64,000 nucleotides of DNA from Neolewinella litorea. GTDB lineage: Bacteria > Bacteroidota > Bacteroidia > Chitinophagales > Saprospiraceae. The translations under genes were made by a program, and so were the position numbers. The notes below the pieces were generated by a model. It saw only the letters and a program-made list of their open reading frames with translations. It was not told where the DNA came from and ran no database searches. Shown one piece after another: positions 1-64,000 of the stretch. Position 1 is the stretch's first letter; every line of letters starts with the position of its first letter. Location: NCBI RefSeq assembly GCF_004803465.1, contig NZ_SRSF01000001.1:434501-498500 (forward strand), in the 5' to 3' direction.

Positions 1-14
1 AATAGTTCCTCCAC

Positions 15-1148
15 CTAATTCCTGCCCACCAGGACGCTGACGGCATTGCCACCAAAGCCGGTAGCATTGACCAGGAATCGATTCGGGCCGGGGAGGGATG
101 CGATGTTTTCGGCGAGATGGGGCAGCGGAAGGTATTCCTGCCCCTCCAACAGTGCCAAACCCGCTACAAGCGCCAGGGGCCCGCTCGCACCGAAGGTGTG
201 TCCGGTAGCCCACTTGAACGAGGTTACGGGTGGCGTCGAATCAGGGAACACCTGGTTGATGGCTTCCCGTTCGGCGGCGTCGCCCCGGGCGGTACCGGGG
301 GCGTGGGCGATCACAAAATCCGGCATCGCGTCTTGTCCACCGACGGCCTGACGCATAGCTTGCTGCAGGGCGAGCCCTTCCCGACTGATGCCGGTGGAAC
401 TGCCGGCGCGTTCCCGCGCAGCACCTAGTCCAGTTATCGCGTACCGGTGTCGGGGGACCAATCTTTCCAGCGCCAGAAAAGCCGCGCCCTCACCGACCAC
501 CATCCCGGAAGGCGGACTGTCGAAGGGCCGGCAGGCAGCTTGGGTAGTCCGACCGGGGACAGGAGCATATACCCTCAGAGCCTCCATCTGGCGAAGCGTG
601 AAGGGCGTAAGTGGAGCTTCGGTGCCGCCCACCAGCACCCGGTCCGCGAGCCCGGCGCCCAACAGTCCGATACCATGCAGGAGGGCGTGGAAGCCACTCG
701 AGCAGGTTACGCTTACCCCACTACTGAGGCTTCCGGTACCGAAATACTCCGCCACCGCGAAGGCAATGCTGCCCAGGGTGGTTTGTGGGGAGGTGCGGAC
801 GGGGGGCTTACCGTCGGCCGCGAAATTTGCGTAGGAGGCTTCCCAGGTTTCGGTCGGTCCGCGCGAGCACCCCACAATGACGGCAAAATCCTTACCCTGC
901 CACCCGGCTTCCCGTACCGCCTGATCCGCGGCGTGTAATCCCAGTAAACTGCTCCGGTCCAGATAATGGGCTTCACCAAAGGATTCAATCTCCGGGTGTG
1001 GAGGCAGGATAGGAACGGCGTAGACAGGCAGACCGGTGGTCTCGTCTATTTGCCAGGAGGGGATCCCCGAACGCAATGTCAGGGCCTGTGCACCGGCATC
1101 AGTCCCGGCCGCCGAGATTGTCCCGGTTCCTGCAATGGCGTACCTCAT
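15..1148 (-). CDS. Beta-ketoacyl-ACP synthase family protein
   Basis: Thiolase-fold condensing enzyme of 377 aa, slightly shorter than a typical FabF/FabB (about 410). The nucleophile cysteine lies in VTCSSGFHALL and two histidines follow in IAHAPGT and GHTFGASG, so the Cys-His-His triad appears intact. The ATG overlaps the stop of the upstream bioF gene by 4 nt (ATGA), which indicates translational coupling. Paired with BioF, it probably works in making or loading the pimeloyl precursor of biotin; a role in another acyl-chain pathway cannot be excluded. Family assignment is firm, the biotin role is inferred from context. Confidence 0.85.
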   Translation of the reverse strand: MRYAIAGTGTISAAGTDAGAQALTLRSGIPSWQIDETTGLPVYAVPILPPHPEIESFGEAHYLDRSSLLGLHAADQAVREAGWQGKDFAVIVGCSRGPTETWEASYANFAADGKPPVRTSPQTTLGSIAFAVAEYFGTGSLSSGVSVTCSSGFHALLHGIGLLGAGLADRVLVGGTEAPLTPFTLRQMEALRVYAPVPGRTTQAACRPFDSPPSGMVVGEGAAFLALERLVPRHRYAITGLGAARERAGSSTGISREGLALQQAMRQAVGGQDAMPDFVIAHAPGTARGDAAEREAINQVFPDSTPPVTSFKWATGHTFGASGPLALVAGLALLEGQEYLPLPHLAENIASLPGPNRFLVNATGFGGNAVSVLVGRN

Positions 1149-2272
1149 ACGGAATGCATTTCCATTCCCCCCCGGAGGGCAGTGGTCAGTTGATCGATCT
1201 CCGCTTCCGTATTGTACGCGTGGAGGCAGATGCGCAGTCGCTCCGTACCCCGGGGCACGGATGGGGAGCGGATTCCCTTGACCAAAAGGCCACGTTCGAG
1301 CAATTGCTTTTCTAAAGCCATCACCCGGTCGTTGCCGGGCAGATGCATGATCTGAATGGGGCCGTCCATCACCGGAATGGATGATCCGAGTTCGGAACCA
1401 ATGCGCGTGCAGTAATGATCGATGACGTGCTGGAGCTGCTGGCGCAGGGTACTTTGCTCCAAATCCAGCAGACGGTACACTTCCGCAAGTCCGGCCAGTT
1501 GAGCGGGGCGCGGCGCGGTGGTAAAAATGAAGGGCCGACTGAAATTGATGAGGTAATCCCGCAGCGACCGGCTACCCACCACGGCCGCGCCGTGAAAGCC
1601 CGGTGCCTTGCCGTAAGTGACTACGCTCGCAAATATCCGGTCCTGGAGTTGCTGATCGGCAACACACCCGGCACCTTTGGGGCCGTCGATCCCGATGGCG
1701 TGGGCTTCGTCCACGATGAGGTGGGCCCCAGCCTGATCGCACGCTTGGGCCAGTTCGGTAAGCGGGGCCTGGTCGCCGTCCATGCTGAATCGGCTTTCGG
1801 TGACGAAGAAGCTTTGTCCTTCCCCGTCGCGCGCCGCGTCGAGTAACCGCCGGGCCTGGCTTACGGAATTGTGCCGGCACCGGCGCGCCGCCGCCCCGCT
1901 GAGACGGATGCCGTCACGCAGACTGGCGTGGATAAGCTCGTCGTAGACGATGGTGTCGGTGCGACGGGCGATGCAGCTGAGCAACCCGAGATTGGCGGTG
2001 TACCCGCTGCCAAAGAGCAGGGCCGCCGGAAAGCCATGAAAGGCAGCGATGTCGGACTCAAGGGCTGAAATACCGCCGTGGTCGCCCGAAATTAAACGGC
2101 TACCGGGGGCGGTGTGGAAGGCGGGCCGGGACAGGGATTCGAGCCGACGGGCCAGACCCAGGTAATCGTTGGACCAGAAGTCGGCACCCACGCGCGTACC
2201 GGGCAGTTCGCGGTAATTGCCCGCCGCGCGGAGGGCATCAAGGCGTGATTCGAGAAAGTCCGGCCCGGCCAA
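1145..2272 (-). CDS. bioF: 8-amino-7-oxononanoate synthase (BioF-like)
   Basis: PLP-dependent alpha-oxoamine synthase of 375 aa, the normal length for BioF. It would condense pimeloyl-ACP/CoA with alanine to 8-amino-7-oxononanoate, the first committed ring-building step of biotin synthesis. Visible motifs are the PLP-contacting VDEAHAIGIDG and the lysine-bearing VTYGKAPGFHGAA, plus an early FWSNDYLGLA typical of the family. It starts 2 nt after the signal peptidase stop and overlaps the condensing enzyme gene downstream, so the three form one transcription unit. Related KBL or serine palmitoyltransferase enzymes share the fold; the length and N-terminus favour BioF. Confidence 0.85.
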   Translation of the reverse strand: MAGPDFLESRLDALRAAGNYRELPGTRVGADFWSNDYLGLARRLESLSRPAFHTAPGSRLISGDHGGISALESDIAAFHGFPAALLFGSGYTANLGLLSCIARRTDTIVYDELIHASLRDGIRLSGAAARRCRHNSVSQARRLLDAARDGEGQSFFVTESRFSMDGDQAPLTELAQACDQAGAHLIVDEAHAIGIDGPKGAGCVADQQLQDRIFASVVTYGKAPGFHGAAVVGSRSLRDYLINFSRPFIFTTAPRPAQLAGLAEVYRLLDLEQSTLRQQLQHVIDHYCTRIGSELGSSIPVMDGPIQIMHLPGNDRVMALEKQLLERGLLVKGIRSPSVPRGTERLRICLHAYNTEAEIDQLTTALRGGMEMHSV

Positions 2273-2274
2273 GG

Positions 2275-3879
2275 CTAGTCGCCCTGTTTGGTGGCCGACC
2301 GGAAGATGCGGTCCCAGTTGACGCCATTGAAGAGGCTGCCTTCCTTGACGGAGAACCAGATAAAGAGGGGCTTGCCAAGGATATGGTCTTCGGGCACGAA
2401 ACCCCAGACGCGGCTGTCCTCCGAGTTGTGGCGGTTGTCGCCCATCATCCAGTAGTAGTCCTGCCGGAAGGTGTATTCCGCGATCTCGGCGCCGTTGAGG
2501 TAGAACTTGCCGCCCCGCATTTCGAACGATTCGTTACCTTCATAGACCTTGATGGGGCGCCAGTACAACTGGTAATTGCGCTCGTCGAGGGCGATGGTCA
2601 TGCCGCGGGCGGGGATGACGATGGGGCCGTAATTATCAACCGTCCAGTCGCCGAAGTATTTGGCGCTGTGGGGGTAGAGGCGCACGCCGTTCGGTACCGT
2701 TTGATCGTAGAATTCAACTTGTAGTCCGGGGTCGCCGGCCTGGAGTGCGGCCAGCTGGTCGGCATCCAGGAACATGACAAAGCTGGTGGCGTTGCGCGCC
2801 TGCACGTCGTCGGCACTGATGCCCATATCGCTCCACTGCGAGCGGTTGGGTGGTCCGGTGAAGGTCAGGTCGTAAAGGAACTGGATATTTTCAGGGTCCG
2901 GTACCCGTTCGCCGTTGATGTACAATTCACGGTTGCGGAGCTCGAGCGTCTCGCCGGGCAGGCCTACGGCCCGCTTTACGTAGTGGTCCTTTTTGTCGCG
3001 GGGGCGGGTCACGAGTTCCGCCCGACCACTGGCGATTGCCGCGGCGGCATTGGCGTCGATGTTGCCCATCTCGTAGTCGTTGGCCGAGTAGGTGCGGTAG
3101 GGAAAGATGTATACGCTGTCGCCGGAGGGCACATTGAACACCACGGGATCGTAGCGGTCGATCTCTTCAAGTGCGGGCAGCCGCCGGTAGGGTAGGCCGG
3201 CTCCATCGATGTAACTTTCGCCACCCACTACCGGAGCGCGGTTGTGGACGAGGGGGAGCATCAGAATAGTCTCCGGCAGCCGAAGACCGTAGTTGACCTT
3301 CGACACGAACAGGAAATCGCCTACGTTGAGGTTGCCCTCCATCGAAGGCGTGGGGATAATGTAGCTTTCGATTAGCAGCAGTCGGATGAGGGCGGCGGCA
3401 AAAATGGCAAATATGGCTGCCTCGGCCCAGTCGCGCAGCACGGGCTTGGCGAAGGGGGCCTGATTACGCAGTTTGCGGATCTCGCGCTGGTCCTGGGCCT
3501 TTTCGGCGGCGGCCAGGCGGGACTGCCATTCGCGTTCCTCGACGAGGATAGGGCCGCGATATACTGGGTCCTGGGTGCCGAGCCATCCGAAGTATCCCCA
3601 GCTGGCGACTACCGCCAGGACATGCTCGAAAAAGTTGAAGCGATTGAAGGACCGGGCCAGGTCGACCATGAGGCCCGCGAACCAGATCATGTTGAAGTAG
3701 GGGATGAGCAACAGCAGGCTGTAGCTGCCCTTGCGACCGACGAGTTCCGATACCACCCACATATTGTAGCCGGGGATAAGGGCGTGGACGGCGGGCCGTC
3801 CGGCACGGGGAAATAGTCGGTAGAGCGCCAAGCTGAGGCCGAGGTAGCCCAACAGCAGGACCCAAGTCAACCAAGTCAT
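2275..3879 (-). CDS. lepB: Signal peptidase I, long form
   Basis: Membrane-bound serine/lysine peptidase that removes signal peptides from exported proteins. At 534 aa it is much longer than E. coli LepB (324). Residues 1-110 form a hydrophobic N-terminal membrane region (GYNMW, then several helices). The catalytic serine is in PTPSMEGNLNVGDFLFVSK, the general-base lysine in HYVKRAVGLPGETLE, and the late box MGDNRHNSEDSRVWGFV is intact. The long insert between the lysine region and the last box is common in Bacteroidota enzymes. A TACCTTCG box (3901-3908, minus) lies about 20 nt upstream of the ATG. It heads the run lepB-bioF-KAS. Confidence 0.93.
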   Translation of the reverse strand: MTWLTWVLLLGYLGLSLALYRLFPRAGRPAVHALIPGYNMWVVSELVGRKGSYSLLLLIPYFNMIWFAGLMVDLARSFNRFNFFEHVLAVVASWGYFGWLGTQDPVYRGPILVEEREWQSRLAAAEKAQDQREIRKLRNQAPFAKPVLRDWAEAAIFAIFAAALIRLLLIESYIIPTPSMEGNLNVGDFLFVSKVNYGLRLPETILMLPLVHNRAPVVGGESYIDGAGLPYRRLPALEEIDRYDPVVFNVPSGDSVYIFPYRTYSANDYEMGNIDANAAAAIASGRAELVTRPRDKKDHYVKRAVGLPGETLELRNRELYINGERVPDPENIQFLYDLTFTGPPNRSQWSDMGISADDVQARNATSFVMFLDADQLAALQAGDPGLQVEFYDQTVPNGVRLYPHSAKYFGDWTVDNYGPIVIPARGMTIALDERNYQLYWRPIKVYEGNESFEMRGGKFYLNGAEIAEYTFRQDYYWMMGDNRHNSEDSRVWGFVPEDHILGKPLFIWFSVKEGSLFNGVNWDRIFRSATKQGD

Positions 3880-3924
3880 AGTAGATCTTTATTGAGGCGG
3901 CGAAGGTACGCCTTTGCGCAGGGT

Positions 3925-4284
3925 CTAGGGTTCGTTTTCGACGAATCCCTCGATCCAGAGCTTGTGTGCCCCGCGGTGGCCGCGGAAAAATACCTTCACG
4001 TACTTGCGGTAAAAACCCGCCGTGTCAGCGTCGAAGGTTACGGTCAACTGGCCTTCCTGGCCGGGAGCAACGGGTTGTTCTTCCCATTCGGTGGCCGTGC
4101 AGCCGCATCCCACCCGTACATTGTCTATGACCACGGGTGCATCCGTCTCATTGCGGAAACGGAAGGTGTAGGTCACGGGCTGGTCCACGAAGGTATCTTC
4201 CAGGGTAACGGTGAGCGGTTGCAGCCATTCCACGGGCCCGTCGGGCGGTGCGAGGAACGGCAGCAGGAGAATCAGGATAAGCAT
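3925..4284 (-). CDS. DUF1573 domain protein
   Basis: Small 119-aa exported protein. A hydrophobic N-terminus (MLILILLLPFLA) is followed by one Ig-like DUF1573 domain: FRFRNETDAPVVIDNV, then VGCGCTATEW with the family's conserved Cys pair, then PGQEGQLTVTFD and a final beta strand. DUF1573 proteins are abundant in Bacteroidota and predicted to be periplasmic or surface-anchored; the biochemical role is unknown. The N-terminus is short for a signal peptide and has no lipobox, so anchoring is unclear. It lies 45 nt upstream of lepB in the same direction. Confidence 0.85.
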   Translation of the reverse strand: MLILILLLPFLAPPDGPVEWLQPLTVTLEDTFVDQPVTYTFRFRNETDAPVVIDNVRVGCGCTATEWEEQPVAPGQEGQLTVTFDADTAGFYRKYVKVFFRGHRGAHKLWIEGFVENEP

Positions 4285-4397
4285 AGTGTGGTAAACGTCG
4301 GCACGCGGCCTCTATTTCGTTAAGGAACTCCTATACTTGCCTTGCCGGGTATCCGGGGGACACCTTTAAGCATTGTATGCGCAGACAAATCACTCCA

Positions 4398-4781
4398 ATG
4401 AAAAAGCTTTTTCTGAGCCTGACCTTCGTTTTCGGCTTCGCCCTCACCGCCTTCTCGCAAGTCGTGGTCGACGGCGTCAACATCAACAACCTGCAGGAAG
4501 TACAGATGGTACGCATGATCGCCCAGGAACGCTTCCTGTCCAATAAGGTGACGATCTTCATCGATTACGGGCAGAGCATCAACGGCGGTTCGCGCAATCG
4601 CATGGAAGTGATCGATCCGAACATTGGCGAGCGCATCAAATTCAACAGTGTAATGCATGCCGTAAATTACCTCATCGCCAACGGCTGGCGCTACGTCGAA
4701 GCCATGGTGCTGCCCAGTGAAGGCAACGCCAGCAGCACGGGCGGCAGCACCCAGTACCTGTTCGTACGCGAGCCGGCCTAG
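4398..4781 (+). CDS. Small secreted protein, unknown function
   Basis: 127-aa protein starting at MKKLFLSLTFVFGFALTAFSQ, a textbook Sec signal peptide cleaved after FSQ. An in-frame ATG 21 nt earlier (4377) would only add MRRQITP and is less likely. The mature part (VVVDGVNINNLQEVQMVRM onward) has no motif I recognise; it is about 107 residues, with no cysteine and mixed alpha/beta character. A TATACTTG box at 4332-4339 resembles the Bacteroidota -7 element. It converges on glgE with an 8-nt gap. It looks like a real periplasmic protein because of the signal peptide and codon use. Confidence 0.75.
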   Translation: MKKLFLSLTFVFGFALTAFSQVVVDGVNINNLQEVQMVRMIAQERFLSNKVTIFIDYGQSINGGSRNRMEVIDPNIGERIKFNSVMHAVNYLIANGWRYVEAMVLPSEGNASSTGGSTQYLFVREPA

Positions 4782-4789
4782 TTGTCCTA

Positions 4790-6721
4790 TTACTGCAACC
4801 TGACCTCCAGGACGTGGGCGGGCCAGAAGCCCGGATCCAGCCGTACGTAGTTTGCCCCGGTGTTCCACCAGTAGGTCGCGCCGGTCAGTAGATCCTGCAC
4901 CTGGAAGTTGCGGTGGCCGACGATCTCGGTAGGCACGCCGCAGTACCCGTCCTGGGGATTGTGGGGGTCGAAGTTGACGATACACCAGACAATGCTTGAT
5001 CGGTCGTCGGAGTACTTGACGTAGCTCAGCAGGTTCGGGTTGTTGCTGTCGGTAAAGACGATGTTGTTCGTCTGCTGCAGGGCCGCGTGTTCCTTCCGGA
5101 TTCGGTTGATGCGCCGGTACGTATCGGTAATGCGGTTGCGGTACGACCAGTCGTAGTGCCGCGCCATGTATTTCTCGCTGTCGTAGTACTCTTCCTTTCC
5201 GTTGGTGTTTCCGCGGTTCTCCATCAGTTCGTAGCTGGGACCGTACACGCCGTAACTGCTTGATAGGGTGGCGGCGAGCAGGAGTCGCTTCACGAACTGG
5301 TTTTCGTTGGCGCCCATCATTTCGTAGGCCAGGATATCCGGTGTGTTTGGCCAGAAATTGGGTTGCATGTATTCGGAAAGTTCCGTGGTGGTGAGCTCCT
5401 CCAGGTATTCCCGCATCTCGGCCGCTGATGTGCGCCAGGTGAAGTAGGTATAGCTTTGCTGGAATCCGCGCTTGGCCAGTTCGGCCATAATGGCCGGACG
5501 CGTGAAGGCTTCGGCGAGGAAGATCACGTCGGGGTAGCGTTCGTTCGTTTCCCGAATGATGTACTCCCAGAAGCGGTAGGGTTTGGTGTGGGGGTTGTCG
5601 ACCCGAAAGATGCGCACGCCGGCTTCACACCAGTACAGGGTCACCTCCAGTAACTCCTTCCACAATGCTTTCCAGTCCTCGGTTTCGAAGTTGATCGGCA
5701 CGATGTCCTGGTACTTCTTCGGAGGGTTTTCGGCGTACATAATAGATCCGTCGGGCCGCCAGATGAACCATTCCGGATGCTCCTTGATGTAGGGGTGGTC
5801 CGGGGCGCACTGGAAGGCCAGGTCCAGGGCGATCTCCATCCCGAATTCCTTGGCGCGTCCCATCAGGTGCTGGTAATCTTCCAGGGTGCCCAGTTCGGAC
5901 AAAATGCTTTTGTGCCCGCCTTCTTCGGAGCCGATGGCCCAGGGGCTGCCGGGTTCGCCCTCCATGGCTTCCACGGCGTTGTTGCGCCCCTTGCGGTTAC
6001 GGAATCCAATGGGGTGAATAGGGGGGAAGTAAAGCACGTCGAAGCCAAATTCCTGAATGCGCGGCAGCAGTTCCTCCACATCCTTGAACGTACCGTTGCG
6101 GTTGATGTCGGGCGACGTCGAACGGGGAAATATCTCGTACCAGCTGCTGAAACGCTCCCGCTTGCGGCCCACCTTTACTTTCAGCCCGCGGTCGTACACC
6201 GTGGTCATGCGCCGCAGGGGATAGTCGTGCAGCAATTCGGCGAAGTGATCACTCAGCACGTATTCCACGGCCTCGGACTCGTTGTCCCCACCGAGCCGTT
6301 GGATGGCCTCCGTGACGCGGTGCTGGTCTTCGCCTTCCAGGCCCTCGGCCTTTTCGCTCAGGAAGTTGGCACCAATCTGTAATTCCACGCCCATTTCCTG
6401 TCCGTCGGCCTGTTTCTTTTTAAAACCCCGGTACCAGGTCTTCAGGTGGTCGACCCAGGCTACCAGGCGGTATTCGTAAAAACCCTGTTCGTCAACCGGG
6501 AAGCTGCCGGTCCAGATGTCATTCTTGCCCTCTTCCATCTCCGTGATGTGCCAGACGTCGGCATCGGCCTTGCGGTATTCAATCAGTGCCCGCAGGTAAT
6601 CGTGGCTGTCGCCGAAAATGGTGGCGGTAACCTTAACCTGCTCGCCGACCACGCGCTTAATGGGAAATCTTCCGTTATTGATTTGGGGAGTGACGTGGTC
6701 GATTACGGTGCGGTTCTGCAT
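4790..6721 (-). CDS. glgE: Alpha-1,4-glucan:maltose-1-phosphate maltosyltransferase
   Basis: GH13_3 enzyme that transfers maltosyl units from maltose-1-phosphate onto alpha-1,4-glucan. The chosen start (MQNRTVIDHVTPQ, 643 aa) matches the family; the frame stays open 72 codons further upstream but that part is not GlgE-like. The N-terminal DUF3416-type domain (about residues 1-190) precedes the TIM barrel, with the region FDVLYFPPIHPIG, the nucleophile Asp in FRVDNPHTKPYRFWEY and the acid Glu in IFLAEAFTRP. A C-terminal beta domain closes the protein. The partner genes (TreS, maltokinase, GlgB or GlgM) are not in the window; a glycogen phosphorylase lies 38 kb away. Cytoplasmic. Confidence 0.93.
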   Translation of the reverse strand: MQNRTVIDHVTPQINNGRFPIKRVVGEQVKVTATIFGDSHDYLRALIEYRKADADVWHITEMEEGKNDIWTGSFPVDEQGFYEYRLVAWVDHLKTWYRGFKKKQADGQEMGVELQIGANFLSEKAEGLEGEDQHRVTEAIQRLGGDNESEAVEYVLSDHFAELLHDYPLRRMTTVYDRGLKVKVGRKRERFSSWYEIFPRSTSPDINRNGTFKDVEELLPRIQEFGFDVLYFPPIHPIGFRNRKGRNNAVEAMEGEPGSPWAIGSEEGGHKSILSELGTLEDYQHLMGRAKEFGMEIALDLAFQCAPDHPYIKEHPEWFIWRPDGSIMYAENPPKKYQDIVPINFETEDWKALWKELLEVTLYWCEAGVRIFRVDNPHTKPYRFWEYIIRETNERYPDVIFLAEAFTRPAIMAELAKRGFQQSYTYFTWRTSAAEMREYLEELTTTELSEYMQPNFWPNTPDILAYEMMGANENQFVKRLLLAATLSSSYGVYGPSYELMENRGNTNGKEEYYDSEKYMARHYDWSYRNRITDTYRRINRIRKEHAALQQTNNIVFTDSNNPNLLSYVKYSDDRSSIVWCIVNFDPHNPQDGYCGVPTEIVGHRNFQVQDLLTGATYWWNTGANYVRLDPGFWPAHVLEVRLQ

Positions 6722-6886
6722 GGGGAAATTTCTGGTTATACTAAAGGCATAGAAAGGATAGCGTGGCACTACGTTCACTGTGGCTGGCGGTATTTCTTCA
6801 CTGTGCTGCGAAAGCCCCTCCACACGGCAACCAGTGGAGGGGAAGCGTTGGGCGGCTTTCGGGACGACGGACGCCGTCGGGCACCT

Positions 6887-6894
6887 TATCTTCG
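6887..6894 (+). promoter_or_regulatory. Candidate -7 box of lpdA
   Basis: TATCTTCG fits the TAnnTTTG-type -7 element of Bacteroidota with one substitution. It would give a leader of roughly 55-60 nt before the lpdA ATG. No clear -33 TTTG is visible. Confidence 0.35.
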
Positions 6895-6955
6895 CGACCC
6901 AAACAGAACCAAGGAGGCCCTCCAATGCGGCTTCCACCTAAAAATCACCATATAT

Positions 6956-8353
6956 ATGGTTTACGATCTTATCGTTGTCGGAAGCGGCCCCGGCGGTTAC
7001 GTGGCCGCCATCCGGGCTGCCCAACTGGGCATGAAAGTGGCCGTCGTTGAGCGGGAAAGCCTTGGCGGCATCTGCCTCAACTGGGGTTGTATCCCCACCA
7101 AGGCGCTGTTGAAGAGCGCCCAGGTATTCGAGTACATCAATCACGCCGCCGACTACGGCATCGAAGTGGAGGCACCCAAAGCCGACTTCGACAAGATGAT
7201 CGGTCGCAGCCGCGGCGTGGCCGACGGAATGAGCAAAGGCATCAATTTTCTTTTCCGCAAAAACAAGATCGACGTCCTGTCCGGGACGGGTAAACTGATC
7301 CGCGGCAAGAAGGTCGAAGTGACCGACGAGAGCGGCAAAGCCACTACTTACGACGCCGAGCACATTATCGTGGCCACCGGTACGCGGGCCAAGCAGCTGC
7401 CCAACCTGCCCATCGACGGCAAACAGATCATCGGCTATCGGGAAGCCATGACGCTGCCCGAACAGCCCAAGCGCATGGTGGTCGTGGGCGCCGGCGCCAT
7501 CGGCGTGGAGTTCGCCTATTTCTACAGCAGCATCGGCACGGAAGTCACCATCGTGGAATTCCTGGAGCAGGGCCTCGTCCCCCGGGAAGACGCGGACATT
7601 TCCAAGGAGCTGACCAAGATTTACAAGAAAAAGGGCATCAAGACCCTGGCCAATACCAGCGTGGAGACAGTCGATACCTCGGGCAGTTCCCTGAAGGTCA
7701 CCACCAAAAACCGGAAGACGGGCACGGAGGAAATAATCGAGTGCGACGTAGTCCTCTCCGCCGCCGGCGTTACCCCCAATACGGAGAATATCGGGCTGGA
7801 AGATCTCGGCGTGGAAACCGACCGTGGCATCATTCAGGTCGATGATATGTACCGCACCAACGTACCGGGCATCTACGCCATCGGCGACGTGGTCCCCGGT
7901 CCGGCTCTCGCCCACGTGGCCAGCGCCGAAGGCATCATTTGCGTCGAGCATATCTCCGGCATGAAGCCCGAGCCCCTGGACTACAACAACATTCCCGGCT
8001 GTACCTACTGCTCACCGGAGGTTGCCAGTGTCGGTTACACCGAAGCGGCCGCCCGCGAGGCTGGCTATGAGATCAAGGTCGGCAAGTTCCCCTTCTCCGC
8101 TTCGGGCAAGGCCAGCGCCGCCGGGGCCAAGGAAGGTTTCGTGAAGGTCATCTTCGACGCCAAGTACGGCGAATGGCTCGGTGCCCATATGATCGGCAGC
8201 AACGTCACCGAAATGATAGCCGAGGTCGTCGCCAGCCGCAAGCTGGAGACCACCGGCCACGAAATTATCAAGACCGTACACCCGCATCCCACCATGAGCG
8301 AAGCGGTAATGGAAGCAACGGCCGCGGCCTACGACGAGGTGATTCACCTCTGA
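6956..8353 (+). CDS. lpdA: Dihydrolipoyl dehydrogenase
   Basis: E3 flavoprotein (465 aa) of 2-oxo-acid dehydrogenase complexes or the glycine cleavage system; it reoxidises dihydrolipoamide with NAD+. Start chosen at MVYDLIVVGSGPGGY, which places the FAD-binding GxGxxG at the N-terminus; the frame is open further upstream without homology. The redox disulfide is in GGICLNWGCIPTKAL, a second Rossmann motif is in VVGAGAIGVEFAY, and the C-terminal active-site HPHPTMSEAVMEA supplies the catalytic His-Glu. Length is normal. No E1/E2 genes are adjacent, so the partner complex cannot be told. A strong hairpin terminator follows. Confidence 0.95.
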   Translation: MVYDLIVVGSGPGGYVAAIRAAQLGMKVAVVERESLGGICLNWGCIPTKALLKSAQVFEYINHAADYGIEVEAPKADFDKMIGRSRGVADGMSKGINFLFRKNKIDVLSGTGKLIRGKKVEVTDESGKATTYDAEHIIVATGTRAKQLPNLPIDGKQIIGYREAMTLPEQPKRMVVVGAGAIGVEFAYFYSSIGTEVTIVEFLEQGLVPREDADISKELTKIYKKKGIKTLANTSVETVDTSGSSLKVTTKNRKTGTEEIIECDVVLSAAGVTPNTENIGLEDLGVETDRGIIQVDDMYRTNVPGIYAIGDVVPGPALAHVASAEGIICVEHISGMKPEPLDYNNIPGCTYCSPEVASVGYTEAAAREAGYEIKVGKFPFSASGKASAAGAKEGFVKVIFDAKYGEWLGAHMIGSNVTEMIAEVVASRKLETTGHEIIKTVHPHPTMSEAVMEATAAAYDEVIHL

Positions 8354-8376
8354 TCCACCAACCCGGCACCAACGAA

Positions 8377-8410
8377 AAAGCCCCGACGAATCGCAATTCG
8401 TCGGGGCTTT
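8377..8410. terminator. Bidirectional rho-independent terminator
   Basis: Perfect 13-bp stem AGCCCCGACGAAT (8379-8391) with ATTCGTCGGGGCT (8396-8408), 4-nt loop CGCA, flanked by an A-run on one side and TTT on the other. It sits between convergent lpdA and rpmE2 and can serve both. Confidence 0.9.
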
Positions 8411-8432
8411 ATTATGCGGGGTAAGGAAGGAA

Positions 8433-8744
8433 CTACGCTTCCTCGGAAGTGGTGGCTTCGGCCTCGGCCTCGGCTTCCTCGATCTTCTTGGCGAAGCGGC
8501 TCTTGCCGAATTTCTTGTTGAACTTGTCGATCCGACCGGCGGTATCCACGTACTGCATCTTGCCGGTGAAGAAGGGGTGGCTCTCGCTGGAGATCTCCAG
8601 TTTGATCAGGGGGTACTCCTTGCCGTCTTCGAAGGTGTCCGTGTCGCGCGTTTTGGCGCAGGATTTGCCCAGCCAGCTTACGTTCGCGTTAATGTCACGG
8701 AAAATTACCGTGCGGTAGGATTCGGGGTGCAGCTCCTTTTGCAT
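8433..8744 (-). CDS. rpmE2: Ribosomal protein bL31, type B
   Basis: 103-aa large-subunit protein. It begins MQKELHPESYRTVIFRD and contains SHPFFTGKMQYVDTAGRIDKF, the diagnostic C-terminal half of L31. The zinc-binding CxxC of type A L31 is absent (only one cysteine, in KSCAKT), so this is the zinc-independent type B paralogue. The tail is extended by an acidic, alanine-rich stretch, as in other Bacteroidota. A perfect TACCTTTG box lies 22 nt before the ATG. Confidence 0.95.
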   Translation of the reverse strand: MQKELHPESYRTVIFRDINANVSWLGKSCAKTRDTDTFEDGKEYPLIKLEISSESHPFFTGKMQYVDTAGRIDKFNKKFGKSRFAKKIEEAEAEAEATTSEEA

Positions 8745-8765
8745 CGCTATCTATTTTTTGGAGCG

Positions 8766-8794
8766 CAAAGGTAAGGAATTTCCGGGAAAACCAA
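8766..8794 (-). promoter_or_regulatory. Promoter of rpmE2
   Basis: On the minus strand TTGG (8794-8791), a 17-nt spacer, then TACCTTTG (8773-8766), a perfect match to the TAnnTTTG -7 box of Bacteroidota. The start codon at 8744 lies just downstream. Confidence 0.6.
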
Positions 8795-8871
8795 GCATTT
8801 GTTCCCCGTTGACTTACCGCGGGGCGCGCTTCCTCGTCAGCCGACCGGCCAGATGGCTCCGGTGACCTTGC

Positions 8872-8879
8872 TATATTCG
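8872..8879 (+). promoter_or_regulatory. Candidate -7 box of the LTD protein gene
   Basis: TATATTCG lies only 4 nt upstream of the GTG start at 8884. Transcription would begin at or next to the start codon, giving a leaderless or nearly leaderless mRNA. Confidence 0.4.
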
Positions 8880-8883
8880 CCCC

Positions 8884-10542
8884 GTGAAGGTACCCGTTCT
8901 CGCCCTAATCTTACTCATCGCTTGCGCGCCTTGCGTGGTGGCGCAGTCGGTACTGGTGACGGAAATCATGGTAGATCCCACACCCCAGATCGGTTTACCC
9001 AACGCTGAATACGTCGAGTTATTCAACCCTGGTAACCAGCCCATTACGTTAGATGATCTCTCAATTTCAACGGGGGGGCGGGCGGTCACCGCGGGTGCCG
9101 GGTATCCCCCCCTGGAGAGCGGGGAATACGTGGTGTTGGTACGTCAAGCCTTCACGGCTGAATTTCGCGCGCTCGGGGCGCGGGTACTTCCTCTACAGTT
9201 GCCCGCTTTGGTAAACGGCGGCGACGAAATTATTCTGCTCCTCGGCGCAGACACCATCCAGCATCTCCGGTACACACCCGACTGGTATCACGATATCGAC
9301 CGAGATGGTGGTGGGTACAGCCTGGCCTACACCGGCAGCGGGGCCACCGATTGTTCCGGCCACTGGCGGGCAAGTACCGAGGCGGCCGGCGGTTCACCCG
9401 GGCGGGCCAACGCCGTATACGGTCAGCCGGCCGACCGGCAACCACCGGCTCTGGTCTCTGCATCCCTGACCCCATCAGGCGTCGATGTTTCTTTTGATGA
9501 GCCGGTTGCCGGGTCCATATTCTTCACGGTTGACGGGTTGCCGGTACCATCCGCGACCAGTGACGGCCAGAACCACCATTTGCCCCTCGCCTCGGTAGAA
9601 CGCGGCCGGTTATACGAACTGGTGATCCTACCTGATTACGCCGACTGCGCCGGCAACTACGCGGACCGTGAACAGCGAATACCCCTGTTGCTGGCCGACG
9701 ACCCCGCAGCCGGTGAATTGGTCATCAATGAAATTCTGTTCAACCCCGTAGTGGGGGGGCACGATTACGTCGAACTCCTCAATACCTCCTCTTCCGCCTT
9801 TAACCTGGCGGGCCTGCAACTGTACAACCGCAATTCGGCCAGCCGCCCCAAGCGGGTGGATACCGCTTTTCTGCTTCCCCCCGGCGGATACGTGGTACTT
9901 ACCGCCGACGGTGAAGACCTGTCCGCGCGATTTGCCAATGTTGACACCGCTCAGGTTGTGGAGATGCGCCTGCCCTCGCTGCCGAACGAAAGCGGTAACC
10001 TTTCGCTGCGCCTACCCGACGGTGCGGTACTGGATGCCGTTGATTACCATGAGGACTTCCACGCGGAGTGGCTCTCGTCCGTTGAAGGGGTCAGCCTCGA
10101 ACGGATTGACCCCCGATCGGTCCTTGCCGGTCGCGACAATTGGGCCAGTGCCGCAACGGCCTCCGGCTACGGTACCCCGACGCGGCCCAACTCGCAGAAT
10201 CGTTCCGCTACCCTGGCAGCTGGAGAATTACGGATCGAGGCGGAGTCCACCACCTTCAGTCCGGACGGCGATGGTTATGAGGACCGCTTTATCCTGCACT
10301 ACGAATCACCCGATCCCGGCTATTTGGCCAACCTACAGGTATTTGATCTGGAGGGCCGTCGAGTCGTTGCCCCGCTGCGGTCAAATTTATTGGGTACGAC
10401 GGGTTCGCTCAGCTGGGATGGTCGTAGGGACGATGGCGGTCTGGCCCCTCCCGGCCCCTACATCGTGGTCGTGGAGACGTTCGCCGCCGACGGTGCCCGG
10501 CAAACGCACAAAATGGTCGCCGTCGTGGCCGGGAGCCGATGA
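8884..10542 (+). CDS. Secreted lamin-tail-domain protein with C-terminal sorting-like domain
   Basis: 552-aa exported protein starting at GTG; signal peptide MKVPVLALILLIACAPCVVAQ. Two LTD domains are visible (about residues 22-120, VTEIMVDPTPQ, and 278-430, VINEILFNPVVGG), separated by an Ig-like segment. The C-terminus (about 455-552) begins FSPDGDGYEDRF and carries WDGRRDDGG followed by PGPYIVVVE, resembling gliding-motility/type B C-terminal domains used for type IX secretion or the FlgD Ig fold. Likely a cell-surface or secreted protein; LTD domains may bind other proteins or nucleic acid, but the role is unknown. The next gene overlaps it by 4 nt. Confidence 0.85.
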   Translation: MKVPVLALILLIACAPCVVAQSVLVTEIMVDPTPQIGLPNAEYVELFNPGNQPITLDDLSISTGGRAVTAGAGYPPLESGEYVVLVRQAFTAEFRALGARVLPLQLPALVNGGDEIILLLGADTIQHLRYTPDWYHDIDRDGGGYSLAYTGSGATDCSGHWRASTEAAGGSPGRANAVYGQPADRQPPALVSASLTPSGVDVSFDEPVAGSIFFTVDGLPVPSATSDGQNHHLPLASVERGRLYELVILPDYADCAGNYADREQRIPLLLADDPAAGELVINEILFNPVVGGHDYVELLNTSSSAFNLAGLQLYNRNSASRPKRVDTAFLLPPGGYVVLTADGEDLSARFANVDTAQVVEMRLPSLPNESGNLSLRLPDGAVLDAVDYHEDFHAEWLSSVEGVSLERIDPRSVLAGRDNWASAATASGYGTPTRPNSQNRSATLAAGELRIEAESTTFSPDGDGYEDRFILHYESPDPGYLANLQVFDLEGRRVVAPLRSNLLGTTGSLSWDGRRDDGGLAPPGPYIVVVETFAADGARQTHKMVAVVAGSR

Positions 10543-11093
10543 TGTCCCTCGACCACAGCCTGTTCCAATTTATCAACCAGGAACTGGCCAATCCCTTTCT
10601 GGATGCCGCCCTGCCCGTTTACCGCGATAAGCTGACGTGGATACCACTTTACGCGGCTATCCTTTGGGTGATGTACCGCACCTGCGGTGCCCGGCAAACG
10701 CTTTACCTGTTGTTGTGTATTGGACTGGTAATCACCGTGGCCGACCAGCTGGCCGCTACCGTTATCAAGCCCTGGGCGGGTCGCTTGCGACCCTGTGCCG
10801 ACCCGGTGCTGTCGGAAAAGGTGAGGGTGCTGGTGTCCTGTGGAGGGCAGTACAGCTTTCCGTCAAATCATGCTACCAATCACTTCGCCCTGGCCACCGT
10901 GCTGTCCCTTACGCTGGTACGGCAGTGGCAATGGCGTCTGCTGCTGTGGCTGTGGGCGGCGACGATTGCCCTGGCGCAAGTGTACGTCGGCAAGCATTTT
11001 CCGGGGGACATCCTGGCCGGGGCGGTGCTCGGGATGGTGATCGGTGCGCTGGGGGTTTACCTGCTTCGCAACCTTACCCGACGGCGACCGTAA
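10539..11093 (+). CDS. PAP2-family membrane phosphatase
   Basis: 184-aa integral membrane protein with several hydrophobic helices. It has the three phosphatidic acid phosphatase signatures: KPWAGRLRP (KxxxxxxRP), the central SFPSNHA (PSGH-type) and YVGKHFPGD (SRxxxxxHxxxD-type). It dephosphorylates a lipid phosphate such as undecaprenyl pyrophosphate or phosphatidylglycerophosphate; the substrate cannot be told from sequence. The ATG overlaps the stop of the LTD gene (ATGA), so they are coupled. Confidence 0.88.
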   Translation: MMSLDHSLFQFINQELANPFLDAALPVYRDKLTWIPLYAAILWVMYRTCGARQTLYLLLCIGLVITVADQLAATVIKPWAGRLRPCADPVLSEKVRVLVSCGGQYSFPSNHATNHFALATVLSLTLVRQWQWRLLLWLWAATIALAQVYVGKHFPGDILAGAVLGMVIGALGVYLLRNLTRRRP

Positions 11094-11139
11094 CCTAAAG
11101 CAGGGCCGCGGCGTTTGCGTAGCTCGGACCCCCACCACT

Positions 11140-11871
11140 ATGGCCTTTTGGCAATACATCCTGCTCTTTTCCACCGCCCTGATTGGAGGGGGGGCATCGC
11201 AACTGGGCGATGACCGCCTGCGCAAGTTTCTTCCCACCTTGCTGTCCTTCAGCGGGGCGTACCTGCTCGGCATCGCCGCCCTGGAACTCATTCCTGATGT
11301 CTTCGGCCGGGGGTCAAGCTCCGCCGGCCTCTGGCTGTTGCTGGGATTCTTTATTCAATTATTACTCGAGGGGTTTAGCCAAGGCGTAGAGCACGGGCAC
11401 GTGCACGTCCACCGCGGGCAGGGTGTTGGCTTTGCCATTGGCATCATGTTCGGCCTGGGGGTTCACGCGCTGCTGGAGGGGCTACCCCTGGGGGCGGGGA
11501 GTAGTGCGTACGTGGATGCAGCGGGGCACTTTCACGACGACCACCTGCTCTACGGCATCGCCATGCACAAACTGCCGGCGGCCTTTGCCCTCGGATTGTT
11601 GCTGCGGGGATCGGGATTTTCCAGTGCCTTCATCTGGACCTGCCTGACCATTTTCGGGATGCTGTCGCCGATTGGGGTGGCCCTCGGGGAGATACTCAGC
11701 ATCGATCCGGAGTGGCGACTGCGCATACTGGCGCTGGTGGTGGGTAGTTTCCTGCACATTTCCACTACCATTCTCTTCGAGGCCGACGGTAGTCACCGGC
11801 ACGGCATCTCAGTTACCAAATTCCTCATCATCATCGCGGGCATGGCCGTGGCTTACCTCACCGTCCATTAG
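11140..11871 (+). CDS. ZIP family metal transporter
   Basis: 243-aa inner-membrane transporter for Zn2+ or other divalent metals. Start chosen at MAFWQYILLFSTALIGGG, which begins the first helix; the frame is open 96 nt earlier inside the PAP2 gene, without a plausible N-terminus. About eight helices are present, with a histidine-rich loop (GVEHGHVHVHRG), GLGVHALLEGLPLG in TM4 and GIAMHKLPAAFALG in TM5, matching the HxxxEG / HxxPxG metal path. A second, more GufA-like ZIP protein is encoded at 54603-55427. Confidence 0.9.
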   Translation: MAFWQYILLFSTALIGGGASQLGDDRLRKFLPTLLSFSGAYLLGIAALELIPDVFGRGSSSAGLWLLLGFFIQLLLEGFSQGVEHGHVHVHRGQGVGFAIGIMFGLGVHALLEGLPLGAGSSAYVDAAGHFHDDHLLYGIAMHKLPAAFALGLLLRGSGFSSAFIWTCLTIFGMLSPIGVALGEILSIDPEWRLRILALVVGSFLHISTTILFEADGSHRHGISVTKFLIIIAGMAVAYLTVH

Positions 11872-11908
11872 GAGGTTGCCCCTTACTACCGGCTAGTCCC
11901 GTACCCGC

Positions 11909-12814
11909 ATGGCCTACTCCCGCACCTACAGTTCGCGCAACATCGGGATCGCCTGCCTTCTGGCGGGGGCGGTGCTATTCAGTTCCAAGGGGGTGGTGAT
12001 CAAACTGGCCTACGCCTACGACGTGAGCAGCATCAGTTTGCTGGGGCTTCGGATGATCTTCTCCTTACCGCTCTTTCTGCTGATCGGATACTTTCGCGGG
12101 CAGCGGGGCAGGCAGCACGGTACGATCACCCCGCGGGACCTGGGCGCTATCCTGCTGCTTGGTGTGATCGGGTATTACCTCGCCAGCTATACCGATTTCC
12201 TGGGACTGCAGTACATCACGGCGGGCATGGAGCGGGTCATCCTGTTTACTTACCCAACCCTGGTGCTCTTGATCCAGCGGGTCACCTTCGGCACGCGGAT
12301 CCGGCCGGTGCAGTGGGTAGCTACGGGGATCTGTTACCTCGGCATTTTTATTGCCTTCAGCGGCTCGGACCTGACTTCCGGCAGCAATTTCCTGAAGGGC
12401 GCCGGCTTGGTGTTTCTGAGCGCTTTGTTCTACGCCTGCTACATCATCGGTAGCGGCCGGATGGCCCCCCGGCTGGGTAATATTCGCTTTACCAGTCTGG
12501 CACTGATCACTTCTTCCCTTGCCGTCATCACACACGTGAGCCTGAGCACGCAACCTTTGCTTGGATTGCCGATACCGGTGTATGCCTACGGGGCCGGGAT
12601 GGCGGTATTCTGCACGGTCATTCCGAGCTATCTGGTCACGGAAGGCGTCAAGCGCCTCGGGGCGGGTGATGCCGCCATCGTCGGGGCAGTGGGCCCCATG
12701 GCAACCATTTTACTCGAATATCTGCTGCTGCAGGAGCACATCAACCTCCTGCAGGGGGTAGGAGCGGTATTTATAATCTCGGGTGTGGTAGTAATCGGTA
12801 GAAGCAAGGGTTGA
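11909..12814 (+). CDS. EamA/DMT superfamily transporter
   Basis: 301-aa inner-membrane protein of about ten hydrophobic helices arranged as two EamA repeats (roughly residues 10-145 and 160-298). The first repeat shows LLAGAVLFSSKGVVIKLAY and the second ends with LLQEHINLLQGVGAVFIISGV, the conserved closing helix of the family. Substrate unknown; relatives export amino acids or other metabolites. It starts 37 nt after the ZIP gene in the same direction. Confidence 0.88.
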   Translation: MAYSRTYSSRNIGIACLLAGAVLFSSKGVVIKLAYAYDVSSISLLGLRMIFSLPLFLLIGYFRGQRGRQHGTITPRDLGAILLLGVIGYYLASYTDFLGLQYITAGMERVILFTYPTLVLLIQRVTFGTRIRPVQWVATGICYLGIFIAFSGSDLTSGSNFLKGAGLVFLSALFYACYIIGSGRMAPRLGNIRFTSLALITSSLAVITHVSLSTQPLLGLPIPVYAYGAGMAVFCTVIPSYLVTEGVKRLGAGDAAIVGAVGPMATILLEYLLLQEHINLLQGVGAVFIISGVVVIGRSKG

Positions 12815-12865
12815 CCCAACAATTTGTGGTATCTTGCGGGCCGAACCGCTTATTGAAATTCCCTT

Positions 12866-14275
12866 ATGGCCAAAGTTAAAGTCGCCTTCTTCTGTACCAA
12901 CTGCGGTGCCGAAAGTCCGAAATGGATGGGGCAGTGCCCGTCCTGCAAAGCATGGAATACGCTCGTTGAGGAGAAAGTGGTACAGTCCAAGAACGACCGC
13001 ATAACCCAGCAACCGGACTGGCGGTCGGTGGGCAACGGTGCCGCCGCAGCTGCGGCCGGGCCGATCGGCAAGGGCCCGCGACCCGTTCGTCTGGACGAGG
13101 TGACGGCCGGAGAAGTGCAACGCCTGGTAGGTCCGGACCGGGAGCTCAACCGCGTGCTCGGCGGAGGCATCGTGCCTGGAAGCATCGTGCTGTTTGGTGG
13201 TCAGCCGGGCATTGGTAAATCCACCCTCCTCCTGCAATTGGCCCTCCGCCTGGGCAAACGGGTGCTCTACGTCAGCGGAGAAGAAAGCGAGGAGCAAATC
13301 AAGATGCGGGCCGACCGGCTCGGAGGCTCCATGGACAACTGTTACCTGCTCACCGAAACCAATACGGATAAGCTCCTCCAGCACGCCGCGAATCTCAAAC
13401 CTGATCTAGTCATCGCGGATTCGATCCAGACCCTGGCCAGCCCGCACGTCGACAGTATGGCGGGAACGGTTAGCCAGGTTCGCGAATGCGCCGCCGAGCT
13501 GCAGCGTTTCGCCAAGGAAAGCGGCATACCGGTATTCCTGATCGGGCACATTACCAAGGAGGGAAGCATCGCCGGACCCAAGTTGCTGGAACACATCGTG
13601 GATGCGGTACTCCAGTTCGAGGGCGACCGCAACTATACCTACCGCATCCTGCGGACGCTCAAGAACCGCTTCGGCTCCACCGACGAACTCGGCATCTACC
13701 AGATGGATTCCGAAGGATTGCGGGAGGTGTCCAACCCCAGTGAGCTGCTGCTGAGTGAACGTGATGAGAACCTTTCCGGATCGGCCGTTTGCGCTACGCT
13801 GGAGGGCATGCGTCCGATGCTCATCGAGGTGCAGGCCCTGGTTAGCGCCGCCGTCTACGGTACCCCGCAGCGCTCCGCTACCGGCTTTGACCTGCGGCGG
13901 CTGTCCATGTTGCTGGCCGTACTGGAAAAGCGGGCCGGGTTGTCGCTGGGTAATCAGGACGTATTCCTCAATATCGCTGGCGGGCTGCGCGTCGACGATC
14001 CGGCTATCGACCTGTCCATCATCGCGGCCCTGTTGTCTTCGGCGCAGGACGTGATGATCTCGCCCGACCTCTGTTTCGCCGGCGAGGTCGGCTTGAGTGG
14101 CGAGATCCGGGCTGTGACCCGCATTGAGCAACGCATCCAGGAGGCGGACCGCCTCGGCTTCCGGGGTATCTACGTCAGCAAATACAACGTAAAGGGTATT
14201 GATCCCGAGCGGTACAGCATCCGCATTCACACGGTGGCCACCGTACGGGAAATTTACGAAGAGCTCTTCGCCTAA
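12866..14275 (+). CDS. radA: DNA repair protein RadA
   Basis: 469-aa ATPase that drives branch migration in recombination. The N-terminal C4 zinc finger uses C10, C13, C24 and C27 (FFCTNCG ... GQCPSCKAW). The RecA-like core has Walker A GGQPGIGKSTLLLQ near residue 110, YVSGEESEEQIKMRA and the RadA-specific LKNRFGSTDELG. The C-terminal Lon-like domain ends with the VGLSGEIRAV region. Length and architecture are normal. The gene ends in a CTAA that also contains the stop of the convergent HlyD gene. TATCTTGC at 12830-12837 may be its -7 box. Confidence 0.97.
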   Translation: MAKVKVAFFCTNCGAESPKWMGQCPSCKAWNTLVEEKVVQSKNDRITQQPDWRSVGNGAAAAAAGPIGKGPRPVRLDEVTAGEVQRLVGPDRELNRVLGGGIVPGSIVLFGGQPGIGKSTLLLQLALRLGKRVLYVSGEESEEQIKMRADRLGGSMDNCYLLTETNTDKLLQHAANLKPDLVIADSIQTLASPHVDSMAGTVSQVRECAAELQRFAKESGIPVFLIGHITKEGSIAGPKLLEHIVDAVLQFEGDRNYTYRILRTLKNRFGSTDELGIYQMDSEGLREVSNPSELLLSERDENLSGSAVCATLEGMRPMLIEVQALVSAAVYGTPQRSATGFDLRRLSMLLAVLEKRAGLSLGNQDVFLNIAGGLRVDDPAIDLSIIAALLSSAQDVMISPDLCFAGEVGLSGEIRAVTRIEQRIQEADRLGFRGIYVSKYNVKGIDPERYSIRIHTVATVREIYEELFA

Positions 14276-15531
14276 AAGACGGAGAGCAGTCGGTTAAGCA
14301 GACGGCGCTGGTCAACAATGACCGTGGCCTCTCCCTGCAGAAAAGGATCGGGAGTGATGTTGTGCCCCGTGCTGGTAACCAGCCCTTCGGGGAAGGCCAC
14401 CTGCACTGGTAATTTTCCCGCTACGGGCACCAGGCCAACCGAAGCAATCTCCCCCGTGACCGATCCGTATTCCAGGGCCGGCCACTTTGGAAAGTCCACT
14501 ACCACCCGTTGTCCCTCTTCGATGCGGCCGCTGCCGCGCACGTCCAGTTCCATCCGGCCCACCGTACCACCGGCATTGAGGGGCAATACGGTAGCCAGCA
14601 ACTTCCCCTCCGCGAGGTAGTTGCCTTCCTGTACTTCGGGACTGAGAATGACCTTGCCGGCCACCGGGCTGACGGTAGTGTAATCTCGTTTCCAGCGGGT
14701 AACCGCACTTTGCAGGGCGTCGAAAGCTTCGCGCAGGTCGATGCCCGCCTGCTGCGTGCTTCCCTGCTGGCCGGAGCGGTAGGATTCAATTTGATTGCGC
14801 ATCAGTTCGATGGCGAAGCTGGTGGACCGCAGCTTGCTCGTGTTGCGCTGCAGGTCTTCCTCCGCACGCTCAAGCTTTTGCTGAGCCGTCGTCAATCGTT
14901 CAGTAAACTGCACGCCGTTGGTGGACAGTTCTTGTTCCCGCGCCAGCGCTACCCGGGCGTTAATGACTTCGTCCTTCAGCCTTTCCTCGCGGTCGCGCAG
15001 CACCCTCACTTCCCTTTCCTCACGGGCGATCATGGCGTCTAGTTCGCGCGAGGTATAGGCATCCAGTTGCCGGGCGGCGAGGTTACGGTACAGGGCCTGT
15101 TTTTCCTGGAACTGGTACACGGCATCCTGCATGTCGCCCAAAACCAGGGTGGGGGGGATATCCAGCAAGAGTAAGGCCTTGGGTTCGAGGCTTTTCTGGT
15201 TCAGGAGTTGATCTTCCAGATAAAGCACGTGCTCGAAGCGGGCCTCGCCGCGCCGGGCAACCAGCAGGGTTTGGCCGGCCTCCACCGTATCACCGTTGGC
15301 CACCAGCAGGCGTTGCACGTCGAAGCCCTGCTTGGCGGTGAGTTGCCTGGGTGGGTCGACCGTCGTCAGAACCAGCTCGCCACGCAGGGTGGTGGGGTAC
15401 TGGTAGAAGGAAGCCAATACCACCAGAGCACCGATCAGCGTACCGAGCAGAAGGGTACCGTTGCGCATCAGCCAGCTTGCGGGCGTACCGATGATTTCAT
15501 TCACTTCGTGAGAGCGGTCGGCGGGTTCCAT
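14272..15531 (-). CDS. HlyD-family membrane fusion protein
   Basis: 419-aa periplasmic adaptor with one N-terminal helix (about residues 22-45), a biotinyl-lipoyl half-motif (LLVANGDTVEAGQTLLVARRGE), a long coiled coil (about 130-260, with REEREVRVLRDREERL), the second half-motif (VAGKVILSPEVQEGNYLAEGKLL) and a beta-barrel region. Adaptors of this type join an ABC or RND pump to the outer membrane. It starts 3 nt after the ABC exporter gene's stop, so the pair forms one export system. No TolC-like gene is nearby. Confidence 0.9.
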   Translation of the reverse strand: MEPADRSHEVNEIIGTPASWLMRNGTLLLGTLIGALVVLASFYQYPTTLRGELVLTTVDPPRQLTAKQGFDVQRLLVANGDTVEAGQTLLVARRGEARFEHVLYLEDQLLNQKSLEPKALLLLDIPPTLVLGDMQDAVYQFQEKQALYRNLAARQLDAYTSRELDAMIAREEREVRVLRDREERLKDEVINARVALAREQELSTNGVQFTERLTTAQQKLERAEEDLQRNTSKLRSTSFAIELMRNQIESYRSGQQGSTQQAGIDLREAFDALQSAVTRWKRDYTTVSPVAGKVILSPEVQEGNYLAEGKLLATVLPLNAGGTVGRMELDVRGSGRIEEGQRVVVDFPKWPALEYGSVTGEIASVGLVPVAGKLPVQVAFPEGLVTSTGHNITPDPFLQGEATVIVDQRRLLNRLLSVF

Positions 15532-15534
15532 AGC

Positions 15535-17733
15535 TTAGCTGCCGAGCAGGGTTTGGTTCTTGACGAGGCGGTAGTAGTTACTGCGTTCGGCCATCAGGTC
15601 GTGGTGGCTGCCGCGTTCTACCACCCTGCCGTCCTCTACGACGATGATGTGGTCGGCCTGTTCGAAGGTGGCGTAGCGGTGGGCTACGATTACGACCGTC
15701 GACCCCCGGAGGTACTCAAACAGGTTGTCCATGATGGTCACTTCCGTAAAGGCATCCAATCCGCTGGTGGGCTCGTCGAGGAATACGAAAGGCGGCTGGT
15801 GGTAAATGGCCCGCGCGATGAGCAGGCGCTGCTGTTCGCCCTTGCTGAGGCTTACGCCACTGGCTCCGATGCGCGTGTGGTAGCCTTCCGGGAGGCGCTC
15901 GATGAAGCGCTCGGCCTGGGCAATCTTGACAGCCCGCAGCAGGCGGTGCTCGTCGATCACGCCTTCTCCCATCACTATATTGCGGGCTACCGTATCGCTG
16001 AAAATATAGCCGTCCTGACTGACCACGCCCATATTCTTGCGCCAGAAGGAAGGGTCGATGCTGCTGAGCTTGGTGCCGTCAAGAAGTACTTCCCCTTCCT
16101 GGGGTTGGTAAAAGCCGATCAGCAATTTAAGCAGGGTGGATTTTCCGCTGCCGGAGGAGCCTACGATAGCCGTAATCTTGCCGGCGGGAAAGTCGGCGTT
16201 GACCTGATTGAGCACCAGCGCGGCACCGGGTGAATTGTACCGAAAGGAAACGTTGTTGAGCGACAGGTGCCCCTCTCCCGGGATCACGCTCAGTCGGTGG
16301 CTGTCGCCCGAGTGTTCGTCCTCCTTATTGTAGATCTCGTTCATCCGCTCCAGGCTGATGGCGCTCTCCTGGTAACCACGGAAAAATTCGCTCAGGTCCT
16401 CGATCGGACTGTTCAGCTGTGCCAGGATGTAGTGAATGGCTACGAGGGCACCAATGGTGAGCGAACCATCTACTACGGCCAGGGCGGCTACCAGGGTGAT
16501 GGCCAGGTTCTTGACCGTATCGATCAGGTTACCTGCGGTACGCTGGTACTGATCCAGCTTGTTCAACTTTAACCGGGTCTGGTACAGACCGGCCCGGCGG
16601 CGTTCCCACGCCCACCGCTTGTGCCGGGCCGCGTCGTTCTGCTTGATCTCTTCGATTCCCTCGATGATCTCCATCAGCTGCTCCTTGTTGCGGGCCGATT
16701 GCTCGAAGTAGCGGAAATCCAATTCGCGCCGGTTGCGTTGCAGGTAGCCCACCCACAGGAAATTGAAGAGGGTGCCGACCAGGAAGATGGCGAAGATGGT
16801 CAGGTTCCAAATCGCCAGTACGAGGGCGAAAACAACGAAGTTGAGGAGATTGAACACCCGCAACAGGGTGGTGCCGGTCATGAATTCCTGCAGGCGCTCG
16901 TGGTCGCTGAGTCGCTGGAAGATGTCGCCCCGGCTGCGGCTGTCGAAAAACGCCATCGGCAATCGCGTCAGCTTGCTTATGTAATCGCTGACCAGGCTTA
17001 CGTCGACCCGCCCCCCGATGTGGGTCAGGATGTATTGTCGCAGTGCTCCAAGCAGGATCATGGTTAGCAGCAGTACACCCTGGGCCACCACCACCAATGC
17101 GATGAAGTGCGGGTCGTTGAGCACGATGCCGAAGTCGACCATGCTCTTAAGCAGGAAGGGCATGGCGAGCTGTAGCAGGAGGGCCAACAGCAGGCCCCCG
17201 CCCAGGTTGGTCAGCAGCTTGCTGTAGTTGAGGACGTACTGCAGCACGTAGCGGATGCTGCTTTCGTCGTTGCCCACCGGCTGGCGCTGGCGGAAGGCCG
17301 GGGTGGGCTCCAGCACCAGCACGTTCCCGAGGTATTCGTTGCTGTCGCTTACGCCGTGCGACCAGCCGTCGATGACGGCCACGCGATCGAGTTCCACGCG
17401 CTGCACGGCGGGATCCGGATCAGCCACGAAAAATCGTCCGTCCTTGACGGCGTAGAGGACCACGAAGTGATCGCCCTTCCAGGGCAGGATGCAGGGTAGA
17501 GGGATTTCCTCCTCGAGTTGCTGGAGGCTGGCCGGCAGCGCCAGAGTTTGCAGTCCTATGCTTTCGGCACCCTCACTGATGCCCAAGAGGCTTACGCCTT
17601 CCCGACTGATGCGGGTGCGCTCCCGCAGTTCTTCCAGCCCGTATTCCTGCCCGTGCGCCCTGGCTACCATCCTCAGGCAGGCGGCGCCGCAGTCCATTTC
17701 CTCAAACTGCTGGTAATAGGTGAATGCGGGCAT
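15535..17733 (-). CDS. Peptidase-containing ABC exporter (PCAT, C39)
   Basis: About 732-aa exporter of double-glycine leader peptides or bacteriocins. Start set at MPAFTYYQQFEEMDCGAACL, with an in-frame ATG 18 nt upstream as alternative. The N-terminal C39 peptidase has its cysteine in MDCGAACLRM, histidine in GDHFVVLYAV and aspartate in VADPDP. Six helices (about 160-440) follow, then the nucleotide-binding domain with Walker A GSSGSGKSTLL, signature VSLSKGEQQRLLIARA and Walker B FVFLDEPTSGLDA. It would cleave a leader and pump the peptide with the HlyD partner. No precursor peptide gene was found beside it. Confidence 0.93.
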   Translation of the reverse strand: MPAFTYYQQFEEMDCGAACLRMVARAHGQEYGLEELRERTRISREGVSLLGISEGAESIGLQTLALPASLQQLEEEIPLPCILPWKGDHFVVLYAVKDGRFFVADPDPAVQRVELDRVAVIDGWSHGVSDSNEYLGNVLVLEPTPAFRQRQPVGNDESSIRYVLQYVLNYSKLLTNLGGGLLLALLLQLAMPFLLKSMVDFGIVLNDPHFIALVVVAQGVLLLTMILLGALRQYILTHIGGRVDVSLVSDYISKLTRLPMAFFDSRSRGDIFQRLSDHERLQEFMTGTTLLRVFNLLNFVVFALVLAIWNLTIFAIFLVGTLFNFLWVGYLQRNRRELDFRYFEQSARNKEQLMEIIEGIEEIKQNDAARHKRWAWERRRAGLYQTRLKLNKLDQYQRTAGNLIDTVKNLAITLVAALAVVDGSLTIGALVAIHYILAQLNSPIEDLSEFFRGYQESAISLERMNEIYNKEDEHSGDSHRLSVIPGEGHLSLNNVSFRYNSPGAALVLNQVNADFPAGKITAIVGSSGSGKSTLLKLLIGFYQPQEGEVLLDGTKLSSIDPSFWRKNMGVVSQDGYIFSDTVARNIVMGEGVIDEHRLLRAVKIAQAERFIERLPEGYHTRIGASGVSLSKGEQQRLLIARAIYHQPPFVFLDEPTSGLDAFTEVTIMDNLFEYLRGSTVVIVAHRYATFEQADHIIVVEDGRVVERGSHHDLMAERSNYYRLVKNQTLLGS

Positions 17734-17739
17734 GATTGG

Positions 17740-17768
17740 TAAAGATAGCAACTTCCCCCCGCCCCAAA
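17740..17768 (-). promoter_or_regulatory. Candidate promoter of the ABC exporter operon
   Basis: Minus strand TTTG (17768-17765), a 17-nt spacer and TATCTTTA (17747-17740). The spacing is slightly short of the usual 19-21. The ATG at 17733 is only 6 nt downstream, so the transcript would be essentially leaderless. It lies back to back with the mnmA -7 box. Confidence 0.45.
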
Positions 17769-17772
17769 CCGT

Positions 17773-17780
17773 TACCTTTG
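17773..17780 (+). promoter_or_regulatory. -7 box of mnmA
   Basis: TACCTTTG, a perfect TAnnTTTG match, 48 nt before the mnmA ATG. No clear -33 TTTG lies upstream because that space is occupied by the divergent exporter promoter. Confidence 0.5.
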
Positions 17781-17828
17781 CTCTCCGTTTTGGCCGGGCC
17801 CTTGAACCCGTGCGAAAATCAATTCAGT

Positions 17829-18932
17829 ATGAGCAAATTAGGACGCGTGCTGGTCGCCATGAGCGGCGGTATCGACAGCACGGTTACGGCCATGGTCCTG
17901 CACGAGCAGGGCTACGAGGTTGTAGGCATAACGATGAAAACCTGGGATTATGCCAATTCCGGGGGGTCAAAAAAGGAAACCGGCTGCTGCAGCCTCGATT
18001 CCATCAACGACGCCCGCTCCGTGGCCGTCGACATGGGCTTCCCCCACTTCATTATCGACATCCGCGACGAGTTCGGCGACCACGTGATCGACAACTTCGT
18101 GGATGAGTACATGGCCGGCCGGACGCCCAATCCCTGCGTGCTCTGTAATACCCATATCAAGTGGAGCGCCCTGCTGAAGCGGGCCGACGCTATGGACTGC
18201 GAGTTCATCGCCACAGGGCACTACGCCCAACTCAACCAAACCGACGCCGGCCGCTGGCATGTGCGCAAGAGCGCCGACGACCGCAAGGACCAGAGCTATG
18301 TCCTTTGGGGCCTCAGCCAGGAATGCATGGCCCGCAGCCGCTTCCCCCTCGGTCACATGACCAAACCGGAAGTGCGCCAACTGGCCTACGATTTCGGCTA
18401 CGAGGAACTGAGCAAAAAAGCCGAAAGCTTTGAAATCTGCTTCGTTCCCGACAACGACTACCGCGGCTTCCTCAAACGCCGGCTGCCCGAACTCGAAGGA
18501 CAGGTCGCCGGTGGAAAGTTCATCAACACCGCTGGGGAGGTGATCGGCACCCACGACGGCTACCCCTTCTATACCATCGGCCAACGTAAGGGGCTCGGAC
18601 AGGCCTTCGGGCAGCCCATGTACGTAACCAAGATCGATGCTGAAAGCAATACCGTAACCCTGGGTCCGGTAGACGCCCTGGTGAAAAACGGAATGCTGGT
18701 CGGCGGCATCACCCTTCAGAAGTATGCCACCCTCCCGGACGACGGTCTGGAACTCGTGACCAAGGTGCGGTATAAGGATGCCGGTACCCTAAGTCAGGTA
18801 TCTCAACTGTCGCCCAGCCAAGTGGCGGTAGATTTCTTCGCCGACGTACGCGGAGTAGCCCCCGGCCAGAGCGCGGTATTTTACGAAGGAGATGACGTAG
18901 TGGGCGGCGGTCTGATCCACGCCGCCCGCTAG
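17829..18932 (+). CDS. mnmA: tRNA-specific 2-thiouridylase MnmA
   Basis: 367-aa enzyme that thiolates U34 of tRNA-Lys, -Glu and -Gln. Start at MSKLGRVLVAMSGGIDSTV, putting the ATP PP-loop (SGGIDS) at the N-terminus; the frame is open for 31 more codons upstream without homology. The two catalytic cysteines are in NPCVLCNTHIKW and ESFEICFVPDND, with the intervening GHYAQL and RKDQSYVLWGLSQ. The C-terminal beta domain ends with GQSAVFYEGDDVVGGG. Length is standard. It converges on the amidohydrolase with a 2-nt gap between stop codons. Confidence 0.97.
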   Translation: MSKLGRVLVAMSGGIDSTVTAMVLHEQGYEVVGITMKTWDYANSGGSKKETGCCSLDSINDARSVAVDMGFPHFIIDIRDEFGDHVIDNFVDEYMAGRTPNPCVLCNTHIKWSALLKRADAMDCEFIATGHYAQLNQTDAGRWHVRKSADDRKDQSYVLWGLSQECMARSRFPLGHMTKPEVRQLAYDFGYEELSKKAESFEICFVPDNDYRGFLKRRLPELEGQVAGGKFINTAGEVIGTHDGYPFYTIGQRKGLGQAFGQPMYVTKIDAESNTVTLGPVDALVKNGMLVGGITLQKYATLPDDGLELVTKVRYKDAGTLSQVSQLSPSQVAVDFFADVRGVAPGQSAVFYEGDDVVGGGLIHAAR

Positions 18933-18934
18933 GC

Positions 18935-20371
18935 CTACTTCTTGGTGGGGATCGGGGGAGGTCCCGCCGGCAGGATGGCCTCGTACACGGCCTCACCCTT
19001 ACGCTCCCGGAATTCCGCTTTCATCGCCGCTACCGTTTCGGGTGACTTATACAGGTCATATGCCGTAAGTGCCAGGGCTTTGGCCGCCTGCATCAACCCC
19101 TTGTGCCCGATACTCATGCCACCGCAGGCTACTACCGCCCAGCTGTGCCAGGGGGTGCCGATCGGGGCGGTGGTCACACCGAGGCGTACCTCGGGTACCA
19201 GCCAGCTCACATCGCCTACGTCGGTACTTCCGCCGCCGGGATGCTCTTTGGTTTCTTTCAGTTCGTGTATCGCGCCGTCCAGTCCCTTTTTCTCTTTACC
19301 GGTAGCCTCCTGGATTCCGTGGGCAAAGTCGATCTCCTCCTGGGTATACGTGATGTCCCCCAGCAGTTCCAGGTTCTTTTGCATCACTTCGCCACCGGTT
19401 CGGTTGACCAGCACCTCGTGCAGTCCGCTGACCAGGCTGATCTCGTGGTCCACGTCGGCCATCATGGCCGCTCCCTCCGCGATTTGCTTGACGCGTTCGT
19501 AGGTGGCCAACATGCCTTCGCGCTTGCTGTCGCGGACGCGTACCCAGAACTTGGCGTAGTCCGGCACCACGTTTACCACGTCGCCCGCCTGCTGCATGTG
19601 GGTGTGGATGCGTACGGTGGGCCGCACGTGCTCACGGTAGGCATTTATGCCGGCCGACATCAGTTCCATAGCGTCCGAGGCACTGCGGCCGTTCCAAGGA
19701 TCGCCCGAGGCGTGAGCAGCCTGCCCGCGGAACTCCACTATGAAGTCCACCAGCGCCAGGGAGCTCTGCACGTCCGCTTCCGTCTCGTCGGCTGGGTGCC
19801 AGTCCATGCATACGTCGAGGTCGTCGAAGAAGCCCTCCCGCGCCAGGTACAGTTTGCCGAAGAATTTCTCCTCCGCGGGGGTGCCGTAGTACCGGATGGT
19901 GCCGCTGACCTCGCCGCGGTCCATGGCCTCCTTGATCGCTACGGCCGCCGCCAGGCTGCCGACGCCGAAGAGGTTGTGACCACAGCCATGACCGGCAGCG
20001 CCGGCTTTCAGGGGGTCTTTCGTGGGACTGGCTTTCTGGCTGATCCCCGGCAGGGCATCGAACTCTCCCAGGATACCGATGATGGGCTGCCCCGATCCGT
20101 ACTCGGCCGTGAAGGCAGTGGGCATACCCGCCAGATTACGCGCTACGCGGAAGCCCTGTTGCTCGGCGTAGTCGGCCAGGATCTTTGCCGATCCCTCTTC
20201 CTCGAAGGCGGTTTCGGCCAGGGCCCAGATGGCGTCGGACATTTCGGTGAGCTTCCCTTCGCGGGAGGTGATTGATTCAATCATTCGCGCCTTTTCCTGT
20301 GGCATATCCTGGGCACGGGCCAGGGGGCTGATTGAAAAAACCAGTAGCAGTAGGAGTAATTGTCGTTGCAT
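18935..20371 (-). CDS. Secreted M20-family amidohydrolase (AbgB-like)
   Basis: 478-aa protein with signal peptide MQRQLLLLLLVFSISPLARAQ. It follows the M20D layout of AbgB/HipO-type amidohydrolases: GEFDALPGIS, the metal-binding GHGCGHNLFG, TPAEEKFFGK with the catalytic and metal-binding glutamates, the dimerisation domain near residues 210-330 with RGQAAHASG, and the late TPWHSW and GMSIGHKGL. It probably hydrolyses N-acyl or aminobenzoyl amino acids in the periplasm; the signal peptide sets it apart from cytoplasmic AbgB. An inverted repeat lies right before its ATG. Confidence 0.88.
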   Translation of the reverse strand: MQRQLLLLLLVFSISPLARAQDMPQEKARMIESITSREGKLTEMSDAIWALAETAFEEEGSAKILADYAEQQGFRVARNLAGMPTAFTAEYGSGQPIIGILGEFDALPGISQKASPTKDPLKAGAAGHGCGHNLFGVGSLAAAVAIKEAMDRGEVSGTIRYYGTPAEEKFFGKLYLAREGFFDDLDVCMDWHPADETEADVQSSLALVDFIVEFRGQAAHASGDPWNGRSASDAMELMSAGINAYREHVRPTVRIHTHMQQAGDVVNVVPDYAKFWVRVRDSKREGMLATYERVKQIAEGAAMMADVDHEISLVSGLHEVLVNRTGGEVMQKNLELLGDITYTQEEIDFAHGIQEATGKEKKGLDGAIHELKETKEHPGGGSTDVGDVSWLVPEVRLGVTTAPIGTPWHSWAVVACGGMSIGHKGLMQAAKALALTAYDLYKSPETVAAMKAEFRERKGEAVYEAILPAGPPPIPTKK

Positions 20372-20374
20372 AGC

Positions 20375-20400
20375 TTGTACTTGAGGGCATTAAAGTACAA
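20375..20400. promoter_or_regulatory. Inverted repeat upstream of the amidohydrolase (operator candidate)
   Basis: Perfect 8-bp arms TTGTACTT (20375-20382) and AAGTACAA (20393-20400) with a 10-nt spacer, beginning 3 nt before the ATG on the minus strand. The minus-strand TACTTTAA inside it resembles a -7 box. The placement fits an operator or a 5' hairpin. Confidence 0.45.
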
Positions 20401-20455
20401 CCTATGTTAGAACCGTTCTTCGGTGAAAAAACCCAGGAACGGGAGAGTCCGTAAA

Positions 20456-21607
20456 TCAGGAGGCCGTTCCCGCGTAGAGTTCGTAGCGGCAGAATCGGGC
20501 TTCCACCGGGCCATTCATCAGCGGCACTTTCTGGCTGGTGCGTAGGCCCACGCTCTTTACCGCCGACGGGTTGGCCGAAATGAGCCATGCAGTATAGCCG
20601 GCCCAGTGTTGCTTGAAGGTGTCGCCGATCTCGCGGTAAAAGCCCTCGATGTCGCCGGTCTGCATGCGCAGTTCGTAAGGCGGGTTGGTGACCAACAGGC
20701 CTCCGCCTTTCCCATCCGGCGGTTGAAGTTCGGCGAAAGCCGACTGGCGTAAAGTCACCTGGGGCAGTACCCCGGCCCGATCGAGGGTTGCCCGACTGAT
20801 GGCGATCGCTACGCCGTCGATATCCGCCCCGAGGATGGCAAAGGGCGCGGTCCGAATGCGGTTGAGCGCTTCCTGACGAATTGACGACCAGGTGGCCTGG
20901 TCGAAGTCGGGCCAGCGTTCAAAACCGAAGGAACGCAGCAATCCCGGTGCCCGGTGCGTAGCGTTCATGGCGGCTTCGGCCAGGATGGTGCCCGATCCGC
21001 ACATCGGATCTACGAAGGGTTGTTCCCCCCGGTACCCGGCGATGGCGAGCATGCCGGCGGCCAGCACCTCATTAATGGGAGCCTCCCCGGTCCGTCTCCG
21101 GTAGCCCCGTCGGTGCAAGCCGTCGCCGGAGCTGTCGAGGCTCAGGGTTACCTCCCCCTCGCCCGCGATGCGCAGGTGAATGCGCAGGTCGGGCTGTCCC
21201 TTGTCAACCGACGGTCGGGTGCCGTACTTGTCGCGGAACTGGTCCACGATCGCGTCCTTGGTCAGCTGGGCAATAAAGTGGGTGTTGCGGAACCAGCGGC
21301 CAGGGTCAACCACGTCGATCAGCAGACTGCCTTCCGGAGCAAGATAGGGCCGCCAATTGGTGGCCCGCAGCCGGTCGTAAAGCGACTGCTCGTAGGTGAC
21401 GCGGAAGGTGTCCAGCGTGACCAGGACGCGGACGGCAGTCCGCAGCTCCAGGTTGGCCCGGTAGACCAGGTCCATGTTCCCCTTTGCCGTCACTACCCGC
21501 CGGCCGGTCTCTACCTCGGTCAGGCCTAGCGCTCGGGCTTCTTCGGCCAGTACATCCTCCAGTCCCATGAGGGTAGGGAGGGCCAAGGTGAGATCGTGTT
21601 GCGGCAT
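20456..21607 (-). CDS. THUMP-domain rRNA/tRNA guanine-N2 methyltransferase
   Basis: 383-aa class I SAM-dependent RNA methyltransferase. The N-terminal THUMP/ferredoxin-like region (residues 1-160; ATLMGLEDVLAEEA-like start, then DVVDPGRWFRNTHF) binds RNA. The catalytic half has the SAM motif DPMCGSGTILAEAAM and the target-base motif LLVTNPPYELRM (NPPY). It corresponds to the RlmL N-terminal half/RlmKL or Trm14 group; whether the target is 23S rRNA G2445 or a tRNA is not decidable here. It follows ubiX by 42 nt in the same direction. Confidence 0.9.
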   Translation of the reverse strand: MPQHDLTLALPTLMGLEDVLAEEARALGLTEVETGRRVVTAKGNMDLVYRANLELRTAVRVLVTLDTFRVTYEQSLYDRLRATNWRPYLAPEGSLLIDVVDPGRWFRNTHFIAQLTKDAIVDQFRDKYGTRPSVDKGQPDLRIHLRIAGEGEVTLSLDSSGDGLHRRGYRRRTGEAPINEVLAAGMLAIAGYRGEQPFVDPMCGSGTILAEAAMNATHRAPGLLRSFGFERWPDFDQATWSSIRQEALNRIRTAPFAILGADIDGVAIAISRATLDRAGVLPQVTLRQSAFAELQPPDGKGGGLLVTNPPYELRMQTGDIEGFYREIGDTFKQHWAGYTAWLISANPSAVKSVGLRTSQKVPLMNGPVEARFCRYELYAGTAS

Positions 21608-21649
21608 AATATTCTAGGTAATCAAATAAGGTAATGGCGGTACGCGAAG

Positions 21650-22237
21650 CTACCCCAGGACGTCGTCTTCCTTGCTGCCCCAGCGAAAGGTGTCCGGCAC
21701 GTCGAAGCCCGCCAAATCCAGCACGCGGTCGACGACAGTGCGGACGATGTCTTCCGGGGTGTCGGATTTGCCGTAGAAAGAAGGTACCGCCGGGCAAATG
21801 ATTCCCCCGGCCTCCGTAATCGAGGTCATGTTGCGGAGGTGGATCAGGCTGTAGGGTGCTTCCCGCGGTACCAGGATCAGCCGCCGTCGTTCCTTCATGA
21901 TGACGTCGGCCGCGCGGGTGATCAGGTCCGTGCTGATCCCGGAGGCAATTCTCGCCATCAACCCCATGCTGCACGGGCACACGATCATGGTGCCGTACTG
22001 TGCGGAACCGGAGGCGAATGGAGCCGTAAAATCCCGCTGCCCGTAGTAGTCGAAGCCATAATTCCGCCACTCCTCGTCGCCCAACTCGAATTTCCAGTTG
22101 TACTTGCCGTTCTCAGTGATTACTACTCCAACATTATCCCAATTTGAATTCAGTTCCAGTAAACGGTCAAAAAGGACCTTGGCATAAAGCGAGCCACTGC
22201 TACCGCCTACGGCAACGACAATTTTCCTTCGGGACAT
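21650..22237 (-). CDS. ubiX: UbiX-family flavin prenyltransferase
   Basis: 195-aa flavoprotein. The N-terminus KIVVAVGGSSGSLYAKVLFD, the central TMIVCPCSMGLMARIASG and the late LILVPREAPYSLIHLRNM are the UbiX/Pad1 signatures. UbiX makes prenylated FMN for UbiD-type decarboxylases. Because the window also encodes MqnD, a futalosine-pathway enzyme, this UbiX may serve a menaquinone-pathway UbiD-like decarboxylase rather than ubiquinone synthesis; no UbiD gene is visible. Length is normal. Confidence 0.93.
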   Translation of the reverse strand: MSRRKIVVAVGGSSGSLYAKVLFDRLLELNSNWDNVGVVITENGKYNWKFELGDEEWRNYGFDYYGQRDFTAPFASGSAQYGTMIVCPCSMGLMARIASGISTDLITRAADVIMKERRRLILVPREAPYSLIHLRNMTSITEAGGIICPAVPSFYGKSDTPEDIVRTVVDRVLDLAGFDVPDTFRWGSKEDDVLG

Positions 22238-22354
22238 GCAAGAATACTTTACGCGCTAACGTCGGGAAAGGAGAGAGGTTGTGGATGGGCACCGATCCTT
22301 CCCGTTTTCGTGTTTTGGTCGGTTCCACGCGGGTGCCGTATCGGTAAGCGGCTC

Positions 22355-22362
22355 TACATTTG
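22355..22362 (+). promoter_or_regulatory. -7 box of the 22366 lipoprotein gene
   Basis: TACATTTG, a perfect TAnnTTTG match, ending 3 nt before the GTG at 22366. It overlaps a potential upstream TTG start (22360), which argues for the GTG start and a leaderless transcript. Confidence 0.5.
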
Positions 22363-22365
22363 CGG

Positions 22366-23136
22366 GTGCGCCATTTCTTCGTAACCATCCTTTCTTGCTG
22401 TTGTCTGCTGATGAATTGCACCAGCGACCCGCCGCCCCAGGGTGCTGTAGCATTACAGCTATCCGACATCGCCTTTACCGCGGATGGCCGCTTCCTAGAT
22501 GATGCCGCGGGGCCGGAACTGCTTATCGGGGTCGATGCTTACAGCGTAGACTATACCGCAGAGGAGTTGTTGCAGCTGGTGGAACGACTGCAGGTAAACG
22601 GTGGCAACTACTTGCGCCTCAATCCGGTATACCTTGACAGTTCAAAGGTAATAACGGGTCTGGCCAAAGCTGTGACCAGGGGGTTGATCGTCGATACCCT
22701 TAAGGCTGATGCTATGGCGGTGACTGTACAATCGGTAGCCAGCTTCAACCGAGAGCTGCTCGACGGTAACGGGCGGGTGGCATATCCATCTTTCAGTCAG
22801 CGTGCGCTAAACGGACTGCGGGCAGTTCGCACCGTGGAACAAAAAGTATCGTTCAGCGCATTGCGGCGGAGCAACGACATTCTCGGACCTGACAATCCGA
22901 CCGGTGCTACTGCGGCGGCGGATACCTCTGGAAATTTCCTGATCTACGTGCCGACCGCGGGGCGGGTGACGTTCAGTCTTCCCGACGGCCGCCAACAGCC
23001 GGTCCGGCGCGTTACCGTGGTCGGTCACCTGGGAACCCAACGTTCGGAAATCCTACGGCCACCCTATGATCGCCGCTTCACCCTGACGTCCAACGAAGCG
23101 AAGGGCGGGTGGATGGTCATCGAGCGCCTCGAGTAG
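22366..23136 (+). CDS. Lipoprotein of unknown function
   Basis: About 256 aa from a GTG start; an upstream TTG at 22360 would add two residues but lies in the promoter box. The N-terminus is a lipoprotein signal (hydrophobic run, then LLMNC with the lipidated cysteine, TSD after it). The mature protein starts like a cellulase- or GH-like secreted factor (FTADGRFLDDAAG, LLQLVERLQVNGGNYLRLNPV), and ends in a beta-rich domain. No catalytic motif is convincing. Its position between ubiX and the GbsR regulator gives no functional hint. Unrecognised, but the lipobox supports a real gene. Confidence 0.7.
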   Translation: MRHFFVTILSCCCLLMNCTSDPPPQGAVALQLSDIAFTADGRFLDDAAGPELLIGVDAYSVDYTAEELLQLVERLQVNGGNYLRLNPVYLDSSKVITGLAKAVTRGLIVDTLKADAMAVTVQSVASFNRELLDGNGRVAYPSFSQRALNGLRAVRTVEQKVSFSALRRSNDILGPDNPTGATAAADTSGNFLIYVPTAGRVTFSLPDGRQQPVRRVTVVGHLGTQRSEILRPPYDRRFTLTSNEAKGGWMVIERLE

Positions 23137-23141
23137 ACCGG

Positions 23142-23642
23142 TTACTTGATCATGGTCAGGAAAGTGGAGAAGAACCAGTTGCTGTCGACCTTGACCAGGG
23201 CAGCGAGGGCGGAGTCCGCCTTGTGACTGTACAGTTTTAAGTCCTTGATCACTTCCCGGAATTCCCGGGCATCGGGGCCGTCACCGTGCACACCCGTCAG
23301 GTCGTCGAGCAACCGCAGCATCGGTTCCAGCTCGCGTTTTTTGCGGGCTATGATGATGTTCTTAACCACCTTGGACATATCCTTTTCTCCGACGAAAAAT
23401 TCCTTGCGCTCGCCCGGAATCAGCTTTTTGTGCGCCAGTCCCCAATCCAGCAACATGCGGGTATTGATGTTGACATTACCGCGGCTGATCTGCAGTTCGT
23501 CCATTATATCGTCCGTACTCAACGGATCACTGGCCACCAGCAACAGGGCGTGGATCTGGGCCATGGTACGGGTGACGCCCCAGGAGCTGCCCAGTGCGCC
23601 CCAGGCTTCGATGAATTTTTCCTTACCCTCTTCGAGTTCCAT
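23142..23642 (-). CDS. GbsR/MarR-family transcriptional regulator
   Basis: 166-aa winged-helix regulator starting MELEEGKEKFIEAWGALG; the frame is open 28 codons upstream but those codons cover the promoter and palindrome. GbsR-like features are the long N-terminal helix GSSWGVTRTMAQIHALL, the HTH STDDIMDELQISRGNVN and RKEFFVGEKDMSKV. Bacterial relatives sense choline or osmolytes, or control transporters. The gene lies 105 nt after groEL, but a hairpin terminator and its own palindrome suggest independent, possibly autoregulated expression. Confidence 0.87.
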   Translation of the reverse strand: MELEEGKEKFIEAWGALGSSWGVTRTMAQIHALLLVASDPLSTDDIMDELQISRGNVNINTRMLLDWGLAHKKLIPGERKEFFVGEKDMSKVVKNIIIARKKRELEPMLRLLDDLTGVHGDGPDAREFREVIKDLKLYSHKADSALAALVKVDSNWFFSTFLTMIK

Positions 23643-23656
23643 GTGCGGTGAAATTA

Positions 23657-23673
23657 CTGTACCAAGCGTACAG
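23657..23673. promoter_or_regulatory. Palindrome at the GbsR regulator promoter
   Basis: Perfect inverted repeat CTGTAC (23657-23662) - CAAGC - GTACAG (23668-23673), 15-31 nt before the ATG at 23642. The minus-strand TACGCTTG inside it (23670-23663) resembles a -7 box, so binding would block the promoter. This is typical of autoregulation by a dimeric HTH protein. Confidence 0.55.
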
Positions 23674-23687
23674 GCACTGACATAATA

Positions 23688-23720
23688 GGAAAACCCCGGC
23701 GGCGGTTGCCGACCGGGGTC
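23688..23720 (-). terminator. Rho-independent terminator of groEL
   Basis: ACCCCGG (23719-23713) pairs with CCGGGGT (23699-23693) on the minus strand, followed by TTTTCC. It lies about 30 nt after the groEL stop and before the regulator gene. Confidence 0.7.
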
Positions 23721-23746
23721 TTCCAAATGTAATTTGGGGCGAATGA

Positions 23747-25411
<1,665 letters not shown>

Positions 25412-25443
25412 TTATGGTTGTAATAATGGGGTAGGGGGGTGTC

Positions 25444-25707
25444 CTACAGGATGACGAGGATGTCATCTTCGCGCATGATGAGCAGATCCTGCCCTTCGTG
25501 CTTGAGCTCCTGACCGGAGTATTTGCCGTAGAGGACGATATCGCCTACGCTTACGGTCATGGCATTACCTTCCTTTCCGGGGCCTACGGCAATGACTTCA
25601 CCACGCTGGGGCTTCTCCTTGGCGGTGTCGGGGACAATAATGCCACCACTGGTCTTTTCTTCGGCGGGGGCGGGTTTTACCACTACTCGATCGTTGATCG
25701 GCTTCAT
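25444..25707 (-). CDS. groS: Co-chaperonin GroES (10 kDa)
   Basis: 87-aa cochaperonin that caps the GroEL ring, a little shorter than E. coli GroES (97). It shows the N-terminal strand [22 protein letters not shown], the mobile loop [16 protein letters not shown] and the ending [18 protein letters not shown]. Upstream, TATCCTTG on the minus strand near 25753 is a weak -7 candidate. It is the first gene of the groES-groEL unit. Confidence 0.98.
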
Positions 25708-25894
25708 GTATAGGATGTTTTGGTTTTACAATCGGATTGTTCTCAGCTGCAAGGATACCCTTACGGCTGCCCATGGGGTACGAAGACTGTGCCAGTACGC
25801 CGCGACCGTCAAAATGTCAGACGCCTGACGGCAGCCCGTCAGGTCGCCACTTCAGAACCGGTCCACTTGCGTGGGGTGGGTCACTACTTTTCCC

Positions 25895-25902
25895 TACTTT
25901 TG
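25895..25902 (+). promoter_or_regulatory. -7 box of purL
   Basis: TACTTTTG, a perfect TAnnTTTG match, 21 nt before the purL ATG. No -33 TTTG at the expected spacing was found. Confidence 0.5.
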
Positions 25903-25923
25903 GGCCCTTATAAAACCCCGCCC

Positions 25924-28164
25924 ATGGCCGCAGATAATAATATTAACGTAGACGTCGAGGTCGCCAAGAATCTCGGACTCACCAGCGATGAATTCCACCG
26001 GATCGTGGAGATCATGGGGCGCACGCCCAACTTCAATGAGTTGAGCATCTTTTCGGTCATGTGGTCCGAGCATTGCAGCTACAAGAACTCCATCATGTGG
26101 CTGAAGACGCTGCCCCGCGACGGCGAGCGGCTGCTGGTCGGGGCCGGAGAAGAGAACGCCGGACTCGTCGACATCGGGGAAGGCCTCGCCTGTGCCTTCA
26201 AGATTGAGAGCCACAACCACCCTTCGGCCATCGAACCCTACCAGGGTGCCGCCACCGGTGTCGGCGGAATCCACCGCGACATCTTTACCATGGGGGCCCG
26301 GCCCATTGCTTCCCTTAACAGCCTGCGCTTTGGCGACCCCCAGCTGGCCCACACCAAGCACCTGGTGGCCGGCGTGGTCAAGGGCATCGGCGATTACGGC
26401 AACTGCTTCGGCGTGCCAGTGGTGGGTGGGGAAGTCTACTTCCACCCCAGCTACAATCAGAATATCCTGGTGAATGCCATGTCTGTGGGCGTAGTACGCG
26501 TCGGGGAAACCGTCTCGGCCGCGGCCGACGGACCGGGCAACCCGGTCTTCATCGTGGGCTCAGCCACCGGAAAGGACGGCATCCACGGAGCCACTTTCGC
26601 CTCCGCTGACCTTACGGAAGACAGCGCCGAGGACCTCCCCGCCGTGCAGGTGGGCGATCCTTTCCAGGAAAAACTTCTGCTCGAGGCCAGCCTCGAAGTC
26701 ATTGCCACCGGCGCGGTAGTCGGGATGCAGGATATGGGGGCTGCGGGCATCACCTGCTCCACCTCGGAAATGAGTGCCAAATCCGGCACGGGAATGAAAA
26801 TCGACCTCGACAAGGTGCCAACTCGTCAGGCCGACATGAAGCCCTGGGAAATTCTGCTCAGCGAAAGTCAGGAGCGTATGCTCATCGTCTGCCACAAGGG
26901 GCGCGAAAAGGAACTGCTGGCCGTCTTCGACAAGTGGGACCTGGAGTGCGAACAGATTGGCGAGGTGACCGATACCGGTCGGTTGGAATTCTACGCCGGC
27001 GGCGAGATCGTGGCCGACGTTCCCGCAGAACCCCTGGTCCTGGGCGGCGGTGCCCCGGTCTATGAGCGCGAAACGCGTCGCCCTGCCTACCTGGACAAGG
27101 TGGATAAGTTCCACATCGACCAGGTGCCCGAGCCGAATGACCTGCGTGAGGTGGCCGAGCGATTGTTCAAGGCGCCCAGCCTGGTGTCCAAGCACTGGAT
27201 CACCGACCAGTACGACGGGACCGTCCGCACCAACAGCATCACCGAAAACGAACCCTCGGACGCGGCCCTGGTGCGCGTCAAGGGCACGGGCAAGGCCCTG
27301 GCGGTGACCACGGATTGCAACTCGGCCTACGTATACGCCGATCCCTACGTCGGTACCATGATCGCCGTCGCCGAAGCCGCCCGCAACATCGCCTGCTCCG
27401 GCGGGGAGCCGGTGGCCATCACCAACTGCCTGAACTTTGGCAATCCCTACAATCCCGAAGCCTTCTACCAGTTCGTGAACGCGATCAAGGGGATGGGCGA
27501 AGCGTGCCGCGCCTTCAACACACCGGTAACCGGCGGCAACGTCAGTTTCTACAACCAGTCGCAGTACGAAGGCGGCCGCATCGAGCCGGTCTATCCGACG
27601 CCGACCATCGGCATGCTGGGCATCGTCGATAACCTGAAGCGCACCATGTCGCTCTCCTTCAAGGAGCAGGACGACGTCATCTACCTGATCGGCGACCTGG
27701 TCGAGGACCTCGGCTCGTCGGAGTACCTGCGGACTATCCACGGCATTGAATTCAGTTCCGTGCCGCACTTCGACCTGGAGCAGGAACAAAAAGTACACCG
27801 TGCCATATTGGCGGCTATTCGGGGAAAGCACGTCAAAAGCGCGCACGACGTCAGCGACGGTGGTCTTTTCCAGGCACTCTGCGAAAGCGCAATTGCAGGT
27901 GGCCACGGCTTCTCGATTGAAACCTCGAACGAGATCCGCAAGGACGCCTTTCTCTTTGGGGAAGCGCAGGGTCGGATCGTCGCCACGGCGGATGAATCGC
28001 AGACCGGTGATCTGGAGGACCTGCTCCACGAGCACGGTATCGGCTTCCAGGTGATCGGACGCGTGCAGGGCGACGACGTCACCGTGGACGGACAGGACTG
28101 GGGAAAACTGCTCGCCTGGGAGATGCGACACAACGATACCCTGGCGGTAATCCTGGAAAGCTGA
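25924..28164 (+). CDS. purL: Phosphoribosylformylglycinamidine synthase subunit PurL (short type)
   Basis: 746-aa catalytic subunit that makes FGAM from FGAR in purine synthesis. The start at MAADNNINVDVEVAKNLGL fits the family; the frame is open 68 codons further upstream without similarity. Key motifs: FSVMWSEHCSYKNS, FKIESHNHPSAIEPYQGAA, GVGGIHRDIFTMGARP, and the late SAHDVSDGGLFQALCE. The length fits the short form that works with separate PurQ glutaminase and PurS, so those genes should exist elsewhere. Cytoplasmic. Confidence 0.97.
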   Translation: MAADNNINVDVEVAKNLGLTSDEFHRIVEIMGRTPNFNELSIFSVMWSEHCSYKNSIMWLKTLPRDGERLLVGAGEENAGLVDIGEGLACAFKIESHNHPSAIEPYQGAATGVGGIHRDIFTMGARPIASLNSLRFGDPQLAHTKHLVAGVVKGIGDYGNCFGVPVVGGEVYFHPSYNQNILVNAMSVGVVRVGETVSAAADGPGNPVFIVGSATGKDGIHGATFASADLTEDSAEDLPAVQVGDPFQEKLLLEASLEVIATGAVVGMQDMGAAGITCSTSEMSAKSGTGMKIDLDKVPTRQADMKPWEILLSESQERMLIVCHKGREKELLAVFDKWDLECEQIGEVTDTGRLEFYAGGEIVADVPAEPLVLGGGAPVYERETRRPAYLDKVDKFHIDQVPEPNDLREVAERLFKAPSLVSKHWITDQYDGTVRTNSITENEPSDAALVRVKGTGKALAVTTDCNSAYVYADPYVGTMIAVAEAARNIACSGGEPVAITNCLNFGNPYNPEAFYQFVNAIKGMGEACRAFNTPVTGGNVSFYNQSQYEGGRIEPVYPTPTIGMLGIVDNLKRTMSLSFKEQDDVIYLIGDLVEDLGSSEYLRTIHGIEFSSVPHFDLEQEQKVHRAILAAIRGKHVKSAHDVSDGGLFQALCESAIAGGHGFSIETSNEIRKDAFLFGEAQGRIVATADESQTGDLEDLLHEHGIGFQVIGRVQGDDVTVDGQDWGKLLAWEMRHNDTLAVILES

Positions 28165-28204
28165 TTCAACCAAAAGCGCGCCAATTTCCTTCCTTACTAA
28201 AACC

Positions 28205-29320
28205 ATGCTGATGACCCGTTCGCTTCTGCCGCTTCTCGGTCTGTTGGCCGTATTGCTGTCCGCCTGCGACTCCGCGGGTAACGCCGACGGTACTACCATC
28301 AACGTTCACCTGGAGAATGCCAATGGCCTGTCGGCCAACCTGGACCGTATCACCATTGCCGGGGAACAGGAAATGCTGCGCAACACGCCTATCGACGACG
28401 GCGGCCATTTCTCCTTTTCGTTCGCCGAGCCGCTGTCGGACGGCCTGTATCAAATCCGGGTAGGGGCACAGAAAGCCACCCTGGCCCTGGATGACGCTGA
28501 CGGTACGGTCGAGATCGAGGGGAAACTGTCCACCTTTGGCAATTACGACTTCTCCGTCACCGGATCGGCCGATGCCGCGGAAACGGTGACCACCATGAAC
28601 CGAATTCAGGAAGTAGCCGGTTTGGATGAATTTCAGGAGATGATCGGCGCCGTAAACAACGACTATACCGCCGCCTACGTGGCCTTCCGCGCGCTGCAAC
28701 GCGCGGGGGAAGCCGGCCTACCCGTACACGAGGCTGTGGTGCAACGGCTGCCCGAGGGCGACCCCAGCCGGGATAACTACAACCGTTACCTGGAGCAGCT
28801 CAAGCAGCAGATCGCCTTCGCTAAAAGCCAGGAACTGATCCAGCCCGGCCAGCCCGCCCCGGACCTGGTACTGCAAAATCCGGAGGGTGAAAAAGTGGTC
28901 CTGTCCGACCTCCGCGGCCAGGTCGTGCTTCTGGATTTCTGGGCTGCGTGGTGCGGACCGTGCCGCCGGGAAAACCCCAATGTTGTTAAGGTCTACAATA
29001 AGTATAAGGACCAGGGATTCACGATCTACAGCGTGAGCCTGGACGGTATCGACGATAACCAGGCCGCGCGGCTTACGCCCGAGCAACTCGAAGTGGCACG
29101 CGACAACCAGCGGCAAAAATGGGTAGCCGCCATCGAGCAGGACGGCCTCATCTGGGAAAACCACGGCAGCGAACTAAAGCGCTGGAGCGGCGAAGCCTCG
29201 GCCAAGTACGGCGTGCGGGGCATTCCGGCCACCTTCCTCATCGACCGCGAAGGCAAGATCGCCGAGATCGGACTACGCGGCGCCGCCTCCATCGAACGCG
29301 CCCTACAACGGGTACTCTAG
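28205..29320 (+). CDS. Thioredoxin-like (TlpA/AhpC-TSA) lipoprotein
   Basis: 371-aa lipoprotein. The signal ends in LLSAC with the lipidated cysteine near residue 20. Residues 28-110 form a DUF4369-like beta domain (LENANGLSANLDRITI), a helical linker follows, and residues about 215-371 are a thioredoxin fold with FWAAWCGPCRRENP (CxxC) and the cis-Pro segment GIPATFLIDREGKI. Proteins of this type act in periplasmic disulfide exchange, for example cytochrome c maturation. It starts 40 nt after purL and overlaps the convergent galK by 4 nt at their stops. Confidence 0.92.
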   Translation: MLMTRSLLPLLGLLAVLLSACDSAGNADGTTINVHLENANGLSANLDRITIAGEQEMLRNTPIDDGGHFSFSFAEPLSDGLYQIRVGAQKATLALDDADGTVEIEGKLSTFGNYDFSVTGSADAAETVTTMNRIQEVAGLDEFQEMIGAVNNDYTAAYVAFRALQRAGEAGLPVHEAVVQRLPEGDPSRDNYNRYLEQLKQQIAFAKSQELIQPGQPAPDLVLQNPEGEKVVLSDLRGQVVLLDFWAAWCGPCRRENPNVVKVYNKYKDQGFTIYSVSLDGIDDNQAARLTPEQLEVARDNQRQKWVAAIEQDGLIWENHGSELKRWSGEASAKYGVRGIPATFLIDREGKIAEIGLRGAASIERALQRVL

Positions 29321-30489
29321 ACGAAGCGGGTGCCTGCCGTGATGTGTACGGGGTAGAACTCCGGGGTGAGCCCGTAGGCCGACCGATACGCTTCCGTCAG
29401 TTCCTGCTTGAATGCTGCAATGCGGTCGTCGCGAACCAGGTTGATGGTACAGCCCCCGAATCCGCCTCCCATCATACGGGAACCGGCTACGCCTTCGATG
29501 CCCAGGGCGCGCTCCTGCAGAAAATCAATTTCCGGACAGCTTACTTCGTACAGGTCGCGCAGCCCGGCGTGGGTGGCGTTGAGCAGTTCACCGAATTCCG
29601 CTGCGTTACCCGCTTCGAGCGCAATGACGGCCCGACTGACCCGCGTGTTTTCATCGACAACATAATGGGCCCGCTTGCGGGGCGTCTCCTCCATTTCTTC
29701 CGCCACGACCTGCAACTGATCGGGTAAGGTGGCGCTCAAATGGTTGATTCGCGGAAAAGTAGCGTGCACCACCTCCAGGGCTTCCTGGCACTCGGCCACC
29801 CGAATGCCGTAGGCACCGTCGCTCAGGTCGTGCAATACCTTGCTGTTAACCAACAGGAACGTGTACCCTTCTATGTCATTCTTGACCGGCTCGCTGGTAA
29901 GCGTGTGGCAATTGAGGATTATGGGTCCGGACGGTGAGCCGTTCAGGCTGGCAAACTGGTCCATCACCCCACACGGGATGCCGAGGAAAGTGTTGCTTGA
30001 CCGTTGGCAAAGCGCGGCCAGCAAGGGGCGGCTCATCTTAGCTTGCAACAACTCATTCAACACGAAGGCCATCCCACCCTCCAGGGCGGCGGAACTGCTC
30101 ATCCCGGCACCACTCGGCAGGTTACCGCCAAAGACGATCTCCATTCCGGGAAGCAGGTGCCCCTGGTCCTGAAATTGTACCCCAATGCCGACCAGGTAAT
30201 TGGCCCAGAGGTGTTCTGTACGGCCGGTGAGGGGCAGCGCGACTTCCAGTTGTTGGCCAAGGTCGACGGCGTGTAGCTTCCACATGGGCTCGTCCAGCGT
30301 CCGCACCGCGAAGTACAGGCTGTAATCAATGGCCGCCGGCAGTACCAGTCCCCCGGTATAGTCGATGTGCTCACCGATCAGGTTGACGCGGCCGGGAGAA
30401 CAGACGCGGTACGGCCATTCTTCCCAGGCGGGTAATTCAGCAGCGGTCAGGTATTCGGAAAGGTGGGTAGGGGGGACGGTATCGTTCAT
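29317..30489 (-). CDS. galK: Galactokinase
   Basis: 390-aa GHMP kinase phosphorylating galactose at C1 for the Leloir pathway. Signatures: GRVNLIGEHIDYTGG, LPSGAGMSSSAALEGG (ATP loop) and MMGGGFGGCTINLV. Length is normal. It overlaps the yebC stop by 4 nt (ATGA), an unusual partner; other Leloir genes are not in the window. Confidence 0.96.
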   Translation of the reverse strand: MNDTVPPTHLSEYLTAAELPAWEEWPYRVCSPGRVNLIGEHIDYTGGLVLPAAIDYSLYFAVRTLDEPMWKLHAVDLGQQLEVALPLTGRTEHLWANYLVGIGVQFQDQGHLLPGMEIVFGGNLPSGAGMSSSAALEGGMAFVLNELLQAKMSRPLLAALCQRSSNTFLGIPCGVMDQFASLNGSPSGPIILNCHTLTSEPVKNDIEGYTFLLVNSKVLHDLSDGAYGIRVAECQEALEVVHATFPRINHLSATLPDQLQVVAEEMEETPRKRAHYVVDENTRVSRAVIALEAGNAAEFGELLNATHAGLRDLYEVSCPEIDFLQERALGIEGVAGSRMMGGGFGGCTINLVRDDRIAAFKQELTEAYRSAYGLTPEFYPVHITAGTRFV

Positions 30490-31211
30490 TCTTCGCTTTC
30501 GTCCATGGTATGGAAGACGTTGGCGACATCGTCATCCTCTTCCAGCATGTCGATGAGTTTGATCACGGCTTCGGCTTCGGTATCGCTCAGCGTTTTGGTA
30601 TGGTTGGGCAGGTAGATCAGTTCGGCGTTGTCGACCGCGATGCCCCGCTCCTCCAGCTCGTGCTGGAAACTGCCGAAATCCTCGAAGGCGGTGTAGAATA
30701 CGATCTCCTCGTCTTCCACGACCAGACTGTCAAGACCGGCGTCGATCAGTTCAAGCTCGATCTCTTCCAGGTCGTGCTTGAAGTTATCCTTCTTCACCCG
30801 GAATTGGCCCTTACGCTCAAACATGTAGTCGACCGAGCCGTTGACGCCCATGCTTCCTCCGTATTTGGAGAACACGTGGCGGATGTTGGCCACGGTGCGG
30901 TTATTGTTGTCGGTAGTGGCCTGCACGAGAATGGCGATTCCGTGGGGTCCGTAACCTTCAAAAGTTACCTCGTCGTAGTTGGCCGAGTCCTTGTCGGTAG
31001 CGCGCTTGATGGCGGCGTCGACGTTGGCCTTGGGCATGTTGACCGCCTTGGCGTTGGCAATGGCCAGGCGCAGGCGGGGGTTGTAATCGGGATCGGGGCC
31101 ACCTTCCTTGATAGCGATGTTGATCTCACGTCCGACCTTGGTGAAGGCCTTGGCCATGCCGGCCCAGCGCTTCATCTTCCGCGCCTTGCGGTATTCAAAT
31201 GCACGTCCCAT
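30486..31211 (-). CDS. yebC: YebC/PmpR-family DNA-binding regulatory protein
   Basis: 241-aa member of the TACO1/YebC family. It begins MGRAFEYRKARKMKRWAGMAKAF, continues with the conserved REINIAIKEGGPDPDYNPRLRLAI and NMPKANVDAAIKRA, and carries YEGYGPHGIAILVQATTDNNNRT. Relatives regulate transcription (PmpR) or relieve ribosome stalling at polyproline. A perfect TATATTTG -7 box lies just upstream. galK overlaps its stop. Confidence 0.95.
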   Translation of the reverse strand: MGRAFEYRKARKMKRWAGMAKAFTKVGREINIAIKEGGPDPDYNPRLRLAIANAKAVNMPKANVDAAIKRATDKDSANYDEVTFEGYGPHGIAILVQATTDNNNRTVANIRHVFSKYGGSMGVNGSVDYMFERKGQFRVKKDNFKHDLEEIELELIDAGLDSLVVEDEEIVFYTAFEDFGSFQHELEERGIAVDNAELIYLPNHTKTLSDTEAEAVIKLIDMLEEDDDVANVFHTMDESEE

Positions 31212-31231
31212 AGGGTACTGTCAATTTTGCG

Positions 31232-31239
31232 CAAATATA
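31232..31239 (-). promoter_or_regulatory. -7 box of yebC-galK
   Basis: Minus-strand TATATTTG (31239-31232), a perfect TAnnTTTG match, 20 nt before the yebC ATG. Confidence 0.5.
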
Positions 31240-31300
31240 CATTCTTTCGTTACCCGTGGTGACCGACTGAGCGGGCGACGAAAATCTTCCGGTGGGGCGC

Positions 31301-32443
31301 CTACATGGATACGAACTCGACAATCTCCAGCCCGTAGCCCTCCAGGCCCACCCGCTGTTTGGGCGAGTTGCTGAGTACCCGCAACTTGGTTACCCGCAGG
31401 TCCCGCAGGATCTGGGCGCCGATGCCGAAGTCACGCTGCTCCTCGCTGCGCGGCTCGGGCGGGTTGACGGATTTGCCGTCCTGCATCCGTGACTTCAGCA
31501 GACGCAAGCCGGCAATGATGTCGTTCGCGTCTTGGTGAGGGCGCATGAACAACAGGATTCCCTTGCCCGCGGCGGTGATCTTCTCCAGGGGGCCGCGCAA
31601 GCCCGTGCTGTAGCCACTCAGGAGGCTGTGCAGCAGGTCGCGACTGCTGGTGCTGCTGTGGACGCGCGTCAGGACCGGCTCGTCGATCTGCCACTGACCG
31701 TGGGTCAGGGCCAGGTGTACGTCCTCGTTGGTGGTCTGCCGATAAGCGTGCAGCCGGAAGGGTCCGTAGCGGGTCTCCAGGTCCATGCTGAATTCACATT
31801 CCACCAGACGCTCGGTGCGCAGCCGGTAAGCCACCAGGTCTTCAATGGTGACGATCTTGAGATCGTGCTGGGCGGCCAGTTGGATAAGTTCCGGGAGGCG
31901 GGCCATGGTGCCGTCCGGCTTCAGGATCTCGACCACCACGCCGGCCGGAAAGAGGTTGGCCATCCGGGCCAGGTCGACGGCCGCTTCGGTGTGGCCCGTA
32001 CGGCGCAGCACGCCGCCCTTGACCGCCCGCAAGGGGAAGACGTGGCCGGGCCGCGCGAAGTCAGATGGCCGGGCGCTCCGCTCCGTGAGGCGGCGCATGC
32101 AGGTGGCGCGGTCGTAACTGCTGATGCCCGTGGTACAGCCGTGGCCGATCAGGTCGATGCTGACCGTGAAGGCCGTTTCGTGGATGTCGGTATTGGTGTT
32201 GACCATACGGGGTAGGTCCAGTTCCTCGGCCAGTGATTCCTCGATCGGAGTGCATATCAGGCCTCGGCCGTGGGTAGCCATAAAGGTGATGATCTCGGGC
32301 GTCACCCGTTCGGCGGCGCAGACGAAGTCGCCCTCATTCTCCCGATCCTCGTCGTCGACGACAATGACGACCTTTCCCGCCCGGATATCCGCTACGGCTT
32401 CCTCAATGGTATTGAGTTTCGCGCGGATTTCAGCGTGTTCCAT
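31301..32443 (-). CDS. ribBA: DHBP synthase with degenerate GTP cyclohydrolase II-like domain (RibBA-type)
   Basis: 380 aa from MEHAEIRAKLNTIEEAV; earlier in-frame ATGs reach 32503 but increase overlap with the upstream GT2 gene (14 nt overlap with this start). Residues 10-215 are RibB with its acidic active-site loop DDEDRENEGDF, GHGCTTGIS and GHTEAAVDL, making 3,4-dihydroxy-2-butanone 4-phosphate for riboflavin. The second half aligns with RibA (ending DFGIGAQILRDLRV), but the zinc site (CxxGDxFxxxxCxC) is replaced by VHSSTSSRDLLHSLLSG, with none of the three cysteines. It is therefore probably a RibB with an inactive RibA-like domain. Confidence 0.85.
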   Translation of the reverse strand: MEHAEIRAKLNTIEEAVADIRAGKVVIVVDDEDRENEGDFVCAAERVTPEIITFMATHGRGLICTPIEESLAEELDLPRMVNTNTDIHETAFTVSIDLIGHGCTTGISSYDRATCMRRLTERSARPSDFARPGHVFPLRAVKGGVLRRTGHTEAAVDLARMANLFPAGVVVEILKPDGTMARLPELIQLAAQHDLKIVTIEDLVAYRLRTERLVECEFSMDLETRYGPFRLHAYRQTTNEDVHLALTHGQWQIDEPVLTRVHSSTSSRDLLHSLLSGYSTGLRGPLEKITAAGKGILLFMRPHQDANDIIAGLRLLKSRMQDGKSVNPPEPRSEEQRDFGIGAQILRDLRVTKLRVLSNSPKQRVGLEGYGLEIVEFVSM

Positions 32444-33626
32444 CTTCGTGGCTTCGGTGAGAAGGTTGCCAGACATTCGTTCGTATTCCATTTGCATAAT
32501 CAATCAAACCCAGCAGCAGTGCCGCATTCATGGCCATAAAGTACCGGAGTGCGCGGACGCGGGTGCAGAGCAGGGCCAACAGCAGCAGAAACGCCAGGGT
32601 ACCCCAATAGTTGCCCGTCAGGAACCCCAGCCCGACCACGCAGGCCAGGCCGGTAAGTAAAAAAAGCGGCGTAAGCCAGCGCAAGACCTTGTGACTGAAA
32701 AAGGCGAACGCCAGCCCCGACCCGAAGGGCGGCCACCAGAGGCGGCGAAAATAGACCAGATTCTGCCAGTTGCCGGCACCGATGCGGCGCTTTCTGCGGA
32801 ATTCATCCCGGAGCCGTTGACCAACGCCTTCCTCCACCCCGGCCCGCGGACTGCTTACGCCCCGCCAACCCCGGGCGTATGCCCCCATGCAGAGAAAGAA
32901 GTCGTCGACCAAAAAGCTCGGTGGCACCGGCGTATAGAGCTCCCGGCGCAGGCCCCAGCATCCGCCGAACGGCCCGATGAACCGGCCGAAGACACAGCTC
33001 TCGGCCTCCTTCAGTGCCACCTCCCCCCGTATGTAGCGGTCCTCAAGGTCACTGATGTCCCCGCTATCGGTTCCGGTATGACGCACCCGGGCATCGGTGA
33101 CGCCCACGCGTGCATCTTCAACCATGGGGCGGATCAGTTCGGTAATGGTATCCGGGTAGAGGATTACGCTGGCGTCGGTCAATATCAGCACTTCCGGTTC
33201 CGACGGCAACTGCCGGTACAATTCATTCACGGTCGCGGGTTTACCCAGGCGACGGGGGTTGCGTACCACCTGACAGCTCCCCGCCGGTTGCGCGGCGGCG
33301 AATTGCCGCAGCAATTCATCCGAGCCGTCGGTGCTCAGGTCGGAAGCGAAGTAAAATTGCAACCGCCCCCGGTAATCCTGCCGTTCCAGTGAACGCAGCT
33401 TGCGGGGCAGAATGCGCGCCTCGTTATGGACGGCCATCAGGACGGCAACCGACGGCCACCGCTCCACCGTTTTCGGTGGCGGCTGAACATGGCACCGGCG
33501 CGCCGCCGCCCACTGTACGGCTACCGGATAGAGGACGTAGGTATGAATAACGCCCACTGCGCACGCCGACAGCAGGATAAGAAGTAGCCAAAGCACGGCC
33601 AAAGATAATCCGTACCCGGTACCCAC
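32430..33626 (-). CDS. Family 2 glycosyltransferase, membrane-bound
   Basis: 398-aa processive-type GT2. One N-terminal helix (LLLILLSACAVGVIHTYVL) precedes a GT-A domain: VAVLMAVHNEARILPRKL, the DLSTDGSDE nucleotide loop, LILTDASVIL (DxD-like) and the acceptor region FLVDDFFLCMGAYA, with QRLRDEFRRKRRIGAG as the (Q/R)xxRW-like helix. Three or four C-terminal helices follow. It probably adds sugar to a surface polysaccharide or lipid; substrate unknown. Its 3' end overlaps ribBA. Confidence 0.87.
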   Translation of the reverse strand: MGTGYGLSLAVLWLLLILLSACAVGVIHTYVLYPVAVQWAAARRCHVQPPPKTVERWPSVAVLMAVHNEARILPRKLRSLERQDYRGRLQFYFASDLSTDGSDELLRQFAAAQPAGSCQVVRNPRRLGKPATVNELYRQLPSEPEVLILTDASVILYPDTITELIRPMVEDARVGVTDARVRHTGTDSGDISDLEDRYIRGEVALKEAESCVFGRFIGPFGGCWGLRRELYTPVPPSFLVDDFFLCMGAYARGWRGVSSPRAGVEEGVGQRLRDEFRRKRRIGAGNWQNLVYFRRLWWPPFGSGLAFAFFSHKVLRWLTPLFLLTGLACVVGLGFLTGNYWGTLAFLLLLALLCTRVRALRYFMAMNAALLLGLIDYANGIRTNVWQPSHRSHEDGTR

Positions 33627-33648
33627 CGGGCGCGGTCACCTACAATGA

Positions 33649-33687
33649 GCAGCGACACCTCCGCTCCGCTGGCCGGGGTGTCGCTGC
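33649..33687. repeat. Perfect 11-bp inverted repeat between GT2 gene and fba
   Basis: GCAGCGACACC (33649-33659) and GGTGTCGCTGC (33677-33687), 17-nt loop. It forms a strong hairpin about 90 nt after the fba stop. There is no T-run on either side, so it is either a weak terminator/RNA-stability stem for fba or an operator ahead of the GT2 gene. Confidence 0.6.
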
Positions 33688-33776
33688 ACTACAAAGTATG
33701 GTGGTTGGGATCTGCCGTTGCCGCCTTCAGCCGTATTCTAAGGCAAAGTCTAAAGGTATTATAGGCGGTTGGCCGA

Positions 33777-34853
33777 CTAGCTCTTCAGAACGTCAACGCA
33801 GTTCAGGTCTTCAAAGGCTTGCTTGAGGCGTTCGTTGAAGGACTGCTCGGCTTTGCGGATCCAGTTGCGGGGGTCGTAGTATTTCTTGTTGGGCTTTCCG
33901 TCGCCTTCGGGGTTGCCGATCTGGCCCTGGAGGAAGTCGCGGTTGGCGGCTTCGAATTTGCGCACGCCATCCCAGTACGCCCACTGCAGGTCGGTGTCGA
34001 TGTTCATCTTGACCGCGCCGTAGCTGATGGCCTCCCGGATCTCCTCCTGGCTGGAACCCGATCCGCCGTGGAATACGAAGTGGATGGGGTCTTCCTTCAG
34101 GCTGAGCTTTTCCTTGACGAACTCCTGGCTATTCTTGAGGATGATGGGCCGCAGTTCCACGTTGCCGGGCTTGTACACGCCGTGTACGTTGCCGAAAGCG
34201 GCGGCGATGGTAAAGCGGTTGCTGACCGCGCTGAGTGTCTGGTAGCTCTGGAAGACTTCTTCGGGCTGGGTGTACAGGCGGCTGCTGTCGACGCCGGTGT
34301 TGTCGACGCCGTCTTCCTCTCCGCCGGTGACGCCGAGCTCGATCTCGATGGTCATGCCGATCTTCGACATCCGCTCGAAGTAGCGCTTGCTGGTTTCCAG
34401 GTTCACGTCGATGTGCTCCTCGCTCAGGTCAAGCATGTGGCTGGAGTAGAGGGGGAAGCCGCGCTTGGCGTAAAACTTCTCCCCGGCGTCGAGCAGTCCG
34501 TCGATCCAAGGCAGGAGTTTGTGAGCACAGTGGTCGGTATGCAGGATGACCGGTACGCCGTAGGCTTCGGCCATGGTGTGTACGTGCATGGCTCCGCTGA
34601 GTCCGCCGGCGATGGCCGCCTTTTCGTTCTCGTTGCTAAGTCCTTTGCCGGCGAAGAACTGCGCCCCACCGTTGCTGAACTGGATGATGACGGGGCTGTT
34701 GACGTCGCGGGCCGTTTCGAGGACGGCGTTGACGGTGCTGCTGCTGGTCACGTTGACGGCCGGCAGGGCGAACTGGTTCGCCTGAGCGTAATTAAATACT
34801 TCGGTTACTTCGTCACCGTGGAGGACGCCGGAGCGGAAAGATTGCTTGACCAT
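33777..34853 (-). CDS. fbaA: Class II fructose-bisphosphate aldolase
   Basis: 358-aa zinc-dependent glycolytic/gluconeogenic aldolase. It has the metal-binding LHTDHCAHKLLPWID, the class IIa hallmark EIELGVTGGEEDGVDN, FHGGSGS near the catalytic end, and GVVKMNIDTD-like GAVKMNIDTDLQWAYWDGV. Length is that of E. coli FbaA. It follows mqnD by 44 nt in the same direction, with no obvious -7 box between. Confidence 0.96.
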   Translation of the reverse strand: MVKQSFRSGVLHGDEVTEVFNYAQANQFALPAVNVTSSSTVNAVLETARDVNSPVIIQFSNGGAQFFAGKGLSNENEKAAIAGGLSGAMHVHTMAEAYGVPVILHTDHCAHKLLPWIDGLLDAGEKFYAKRGFPLYSSHMLDLSEEHIDVNLETSKRYFERMSKIGMTIEIELGVTGGEEDGVDNTGVDSSRLYTQPEEVFQSYQTLSAVSNRFTIAAAFGNVHGVYKPGNVELRPIILKNSQEFVKEKLSLKEDPIHFVFHGGSGSSQEEIREAISYGAVKMNIDTDLQWAYWDGVRKFEAANRDFLQGQIGNPEGDGKPNKKYYDPRNWIRKAEQSFNERLKQAFEDLNCVDVLKS

Positions 34854-34897
34854 GCTGGACTCACTTTTTTTGGGTACGTCGGCAAAGAAACGGAAAA

Positions 34898-35740
34898 CTA
34901 GAGAATGTAGTCGTCCAGTCCCGGGGGTATCACGCCCTTGACGCGGCCGTCGTTGAGGAAGTGACGCACCGCCGCCCGACCTTCCTCGCCCAGATCAACC
35001 GTAAAATCGTTCACGTAGAGTTCAATGTGGGCCCGCATCACGGCGGGGTCCATGGCCTGGGCGTAACGGCGCACGTAAGCCTGGCTTTCGGCGGGATGGT
35101 CCAGGGCAAACTGCACGGAGCGCCGCATGACGCGGTCCATGCGCGCCTGTACGTCCGGCGGCAGCGACCGTGACACGGCGATGCCGCCCAGTGGGATGGG
35201 CAGTTGGGTACGTTCTTCCCACACCTCTCCCAAGTCGGCGATTTTCTGCAAACCGCGCTCGGCGTAGGTGAATCGGTTTTCGTGGATCAAGAGTCCGGCC
35301 TCGTAGGTGCCCGCCAGCACCGCGTCTTCAATCTCGCTGAACAGTACTTCGGTTTTATCCAGCAGGGTGGGGTAGAGCAGGTCCAAAAGGTAGTTTGCCG
35401 TGGTATAATGGCCGGGGATGGCCACGGTAGCGGGTACAAAGCCCTCCGGCACATCCCCCTTGCCGCCCGCGCGCACGAGCAGTGGCCCCACGCCGCGCCC
35501 CAGGGCCGAACCGGCGTTCAACAGCCGGTAGGCCGCCGTGACATGTCCGAAAGCGTTAAAGCTGAGCTTTGTTACGTCCAGTTCCCGGCGCAGTGCGCGC
35601 TGGTTTAGGGCTTCCACATCCTCAAGTACGGGCTCGAAGCGTAAGCCTTCGGTATCAATTTTTCCGTGCACCAGCGCATCAAAAATGAAGGTGTCGTTGG
35701 GGCAGGGACTGAATCCGAGAGTGAGGGTGTGATCTTCCAA
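34898..35740 (-). CDS. mqnD: 1,4-dihydroxy-6-naphthoate synthase (futalosine pathway)
   Basis: 280-aa MqnA/MqnD-fold protein. The N-terminus LTLGFSPCPNDTFIFDALVHGKI is the MqnD signature; the later LLIHENRFTYAERGL and LPIPLGGIAVSR are also conserved. It converts cyclic dehypoxanthine futalosine into 1,4-dihydroxy-6-naphthoate, so the organism makes menaquinone by the futalosine route. The UbiX-like protein at 21650-22237 may act later in that route. Cytoplasmic. Confidence 0.94.
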   Translation of the reverse strand: MEDHTLTLGFSPCPNDTFIFDALVHGKIDTEGLRFEPVLEDVEALNQRALRRELDVTKLSFNAFGHVTAAYRLLNAGSALGRGVGPLLVRAGGKGDVPEGFVPATVAIPGHYTTANYLLDLLYPTLLDKTEVLFSEIEDAVLAGTYEAGLLIHENRFTYAERGLQKIADLGEVWEERTQLPIPLGGIAVSRSLPPDVQARMDRVMRRSVQFALDHPAESQAYVRRYAQAMDPAVMRAHIELYVNDFTVDLGEEGRAAVRHFLNDGRVKGVIPPGLDDYIL

Positions 35741-35822
35741 AGGGAGAATATTTAGGGGCGGGGTCTAACGTTCCGCTCCGCCCGGCGTTACTTCGCCGAA
35801 CCGGCAAGAAAAAGACACCTAC

Positions 35823-36521
35823 ATGCAACTGCAAGTTTTATACGAAGACAATCACCTCATTGCGGTCAATAAACCCGCCGGTTACCTCAGCCAGAGCGAC
35901 GCTACGGGCGACGTGACGGTGATGGACCTGGTACGGGAATACATTAAGGTGCGCTACGGTAAACCGGGCGACGTCTTCCTGGGCTCCATCCACCGGCTCG
36001 ACCGACCGGTTTCCGGAGTGATCCTCTTCGCCCGTACCTCCAAGGGCCTTTCCCGCATGACGGAGCTGTTCCGCGACCGCAAGGTCACCAAAACCTACTG
36101 GGCCATCGTGGCCGAACAACCCAGTCCGATCGAGGGCCGGCTGGAGGGTTACATTTACAAGGACGCCAAGAAGAACGTGAGCAAGGTGCTGCCCAAGGCC
36201 AATTCCAACCGCCACCAGGGAGCCAAAAAGGCCGTGCTGGATTACCGACTGCTCGGACGGGTGGGCTCCAACGTCCTGCTGGAAGTCAAGCCTGAAACGG
36301 GTCGGCCGCACCAGATTCGCGTGCAGCTGGCCCAGCAACTGGAGAGTCCGATTCGGGGCGACCTGAAGTACGGTTTCCGCCAGGCCAACGAGGACGGCAA
36401 CATCAACCTGCACAGCCGCAGCCTCGAATTCCTGCACCCCGTCAAGAAGGAACAAGTCCGCATCGTGGCCGAGCCACCGCGGCAGGACCAGCTGTGGCAA
36501 CTCTTTGCCGGAATCGAGTAG
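35823..36521 (+). CDS. RluA-family pseudouridine synthase
   Basis: 232-aa RNA pseudouridine synthase. The catalytic aspartate is in HRLDRPVSGVILFARTSK, preceded by the conserved NKPAGYLSQ segment, and followed by GRPHQIRVQLA. There is no N-terminal S4 domain, so it resembles the small RluC/RluA-type or TruC-like proteins; target rRNA or tRNA unknown. It ends 3 nt before the stop of the convergent S41 protease gene. Confidence 0.93.
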   Translation: MQLQVLYEDNHLIAVNKPAGYLSQSDATGDVTVMDLVREYIKVRYGKPGDVFLGSIHRLDRPVSGVILFARTSKGLSRMTELFRDRKVTKTYWAIVAEQPSPIEGRLEGYIYKDAKKNVSKVLPKANSNRHQGAKKAVLDYRLLGRVGSNVLLEVKPETGRPHQIRVQLAQQLESPIRGDLKYGFRQANEDGNINLHSRSLEFLHPVKKEQVRIVAEPPRQDQLWQLFAGIE

Positions 36522-36524
36522 ACG

Positions 36525-38168
36525 CTATTTGTTGCCGCGGGCCGCGGCCAGTGGGTCGGTGTTGCGCAGCAAGCGCAACGCTTCCTGCACTGTCTCGTCC
36601 TCCTGGTTGTAGATCTGGTAGTAGGCCCCGGGCCCGAACAGGTGCCGTCCTAAGCGGGCGGTGAACTGTCGCTCGAGTTCCGACCTCAGGTGGCGCGGCA
36701 GATCCGTGCTGACGCCCTCGTAGTCGCGGGCCGCCAGGGTGGCCAGGGAATCGATAACGGCGTCCATATTCGGCCGGAAACTCCGCTGCAGTTCACTCAC
36801 GTCGGCGTAATCCCGCACCTCAGGGTGGGCCCGCAGGTAGGTGAACATGTACGGCGCGATCTGCTGCCGCAGCCGCAGGAAGTTCTCGTTGTTGAGGCTG
36901 CTGTCTAGCGGCACGTAATAATCGGGCGTGATGCCGCCACCGCCGTACACCGGGTAGCCGTTGTCGGTGTAATAAACCAGACTGCTGTCGACCTGCACGT
37001 GGGTCCGCCCGGTAAGCTCCCCACTTTCGAAGCGGCGGTTGAGGTCGCCGCGGTAGTCGTCGTCGCCTTCGTAGCTGCGCTGGATGCTGCGGTCACTCGG
37101 CGTATAGTAGCGGGCTACGGTAAGTCGAAGTGCCGAGCTGTCGGCCAGGGGATACTGTTCCTGCACCAATCCCTTGCCGAAGGTGCGCCGGCCGACGATG
37201 ATGCCGCGGTCGTGGTCCTGAACGGCACCGGCCACGATCTCGCTCGCACTGGCCGATCCACCGTCCACCAAGATGGCCACTTTTTGGATGTTGTAGCGGG
37301 CACGTCCGCTGGACTTGTAGGGCTGGCGGCTGCTGTTGCGACCCTCGGTGTAGACGAGTAGGGTTCCGCGCTGAACGAACAACTCGCTCAGCATTTTCGT
37401 GGCTTCCTGCAGGTAGCCGCCGGGGTTGCCCCGCAGATCGATGATCAGATTCTTGGCACCGGGCTTTTCCAGGTGCTCTTCCAGCGCCTGCATGAACTCC
37501 GAATAGGTGTTCTGGCTGAAACGGTTGATCTTGACGTAGGCGGTCTCTTTGTTGATGGTGTAGGCGGCGTCCACGCTATACACGGGAATGGGGGCCCGCG
37601 TGATGGTGAAGGGCATCAGTTTTCTCTGTCCGGGCCGGCGAATGCGGATGGTGACGTCCGTACCTCCTTCGCCCCGCATGAGTGCGGCGGGGTCTATGCC
37701 CCTTTCCTCGACGGCGGTAACCAGGCTGTCTTCGACGTAAATGATCTGGTCGCCTGGCAATAATCCGGCTTCGGCGGAGGGCCCTTCGGGCAGGGCACTC
37801 ACCACGGTGATCGTATCGTCCACCACCAGGTATTCAATGCCGATCCCTTCAAAGTTGCCTTCCATGGATTCGGTGAGGGCTTGCAGTTCTTCTTTGGGGA
37901 TGTAGCTGCTGTGGGGGTCCAGTTCTTCCAGCACGGCGTTGATTGCCGCCTCGTAGAGTTTTTCCTGGTCGGGCTCATCGACATAACGGGCTTCGATATA
38001 GCCCATCAATTGCTCGACCCGGCCGCCGGAATTTCCGGTGGTTCCACCGCCGCCAATGGAAACCAGGGGGGCTTCGGTGCGCAGGAGAAATCCGGTCAGT
38101 AATCCGATCCCCAGCATCAGGCTGTAGGTCAGGGGAGTCCAGATGTTTGTCTTCGTGTTGTTGTGCAT
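36525..38168 (-). CDS. S41-family C-terminal processing peptidase
   Basis: 547 aa from MHNNTKTNIWTPLTYSL (alternative ATG 15 codons upstream precedes the promoter's start and is unlikely). One N-terminal membrane anchor, then a PDZ domain (about 95-190, EGIGIEYLVVDDTITVV) inside a CtpA-type S41 fold. The nucleophile serine is in DGGSASASEIVAGAVQD and the lysine in GRRTFGKGLVQEQYPL, both intact. It is a periplasmic tail-specific protease that trims or degrades exported proteins. It has a well-formed own promoter and is divergent from the TIR fusion gene. Confidence 0.94.
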   Translation of the reverse strand: MHNNTKTNIWTPLTYSLMLGIGLLTGFLLRTEAPLVSIGGGGTTGNSGGRVEQLMGYIEARYVDEPDQEKLYEAAINAVLEELDPHSSYIPKEELQALTESMEGNFEGIGIEYLVVDDTITVVSALPEGPSAEAGLLPGDQIIYVEDSLVTAVEERGIDPAALMRGEGGTDVTIRIRRPGQRKLMPFTITRAPIPVYSVDAAYTINKETAYVKINRFSQNTYSEFMQALEEHLEKPGAKNLIIDLRGNPGGYLQEATKMLSELFVQRGTLLVYTEGRNSSRQPYKSSGRARYNIQKVAILVDGGSASASEIVAGAVQDHDRGIIVGRRTFGKGLVQEQYPLADSSALRLTVARYYTPSDRSIQRSYEGDDDYRGDLNRRFESGELTGRTHVQVDSSLVYYTDNGYPVYGGGGITPDYYVPLDSSLNNENFLRLRQQIAPYMFTYLRAHPEVRDYADVSELQRSFRPNMDAVIDSLATLAARDYEGVSTDLPRHLRSELERQFTARLGRHLFGPGAYYQIYNQEDETVQEALRLLRNTDPLAAARGNK

Positions 38169-38185
38169 AACCCAAACTGAAAGGG

Positions 38186-38217
38186 CAAAGGTAAATATTA
38201 GTTTCGCCGTCACTCAA
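38186..38217 (-). promoter_or_regulatory. Promoter of the S41 peptidase gene
   Basis: Minus strand TTGA (38217-38214), 20-nt spacer, TACCTTTG (38193-38186); this is the best two-part match to the Bacteroidota -33/-7 consensus in the window. The ATG is 17 nt downstream. Confidence 0.65.
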
Positions 38218-38296
38218 TTTGTTTGACGCTGCTGTCGGCCGGCCCCTTTCCGACTGGGGGCTTTTTCCTATTTTGCCGCTCACCCGTCTCCGCTTT

Positions 38297-40618
38297 ATGT
38301 CCTTATTGGCTATCGCCTACAGTCACGAAGATCTCTCCACCGCCCAGCGCCTCGCCGGGGCCGTTGAGCCGCAGGTCGAGTTCGAACACTACTCCGCCGG
38401 CCGGGCCAACGAGGGCGAACTGCTTGTAGACTTGCTGCGCAAAAACCAGCTGCCGCTCGTCGTGCTGGTGAGCCACAATTTCCTGACCAACCCAAACTGC
38501 ATGCTGCGCGCGGCCGAGTGGCTGCAGACCGACCGCACCATCCTGCCCATCGTGGTGGACGGCCATCGCTATGATCCGGACCAGGACGAGGTTATCACCG
38601 AAACCACCACCCTGGCCGACCGCTCCGACATCACCCGCTACCTGAGCCTCTGGCAGGACCGCTACATCGAACTGCGGCGCGGTGGGGAGCACTACACGGA
38701 CGCCGTCGGACAGCACGCCTTCAAAAATTACCTCCGCAAGATCCGCGACACCAGCATCGGCGTGGAAGAGGTTATGGAACTGATCCTGGCGCGCCAGCCC
38801 ATTGAAGATGCGGAACTGCGGGCCACCGACTACGCACCCCTCTACCAAATGGCCGGCCAGCGCAAGCCCCTTCCCCAGGAATCTTCGGGGGCGGCAAGCG
38901 CGGGTGCCACACCTGAACCCCAAGTGCCGGCTTCCCCGGCACCACAACCCGCTCCCGCCCCCCAACCCGAACCCGAAGAAATGACCGATACCCTGCTCGA
39001 AGAATCCATCGAGGAACAACTCCAGGAGTGGATCTCCCGCGCCTGGAGAATGTCCGACGCCGGCGATACCGCCGGTGGACTGGAACTGCTGCACCTCTCC
39101 CTGGAAAACCACCCGGAGGAACTCGAACTGCACTACCAGTACGCGCTCATGCTCGCCCTGGCCGCTAACCGGCTGGCGGATGCGCGGGAGGAACTCGACG
39201 CCCTGCTGGACAACGACCCGCACTATCCCGATGCCCTGTTTCTCAGCGGCGAACTCTACAGCGCAGCGGGTGACCACCAGCGCGCGCGCGACGACTGGGA
39301 GCGGCTCGTGGACGTGCAGCCCGCCTACCCGGAAGTAAATCAGCGCCTGGGCTACTTGCTTGCCGATCATTTTCCGGGAGAGATTACCGAGGCCGTCGCC
39401 TACCTGCGTCGGGCCACCCACGAGAGCAGCGCCAGTGGAGAGCTGTTTTTCCGCTACGCCGAAGCGCTGGCCCAGATCCCCGGTAAGGAAAGAAAAGTGG
39501 TCAAAATGCTGGAGAAGGCCATTCAGCGCGATCCCGAACACGCCCCCGCCCACTACCGTCTGGCGGTAGCGCAATTCGACCAGGGTGATTTTCAGCAGGC
39601 CCGGAAGAACTACCTCCTTGCGGTCAGCCTGGAGCCGGCCTTCGACACCCCCGCCAATCGCCGCGCCTTCCAGGCCGCCGGTCGCCCAACTCCCGCTACC
39701 ACCGGAAATTCCGGCGTTGCTAATGAAGCCCTGGTGGCCCTGAAACAAAATATCGCCGACCTCGAAGCCATGCTCCTGGAGCAGAGCCGCCCGGCACCCG
39801 CGCCCGCCGCCCCGGAAAAACCCGGTTCCGGCAAAACGGTCTTTCTATCGGGAGCTACCTCCGGCATCGGATTGGCTACCGCGCGCCGCCTGGCCCGGGA
39901 AGGGTACCGCATCATCATTGCCGCCCGACGCACCGAAAGGTTGGATAAACTTGCCAGCGAACTACGCGATACGCACGGCACGGAGGTTCACCCCATTACG
40001 CTTGACGTGTCCCGCCGCGACCGGGTAGGGGAGACCGTAGAGGGGCTGCCCCCGGAGTGGGAAAACATTGATATCCTGATCAACAACGCCGGCAAGGCCA
40101 AGGGCTTCGACCCAATCCACGCCGGAGACCTCGACCACTGGGACGAGATGATCGACGTGAATTTGCGGGGACTCCTTTACGTCACCCGTGCCATCACCCC
40201 CGGCATGGTGGCCCGGGGCCGGGGCATGGTCATTAACGTGGCCAGCACCGCCGGCAAGGAAGTGTACCCCAACGGCAACGTGTACTGCGCCACGAAGCAC
40301 GCCGTCGACGCCCTGACCTACTCCATGCGTCTGGACCTGGTGAAGCACGGCATTCGGGTTGGACAAATTTGCCCCGCCCACGTGGAGGAGACCGAATTCG
40401 CCGTGGTACGCTTCGACGGCGACCGCGAGCGCGCCCGGATCTACGACGATTTTCAACCACTGCGGTCGGTTGACGTGGCCGAAGCGATCCACTTCATGGT
40501 CAGCCAGCCGCCCCACGTAAACATTATGGACGTGGTGCTGCAGGGCACCCAGCAGGCCAGTTCTACGGTCGTGGACCGTAGTGGTCGCGCCAAATTCGCC
40601 CCGGCGGAAGAAGAATAG
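38297..40618 (+). CDS. TIR-like / TPR / short-chain dehydrogenase fusion protein
   Basis: 773 aa from MSLLAIAYSHEDL; the frame opens 26 codons earlier without TIR-like sequence. Residues 1-150 resemble a TIR domain (AIAYSHEDLS, LVVLVSHNFLTNPNCM, ILPIVVDG). The glutamate usually found just after the NCM box is replaced (NCMLR; a Glu sits at 74), so NADase activity is uncertain. Residues about 195-228 are a proline-rich linker, 235-445 about five TPR-like helical pairs, 478-500 a short coiled coil. Residues about 512-755 are a classical SDR: SGATSGIGLA, NNAG, S650, Y663 and K667. The next gene, tmk, starts 1 nt after its stop. Function unknown. Confidence 0.85.
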   Translation: MSLLAIAYSHEDLSTAQRLAGAVEPQVEFEHYSAGRANEGELLVDLLRKNQLPLVVLVSHNFLTNPNCMLRAAEWLQTDRTILPIVVDGHRYDPDQDEVITETTTLADRSDITRYLSLWQDRYIELRRGGEHYTDAVGQHAFKNYLRKIRDTSIGVEEVMELILARQPIEDAELRATDYAPLYQMAGQRKPLPQESSGAASAGATPEPQVPASPAPQPAPAPQPEPEEMTDTLLEESIEEQLQEWISRAWRMSDAGDTAGGLELLHLSLENHPEELELHYQYALMLALAANRLADAREELDALLDNDPHYPDALFLSGELYSAAGDHQRARDDWERLVDVQPAYPEVNQRLGYLLADHFPGEITEAVAYLRRATHESSASGELFFRYAEALAQIPGKERKVVKMLEKAIQRDPEHAPAHYRLAVAQFDQGDFQQARKNYLLAVSLEPAFDTPANRRAFQAAGRPTPATTGNSGVANEALVALKQNIADLEAMLLEQSRPAPAPAAPEKPGSGKTVFLSGATSGIGLATARRLAREGYRIIIAARRTERLDKLASELRDTHGTEVHPITLDVSRRDRVGETVEGLPPEWENIDILINNAGKAKGFDPIHAGDLDHWDEMIDVNLRGLLYVTRAITPGMVARGRGMVINVASTAGKEVYPNGNVYCATKHAVDALTYSMRLDLVKHGIRVGQICPAHVEETEFAVVRFDGDRERARIYDDFQPLRSVDVAEAIHFMVSQPPHVNIMDVVLQGTQQASSTVVDRSGRAKFAPAEEE

Positions 40619-40619
40619 T

Positions 40620-41240
40620 ATGTCACGTCCCCTGTTCATCGTAATTGAAGGTCTGGACGGCAGCGGCAAGACCACCCAGCTCGAAATGCTCCGCGACTAC
40701 CTGCAGTCCCGCGGCGAGTCATGTCGCCTCACCGCCGAACCGACGGACCTGCCCACCGGTCGGCTCATCCGCAGCATCCTGCAAAAGGAGATCTCCGTCG
40801 ACCCCCGAACGCTGGCTGCGCTTTTTGCGGCCGACCGCGTCGAGCACATTTTCCACCCGGAATCCGGCATACTGGATCTACTGGCCGCCGGTCACCACGT
40901 GATCGCTAGCCGGTATTACTTCAGCAGCCTGGCGTACCAAAGTGAGTTTGTCGATCCCGGCTGGATCGCCGCGCTGAACCGGCAGGCCAAGACCGCCTTG
41001 CCCGCCGACCTGACCATCTTCCTCGATCTGGAACCCACCGAAAGTATGCAGCGTATTGCCGGGCGCAACGGTGAGGACGAACTTTACGAAACCCTGGAAA
41101 AGCTGACGCACGTCCGAGAAAGCTTTCTTGCCGCCTTCTCCGTATTCGGGGAAGGGGAGAACATCCAATACGTAGACGCCGGCCAGCCAGTGGTGGCCGT
41201 AGCCGATGCCATTATCGAGCACGTGGAAGCGTTGCGTTAA
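40620..41240 (+). CDS. tmk: Thymidylate kinase
   Basis: 206-aa dTMP kinase. Start MSRPLFIVIEGLDGSGKTTQ carries the P-loop; an ATG 13 codons upstream lies inside the preceding gene. Other TMK features are AEPTDLPTG, FAADRVEH, and the SRYYFSSLAYQ substrate loop (DRY-like with Ser replacing Asp), then the lid RIAGRNGEDELYET. It phosphorylates dTMP for DNA synthesis. One base separates it from the TIR-SDR stop, so expression is coupled. Confidence 0.92.
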   Translation: MSRPLFIVIEGLDGSGKTTQLEMLRDYLQSRGESCRLTAEPTDLPTGRLIRSILQKEISVDPRTLAALFAADRVEHIFHPESGILDLLAAGHHVIASRYYFSSLAYQSEFVDPGWIAALNRQAKTALPADLTIFLDLEPTESMQRIAGRNGEDELYETLEKLTHVRESFLAAFSVFGEGENIQYVDAGQPVVAVADAIIEHVEALR

Positions 41241-41264
41241 TTACTCATCCAGAATTTTCTTTTT

Positions 41265-42167
41265 ATGGTAATTATAATTGACCTTCACTTTCTGGATAAA
41301 CCCAAATCTATTGCCGCATTCGCGGTGCCCGATGATGCAGGGTACACGCTGGTAGAATGCGGACCCTACTCCACGCACGAAGCGCTTATTGAGGGATTAG
41401 CAAACGCTGACATCCGGCCCGAACAGGTGCACACACTGCTGCTCAGCCACATTCATTTCGATCACGCGGGTGCTGCGTGGTGGTGGGCGCAGCAGGGGAC
41501 GCAAGTGCACGTTCACCCGCGCGGGTACAAGCATATGCTCGACCCGACCCGACTGTATAATTCAGCCCGCCAGATTTACGGTGGCCGCATGGAAGAACTG
41601 TGGGGTAAGATGGAAGCCATCTCTCCCGATCGGCTCACCGCCGTAGAGGACCGACAGGAACTCACGATCGGAGGTCGGCGATGGACGGCCCACCACACAC
41701 CCGGGCACGCCAGCCACCACATCGCGTGGCAGGTGGACGTTTCGGTATTCACGGGGGATGTCGGGGGTTGCCGCATTAACGCAGGTCCGGTGGTTCCACC
41801 CTGCCCGCCGCCGGATATTGACGCGGAGGCCTGGTATGCTTCCATCGATCGGTTACGCAGCTTGCAAGCGCAGCGGTTCTACCTCACGCACTACGGAGAA
41901 ATAAGCGACGTCGATCGTCATCTGACGGAACTCGCAGAACGACTGGATGAATTTGTCCGCTGGATAGAACCCTACTACCGGGACGGTACCAGCGCCGAAA
42001 CGGTCGAGCCGCTCTTCAAACGGTTCTACAGCGACGGTCTGGTGGAAGCCGGCGTTTCCCCCGTTGATCTGGAATCTTACCTGGCGGCCAATCCGCCGTA
42101 CATGAGCGTGACGGGCCTCTTGCGGTACCTGCGGATCCGCGATGAGCGGGCCGCGCAGCACGGCTAG
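41265..42167 (+). CDS. MBL-fold metallo-hydrolase
   Basis: 300-aa metallo-beta-lactamase-fold enzyme. The metal site is complete: SHIHFDHAG (HxHxDH), HTPGHASHH, FTGDVGG and LTHYGE. Residues about 220-300 form a helical C-terminal extension. Relatives hydrolyse thioesters, lactones or other esters; the substrate is unknown. It follows tmk by 24 nt, so the operon is TIR-SDR, tmk, MBL. Its TAG shares the CTAG with the stop of the convergent miaE. Confidence 0.9.
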   Translation: MVIIIDLHFLDKPKSIAAFAVPDDAGYTLVECGPYSTHEALIEGLANADIRPEQVHTLLLSHIHFDHAGAAWWWAQQGTQVHVHPRGYKHMLDPTRLYNSARQIYGGRMEELWGKMEAISPDRLTAVEDRQELTIGGRRWTAHHTPGHASHHIAWQVDVSVFTGDVGGCRINAGPVVPPCPPPDIDAEAWYASIDRLRSLQAQRFYLTHYGEISDVDRHLTELAERLDEFVRWIEPYYRDGTSAETVEPLFKRFYSDGLVEAGVSPVDLESYLAANPPYMSVTGLLRYLRIRDERAAQHG

Positions 42168-42766
42168 TGCATCCGGTCGCCCCGTACTTCCAGTTTTTGC
42201 ATCAATTCGGCCTCGAAGGTCAGGTATTCCTTCCAGCGCTGGTCGACCACATCCCGCGGAAAATACTTTCTCGCCAATTCGATGAATAGTACGTAGTGGC
42301 CTGCTTCGGCCACCATGAACTTGTGGTACCACCTGCGTAGGTCTTCGTCGGAGACGTACAGGCTCATCAGCCGGAAGCGCTCGCAGCTGCGCGCCTCGAT
42401 GAGGGCGAAGATCAGCAGGCGTTCGAGTAGGGCGGCGTCGCGTCCGCCGCCCTTTTTCGAAAAGTCCAGCAGTGCGTTCACGTACTCGTCCTTGCGCTGC
42501 CGACCTAGCTTCAGTCCCCGCCGGTCGAGTTCGGCGAGGACCGCCCGGAAGTGGCCCCACTCCTCAGTGACGATGGGGGCCAACTCCCGGACGAGCTCGT
42601 CGCGCTCCGGATATCCCTGAATCAAAGAGATGCAACTGGTGGCGGCCTTCTGCTCGCAGTAGGCGTGATCCGTCAGTATCTCTTCCAGGTCCATCTCCGC
42701 CAGGTTCACCCACCGCGGGTCGGTGGGCAAGCGCAGGTTCAGCATTTGGACGGTTGCCGGTTCCAT
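42164..42766 (-). CDS. miaE: tRNA-(ms2io6A)-hydroxylase MiaE-like
   Basis: 200-aa diiron ferritin-like enzyme that hydroxylates the isopentenyl group of ms2i6A37 in tRNA. Ligand-bearing segments EILTDHAYCEQKA, TEEWGHFRAVL, EARSCERFRL and VAEAGHYVLFI fit the family. An alternative ATG (MLNLRLP, 42745) is possible. It starts in a TGATG overlap with the upstream glycogen phosphorylase stop. Confidence 0.9.
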   Translation of the reverse strand: MEPATVQMLNLRLPTDPRWVNLAEMDLEEILTDHAYCEQKAATSCISLIQGYPERDELVRELAPIVTEEWGHFRAVLAELDRRGLKLGRQRKDEYVNALLDFSKKGGGRDAALLERLLIFALIEARSCERFRLMSLYVSDEDLRRWYHKFMVAEAGHYVLFIELARKYFPRDVVDQRWKEYLTFEAELMQKLEVRGDRMH

Positions 42767-45324
42767 CAGATCCAGTATACCAGATTAAGGTCCTGGGCGT
42801 GCGGCATCAATTCGTGCGTCGGACGCAGGCGGAAGCCATACTCGTACACACCGGCAAGGCTCGGGTCGAGCTGAATGCGGAAAGTAGCTGTGCCCTCGGT
42901 GCTTGCTATCCGTTCGAAGGGTTGGCTGCGCCGCAGTACGATCTTTTCCTCGTCGATGCGCTGGTAAAAGAGCGCTTCCAGTACCAGGTGATCCGCGTCG
43001 ATGCCGTTGGTGGCGATCACCACCTCAGCGGTGAAAGATTCTCCGACGGGCAGGGCGTGGTTCATGGTATCGAAACTGTTGTTCTCCACGGTTTCGATAC
43101 CCTCCCAGCGGGCGGCGGTGTCCTCCTTCCAGGCGGCGTAATCCCTTGCCGGCTGCATACCGTCCTGGCGTATCGCGGCGGCACTCTTGCCCAGGGGCAG
43201 GTAGTATCGCTCGTAGTAGTCGTCCATCATCCGCTTCATTGTAAAGGTGGGAGCCACCTCGGCGATGATCTGCTTCACGTAGCCCATCCATTCCGGACTG
43301 ATGCCCCGCTCATCGCGCTTGTAGAAGGTCGGGATGATCTCTTCCTCGAGGATGCGGTACATGGTCTCGGCGTCAAGCTCATTCTGCAGGTACTGATCGT
43401 CGTAGGTGCGCTCCAGCGGCAGGGCCCAGCCCGCGTCGGGGCGGTAGCCCTCGGCCCACCAGCCGTCGAGGACAGAGAAGTTGACCGATCCGTTCAGGGC
43501 GGCTTTCATGCCTGAGGTGCCGGAGGCTTCCAACGGTCGGGTTGGGGTATTCAGCCAGATGTCGACGCCCTGCGTAAGCAGTTTGGCCATCTCCATATTG
43601 TAGTCCTCCAGGAAGATTATCTTGCCGGCGAACTCCGGATCCTTGCTGATGTGGACGATCTGCCGGATGAGGTCCTGTCCGCCCTGGTCGGCCGGGTGCG
43701 CCTTTCCGGCGAAGAGAAAGATGACGGGCTGGTCTTTGCGGTTGACCAGTTCCCGCAGTCGGTCGCGGTTGGTGAACAGCAGGGTAGCGCGCTTGTAGGT
43801 GGCAAAGCGGCGGGCGAAACCGAGCACGAGGGCCTTGTCGTTGATCTTGCTGAGGATGTCGAAGGTGGTCCGGGGGCTCTCGCCGCGGCGGCGCATATCG
43901 ACTTCAAGCTTCTTCTTCACGTAGTTGAGCAACCGCACCTTGAGGGCATGGCGCGTCTTGAAGAGGGTCTCGTCGTCGATCTGGTGGACTTTCCGCCAGA
44001 TCTCCTTGTTGCTCTGGTCCCGCACCCAATCGTTGCCGAACTTGGTCGTGAACAGGTCATGTATGCTCTCCGCGATCCAGGTAGGGTAGTGGACGGAGTT
44101 GGTGACGTAGCCGATGTGCACTTCCTCGGCCGTGTAGCCCGGGAAGAGACTGGTGAACATTTCCTGGCTCACCTGTCCGTGCAGGCGGGATACCCCATTG
44201 ACGCGCTGGCTCAGACGGATGCTCAGTTTGGACATATTGAAGTCCTCGTGCTCATCCTCGGGGTTCAGACGGCCCAGGGCCATGAAGTCGGACCATTCGA
44301 TCCCCAGTTCGGACGCGTAGTTGTAGAGGTACGACCGCATCAGGTGCTCCGAGAAGTGATCGTGGCCGGCCGGCACCGGCGTGTGGGTGGTGTATAGACT
44401 GGAGGCGCGCACTACTTCGCGGGCTTCGGGGAAGGTAAGACCACCGTCAACGTAGTTCTTCAGGCGCTCAATGGAAAGGAAACCGGCGTGCCCCTCGTTG
44501 AGGTGGTAGATGTCCGGTAGTAGGTTCATTTCCTCGATAGCGCGTACGCCTCCGATACCGAGCAGGATCTCCTGCTTCAGGCGGTGCTCGTTGTCGCCCC
44601 CGTAGAGTTGGTGCGTCAGGGCGCGGTCTTCTGGGCTGTTGTCTTCGTGGTCGGTATCGAGCAGGTAAAGCTTGATGCGGCCAATGGCCAGGCTCCAAAC
44701 CTTGACCTGCACGATCCGGCCCTGGATGCCTACCGTGATTTTCAACCAGTTTCCGTCTTCGCGGCGGACGGGCTCCACCGGCAGTTGGGTAAATTTCTGG
44801 GCGGGATAGTGGTGTACCTGATCGCCGTTGAGACTCAGTCCCTGGTTGAAGTACCCGTAACGGTACAGCAATCCTACGCCGAAGAGGTCGACGTTGCTGT
44901 CGCTGGCTTCCTTCAGGTAATCGCCGGCCAGTACGCCCAGGCCCCCGCTGTAGAGTTTCAGGCTGATGTGCAGTCCGTACTCCATGCTGAAGTAGGCCAC
45001 CCGCGGCAGATTCGGCTTTTGCGGCTCGGCCAGGTAGGCATCAAAGGCCTTCTCGGCGGCGTTGACGCGTTGTAGGAAATCCTTGTCTTGAGCCAGCTCG
45101 TTGAGGCGGGCGGGTGCCAGGTTCTCCAGCAGGGCGACCGGGTTATAATTTAGTTCTACGAACTGCTGCGGATCGATGCTCATAAAGAGTTCCGAAACCT
45201 GGGGCATCCACGACCACAAAATATTGTGGCTCATCCGGTGCAGGGGGGTGAGGGCTTCGGGCAGCTGGTTCTGGATAAAGATGCGCTTTAGCTTCATCTC
45301 CGTGTTCGTTGGGGTGATAGTCAT
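42766..45324 (-). CDS. glgP: Alpha-glucan (glycogen) phosphorylase, TIGR02094 type
   Basis: About 852 aa from MTITPTNTEMKLKRIF; earlier (45360) and later (45297, MKLKRIF) ATGs are also possible. It releases glucose-1-phosphate from alpha-1,4-glucan. Visible: DUF3417-like N-terminus (LHRMSHNILWSWMP), YFSMEYGLHISLKLYSGGLG, NEGHAGFLSIERL, and the PLP-lysine segment EASGTSGMKAALNGS. The shape is the non-classical long-N-terminus phosphorylase of many Bacteroidota and archaea. With GlgE it points to glycogen or maltodextrin turnover. miaE is translationally coupled downstream. Confidence 0.94.
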   Translation of the reverse strand: MTITPTNTEMKLKRIFIQNQLPEALTPLHRMSHNILWSWMPQVSELFMSIDPQQFVELNYNPVALLENLAPARLNELAQDKDFLQRVNAAEKAFDAYLAEPQKPNLPRVAYFSMEYGLHISLKLYSGGLGVLAGDYLKEASDSNVDLFGVGLLYRYGYFNQGLSLNGDQVHHYPAQKFTQLPVEPVRREDGNWLKITVGIQGRIVQVKVWSLAIGRIKLYLLDTDHEDNSPEDRALTHQLYGGDNEHRLKQEILLGIGGVRAIEEMNLLPDIYHLNEGHAGFLSIERLKNYVDGGLTFPEAREVVRASSLYTTHTPVPAGHDHFSEHLMRSYLYNYASELGIEWSDFMALGRLNPEDEHEDFNMSKLSIRLSQRVNGVSRLHGQVSQEMFTSLFPGYTAEEVHIGYVTNSVHYPTWIAESIHDLFTTKFGNDWVRDQSNKEIWRKVHQIDDETLFKTRHALKVRLLNYVKKKLEVDMRRRGESPRTTFDILSKINDKALVLGFARRFATYKRATLLFTNRDRLRELVNRKDQPVIFLFAGKAHPADQGGQDLIRQIVHISKDPEFAGKIIFLEDYNMEMAKLLTQGVDIWLNTPTRPLEASGTSGMKAALNGSVNFSVLDGWWAEGYRPDAGWALPLERTYDDQYLQNELDAETMYRILEEEIIPTFYKRDERGISPEWMGYVKQIIAEVAPTFTMKRMMDDYYERYYLPLGKSAAAIRQDGMQPARDYAAWKEDTAARWEGIETVENNSFDTMNHALPVGESFTAEVVIATNGIDADHLVLEALFYQRIDEEKIVLRRSQPFERIASTEGTATFRIQLDPSLAGVYEYGFRLRPTHELMPHAQDLNLVYWI

Positions 45325-45517
45325 ATCTATACTTGTCGGTTGGTGGAAATTGCGCACCATCAGGCGGGGACGCCGGTGCAGCGAGTAAGCGAAACGGCGT
45401 TGGGGCGTGGTTTAGAATGGAAGCACAACTCGGTACCACTTTAATGGTCCGGTTGCCTAGTGCAGACTGAAAAGCGTTTCGCAGCGGGGCCAAAAATGCG
45501 ACTTATTATGCTAATAA

Positions 45518-45556
45518 CAAAAAAGACCCGCTTTCCTTTGGCGAAAAGCGGGTCTC
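45518..45556 (-). terminator. Rho-independent terminator of the HEIGH protease gene
   Basis: Perfect 11-bp stem: AGACCCGCTTT (45524-45534) with AAAGCGGGTCT (45545-45555), 10-nt loop. On the minus strand the stem is followed by TTTTTTGTT. It lies 20 nt after the stop at 45576. Confidence 0.9.
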
Positions 45557-45575
45557 GTATGGCATCTGTATTAGG

Positions 45576-46451
45576 CTAGTATAGGTACTCGAGCGCAACG
45601 CGATCGTAGTAGCCGAACTCACCGTCCTCACCGCTGCTGAAGCAGGAGAGCATGACGGAATTAGCATCAAAGCCGGTTGGCGTACCCGGAATGTGTACTG
45701 CACCGTCGGAACCGGCCGACTCGCCCGACTGTCCGCAGGATTCCCGGCTGAACCAGTCGGTGTGCCGCAGGCCCATAGCGTGGCCGATCTCGTGGGTCAT
45801 CACGTGCTCGTTCACGTTGGTGTCATAGTTTTCCATACCGTTGTAGATCTCCACCCACTTGTAGGGCTGACCGCCGCTGGGGAAGCCAGCCACGCCGCCG
45901 GCGCCGTTGTTCGACTCGTTGCGGTAAACTACGATGTCGGCGTTGGTGGTTGCGCCAAAGGTGAGGGTGAACTGTTTGGTGGTGTTTAATGCGTTGTAGT
46001 TGGCTACCGCCCACTGCAGGGCCGTACGCATCTTGGCCGTCAGGGCAAAGCCGCTGCCGGTGTATCCGACCACACTGATGGCATTGTCGCTGACCAGGTT
46101 GTTGGTACGGTACTGCTTTTCCAGGGTAGCATCCATGGCGCGCAGTTCCCGCAGTTGGTCCTTGGTCAGGGCAATGTCGCCGTCAACCAGGTAACGGTTG
46201 GCGGTGGTGCCGTCGGGCCGCACCTCCGTGTAGGGTACCGCTTCGCCGTAGTGGGCCGAGTGCCCGTCAACGTGCTGCATGATCGGAGCTTCCAATCCGA
46301 GGTCGGCTACCTGGACGTGGCCGTCCTCGTTGTGGTCTACCAGAAAAGTGGTGGTGGGGGAGAGTGCCTCGGCGTCCAGCGTGCTGTCTTCGGTGCAGGA
46401 GGTCAACAGGGCAAAAAAGAGAAAGGGAAAAAGGTGTAATACAGGTTTCAT
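45576..46451 (-). CDS. M57-type HEIGH metalloprotease lipoprotein
   Basis: About 291 aa from MKPVLHLFPFLFFALLTSC, a lipoprotein signal with lipidated cysteine; an ATG 16 codons earlier is less likely. The zinc-binding site THEIGHAMGLRHTDW (HExxHxxGxxH) identifies the HEIGH/M57 group. Residues about 150-260 form the catalytic domain, with MLSCFSSG near the end as a Met-turn candidate. It is anchored in a membrane facing the periplasm or outside. Substrate unknown. Followed by a strong terminator. Confidence 0.9.
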   Translation of the reverse strand: MKPVLHLFPFLFFALLTSCTEDSTLDAEALSPTTTFLVDHNEDGHVQVADLGLEAPIMQHVDGHSAHYGEAVPYTEVRPDGTTANRYLVDGDIALTKDQLRELRAMDATLEKQYRTNNLVSDNAISVVGYTGSGFALTAKMRTALQWAVANYNALNTTKQFTLTFGATTNADIVVYRNESNNGAGGVAGFPSGGQPYKWVEIYNGMENYDTNVNEHVMTHEIGHAMGLRHTDWFSRESCGQSGESAGSDGAVHIPGTPTGFDANSVMLSCFSSGEDGEFGYYDRVALEYLY

Positions 46452-46837
46452 AGGTAAAAACGGGTTGGTGTGGTCAGGGCATGACGGTACAGTGGGCACG
46501 GGAGCGCCGGTAGGATCCGGACAACCGGACCACGGGTTAGAGGACTTGGAATTGAAACGGCTATTGCCGCGGCACGACGGTCAGGGAAACCAGGAGGGCC
46601 AAAGGGCCGGACCGCGGGAAGAGTGTTTTAGGTTGTCGCAAGTTAAACCCCCAAAATAAAAATCCAAGCTTCCACACAATAAATTTTCAATTCTACTTTA
46701 CCTGGGTAAAGACGTGGCAACTGCGGCAGTACATATGGTCATTTATACAATAAGCCGCCCCCTGAGCCACCTGCCCGGCCCCACCTAATTTCACCGCACC
46801 CGCGAACCCGCCACCCTTGCCTACCTGTTTGAGCAGT
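46452..46837. other. Intergenic region between divergent genes
   Basis: 386 nt between the HEIGH protease and the dehydrogenase-like lipoprotein, which are transcribed away from each other. It contains one exact 16-bp palindrome (46696-46711) and A/T-rich stretches, but no gene I can support. Confidence 0.5.
46696..46711. promoter_or_regulatory. Exact palindrome CTTTACCTGGGTAAAG
   Basis: 7-bp arms CTTTACC and GGTAAAG with TG between. It stands between divergent genes, about 127 nt before the 46838 start and 245 nt before the 46451 start. Candidate operator. Confidence 0.5.
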
Positions 46838-48115
46838 ATGAAATTACTATCCCTGACCGCGGTGGCATTGCTAACGGTCACCTCCTGTGCCTCCCAGGTT
46901 AGCAACGATCAAAAGGCCGCCCTTGCCGAGCAAGGTCCCGTAACCGTAGCTACAGCCATCGGTCCACTCCAGCTTCCCAGCCCCTACAGCAGCGAGTCGG
47001 CCGTAAAGCTGAGCGAGATCACCGACTGGCCCGCCGATCGCACCCCCCGGGCCCCCGAAGGCTTTACGGTTAACCGCTTTGCCGACGGACTGCAGCACCC
47101 GCGCAGCACCTACATCTCGCCCGAGGGGGAGATCTTTGTCGTTGAAAGCAACACGCGCAACAGCGCCGATCGCATCCAGAAACTGGTGGACGCCGACGGT
47201 GATGGCAGGGCAGAAGAGCGCATTGTCTTCGCCACCGGGCTTAACCAACCTTTTGGGATGCTCATCCTCGACGACTATTTCTACGTGGCCAATACCGACG
47301 CCACTTACCGGTACCCCTACACGACCGGGCAGCGTGAACTTGATCTCAGCAAAGGCGAAAAGGTAGTTTCCACGCCACCCCAGGGCTACAACAATCACTG
47401 GACGCGCAACCTGCTGGCCGCCCCCGACGACAGCAAGATCTACGTGTCCGTAGGTTCCGGCAGCAACGTCGGTGAAAACGGCATGGAGGCCGAAAGGAAC
47501 CGGGCCACCATCCTGGAGGCGAATCCCGACGGCAGCGCGGTGCGGGAGTACGCTACCGGACTGCGCAACCCGGTAGGCATGGACTGGAACCCGATTACCG
47601 GAGAGTTGTGGACGGCCGTCAACGAACGCGACAAACTAGGCGACGAGCTGGTACCCGATTACATTACCAGCGTGCAGGAGGGCGGCTTTTACGGATGGCC
47701 CTACAGCTATTTTGGACATATCAACGACCCCCGGTGGGCCGACGACCCGCACCAGGAGCTGGTGGACGAGGCCATAGTTCCCGATGTACCCCTGGGAGCC
47801 CACACGGCTTCGCTCGGCCTGGTATTCTACACCGCCGAACAGTTTCCCGATCGTTACCGGAACGGGGCTTTTGTGGGACAGCACGGCAGTTGGAACCGCT
47901 CCAACTTCAGCGGCTATAAAGTTGTCTTCGTGCCCTTCGATGCCCAGGGCAATCCACAGCCGCCGGAGGACTTCCTGACGGGCTTTATCGCGGACGCCTC
48001 CGCGGGTAAGGTCTGGGGTCGGCCAGTAGGCGTATCGGTCCTGCCCGACGGCAGCCTGCTGGTGGCCGACGACGATGCCGGTATTCTTTGGCGGGTGGCC
48101 CATCCCAGATCGTAA
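46838..48115 (+). CDS. Sorbosone/glucose dehydrogenase-like beta-propeller lipoprotein
   Basis: About 425 aa from MKLLSLTAVALLTVTSC, a lipoprotein signal. The rest is a six-bladed beta propeller of the glucose/sorbosone dehydrogenase family: GFTVNRFADGLQHPRS, RNPVGMDWNPITGELW, FYGWPYSYFGH and GAFVGQHGSWNRSNFSGYKV are blade motifs. Such proteins often bind PQQ and oxidise sugars, but cofactor binding is not shown by the sequence. It precedes a small membrane protein by 45 nt. Confidence 0.85.
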   Translation: MKLLSLTAVALLTVTSCASQVSNDQKAALAEQGPVTVATAIGPLQLPSPYSSESAVKLSEITDWPADRTPRAPEGFTVNRFADGLQHPRSTYISPEGEIFVVESNTRNSADRIQKLVDADGDGRAEERIVFATGLNQPFGMLILDDYFYVANTDATYRYPYTTGQRELDLSKGEKVVSTPPQGYNNHWTRNLLAAPDDSKIYVSVGSGSNVGENGMEAERNRATILEANPDGSAVREYATGLRNPVGMDWNPITGELWTAVNERDKLGDELVPDYITSVQEGGFYGWPYSYFGHINDPRWADDPHQELVDEAIVPDVPLGAHTASLGLVFYTAEQFPDRYRNGAFVGQHGSWNRSNFSGYKVVFVPFDAQGNPQPPEDFLTGFIADASAGKVWGRPVGVSVLPDGSLLVADDDAGILWRVAHPRS

Positions 48116-48160
48116 TCACTTACCCGCAGGGCGTGGCCCCGCGGTTCACTCCCTTCCACT

Positions 48161-48412
48161 ATGCCACTACTCATTCTTCTGCTGGGGTTCTTCTTCCCCC
48201 GCCTCGTGATCGTGCTCCTGTACTTTTTCACGGGCTGGTTCCGCGCGGCTTTCGACGGCTTCCTCATTCCCTTGCTGGGATTCATCTTTCTGCCGCTCAC
48301 GACGCTGTGGTACGGCATTTCGGAGACCTACTTCGAAAGCGTGCAGACCGTCGGCCTGATCATTGCCGTCCTCCTCGACCTGGGGATCGTTGGCAGTAAG
48401 TTGCGGGATTAA
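48161..48412 (+). CDS. Small integral membrane protein
   Basis: 83 aa, almost all hydrophobic: helix 1 LLILLLGFFFPRLVIVLLYFF, helix 2 around LIPLLGFIFLPLTTLWY, helix 3 VGLIIAVLLDLGIVG. No known motif. Such proteins are often overlooked; same direction and 45 nt after the lipoprotein gene suggest co-transcription. Function unknown. Confidence 0.6.
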   Translation: MPLLILLLGFFFPRLVIVLLYFFTGWFRAAFDGFLIPLLGFIFLPLTTLWYGISETYFESVQTVGLIIAVLLDLGIVGSKLRD

Positions 48413-48462
48413 GGTCTAGGCCCGGCAAGCCGAGACAATAGCTCTACCAAAAACGTCCCAAC

Positions 48463-50001
48463 CTAAAGCGGAATATTCCCGTGCTTCTTCTTGGGTAGTA
48501 CGGTGACCTTGCCTTCCAGGGAGGCGAAAGCGCGAATGAGTTTGCGCCGCGTATCCTGTGGGTAGATGACCTCGTCGATAAACCCGCGTTGGGCCGCCCG
48601 GTAGGGGTTGGCAAACTTTTCCGCGTACTCGGCTTCTTTTTCCGCGAGTTTGGCGGCTGGATCGTCGGCCGACTTGATCTCGCGGCGGAAGATGATCTCG
48701 CTGGCCCCCTTGGCACCCATTACGGCGATCTCGGCACCCGGCCAGGCGTAGTTGAAGTCGGCCCCAATGTGCTTGCTGTTCATCACATCGTAGGCCCCAC
48801 CATAGGCCTTGCGGGTGATCACGGTGACCCGCGGCACGGTAGCTTCGCTCAGGGCGTAGAGCAGTTTGGCGCCATTGGTGATGATGCCGTTCCACTCCTG
48901 GTCCGTGCCGGGCAGGAAGCCGGGTACGTCGACCAGCACCAGCAGGGGCACGTTGAAACAGTCGCAGGTACGGGTGAAGCGGGCCGCCTTCTTGGAGCTG
49001 TCCACGTCGAGCACCCCGGCCAGACTATAGGGCTGGTTGGCAATGATGCCGATACTCTTGCCTCCAAGGCGGGCGAAACCCACGACAATATTCTCCGCGT
49101 AGCGTTCGTGGATTTCCAGGAAGCTGTCCTCATCGATGATGCCCCGAATCACCTCGCGCATGTCGTAGGGTTGGTTCGGACTGTCTGGTACGATCCCGTT
49201 CAATTGCTCCCGGATTTCCGAACCGAGGGAGTAGGGGTACTCGATGGGTTTTTCTTCGCAGTTCTGTGGCAGATAACTTAGCAGACGGCGCAGTTGCTTC
49301 AGGCACAGCACGTCGTTGGCGGCGGTGAGGTGGGTGACACCCGATTTGGTGGAGTGGGTGGACGCCCCGCCGAGTTCCTCACTGGTCACCGATTCGTTGG
49401 TCACGGTTTTTACCACGTTAGGCCCCGTCACGAACATGTAGCTGGTGTGCTCTACCATGATCGTGAAGTCGGTCATGGCCGGCGAGTAGACCGCCCCGCC
49501 TGCGCAGGGCCCCATAATGGCAGACAGTTGCGGGATCACCCCCGAGGCCTGGACATTGCGGTAGAAGATGTCCGCATAGCCCCCAAGGGAGCGCACGCCC
49601 TCCTGGATGCGCGCGCCGCCGCTGTCGTTGAGTCCGATCAGGGGCGCGCCCGTCTTGACCGCCATATCCATGATCTTGCAGATCTTCTCGGCGTGGGTTT
49701 CGGAGAGCGAGCCCCCGAACACCGTAAAGTCTTGCGCAAATACGTAGACCAGGCGGCCGTCGACCGTGCCGTAGCCGGTGATCACGCCGTCGCCGTAGAA
49801 GACCTGCTCCTGCATGTCGAAGTCGGTGGTCCGGTGGGTCACCAGCGCGCCTACTTCCTCGAAGGTTCCGGGGTCAAGGAGCAGGTTGACGCGTTCGCGC
49901 GCCGTCAGCTTCCCCTTCTGGTGCTGCTTGGCGATGCGGTCGGCACCGCCGCCCAGTTGAGCCTTGCTCAGTTTATCGTTGAGGGTCTGTAGTTTATCCA
50001 T
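48463..50001 (-). CDS. pccB: Acyl-CoA carboxylase carboxyltransferase (propionyl-CoA type beta subunit)
   Basis: 512-aa subunit with N- and C-terminal carboxyltransferase folds. Motifs: [20 protein letters not shown] (acyl-CoA pocket), [16 protein letters not shown], and [15 protein letters not shown] with [15 protein letters not shown] in the carboxybiotin half. Length and motifs match PccB rather than the split AccA/AccD. It follows biotin carboxylase by 18 nt. With the carrier and carboxylase it would carboxylate propionyl-CoA (or a related acyl-CoA) to methylmalonyl-CoA. Substrate specificity is inferred. Confidence 0.88.
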
Positions 50002-50019
50002 TTGGTCGGGGCGGGTTGG

Positions 50020-51486
50020 TTAGTGGCGGCTAAGCCACTCGATGGAGCTTGACCGGGGGACGGTCAGGCAGGCGGAATTCTGTTGGTAAAGGTAGGCGGC
50101 GAACAGGGCGGCGGCCCGGTTGGCGCTCTCATCCGCTTCGGCAATGGCCTCGGGGCGGAAGTGGGCCTTCACGAAGTTGGTATCGAAATCGCCCGAGCGG
50201 AACGCCTCATGGGTGAAGACGAACCGACCGAAGGGCAGGGTAGTCTCGATTCCTTCGATGCGAAATTCGGCGATGGCGGTTAGCATCTTTTCGATTGCCT
50301 CACCACGGGTAGCGCCGTGAGTGATCAGCTTGGCGATCATGGGGTCGTAGTGGATGGGGATGTCCATACCTTCCTCGAAACCGTCGTCAACGCGCGCACC
50401 GGAAGTGGGCGGGCGGTAGGTGGTCAGCCGCCCGATGCTGGGCAGGAAGTTGTTGGTGGGGTCTTCGGCGTACACCCGGAGTTCGAGGGCGTGGCCGTTA
50501 ATCTTCAGGTCCTCCTGCCGGAACGCCAGGGGTTCCCCCTCCGCGACGCGAATTTGCTGTTCCACAAGGTCGATGCCGGTGATCAGTTCCGTAACGGGGT
50601 GTTCGACTTGGAGCCGGGTATTCATTTCCAGGAAGTAGAAATTGTGGTCAGCGTCGAGCAGAAATTCTACGGTTCCGGCGCCCACGTAGTCGCACGACTG
50701 GGCGACCCGTACCGCCGCTTCTCCCATTTGGCGGCGGAGCGCGGGTTCCAGGACGGCCGAAGGGGCTTCCTCAACTACTTTTTGATGCCGTCGCTGAATG
50801 CTGCAGTCGCGCTCAAAGAGGTGCACACAGTTGCCGTGCGTATCGGCGAGCACCTGGATCTCGATGTGGCGGGGCGAGGCGATGTACTTCTCGATGAAGA
50901 CGCTGCCGTCGCCGAAGGCATTTCGCGCCTCACTGATGGCGCGGTTCATCTGGTCTTCCAGTTCATCGGCCGATTCCACCACGCGCATGCCCTTGCCGCC
51001 GCCGCCAGCAGCGGCTTTGATCAGGATGGGGAAGCCGATCTCGCGGGCTACGGCCCGCGCGCGCTCGGGATCGTCTACGGCCTCGTCCAGGCCTGGCACC
51101 ATCGGGATGTCGTAGGCACTTACCGTGTCCTTGGCTGCGAGCTTGTTCCCCATCACCTCGATGGCGTGCGGCCGGGGCCCGATGAATATCAGTTCCGCGG
51201 CGGCCACGCGGCGCGCGAACTCCGCATTCTCGCTCAGGAAGCCGTAGCCCGGGTGGATGGCGTCGGAACCCGTATCGCGGGCCGCGGCGATCACTTTGTC
51301 CATATCCAGGTACGACTGGTTCGAGGGCGGCGGCCCCAGGTGTACGGCCTCGTCTGCGAAGCGGACGTGTGGCGATTCCCGGTCGGCGTCCGAATAGACG
51401 GCTACCGTAGTGATGCCCAGGCGGCGGGCGGTGCGCATGATGCGCAGCGCGATCTCGCCTCGGTTGGCAACGAGTATTTTCTTCAT
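50020..51486 (-). CDS. accC: Biotin carboxylase subunit
   Basis: 488-aa ATP-grasp enzyme. It begins MKKILVANRGEIALRIMRTARRLG, has the ATP loop KAAAGGGGKGMRVV, the EMNTRLQVEHPVTE catalytic segment, and IHYDPMIAKLITHG. It lacks a biotin domain; the carrier is the separate upstream gene. Size exceeds E. coli AccC (449) slightly at the C-terminus. It overlaps the carrier stop by 4 nt (ATGA). Confidence 0.95.
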   Translation of the reverse strand: MKKILVANRGEIALRIMRTARRLGITTVAVYSDADRESPHVRFADEAVHLGPPPSNQSYLDMDKVIAAARDTGSDAIHPGYGFLSENAEFARRVAAAELIFIGPRPHAIEVMGNKLAAKDTVSAYDIPMVPGLDEAVDDPERARAVAREIGFPILIKAAAGGGGKGMRVVESADELEDQMNRAISEARNAFGDGSVFIEKYIASPRHIEIQVLADTHGNCVHLFERDCSIQRRHQKVVEEAPSAVLEPALRRQMGEAAVRVAQSCDYVGAGTVEFLLDADHNFYFLEMNTRLQVEHPVTELITGIDLVEQQIRVAEGEPLAFRQEDLKINGHALELRVYAEDPTNNFLPSIGRLTTYRPPTSGARVDDGFEEGMDIPIHYDPMIAKLITHGATRGEAIEKMLTAIAEFRIEGIETTLPFGRFVFTHEAFRSGDFDTNFVKAHFRPEAIAEADESANRAAALFAAYLYQQNSACLTVPRSSSIEWLSRH

Positions 51487-51962
51487 TCCATTTCGATTAG
51501 CAACTGTCGTTTGTCGACCGCCTCGCCCACCTTGACCTTTACCGCCTTTACGGTGCCAGCGCCTTCGGCCTTGATTACATTTTCCATCTTCATGGCTTCC
51601 AGCACCAGCAGGGGCGTGCCGGCCTCCACTTCCGTACCGGCTTCCACCATAACCTGCAAGATCAGGCCGGGCATCGGGGCGGTCACTTCGTTGGTCGTAG
51701 TGGCTACGGTGGTGGCGAGGCCCAGTTCCTGCACGATACGGTCGTAGGAATCGGCCAACGCTACGGTGAAGCGACGGCGATCGATCGCGACCGTAAGCCG
51801 CTTGCCAAAAGAGTCGGCCTCGATCAATTCGCAGGCGAAGCTTTCGCCGTCCACAATGAGGTGATATTTACCGTGGTAGGGCCCGACGATGTTCAGGTCG
51901 GACAAGGTCTCGGCGCTAATGTCAAACGATTGGTCCGCAACGGTGGCGGTTAAATTCTCCAT
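51483..51962 (-). CDS. Biotin carboxyl carrier protein
   Basis: About 159 aa from MENLTATVADQSFD (an ATG 12 codons upstream is possible). The C-terminal biotinyl domain carries LVLEAMKMENVIKAEGAG, whose lysine in MKM accepts biotin; it is preceded by an EVTAPMPGLILQV start and GTEVEAGTPL. The N-terminal half is a small beta-rich region. It swings between AccC and the carboxyltransferase of this operon. AccC overlaps its stop. Confidence 0.9.
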   Translation of the reverse strand: MENLTATVADQSFDISAETLSDLNIVGPYHGKYHLIVDGESFACELIEADSFGKRLTVAIDRRRFTVALADSYDRIVQELGLATTVATTTNEVTAPMPGLILQVMVEAGTEVEAGTPLLVLEAMKMENVIKAEGAGTVKAVKVKVGEAVDKRQLLIEME

Positions 51963-52010
51963 GAGGGGTAACCTAGCTGTTTTACCTGATACGTACAAAT
52001 AGGGTAGGGC

Positions 52011-52781
52011 CTAGCGGGGCTGCATGCGGATACCGGCGTCCATTCGTACCACCGTACCATTCATGTAGTCGTTTTCGACGATGTGACGGGCCAGACGGGC
52101 CACTTCCTCGGCCTGACCGAGCCGGACCGGGAACAGGGGCTGGCGCGAGAGGGAATCGTACACCTCCTGCGGGAAGGCATCAAACATGGGCGTGTGGATC
52201 AGGCCGGGCGCAATGGCGTTGACCCGGATGCCGTTGCGGGCCAGGTCGCGCGCCATGGTCAGCGTCATGCTGGCCACCCCGCCCTTGGAGGCGCTGTAGG
52301 CGGCCTGGCCGATCTGTCCTTCGTAAGCCGCTACGGAGGCGGTGTGGAGGATCACCCCTCGGCTCCCGTCTCTGTCCAGGGGTTGGTTCTGCGCCATCGC
52401 ATAAGCGACAATACTGGAGACATTGAAAGTCCCAATCAAATTAATGTTGATCACCTTAGCGAATAGGGCGGCATCTCCCGGCCCGTCGCGGCCGATGGTC
52501 TTCACGGCCGGGGCTATACCCGCGTAGTTGCAGCATACGTGCAAGTCGCCAAAGCGTTCGCGCACCTCCCCGACGGCCCGCGTAACTGCGGCGTGGTCGG
52601 TGACATCGACTTCGTGGTAGCTGGCATTCTCGCCCAGTTCGCCTACCAGGGCTTCACCCCGCTCGCGATTCAGGTCAAACAGGGCCACACGGGCGCCGGC
52701 CCCGTGGAACAGGCGGGCAGTAGCTTCTCCCAGTCCGGAAGCCCCCCCGGTAATGATGGCGGTACTATTCTCAATTTTCAT
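52011..52781 (-). CDS. Short-chain dehydrogenase, HSD10/3-hydroxyacyl-CoA type
   Basis: 256 aa from MKIENSTAIITGGASGLGEA; a longer upstream frame has no homology. Classical SDR: GGASGLG cofactor loop, ASVAAYEGQIGQAAYSASKGG (S, Y, K) and GIRVNAIAPGLIHTPMF. The overall pattern (NYAGIAPAVKT, HTPMFDAFPQEV) resembles type II 3-hydroxyacyl-CoA dehydrogenase (HSD17B10), which acts in isoleucine or branched-chain breakdown. Being first in the carboxylase operon, it supports propionyl-CoA supply. It starts after a TATATTTG box and a palindrome. Confidence 0.87.
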   Translation of the reverse strand: MKIENSTAIITGGASGLGEATARLFHGAGARVALFDLNRERGEALVGELGENASYHEVDVTDHAAVTRAVGEVRERFGDLHVCCNYAGIAPAVKTIGRDGPGDAALFAKVININLIGTFNVSSIVAYAMAQNQPLDRDGSRGVILHTASVAAYEGQIGQAAYSASKGGVASMTLTMARDLARNGIRVNAIAPGLIHTPMFDAFPQEVYDSLSRQPLFPVRLGQAEEVARLARHIVENDYMNGTVVRMDAGIRMQPR

Positions 52782-52824
52782 GCCGCAACCTACAAAATTT
52801 GCGCGCCAGTATCCGATCGTGGGG

Positions 52825-52844
52825 GCATGTTCACTAATACATGC
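52825..52844. promoter_or_regulatory. Inverted repeat at the carboxylase operon promoter
   Basis: GCATGT (52825-52830), 8-nt spacer, ACATGC (52839-52844), ending at the -7 box of the minus-strand operon. A dimeric repressor bound here would cover the transcription start. Confidence 0.45.
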
Positions 52845-52851
52845 AAATATA
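52844..52851 (-). promoter_or_regulatory. -7 box of the SDR/carboxylase operon
   Basis: Minus-strand TATATTTG (52851-52844), a perfect TAnnTTTG match about 63 nt before the ATG at 52781. Confidence 0.5.
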
Positions 52852-52960
52852 TCGCATTCATCGACGCTTTGTCCCGCAGACAACCTTTGGGAAATGATTT
52901 CACCTTTCAGCAATCCTTTGGTACCCAACTTACGTACGTACCAGTAAACCAAATGACCTT

Positions 52961-53671
52961 ATGAAGTTACCCAAGTTCACCGAGTCGCGCGTCGTTGCCG
53001 ACCGGAACCCCCACAATCGCCGGTCGTTCCTGCGCAAGTCCGGTCTCGGACTGGCCGCCGCCGGACTATTCCTAGCCGGATGCGAAGACGACGACGACCC
53101 CATCATGATCGATGAAACCGTTAATCTCGGCAGCGGCGACGTTGGCGTTCTCAACTACGCCTACGCCCTCGAGCAACTGGAAGCCGCCTTCTACGCTCAG
53201 GTGCTGCAGGGTGGATACTTCGCCAGCGCCAGCGCTGAGGAGAAACAGATCATGACCGACCTGGAGGCCCACGAGCGTGCCCACGCCGAATTCTTCGAGG
53301 CCGCCATCAGTTCCGTGGCCACCGCCATTCCAGCCCTGGGGGTTGACTTCAGCAGCATCGACTTCGACAGCCGCAGCAGCGTACTGGGTACCGCCCAGGC
53401 TTTTGAAGACCTTGGTGTATCGGCCTACAACGGCGCCGGTCGTCTGTTGCAGAATCCCGACTTTCTGGTGATCGCCGGCAAGATCGTGAGCGTCGAAGCA
53501 CGCCACGCCGCCGCCATCCGCAGCATCAACAGCGCTTCGCCCCGCGCCTTCGCCAGCAGTGAAGTAGTCGACTCGAACGGTCTCGACTTGGCCCGCACCC
53601 CTTCCCAGGTGCTCAACATCGCCAAGACCTTCATCACCACCAATATTGACGCAAGCGGTCTGCCCCAGTAG
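52961..53671 (+). CDS. Ferritin-like domain protein, Tat lipoprotein
   Basis: 236 aa. The N-terminus has the twin-arginine motif RRSFLRKSG, a hydrophobic stretch and the lipobox LAGC, so it should be exported folded and lipid-anchored. The mature part is a Ferritin_2/desiccation-related (PCC13-62-like) four-helix bundle: YALEQLEAAFYAQV, DLEAHERAHAEFFEAAI and VSVEARHAAAIR give the E/ExxH-type metal ligands. The next gene is a paralogue 20 nt downstream. Function is unknown; metal storage or oxidative-stress protection is possible. Confidence 0.88.
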   Translation: MKLPKFTESRVVADRNPHNRRSFLRKSGLGLAAAGLFLAGCEDDDDPIMIDETVNLGSGDVGVLNYAYALEQLEAAFYAQVLQGGYFASASAEEKQIMTDLEAHERAHAEFFEAAISSVATAIPALGVDFSSIDFDSRSSVLGTAQAFEDLGVSAYNGAGRLLQNPDFLVIAGKIVSVEARHAAAIRSINSASPRAFASSEVVDSNGLDLARTPSQVLNIAKTFITTNIDASGLPQ

Positions 53672-53691
53672 TCCACCCCAAAAGAAACAAC

Positions 53692-54495
53692 ATGAAATTC
53701 CTACATCTCTTTAATGAATTTGAACGGGGGGCGAACGGTTCCACCCCCCAGCTGACCACGCGCCGCGAGGCCTTCGGTCAGATCGGCCGCACGGTCGGTA
53801 AAGCCGCCACTGTGGCCCTGCCGCTGGCCGCCTTCCTGAAATCTAACCCAATAGCCGCCCAAAGCAGCGGCGATAGCATCGTTGACGTCCTCAACTTCGC
53901 CCTCACCCTGGAGTACCTCGAAGCCGAGTACTACGCCATGGGACTGGACTCCGACGGACTACTCACGGGCGATCTCCGTGAAACGATCTCTCTTATCGGC
54001 GACCACGAGGCTGCCCACGTGGAGTTCCTCAAGTCTGCCATCAGCGGTGCCGGCGGCGACCCCGTCGACAAGCCCGATTTTGACTTTACGGCCGGTGGAA
54101 ACTTCAACAACGTCTTTTCCAACCAGACCATCTTCCTGGCCCTTGCCCAGGCCTTCGAAGATACCGGAGTGCGCGCCTACAAAGGCCAGGCCGCAAACCT
54201 GATGGGTAACGGTGCCGTACTTACCGCCGCCCTCCAGATCCACTCCGTGGAAGCGCGCCACGCCTCCGAGATCCGCCGTATTCGCGGGTCCAAGGGCTGG
54301 ATCACCAACGCTGAGAACACCACGGGTGCCGGTGCCGCTGATGCAGTCTACATGGGTGAGGATAACGTAATGCAGTTAGGCTTCAACGTCACTACCCTGA
54401 CCAGCGTAAGCCGTAACCACATCACCGAGGCCTGGGATGAGCCCCTGAGCAAGCAAGCCGTGCTCGACATCGCTTCGCTGTTCATCGCCGACTAG
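53692..54495 (+). CDS. Ferritin-like domain protein, exported
   Basis: 267 aa. The N-terminus has TTRREAFGQIGRTVGKAA, a Tat-like RR motif, then a hydrophobic segment ending ANPIAAQ-like (SNPIAAQS), probably cleaved and not lipidated. The core repeats the paralogue's pattern: FALTLEYLEAEYYAMG, GDHEAAHVEFLKSAI and IHSVEARHASEIRRI provide glutamates and histidines of a four-helix diiron-type bundle. Both genes form an operon ending in a strong terminator. Function unknown. Confidence 0.87.
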   Translation: MKFLHLFNEFERGANGSTPQLTTRREAFGQIGRTVGKAATVALPLAAFLKSNPIAAQSSGDSIVDVLNFALTLEYLEAEYYAMGLDSDGLLTGDLRETISLIGDHEAAHVEFLKSAISGAGGDPVDKPDFDFTAGGNFNNVFSNQTIFLALAQAFEDTGVRAYKGQAANLMGNGAVLTAALQIHSVEARHASEIRRIRGSKGWITNAENTTGAGAADAVYMGEDNVMQLGFNVTTLTSVSRNHITEAWDEPLSKQAVLDIASLFIAD

Positions 54496-54522
54496 CGGGC
54501 TACCTGACAAACACATGAACTG

Positions 54523-54558
54523 AGCGCGCAGTACCACCCGGTATTGCGCGCTTTTTTT
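54523..54558 (+). terminator. Rho-independent terminator of the ferritin-like operon
   Basis: 13-bp stem (54523-54535 with 54540-54552, one G-T wobble), 4-nt loop ACCC, followed by seven T. It lies 28 nt after the stop of the second ferritin-like gene. Confidence 0.92.
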
Positions 54559-54602
54559 ATGCCCGGCACCCGCGGCCGCGCCCAAAGAAATGATAGTAGT
54601 CT

Positions 54603-55427
54603 TTAACTCAGACCAACGTCAAGCGTCATCATAACTATGAAGCCGACTACGAAGCCCAGCGTGGCGATATCCGTGTTGCTCTCCAGTTGGGTCTCCGGCA
54701 CAACCTCCTCGATCACGACGAAGATCATGGCCCCGGCGGCGAAGGCCAGTGCGTAGGGGAGGATGGGGGTAAAGAAGGTAACGGCCAGCGCCCCGGTTAC
54801 TGCGGCAATTGGCTCTACGGCCGCGGACAGCTGACCATACCACCAGCACTTGAAGCGGCTCACGCCCTGGCGACGCAGCGGCATGGACACCGCTAGCCCC
54901 TCGGGGAAGTTTTGGATGCCAATGCCCAGGGCCAGGGCCACCGCCCCACCGATCGACGCGCCGGGCATATCTGCGGCCACCCCACCGAAGAGGACACCGA
55001 CGGCCAGGCCCTCGGGGATATTGTGTAAGGTGATGGCCAGAACCAGCAGGGTAGTGCGGTGCCAGGGCGATTTCAGTCCCTCCTTTTCACTCTCCTTGAA
55101 ATTGATGTGCAGGTGGGGAAGGATCTTGTCCAGGCCGAAGATGAACAGGGCACCCGTAGCGAAGCCCACCGCGGCGGGAATCACCCGCACGAATCCGTCG
55201 CCCGGACTCATCTCAATGCCAGGCGCCAGCAGGCTCCAGAAAGAGGCGGCCACCATTACACCCCCGGTGAAGCCCAGCGCCCCGTCAAGCAGGGTACGGT
55301 TCATACCTTTAAAGAAGAACACCAGCGCCGCCCCCGCTGCGGTGAGGATCCAGGTGAACAGGGAAGCGTAGAGCGCCGCCAGGATGGGGTCGATGGATTC
55401 GAGGTAAGCAATGGCACTGGATAGCAT
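54603..55427 (-). CDS. ZIP family metal transporter (GufA/ZupT-like)
   Basis: 274 aa from MLSSAIAYLESIDPIL; the frame is open 62 codons upstream without homology. About eight helices. TM4/TM5 carry the metal-path motifs LAITLHNIPEGLAVGVLFGG and GIGIQNFPEGLAVSMPL, which is the GufA pattern. Probably takes up Zn2+ or other divalent metal. A TACTTTG box lies 6 nt before the ATG. Neighbours (ferritin-like proteins on the other strand) would fit metal handling, but co-regulation is not shown. Confidence 0.92.
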   Translation of the reverse strand: MLSSAIAYLESIDPILAALYASLFTWILTAAGAALVFFFKGMNRTLLDGALGFTGGVMVAASFWSLLAPGIEMSPGDGFVRVIPAAVGFATGALFIFGLDKILPHLHINFKESEKEGLKSPWHRTTLLVLAITLHNIPEGLAVGVLFGGVAADMPGASIGGAVALALGIGIQNFPEGLAVSMPLRRQGVSRFKCWWYGQLSAAVEPIAAVTGALAVTFFTPILPYALAFAAGAMIFVVIEEVVPETQLESNTDIATLGFVVGFIVMMTLDVGLS

Positions 55428-55559
55428 GGCAGCAAAGTAAACGCGAATTCTCCATACCGCCGGTAGAAGTACTACGGCGAAGCCGCACGCAAGCCCACCC
55501 TCCATCCCCGGAAGCTGAATGTTAAGGTCGTGCGCGGTACACGTAGGTACATTAAATTT

Positions 55560-56363
55560 ATGTTTTGTTTTGAGAACCCCAACGACACTACTATCAAACA
55601 CCCTTATTACCACAACCTGCTGCGCACCCTGCGCGGCAACCTACCGGCATTGCTGGTGGGTATCGCGATCTGCAGCATCCTGCTGCTCGCCGCCATCCTG
55701 GCTCATTCGAGCCTGCCGACGACTTATGGCCTGCTATTTCGGGACATGGGGTCGGAGGTTGATCTGCCGGTTTCGCACGGCCTGTTTTCCCAGCTAGGGA
55801 TAATGCTCTGGTCCCTCGGACTCGGTTCGTTGCTGTTGATGCTGCTTAGCTATCCCTCGCCTTCTCACCGCGTACGCGCTTACATCCTGTATTCCCTGGT
55901 GGTGACGCTCACCTTGGCCATCGACGATGCCTTCCGGATGCACGAAACCTTTTTCGACGAGGTTCTCGGACTGGGCGAGTCGGTTGCCTTCCTGATCTAT
56001 TTCTGTCTTTTGCTGGGCTATTTCGTGCTGTTTCTCCACCAAATCCTCGCCTCGCCCTTTCCCCTGTTGCTGATCGCCCTGGGATTGTTTGCCTGCTCGA
56101 TGCTAGTAGACCAGACGCCAGGACTGGCGAATTATGTCGGACTCGACGAGACTTTCCTGCTCGAGGACGGCGCCAAGTTGGCCGGGATCGTTTTCTGGAC
56201 CCTGTACCAGTTGCTGATGTGCCGGTCGTGGTTCCAAGAGGCACTGGCAATTGATAGTCGGAAGGGGCAGCAATTCAGGCAAACCGTATACAGCCGGGGC
56301 GCGGACGCGGGTGCTGATATAGGCAGGCACGCCGAGAGGCGTGGAAGCCGGGCGGAAGTCTGA
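55560..56363 (+). CDS. Polytopic membrane protein, unknown function
   Basis: 267 aa from MFCFENPNDTTIKHPYYHN (a GTG 30 nt earlier is an alternative). Five or six hydrophobic helices: VGIAICSILLLAAILAH, GIMLWSLGLGSLLLMLL, YILYSLVVTLTLAIDDAF, SVAFLIYFCLLLGYFVLF, LLLIALGLFACSML. Acidic and histidine residues cluster around DDAFRMHETFFDE. The C-terminal ~60 residues are cytoplasmic-looking and unstructured. No family recognised. Confidence 0.7.
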   Translation: MFCFENPNDTTIKHPYYHNLLRTLRGNLPALLVGIAICSILLLAAILAHSSLPTTYGLLFRDMGSEVDLPVSHGLFSQLGIMLWSLGLGSLLLMLLSYPSPSHRVRAYILYSLVVTLTLAIDDAFRMHETFFDEVLGLGESVAFLIYFCLLLGYFVLFLHQILASPFPLLLIALGLFACSMLVDQTPGLANYVGLDETFLLEDGAKLAGIVFWTLYQLLMCRSWFQEALAIDSRKGQQFRQTVYSRGADAGADIGRHAERRGSRAEV

Positions 56364-56415
56364 AGAGTGGCCTTATGGTGGCCGGCAACCCCAGCGTGTG
56401 CTTACTGTACCAGCG

Positions 56416-57030
56416 TTACAGATAGCTGTCTTTCTCGTCGCGCAGGCTTGCGGGGTAGAGAATGATGAACTGGACGATGATGGCAAGGACGATGAGTGCC
56501 ACAATTTCCAGTTGAGTAAAAAGGTGTACGCTGCCCAGCGCTTTGCGGCCCATGGAAAGCTGGCGTTGTCCCTCCGTAAGCTGGATATCCGATAATTCGC
56601 GCAGGGTTTGGCGGACTTCGGTCACTGGTTGCCGCAGTAATGCGCCGTCGGCATCTTCGGCCAGGAATTTATCCTCCTTTTCCTCCAGGTGCTGGACGCT
56701 CTCGCGCAGTCGCTCAAATACCAGGCTTTCCCGTTCGGTCAGTTTTGTATCCGCGAAGCGGTCGATCGCTGCCCGTATCGTCTGTTGGTTTGCGGCGGTC
56801 GCGGAAGCCAAATCCGGGCCGGAAAGTCGGGCGTAAGCCATCTCCTTCTCGCGTAGCAACTCAGACAGGTCAAAAATAATGCTGTGGGCCACGAGCCGGT
56901 CGGCGTAGATCGTTTCGAGGGTCTCTTCCACGGCACCGAAGTTGTGTCGGTCGACCAGGTTGGTCGTCAGGATCAGTAGAAAAACCAGGGCAATACCGAG
57001 TGCCCATTTGATTTTGTTAAGGGAGGTCAT
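56416..57030 (-). CDS. Orphan four-helix-bundle (MCP-like) sensor protein
   Basis: 204 aa. An N-terminal helix (WALGIALVFLLILTTNLV) and a C-terminal one (LEIVALIVLAIIVQFIILY) frame about 140 periplasmic residues, mostly helical (EETLETIYADRLVAHSIIFDL, TERESLVFERLRESV). This is the 4HB_MCP sensory layout of chemoreceptors and histidine kinases, but the protein ends 12 residues after the second helix: no HAMP, kinase or signalling domain. It may be a truncated receptor or a small partner subunit. Confidence 0.75.
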   Translation of the reverse strand: MTSLNKIKWALGIALVFLLILTTNLVDRHNFGAVEETLETIYADRLVAHSIIFDLSELLREKEMAYARLSGPDLASATAANQQTIRAAIDRFADTKLTERESLVFERLRESVQHLEEKEDKFLAEDADGALLRQPVTEVRQTLRELSDIQLTEGQRQLSMGRKALGSVHLFTQLEIVALIVLAIIVQFIILYPASLRDEKDSYL

Positions 57031-57128
57031 AGTGGATGAGGTTTGGAGAACAGGAAGGTAATGATAGTAAAGCTATTAAATACTGGCATACCGCGCAATA
57101 GTAGTCGTGCGCGTTACCCGGTGGCAGG

Positions 57129-57290
57129 TTAAGAACCGTGGGCAATGCGGATGAGATCGTCAACCTTTTCTAAGTGCTGACTTCCGGCGTCGTAGCCAGT
57201 GGGCATCTGGGTGCGCCTACACCGCTGGAGGGTGGGGGAGAGGTGCCCGAATTTACATCCCTTGTATAAAAGCAGTGTGGCGTGATTGCC
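57129..57290 (-). pseudogene. Possible gene remnant
   Basis: A 53-codon open stretch on the minus strand, bounded by stop codons, with no normal start until ATG at codon 29. The reading (LLLYKGCKFGHLSPTL ... MPTGYDAGSQHLEKVDDLI) has protein-like composition, with paired cysteines, and ends LIRIAHGS. I do not recognise it. It may be the tail of a lost gene. Confidence 0.25.
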
Positions 57291-58198
57291 TTACCGAAAG
57301 GCATTAATGGGTGGCGATCCGGATATGCGGATCACCTAAATGAGAAGTACCAATAACCCGGCCATTTGTCTACACCAGCATGGTCTTGAATCGACTGGGC
57401 AGAGGCCTGGAGTAACAGGCTGTGCCAACTGTCTTCTAACGCTGACTATTTATCCTTGATATTCGTCGTTTGCAACGGAGGCTCGTTGCGTCTTGGAGCC
57501 ATAACCCTCCACATGGTAGCCGAGTGAATTTTACTCGCAAACAGTTAGGTTCTACTACAAAAGAGGTATTCTTTTCATCGGTATCTGAGCACGGTTGGAC
57601 GGTTGGATAAGGCAATAGCGGGCAGTTGGATTAATTCTAATTAACATAATATAAATTATGGGCTTTCATCCAAACTGAAAATGTAGTCTGTAATCGAAGC
57701 CGGTTTATGGTATTGGACTCCAGTCCAATTACAAACAAGTTGACCTATCCGTCCTATAAACTTCGTGGCACTACCTTGGTGAGTACACCGACTCCTCACC
57801 AGCAGCTCGATAATCTTGCTCATCAATTCCTACGTCCCTTTAGTGTTGTACTCTGAGCTTAGATGGTTCGTCGGGTGAGGAGAATCGATAGCTCCGAATT
57901 GGTCCAAGTCAGGCTGCAGCCAAGGATATAAATCTGGGAATCAGGTCAATGCATTTTGATAGTCAGCAACTGAAGAGGTTTCAAAAGAGGCTCCAGTTTA
58001 ATAAGCTGGTAGTTGTAAACTGAATTTCCCCTACCCTTCCAATTTCTAATATTTCGACAAACTTTTCGAAAAAAGAAAACTTTGGATGAGTAACGATAAA
58101 TAACTTTATTCACGCACATCGGCAACCGGTTAATTATCAACCGTTTATCAAATAATTTCGCCACACGCAAAGTCTAAATCTAATACGCGTTATACCGA

Positions 58199-58236
58199 CC
58201 AATCGGTTACCACAACCGAATTCATTCACCGATTGG
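58199..58236 (-). other. Hairpin after the 58239 gene
   Basis: Perfect 9-bp arms CCAATCGGT (58199-58207) and ACCGATTGG (58228-58236), 20-nt spacer, starting 2 nt after the stop codon. No T-run, so it may be a transcript-end stem rather than a full intrinsic terminator. Confidence 0.5.
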
Positions 58237-58238
58237 CA

Positions 58239-58574
58239 CTATTCATCCACGCGCCGATATCCGGCCACCAGGCCTGTACCCATCAGAATGCCGATGCCAC
58301 GGTAGGCGATGCCAGTTGGCGACCGCCAGGTGAGTTGATAAGCGTCTCCCTGTTGGGTGATTTCAAGATCGTAGTTACCCAACTCCGTGCCGTCTGCGAG
58401 ATGATAGGTGATGTGGTAGATTCCGGGAAATCCGTCGTCGGTCGGCCCAATAGCCACGCCGGTTCCGATCTCTCCCGAGTCCAGCTCATTGGAGTACCAC
58501 TTCGCGATCAAACGATCCTTGTGCTGGGGACGGTAGGTGACTATGCCTACGTGGGGAATGGTTTGGTCGTTCAT
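58239..58574 (-). CDS. Small conserved-looking protein, unknown function
   Basis: 111-aa cytosolic-looking protein without signal peptide. Composition is beta-rich, with HVGIVTYRPQHKDRLIAKWYS, GTGVAIGPTDDGFPGIYHITYHLADG, YDLEITQQGDAYQLTWRSP and a glycine-rich tail GIGILMGTGLVAGYRR. The order suggests a compact beta-barrel binding domain. No family recognised. It lies between the A/T-rich region and repeat copy A. It has codon use like its neighbours, so it is likely real. Confidence 0.65.
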   Translation of the reverse strand: MNDQTIPHVGIVTYRPQHKDRLIAKWYSNELDSGEIGTGVAIGPTDDGFPGIYHITYHLADGTELGNYDLEITQQGDAYQLTWRSPTGIAYRGIGILMGTGLVAGYRRVDE

Positions 58575-58738
58575 CTTTGTCGAATATTTAGAAGGTTAAG
58601 TGGCTGGGAACGCGGTTGCCTCGCTCATTTCCTTAAAGTACGCAGGAAGTGGTTGGAAACCAATCGCCGGCAGTGGGTACATCGGATGTTTGTCGCGCAA
58701 ACCTGTGTTTGTAACCGGGTCTCGGGTTGTATTAAGTG

Positions 58739-58807
58739 TCGGGCCGCAAGGCCCTCAGCCCAACATGGTAGCGGGCCTTGGCGCTCGGCCTGTAAGGCCT
58801 CGACCTA
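58739..58807. repeat. Structured intergenic repeat, copy A
   Basis: About 69 nt of the same family as the 63.4-63.65 kb copies. It starts with GGGCC-GCAA-GGCCC (58741-58754), a 5-bp stem with a GNRA tetraloop, passes through CATGGTAGCGGGCCTTGG, and ends with GGCCT-GTA-AGGCC (58787-58799) and TCGACCTA. Confidence 0.75.
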
Positions 58808-58849
58808 AAATGTCCGAACATCCCCCCAACGCGCGCCCTTACAGTATTT

Positions 58850-59392
58850 ATGTTGCACCTATTATTCATCCTCGCATCCCTGCTGCCCATGTCTACGCAT
58901 ACCGACACTATTTGGTACCAATTTTCAACCAGCTCGGATGCTTCCGAATGGGAAGTCCAGGACGATACCGTCATGGGTGGCAGATCCAAAGGGAACTTCG
59001 AAGTGAGCCGCCAAGGCGTCGGCCGTTTCCACGGTCACGTGAGCCTGGAAAACGACGGCGGCTTCTCCTCCATCAACCATACCCTTGACCAGCCCATTGA
59101 GCCCGAGGGTACTGACCGTTTTGTACTACGCGTGAAGGGCGACGGAAAAGTCTACCAGTTCAGGGTCATGGCCGACGAGGATCAAGAGTTCACCCACTAC
59201 GGTGAGTTCAAGACGACCGGGGAATGGCAAACCGTGGAAATGTCCTTTGACGAAATGACCGCCATCCACCACGGCGAACCGGTCGACGTTCCCAACTACG
59301 AAGGTGATCGCGTCGCCGTGATCGATTTCCTCATTGCCAACGGGGAAGAACAGGACTTCGAGCTCCTCATACAAAGTGTCGGAGTGAAGTAG
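58850..59392 (+). CDS. CIA30-family (complex I assembly factor-like) protein
   Basis: 180 aa with a hydrophobic N-terminus (MLHLLFILASLLPMST), possibly a signal peptide. The CIA30 galactose-binding-like fold is plain: WEVQDDTVMGGRSKGNFEV, GHVSLENDGGFSSI, VLRVKGDGKVYQFRVM and VDFLIANGEEQDFELLI. Eukaryotic CIA30 helps assemble complex I; bacterial members are mostly uncharacterised secreted or periplasmic proteins. It begins 43 nt after repeat copy A. Confidence 0.88.
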   Translation: MLHLLFILASLLPMSTHTDTIWYQFSTSSDASEWEVQDDTVMGGRSKGNFEVSRQGVGRFHGHVSLENDGGFSSINHTLDQPIEPEGTDRFVLRVKGDGKVYQFRVMADEDQEFTHYGEFKTTGEWQTVEMSFDEMTAIHHGEPVDVPNYEGDRVAVIDFLIANGEEQDFELLIQSVGVK

Positions 59393-59419
59393 GAGGTAAC
59401 ACGCGAACTGTCCGAAAAC

Positions 59420-60292
59420 TCACCAGTCGTACTGCAGCACCACCGTCCCCCAGGCGTGCCCCCTACCCTGCCGGAATTCTTGCGTCAGATAGGTGTGGGA
59501 AAATTCTAGTTGCACGCCACCTAGCTTTACCTCTATTCCCGCGGTTGCCTGCCCAACGATCCGCGACACATCGCTTGCGGATAGGGTATGCGGACTCTGC
59601 CGATTGAACAGTCCGCCCTGCAGACTCGCGTCATAACCCACCAGGCGGGCGGCGGGGCGCAGGTGCAACACAATTCCCGAACGGCGAGCACCGGTGGGCA
59701 GCAAGCCAAAGCGTATCTCGGAGGCAAGTCCCAATCGGGTACGGTAAGTTCCCACCCGACCCTTCACTTCGCTGTACACCTGCAACCACCTGTAGCTCAA
59801 TATTTTATAACTTGCCATCAATTGGTAATCGAGCAGTACATCCGTAGCGATCTGGTACTCCCACCCCATTGGAGCTACGTTGCCGGTCCGCCGGTGAATC
59901 CACTTCTGTTCGGCCGCCGCGAGTGAGGGCGGACCGATCACTCCGGCCAGCACCTCCGAATAGTATTGCCGTTTCCGCTCGGTGTGGAACCCGCGCGCCG
60001 CCGCCCGCTGGTTGCCGTAAATGAAGTACAGTGCACCCGCGTATGGCCGGTCGTCGCGCAAGATCTGGTCGGCCCGGATGCTCGTGGGGGTGTACCCCTC
60101 CTGCCCCATACCGAAAACATGCCGGCCGCTGCCGTACTCCAGCCGGATGCCCTGCGTGAAGTAGTAATCGGTGGCCGTAAAGTAGTCGTTGGCGTAGGTG
60201 AGCCGGAAGAAGTGAGCCTGCTCCTTTTGCGCGGACAGAGAGCTACCGTACGACAGTAAAAGCAGTATGGCAAATGCGCGGAAGAGGGGCAT
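59420..60292 (-). CDS. lpxR: LpxR-like outer-membrane lipid A deacylase (DUF2219)
   Basis: 290 aa with signal peptide ending SLSAQ. LpxR traits are present: RLTYANDYFTATDYYFTQGIRLEY (N and D near the N-terminus), ILRDDRPYAGALYF with the DRPYAG signature, and a barrel of alternating beta strands ending QYDW. LpxR removes the 3'-acyloxyacyl group of lipid A at the outer membrane. Assignment of activity from the family only. It is convergent with the CIA30 gene and follows two hairpins. Confidence 0.85.
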   Translation of the reverse strand: MPLFRAFAILLLLSYGSSLSAQKEQAHFFRLTYANDYFTATDYYFTQGIRLEYGSGRHVFGMGQEGYTPTSIRADQILRDDRPYAGALYFIYGNQRAAARGFHTERKRQYYSEVLAGVIGPPSLAAAEQKWIHRRTGNVAPMGWEYQIATDVLLDYQLMASYKILSYRWLQVYSEVKGRVGTYRTRLGLASEIRFGLLPTGARRSGIVLHLRPAARLVGYDASLQGGLFNRQSPHTLSASDVSRIVGQATAGIEVKLGGVQLEFSHTYLTQEFRQGRGHAWGTVVLQYDW

Positions 60293-60360
60293 TTACAAGT
60301 TTACGTGAAGTCGCCCCCATCCGGTTCCCGGCAACGGTCCGTCGCGTGGTGGTGTGGGGA

Positions 60361-60388
60361 CCTTAACTCACGAGAGGGGGAGTTAAGG
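60361..60388. repeat. Perfect 9-bp inverted repeat
   Basis: CCTTAACTC (60361-60369) and GAGTTAAGG (60380-60388), 10-nt spacer. It lies between the LpxR-like gene and the TonB receptor's terminator; a second stem-loop or an operator for the LpxR-like gene. Confidence 0.5.
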
Positions 60389-60392
60389 GACC

Positions 60393-60435
60393 AAAAAAAT
60401 GTCCGGCCCCGCGACAAGGCGCGAGACCGGACATT
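60393..60435 (-). terminator. Rho-independent terminator of the TonB receptor gene
   Basis: 9-bp stem AATGTCCGG (60398-60406) with CCGGACATT (60427-60435) and a G/C-rich inner loop. On the minus strand it is followed by a run of seven T. It is 18 nt after the receptor stop. Confidence 0.85.
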
Positions 60436-60453
60436 ATGAATCGGCAAGCGAGG

Positions 60454-63189
60454 CTAGAAGCGCAGGCTACCGGACAGCGTCAGGATGGTACCCAACTGGC
60501 TGAAGTGGAAACCGTCGTAGGTCATCTGCGAATAGCGCTGGTTGAAGGTGATGAGGTTCGACTGGTTCTCCAGGGCCGCGGGATTGTTCAGCAGGGCGTC
60601 ACCGGCCGGACTTTCCGATTTGAAGTTCCACTCAGGCAGGACGTTAAAAATATTGTTGGCGTTGAACTGCAGGGTGAACTTCTCGGTGAGGCGGTAAAAG
60701 ATGCTGAGGTCGGTGACCACCTTGGTCTCGAACTCGGTGTACAGGCCCGTGGCCAGGCCCTGCTGCCGGAACTCGGTGGGACCGAAGAGGGTATTGTTGA
60801 GGCTGAAACCCACCTTTTCCAGGTCGTAATCGATACCCAGGATGGCTTTGTACTTCGGACGGGAAGTGAAGAAAAGCGCCTCCTGGGTGGGGTTGGCCAC
60901 CGACTGGCCGGCACCAGCTACAATTTCCGGGTTCTTCACCGCGCCGATCCGTTCGTTCTGCAGGGTGTAGTTGCCCGACAGGTTCACGACCAAACTGCGG
61001 TCGCCGAAGCGCAGGCCGCGGTAGCTGGACACGAAGTCGATGCCGGAGGTCCGCGTATCCAGTCCGTTGACAAAGAAGCTCAGGTCGCTGAGGTTGTTTT
61101 GCGCCAGGAGGTTATCCAGGGGCGTGTTCCCGGCGTCGGTGGAGCCGATCTCCGTGGAGAGGATGATGCGGTCCTCCACCTTGATGTTGTAGTAGTCAAG
61201 GGTGATGCTGAGGTCGGAGTTTGGACGCAGACCTACGCCGACCGTGAAGTTGGTCGACTTTTCAGGATCCAGGGCGGGCAGTCCGAGCAGACGGGCCTCA
61301 CGGCTGACGTTGCTGATCAATCCGCCTACCTGGATACCCGAGCCGGGTACGAAGCTGTACTGCGCCTTCTGGGTATAGATCTGGTGCAGGGAGGGGGCTT
61401 TGAAGCCGGTGCTGAAGGAAGCACGCAGGGTCACCTTGTCCTCGGAGAATTTGTAGCGTGAACTCACCTTGTACACGAAGGCGTTGCCGAAGTCGCTGTA
61501 GTTCTCCAGGCGCACGGTGGCGTTGATGAGAAAGTCCTCGGTGAAGTCGAAGGCCGCATCGGCGTATCCACCGAAGTTGTAGCGGTCAAAGGTGCCGGAG
61601 TTGCGAGGGTCGTTGCCGGAAAAGGAGTCGGCGCCGCCGTCCTCATAGGAAGCCAGGTCGCCCTCGATAACGGTGAAGCTTTCGTTGCGGAACTCCGCGC
61701 CGAAGGCGATGCCGACCATATCCGAAAGCCGGCGCGTGATGTCGATGTTACCCACGTTGTGCGTGAAGCGGGTGCCGCCCGGATCGAAGGTGATCGGACT
61801 GTTCTCGCGGTACTTGAAGGTGCCGTCGGGGTTGAGGGTGCTGTTCCGGTTGTGGGAGTTGGAGACAGTGTAGGTCTGCTCGTTTCCGCCGGTGGTGAAG
61901 CTCACGTCGGCGATCCAATCGTCCTTGCGCGTAAGGAATCCGACCGTACCGTGGTAGTCGTTCAGATTGCCCTCGAAAGTAGGCACGTAGCCGATGTACT
62001 CGCCGTTGGGCCCGTTGGGAAAGAAGTCGGCCAGGTAGGGGAAGTCATCCAGCGTCCGCCAGTAAGGCGTGCGGTAGTTGGCGAAGCTGTTCACCTTCTT
62101 ATATACGTAGGCTGCGTTACCGTAGAATTCGGTGTTGTCGGACACGTCGCTGCCGAAGTTGACCACGAATTTCGAGGCAGTCGTTTCCGGCGAGGCGTTG
62201 ATGTTGCGGGCGTCGGGGTAACGGCTGAGGAATGAGCGGACGTCCTCAATGCTGGCCCCGAAGTCGGCGGCTTCTCCGGCGGCGTCGACGGTGCCCGGGC
62301 GGTTGGCCTGACCGATCTTGGACAGGTCGATGGTGTAGTTGATGAAGCCGCTTTCGCCGATGTTGGTGCCGTTGTTGAGCGCGATACCGAACTGCTCGCC
62401 GTCGCCTTCGGTGGTGATACCGGTACGGAGGGTCACGCTGCCGTCTTCGTCGTTATCTTTCAAAACGATGTTCATTACACCGGCGATGGCGTCGGACCCA
62501 TACTGGGCCGAGGCGCCGTCCCGCAGGATCTCCACCCGCTTGATGGCGTCCGTGGGGATGGCGGAAATGTCCGCGCCGGTCTCTCCCCTACCCGGTGAGG
62601 TCTGGGTGTAGAGCAGGGCGCTCATATTCTTGCGCTTGCCGTTGATGAGGATCAGGGTGCGGCTGGGCCCCATGTTGCGGATCTCGTAGGGGTCGAGCAG
62701 CGAGGTGGCGTCGTTGACGGGGGTTTGCACCGTATTGAAGGAGGGAACCCTATACTGCAGGGCCTTGTCGAAGGTCTGCTGCCCGGTAGCGGTCAGGTCA
62801 TCCGAGGTAAATACGTCCACGGGAAGCGGGGAGGTCGTCGAGGAGCGCGGCGCGGTGCGCGAGCCTACTACTACCAGTTCTTCGAGGTTGGTGGCCCCGC
62901 CCTCCATGGATACGTCCCAGGTAGCGGTCTCTCCCGCGGCCAGCGTGAACTCACGGCTCTGCGATCCGTAGCCGATGTAGCTGACCGTAAGGGTGTAAGT
63001 ACCGGCGTTGCGCAGGTTGAGCTCGTAGGTACCGTCTACGTCCGTGACCGTGCCGGTGGACCCGGCGGAGATCGTGGCCCCCACTATGGGTAGTCCGGAT
63101 TCCGTGACGGTACCGACGACGGTTTGGGCAGTGAGCAGGCCCGGCAGAATGGCGCAGACGAAGACTGCTAGGGTAAAGTAATGCCTCAT
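60454..63189 (-). CDS. TonB-dependent receptor with CarboxypepD_reg domain
   Basis: 911 aa from MRHYFTLAVFVCAILPGLLTAQ, a signal peptide; an ATG 26 codons earlier is unlikely. Residues 23-110 are the CarboxypepD_reg beta-sandwich (GLPIVGATISAGSTGTVTDVDGTYELNL). The plug follows (about 125-235: PLPVDVFTSDDLTATG, IRNMGPSRTLILINGKR, GSDAIAGVMNIVLK), then a 22-strand barrel ending in LTLSGSLRF with the terminal Phe. It imports a TonB-dependent substrate across the outer membrane. No SusD partner is beside it, so carbohydrate or siderophore uptake cannot be chosen. Confidence 0.94.
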   Translation of the reverse strand: MRHYFTLAVFVCAILPGLLTAQTVVGTVTESGLPIVGATISAGSTGTVTDVDGTYELNLRNAGTYTLTVSYIGYGSQSREFTLAAGETATWDVSMEGGATNLEELVVVGSRTAPRSSTTSPLPVDVFTSDDLTATGQQTFDKALQYRVPSFNTVQTPVNDATSLLDPYEIRNMGPSRTLILINGKRKNMSALLYTQTSPGRGETGADISAIPTDAIKRVEILRDGASAQYGSDAIAGVMNIVLKDNDEDGSVTLRTGITTEGDGEQFGIALNNGTNIGESGFINYTIDLSKIGQANRPGTVDAAGEAADFGASIEDVRSFLSRYPDARNINASPETTASKFVVNFGSDVSDNTEFYGNAAYVYKKVNSFANYRTPYWRTLDDFPYLADFFPNGPNGEYIGYVPTFEGNLNDYHGTVGFLTRKDDWIADVSFTTGGNEQTYTVSNSHNRNSTLNPDGTFKYRENSPITFDPGGTRFTHNVGNIDITRRLSDMVGIAFGAEFRNESFTVIEGDLASYEDGGADSFSGNDPRNSGTFDRYNFGGYADAAFDFTEDFLINATVRLENYSDFGNAFVYKVSSRYKFSEDKVTLRASFSTGFKAPSLHQIYTQKAQYSFVPGSGIQVGGLISNVSREARLLGLPALDPEKSTNFTVGVGLRPNSDLSITLDYYNIKVEDRIILSTEIGSTDAGNTPLDNLLAQNNLSDLSFFVNGLDTRTSGIDFVSSYRGLRFGDRSLVVNLSGNYTLQNERIGAVKNPEIVAGAGQSVANPTQEALFFTSRPKYKAILGIDYDLEKVGFSLNNTLFGPTEFRQQGLATGLYTEFETKVVTDLSIFYRLTEKFTLQFNANNIFNVLPEWNFKSESPAGDALLNNPAALENQSNLITFNQRYSQMTYDGFHFSQLGTILTLSGSLRF

Positions 63190-63398
63190 ACAGTTGATGG
63201 GATATGGTCCGGGTGATGGATATTCCACCGGACCGGTTAAGGAATGGCTTTGGATGTAAGGTAGCACGGAATTTTAACCGGTAATACACTGGACTTCTAT
63301 CCCTTACACGTTGCGGTTTATTGCAATCGGTGGTATTTCGGTTGATCGGTTGGGGGATAATTACTCTGTTACTTTTGGAGATCCAACTGATTGTGCAC

Positions 63399-63430
63399 CT
63401 TGGCACTTGGACTGTGAGGCCTTGAGCTGA
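63399..63430. repeat. Structured repeat, half copy B
   Basis: Matches only the 3' half of the unit: CCTTGGCACTTGG, then ACTGTGAGGCCTTGAGCTGA. The following TTTGTGTACC...TTACCTAAGGAAT is also shared with copy C's downstream spacer. Confidence 0.6.
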
Positions 63431-63470
63431 ATGGTTTGTGTACCTTCTTTTCTCTGGTTACCTAAGGAAT

Positions 63471-63537
63471 CGGACCGGAAGGCGATCAGCCGGCATGGTA
63501 GGGAATTCTAGTACTCCGCCTGTGAGGCCTCGACCTG
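63471..63537. repeat. Structured repeat, copy C
   Basis: CGGACCGGAAGG..., then CATGGTAG, ending GCCT-GTG-AGGC and CTCGACCTG. It begins 109 nt before copy D with a similar 42-nt spacer (TCTGTGCACC ... CTGGGGTTACCCAAAAGT). Confidence 0.7.
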
Positions 63538-63579
63538 AGTCATCTGTGCACCTCCACTCCCCTGGGGTTACCCAAAAGT

Positions 63580-63647
63580 CGGACCGGAAGGCCCTCAGCC
63601 CGGCATGGTAGCGGACCTTAGCACTCGGCCTGGAAGGCCTCGACCTA
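63580..63647. repeat. Structured repeat, copy D
   Basis: CGGACCGGAAGGCCCTCAGC, GGCATGGTAGCGGACCTTAG, then CGGCCT-GGA-AGGCC (stem of 5 bp) and TCGACCTA. It differs from copy A at about ten positions and stops 19 nt before the last gene. Confidence 0.75.
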
Positions 63648-63666
63648 ATAGTCTATATTCACCGCT

Positions 63667-64000
63667 ATGAAAGCACACCACCACCTGAGCCTGGCGCTCC
63701 TGTTGCTCTGCCTGGCCGCCTGCGCTCCGGCGCCCGAATCCGACAACGTGGCGAATACTTCTCCGGCACCGGATGAGAACTGGGTAAGTTTGTTCAACGG
63801 CAAAGACCTTACCGGCTGGGACATCAAGATGGCCGGCCGACCACTGAACGAGAACTTCCGCAATACGTGGCGGGTAGAGGACAGCATGCTGCGCGTGAGC
63901 TACGAAGACTACGAGAACTTCGACGATGCCTACGGTCACCTGTACTACCAGCAGCCCTATAGCCACTACAAACTGCGGTTCGAATACCGCTTCACGGGAG
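63667..64000 (+). CDS. DUF1080 (3-keto-disaccharide hydrolase-like) lipoprotein, partial
   Basis: The gene runs off the right edge; 111 codons are visible. MKAHHHLSLALLLLCLAAC is a lipoprotein signal (lipobox LAAC). After a short linker, NWVSLFNGKDLTGWDIKMAG is the DUF1080/LamG-like opening, followed by NTWRVEDSMLRVSYEDYENF and HYKLRFEYRF. Members cleave 3-keto-glycosides or bind sugars in the periplasm. It starts 19 nt after repeat copy D. Confidence 0.85.
   Translation, partial: MKAHHHLSLALLLLCLAACAPAPESDNVANTSPAPDENWVSLFNGKDLTGWDIKMAGRPLNENFRNTWRVEDSMLRVSYEDYENFDDAYGHLYYQQPYSHYKLRFEYRFTG

Follow-up and report, generated by a model that had tools for sequence, protein, structure and literature searches.

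A TIR-TPR-SDR fusion protein of the Saprospiraceae whose TIR domain lacks the NADase glutamate

Bacterial TIR domains have mostly been studied as NAD+-cutting defence effectors, and the presence of one in the same open frame as an SDR enzyme raises the question of what a TIR does on such a partner. The gene lies in a window of 64,000 nucleotides from Neolewinella litorea (contig NZ_SRSF01000001.1, positions 434,501 to 498,500), in which an initial annotation had read TIR-like, TPR and SDR parts in one protein and had offered two explanations, a link between NAD+ turnover and a redox reaction or a TIR used only as a scaffold. The TIR-TPR-SDR order within a single frame is confirmed, and the features are as follows.

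38297..40618, + strand: fused TIR-TPR-SDR gene of the Neolewinella litorea window, a single frame
38297..38848, + strand: TIR-fold domain, residues 1-184; R71 (38507-38509) replaces the NADase glutamate
38849..39007, + strand: Pro/Ala/Glu-rich disordered linker, residues 185-237; low pLDDT at 194-235
39008..39682, + strand: TPR solenoid, residues 238-462; Pfam TPR models, helices with pLDDT mostly >90
39716..39784, + strand: lone helix, residues 474-496, linking TPR and SDR in the predicted structure
39830..40588, + strand: classical SDR domain, residues 512-764, with N622, S650, Y663 and K667
40620..41240, + strand: thymidylate kinase gene, 1 base past the fused gene's stop

The window protein matches TPR models above cut-off and has the corresponding helical hairpins, and the lone helix that follows them may be a coiled coil. 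The full-length predicted model has a pTM of 0.37, too low to place the domains relative to each other, and a Foldseek search with it returned SDRs only among the 50 matches listed. An antisense frame of 481 aa (window 38303-39748, - strand) lies opposite the TIR-TPR part and is taken for a codon-bias shadow in GC-rich DNA.

The spread of the gene was followed in the Saprospiraceae (hereafter the family) by searching 298 genomes with the TIR part of the window protein (E <= 0.001). Matches are present in 151 of these genomes, some of which may be other than the fused gene, and the named relatives are Neolewinella, Lewinella and Saprospiraceae records; the nearest relative of the window's genome is Neolewinella marina, with a protein 81% identical. 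A search with the whole protein gave 27 loci, with a full-length match in 15 (L039-L053) and the SDR or TPR part alone in 12. When the 15 full-length loci and 40 picked from the TIR matches are taken together as a set of 55, the three-domain order that the initial annotation had proposed to look for in other genomes is present in one frame in 53, the exceptions being L090 and L092, neither with an in-frame SDR. That the frame is an assembly artefact fusing two genes is rejected, since the same frame is kept in other genomes; the joined gene is old and has been retained within the family. A TIR profile matches 31 genomes of an order sample of 198 (six of them outside the family) and 14 of a phylum sample of 395 (11 of them outside the family); the proteins from six of those 17 outside-family genomes were inspected with Pfam and none showed an SDR (for L146, among the best 25 of 60 families).

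The assignment of the TIR part rests on a predicted TIR fold for residues 1-184 together with significant profile similarity, for which the best PDB match is MyD88 (3e-6), and the concern that residues 1-150 might not adopt this fold is thus not borne out by the predicted model. The window protein by itself reaches only E 0.037 against TIR_2, Foldseek with the TIR model found nothing at E <= 0.001 and the TIR likeness emerged on a second look, and phmmer with the single TIR sequence found nothing useful in the PDB (best E 0.75, V-ATPase subunit F). The glutamate of the C-helix motif by which TIR NADases are recognised is absent, as had been noted at the outset: the window protein has R71, and position 71 is Glu in only one of 55 aligned members, whereas all 10 related TIRs taken from other proteins have Glu there, including four encoded in genomes of this family. 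According to PMC11374754, the NADase activity of most bacterial TIRs needs this glutamate, and on these sequence grounds NAD+ cleavage by the TIR part is unlikely.

The TIR part is nonetheless constrained. Its dN/dS of 0.06-0.22 (five computable pairs), compared with 0.25-0.48 in the linker, shows at the level of sequence that it is under purifying selection. Conservation is highest in the helix starting at W119 and not at the NADase site, and the BB loop has a mean top-residue frequency of 0.30. In an alignment of 56 fused-type TIR rows W119 is invariant, Y115 occurs in 54, R127 in 53, Y123 in 50 and R/K150 in 55; R127, Y123 and R/K150 are not kept residues in the ten other TIRs (position 150 is K in three of the ten), and the fused type has gained them. 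A branch with support 100/99 separates all 56 rows from the ten other TIRs, which fits a single TIR capture and a later loss of the glutamate, with the order of these events the presumed one. Constraint would also be expected if the TIR were still catalytic through other residues, with NAD+ turnover and redox chemistry linked in one chain, and the window protein does have a glutamate, E74, three residues off the usual site. Position 74 is Glu in only 13/55 members, however, so that E74 is rejected as a substitute catalytic glutamate, and with Glu almost absent from the usual position too, and that residue needed by most bacterial TIR NADases, we regard retained catalysis as very improbable.

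The SDR part, by contrast with the TIR, retains its active site. It is a classical SDR with a match to adh_short at 4.6e-53, a Rossmann GxxxGxG motif (G519/G523/G525), NNAG (N596/N597) and the tetrad N622, S650, Y663 and K667; the tetrad is kept in 53/53 SDR-bearing members, bar one Y->F, and the description of the SDR as complete therefore stands. The closest solved relatives are serine/3-hydroxy-acid dehydrogenases (E 1e-49 to 1e-55), of which PDB 3asv and 3rku are described as NADP+ enzymes. The Arg-Arg pair after beta-2 is kept (R544 in 53/55, R545 in 52/55), and since such a pair denotes NADP(H) preference in SDRs by the usual rule, the cofactor is probably NADP(H). The domain scores 219.4 bits against the YdfG equivalog NF007829, below its curated cut-off of 411. 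The substrate is probably a small hydroxy acid or the corresponding semialdehyde. With the NADase glutamate missing in 54/55 members and an SDR that reads as NADP(H)-dependent, the suggested coupling of NAD+ turnover to a redox reaction is unsupported, and the evidence favours the scaffold alternative.

These data also bear on a metabolite sensor, in which the glutamate-less TIR pocket would bind NAD+, NADP+ or ADP-ribose and set SDR activity through the TPRs. The TIR pockets of relatives bind NAD+, and the TIR is both constrained and held in one chain with the SDR in 53/55 loci, as a sensor would be; yet the NADase site and the BB loop are not the best-conserved parts, and a linker that varies from 17 to 370 aa across the 55 aligned members speaks against a rigid allosteric joint. 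We consider a sensor unlikely, though worth keeping in mind.

A close SDR (E <= 1e-55) is present in 244/298 family genomes, and among the 150 SDR matches listed, which are ranked by similarity, 96 frames are >=690 aa, 47 are <300 aa and seven lie in between; at least one of the short frames (L164) ends at a contig end. In a class sample 194/247 genomes have an SDR match (E <= 1e-45), and among the matches listed there no SDR frame outside the family exceeds 493 aa. For these reasons the SDR is an ordinary, widespread Bacteroidia gene of the YdfG/serine-dehydrogenase type, and the TIR-TPR part is a feature of the family.

Upstream of the fused gene and on the same strand, in 35/37 TIR-bearing loci outside the Neolewinella type (within 280 bases in 34), is a gene, c1, for a protein of ~445 aa with a redoxin/AhpC-TSA domain after a lipoprotein-like signal; in the example at L070:9630-10955 (-) the long N-terminal part is without a Pfam match. 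Often c1 is itself preceded by a sodium:dicarboxylate symporter gene and by c2 (L070:11062-11586 (-) and relatives), which codes for ~175 aa with no Pfam family and lies upstream of c1 in many family genomes. Of 20 loci picked as stand-alone SDRs, 17 have c1 as their immediate upstream neighbour in the same orientation; the remaining three are L152, L163 and L164, the last cut by a contig end. In the Neolewinella type thymidylate kinase lies downstream of the fused gene (the window and 18/18 loci); a c1 homologue (51%) is located elsewhere in the window's genome, and a search there for c2, run without a positive control, found nothing. Because the stand-alone SDR sits behind c1, as the fused gene does elsewhere, the TIR-TPR module was attached to a resident SDR and has probably been lost from it often. 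The family SDRs form one group in the SDR tree (100/99), which is poorly resolved, with 35/81 inner branches open and the bootstrap not settled; the fused label changes nine times on it, a count that cannot tell gain from loss and that includes L164 labelled as stand-alone, although this locus is cut by the contig end and should not count.

The two exceptional loci show the parts separately. At L092:6408-8908 (-) the TIR-TPR (562 aa) and SDR (268 aa) parts are separate adjoining genes with 8 bases between them, and at L090:7197-9716 (-) a TIR-TPR protein of 840 aa without SDR lies behind c1, in a genome with no SDR match at E <= 1e-55. Together with the common stand-alone SDRs, these loci would suit a neutral merger of neighbouring genes, after which the TIR-TPR part kept an unrelated task of its own. 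Against such a merger, one chain is kept in 53/55 loci over many genera, though one stop and one start would split it, and we rate a neutral merger improbable.

The account that we put forward, at about even chances, is that the TIR-TPR module is a non-cutting assembly or targeting platform for a metabolic SDR and not a phage defence. A resident cytoplasmic SDR would carry the module at its N-terminus in this family; the TIR would most likely serve, like adaptor TIRs, as a surface for interaction or self-assembly without enzymatic activity, and TIR and TPRs would bring the SDR into a complex or act as a switch on it. The linker, since its length varies so widely, would act as a tether more than as a rigid switch. 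Two observations count against a platform: the L090 genome has the module and no SDR match, so that TIR-TPR can be useful without the enzyme, and the stand-alone SDRs show that the enzyme manages without the module. More tentatively, and at somewhat under even chances, the NADase-dead TIR may have been domesticated in this one family to serve a core NADP(H)-dependent metabolic enzyme as its assembly or regulatory half, possibly in stimulus-dependent filaments or clusters.

A role in conflict, with TPRs that sense, a TIR that assembles and an SDR effector that depletes NADPH or yields a toxic product, has precedent in the glutamate-bearing TIR-TPR proteins elsewhere in the phylum (L137, L144 and L145), and TIR-TPR proteins are often assigned to conflict systems (PMC7159879). 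The fused protein nevertheless matches none of the PADLOC TIR-system models (Thoeris, CBASS TIR, TIR-APAZ), and at E <= 1 only weak Csx21 and PrimPol models (TPR-region and primase-type) match, outside the TIR part. Its neighbours are housekeeping genes (of ten run through PADLOC, thymidylate kinase alone matched), in agreement with the initial annotation that this is not a typical TIR defence protein; the family-wide spread with constant neighbours over many genera, and an SDR that is ordinary and occurs alone outside the family, also argue against conflict. We think such a role improbable, and favour a TIR-TPR scaffold that would have no part in defence. One genome that has the fused gene also encodes, at L142:3864-5060 (+), an EAD11 effector-associated domain joined to a glutamate-bearing TIR.

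A literature search for the TIR-TPR-SDR architecture found no report, with most subscription journals outside its coverage. Each part is already known by itself, in TIR-TPR proteins, dead adaptor TIRs and SDRs; their fusion, its retention across the family and the dead site together form a new combination. If the domestication of the TIR is true, this would be a non-immune, non-NADase use of TIR in bacteria. A glutamate-less TIR kept family-wide on a metabolic enzyme is a natural experiment on non-cutting TIR function, with the same gene order holding the enzyme with and without a conserved TIR, and the question can be tested directly in relatives with only the enzyme, only the module (L090) or the two as separate genes (L092).

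Among known systems, the YdfG/serine dehydrogenases (3asu/3asv of E. coli, 3rku of yeast YMR226C and 2nwq of P. aeruginosa) are the closest solved relatives of the SDR and share its NADP-type Arg-Arg and catalytic residues, but are stand-alone enzymes. The bacterial TIR NADases (AbTir, TcpB/BtpA, BtTir and TIR-APAZ) differ in having the glutamate that the fused TIR is missing. The TIR-TPR proteins of other Bacteroidota (L137, L144 and L145) begin, as the fused protein does, with a TIR of this subtype that carries the invariant W, and have TPRs after it; unlike the fused protein they retain the NADase glutamate and are without an SDR. The adaptor TIRs MyD88 and TIRAP likewise have a TIR fold that needs no catalytic glutamate, and although they are eukaryotic immune adaptors, whereas the fused TIR comes from a bacterium and sits on an enzyme, the two may share a way of working.
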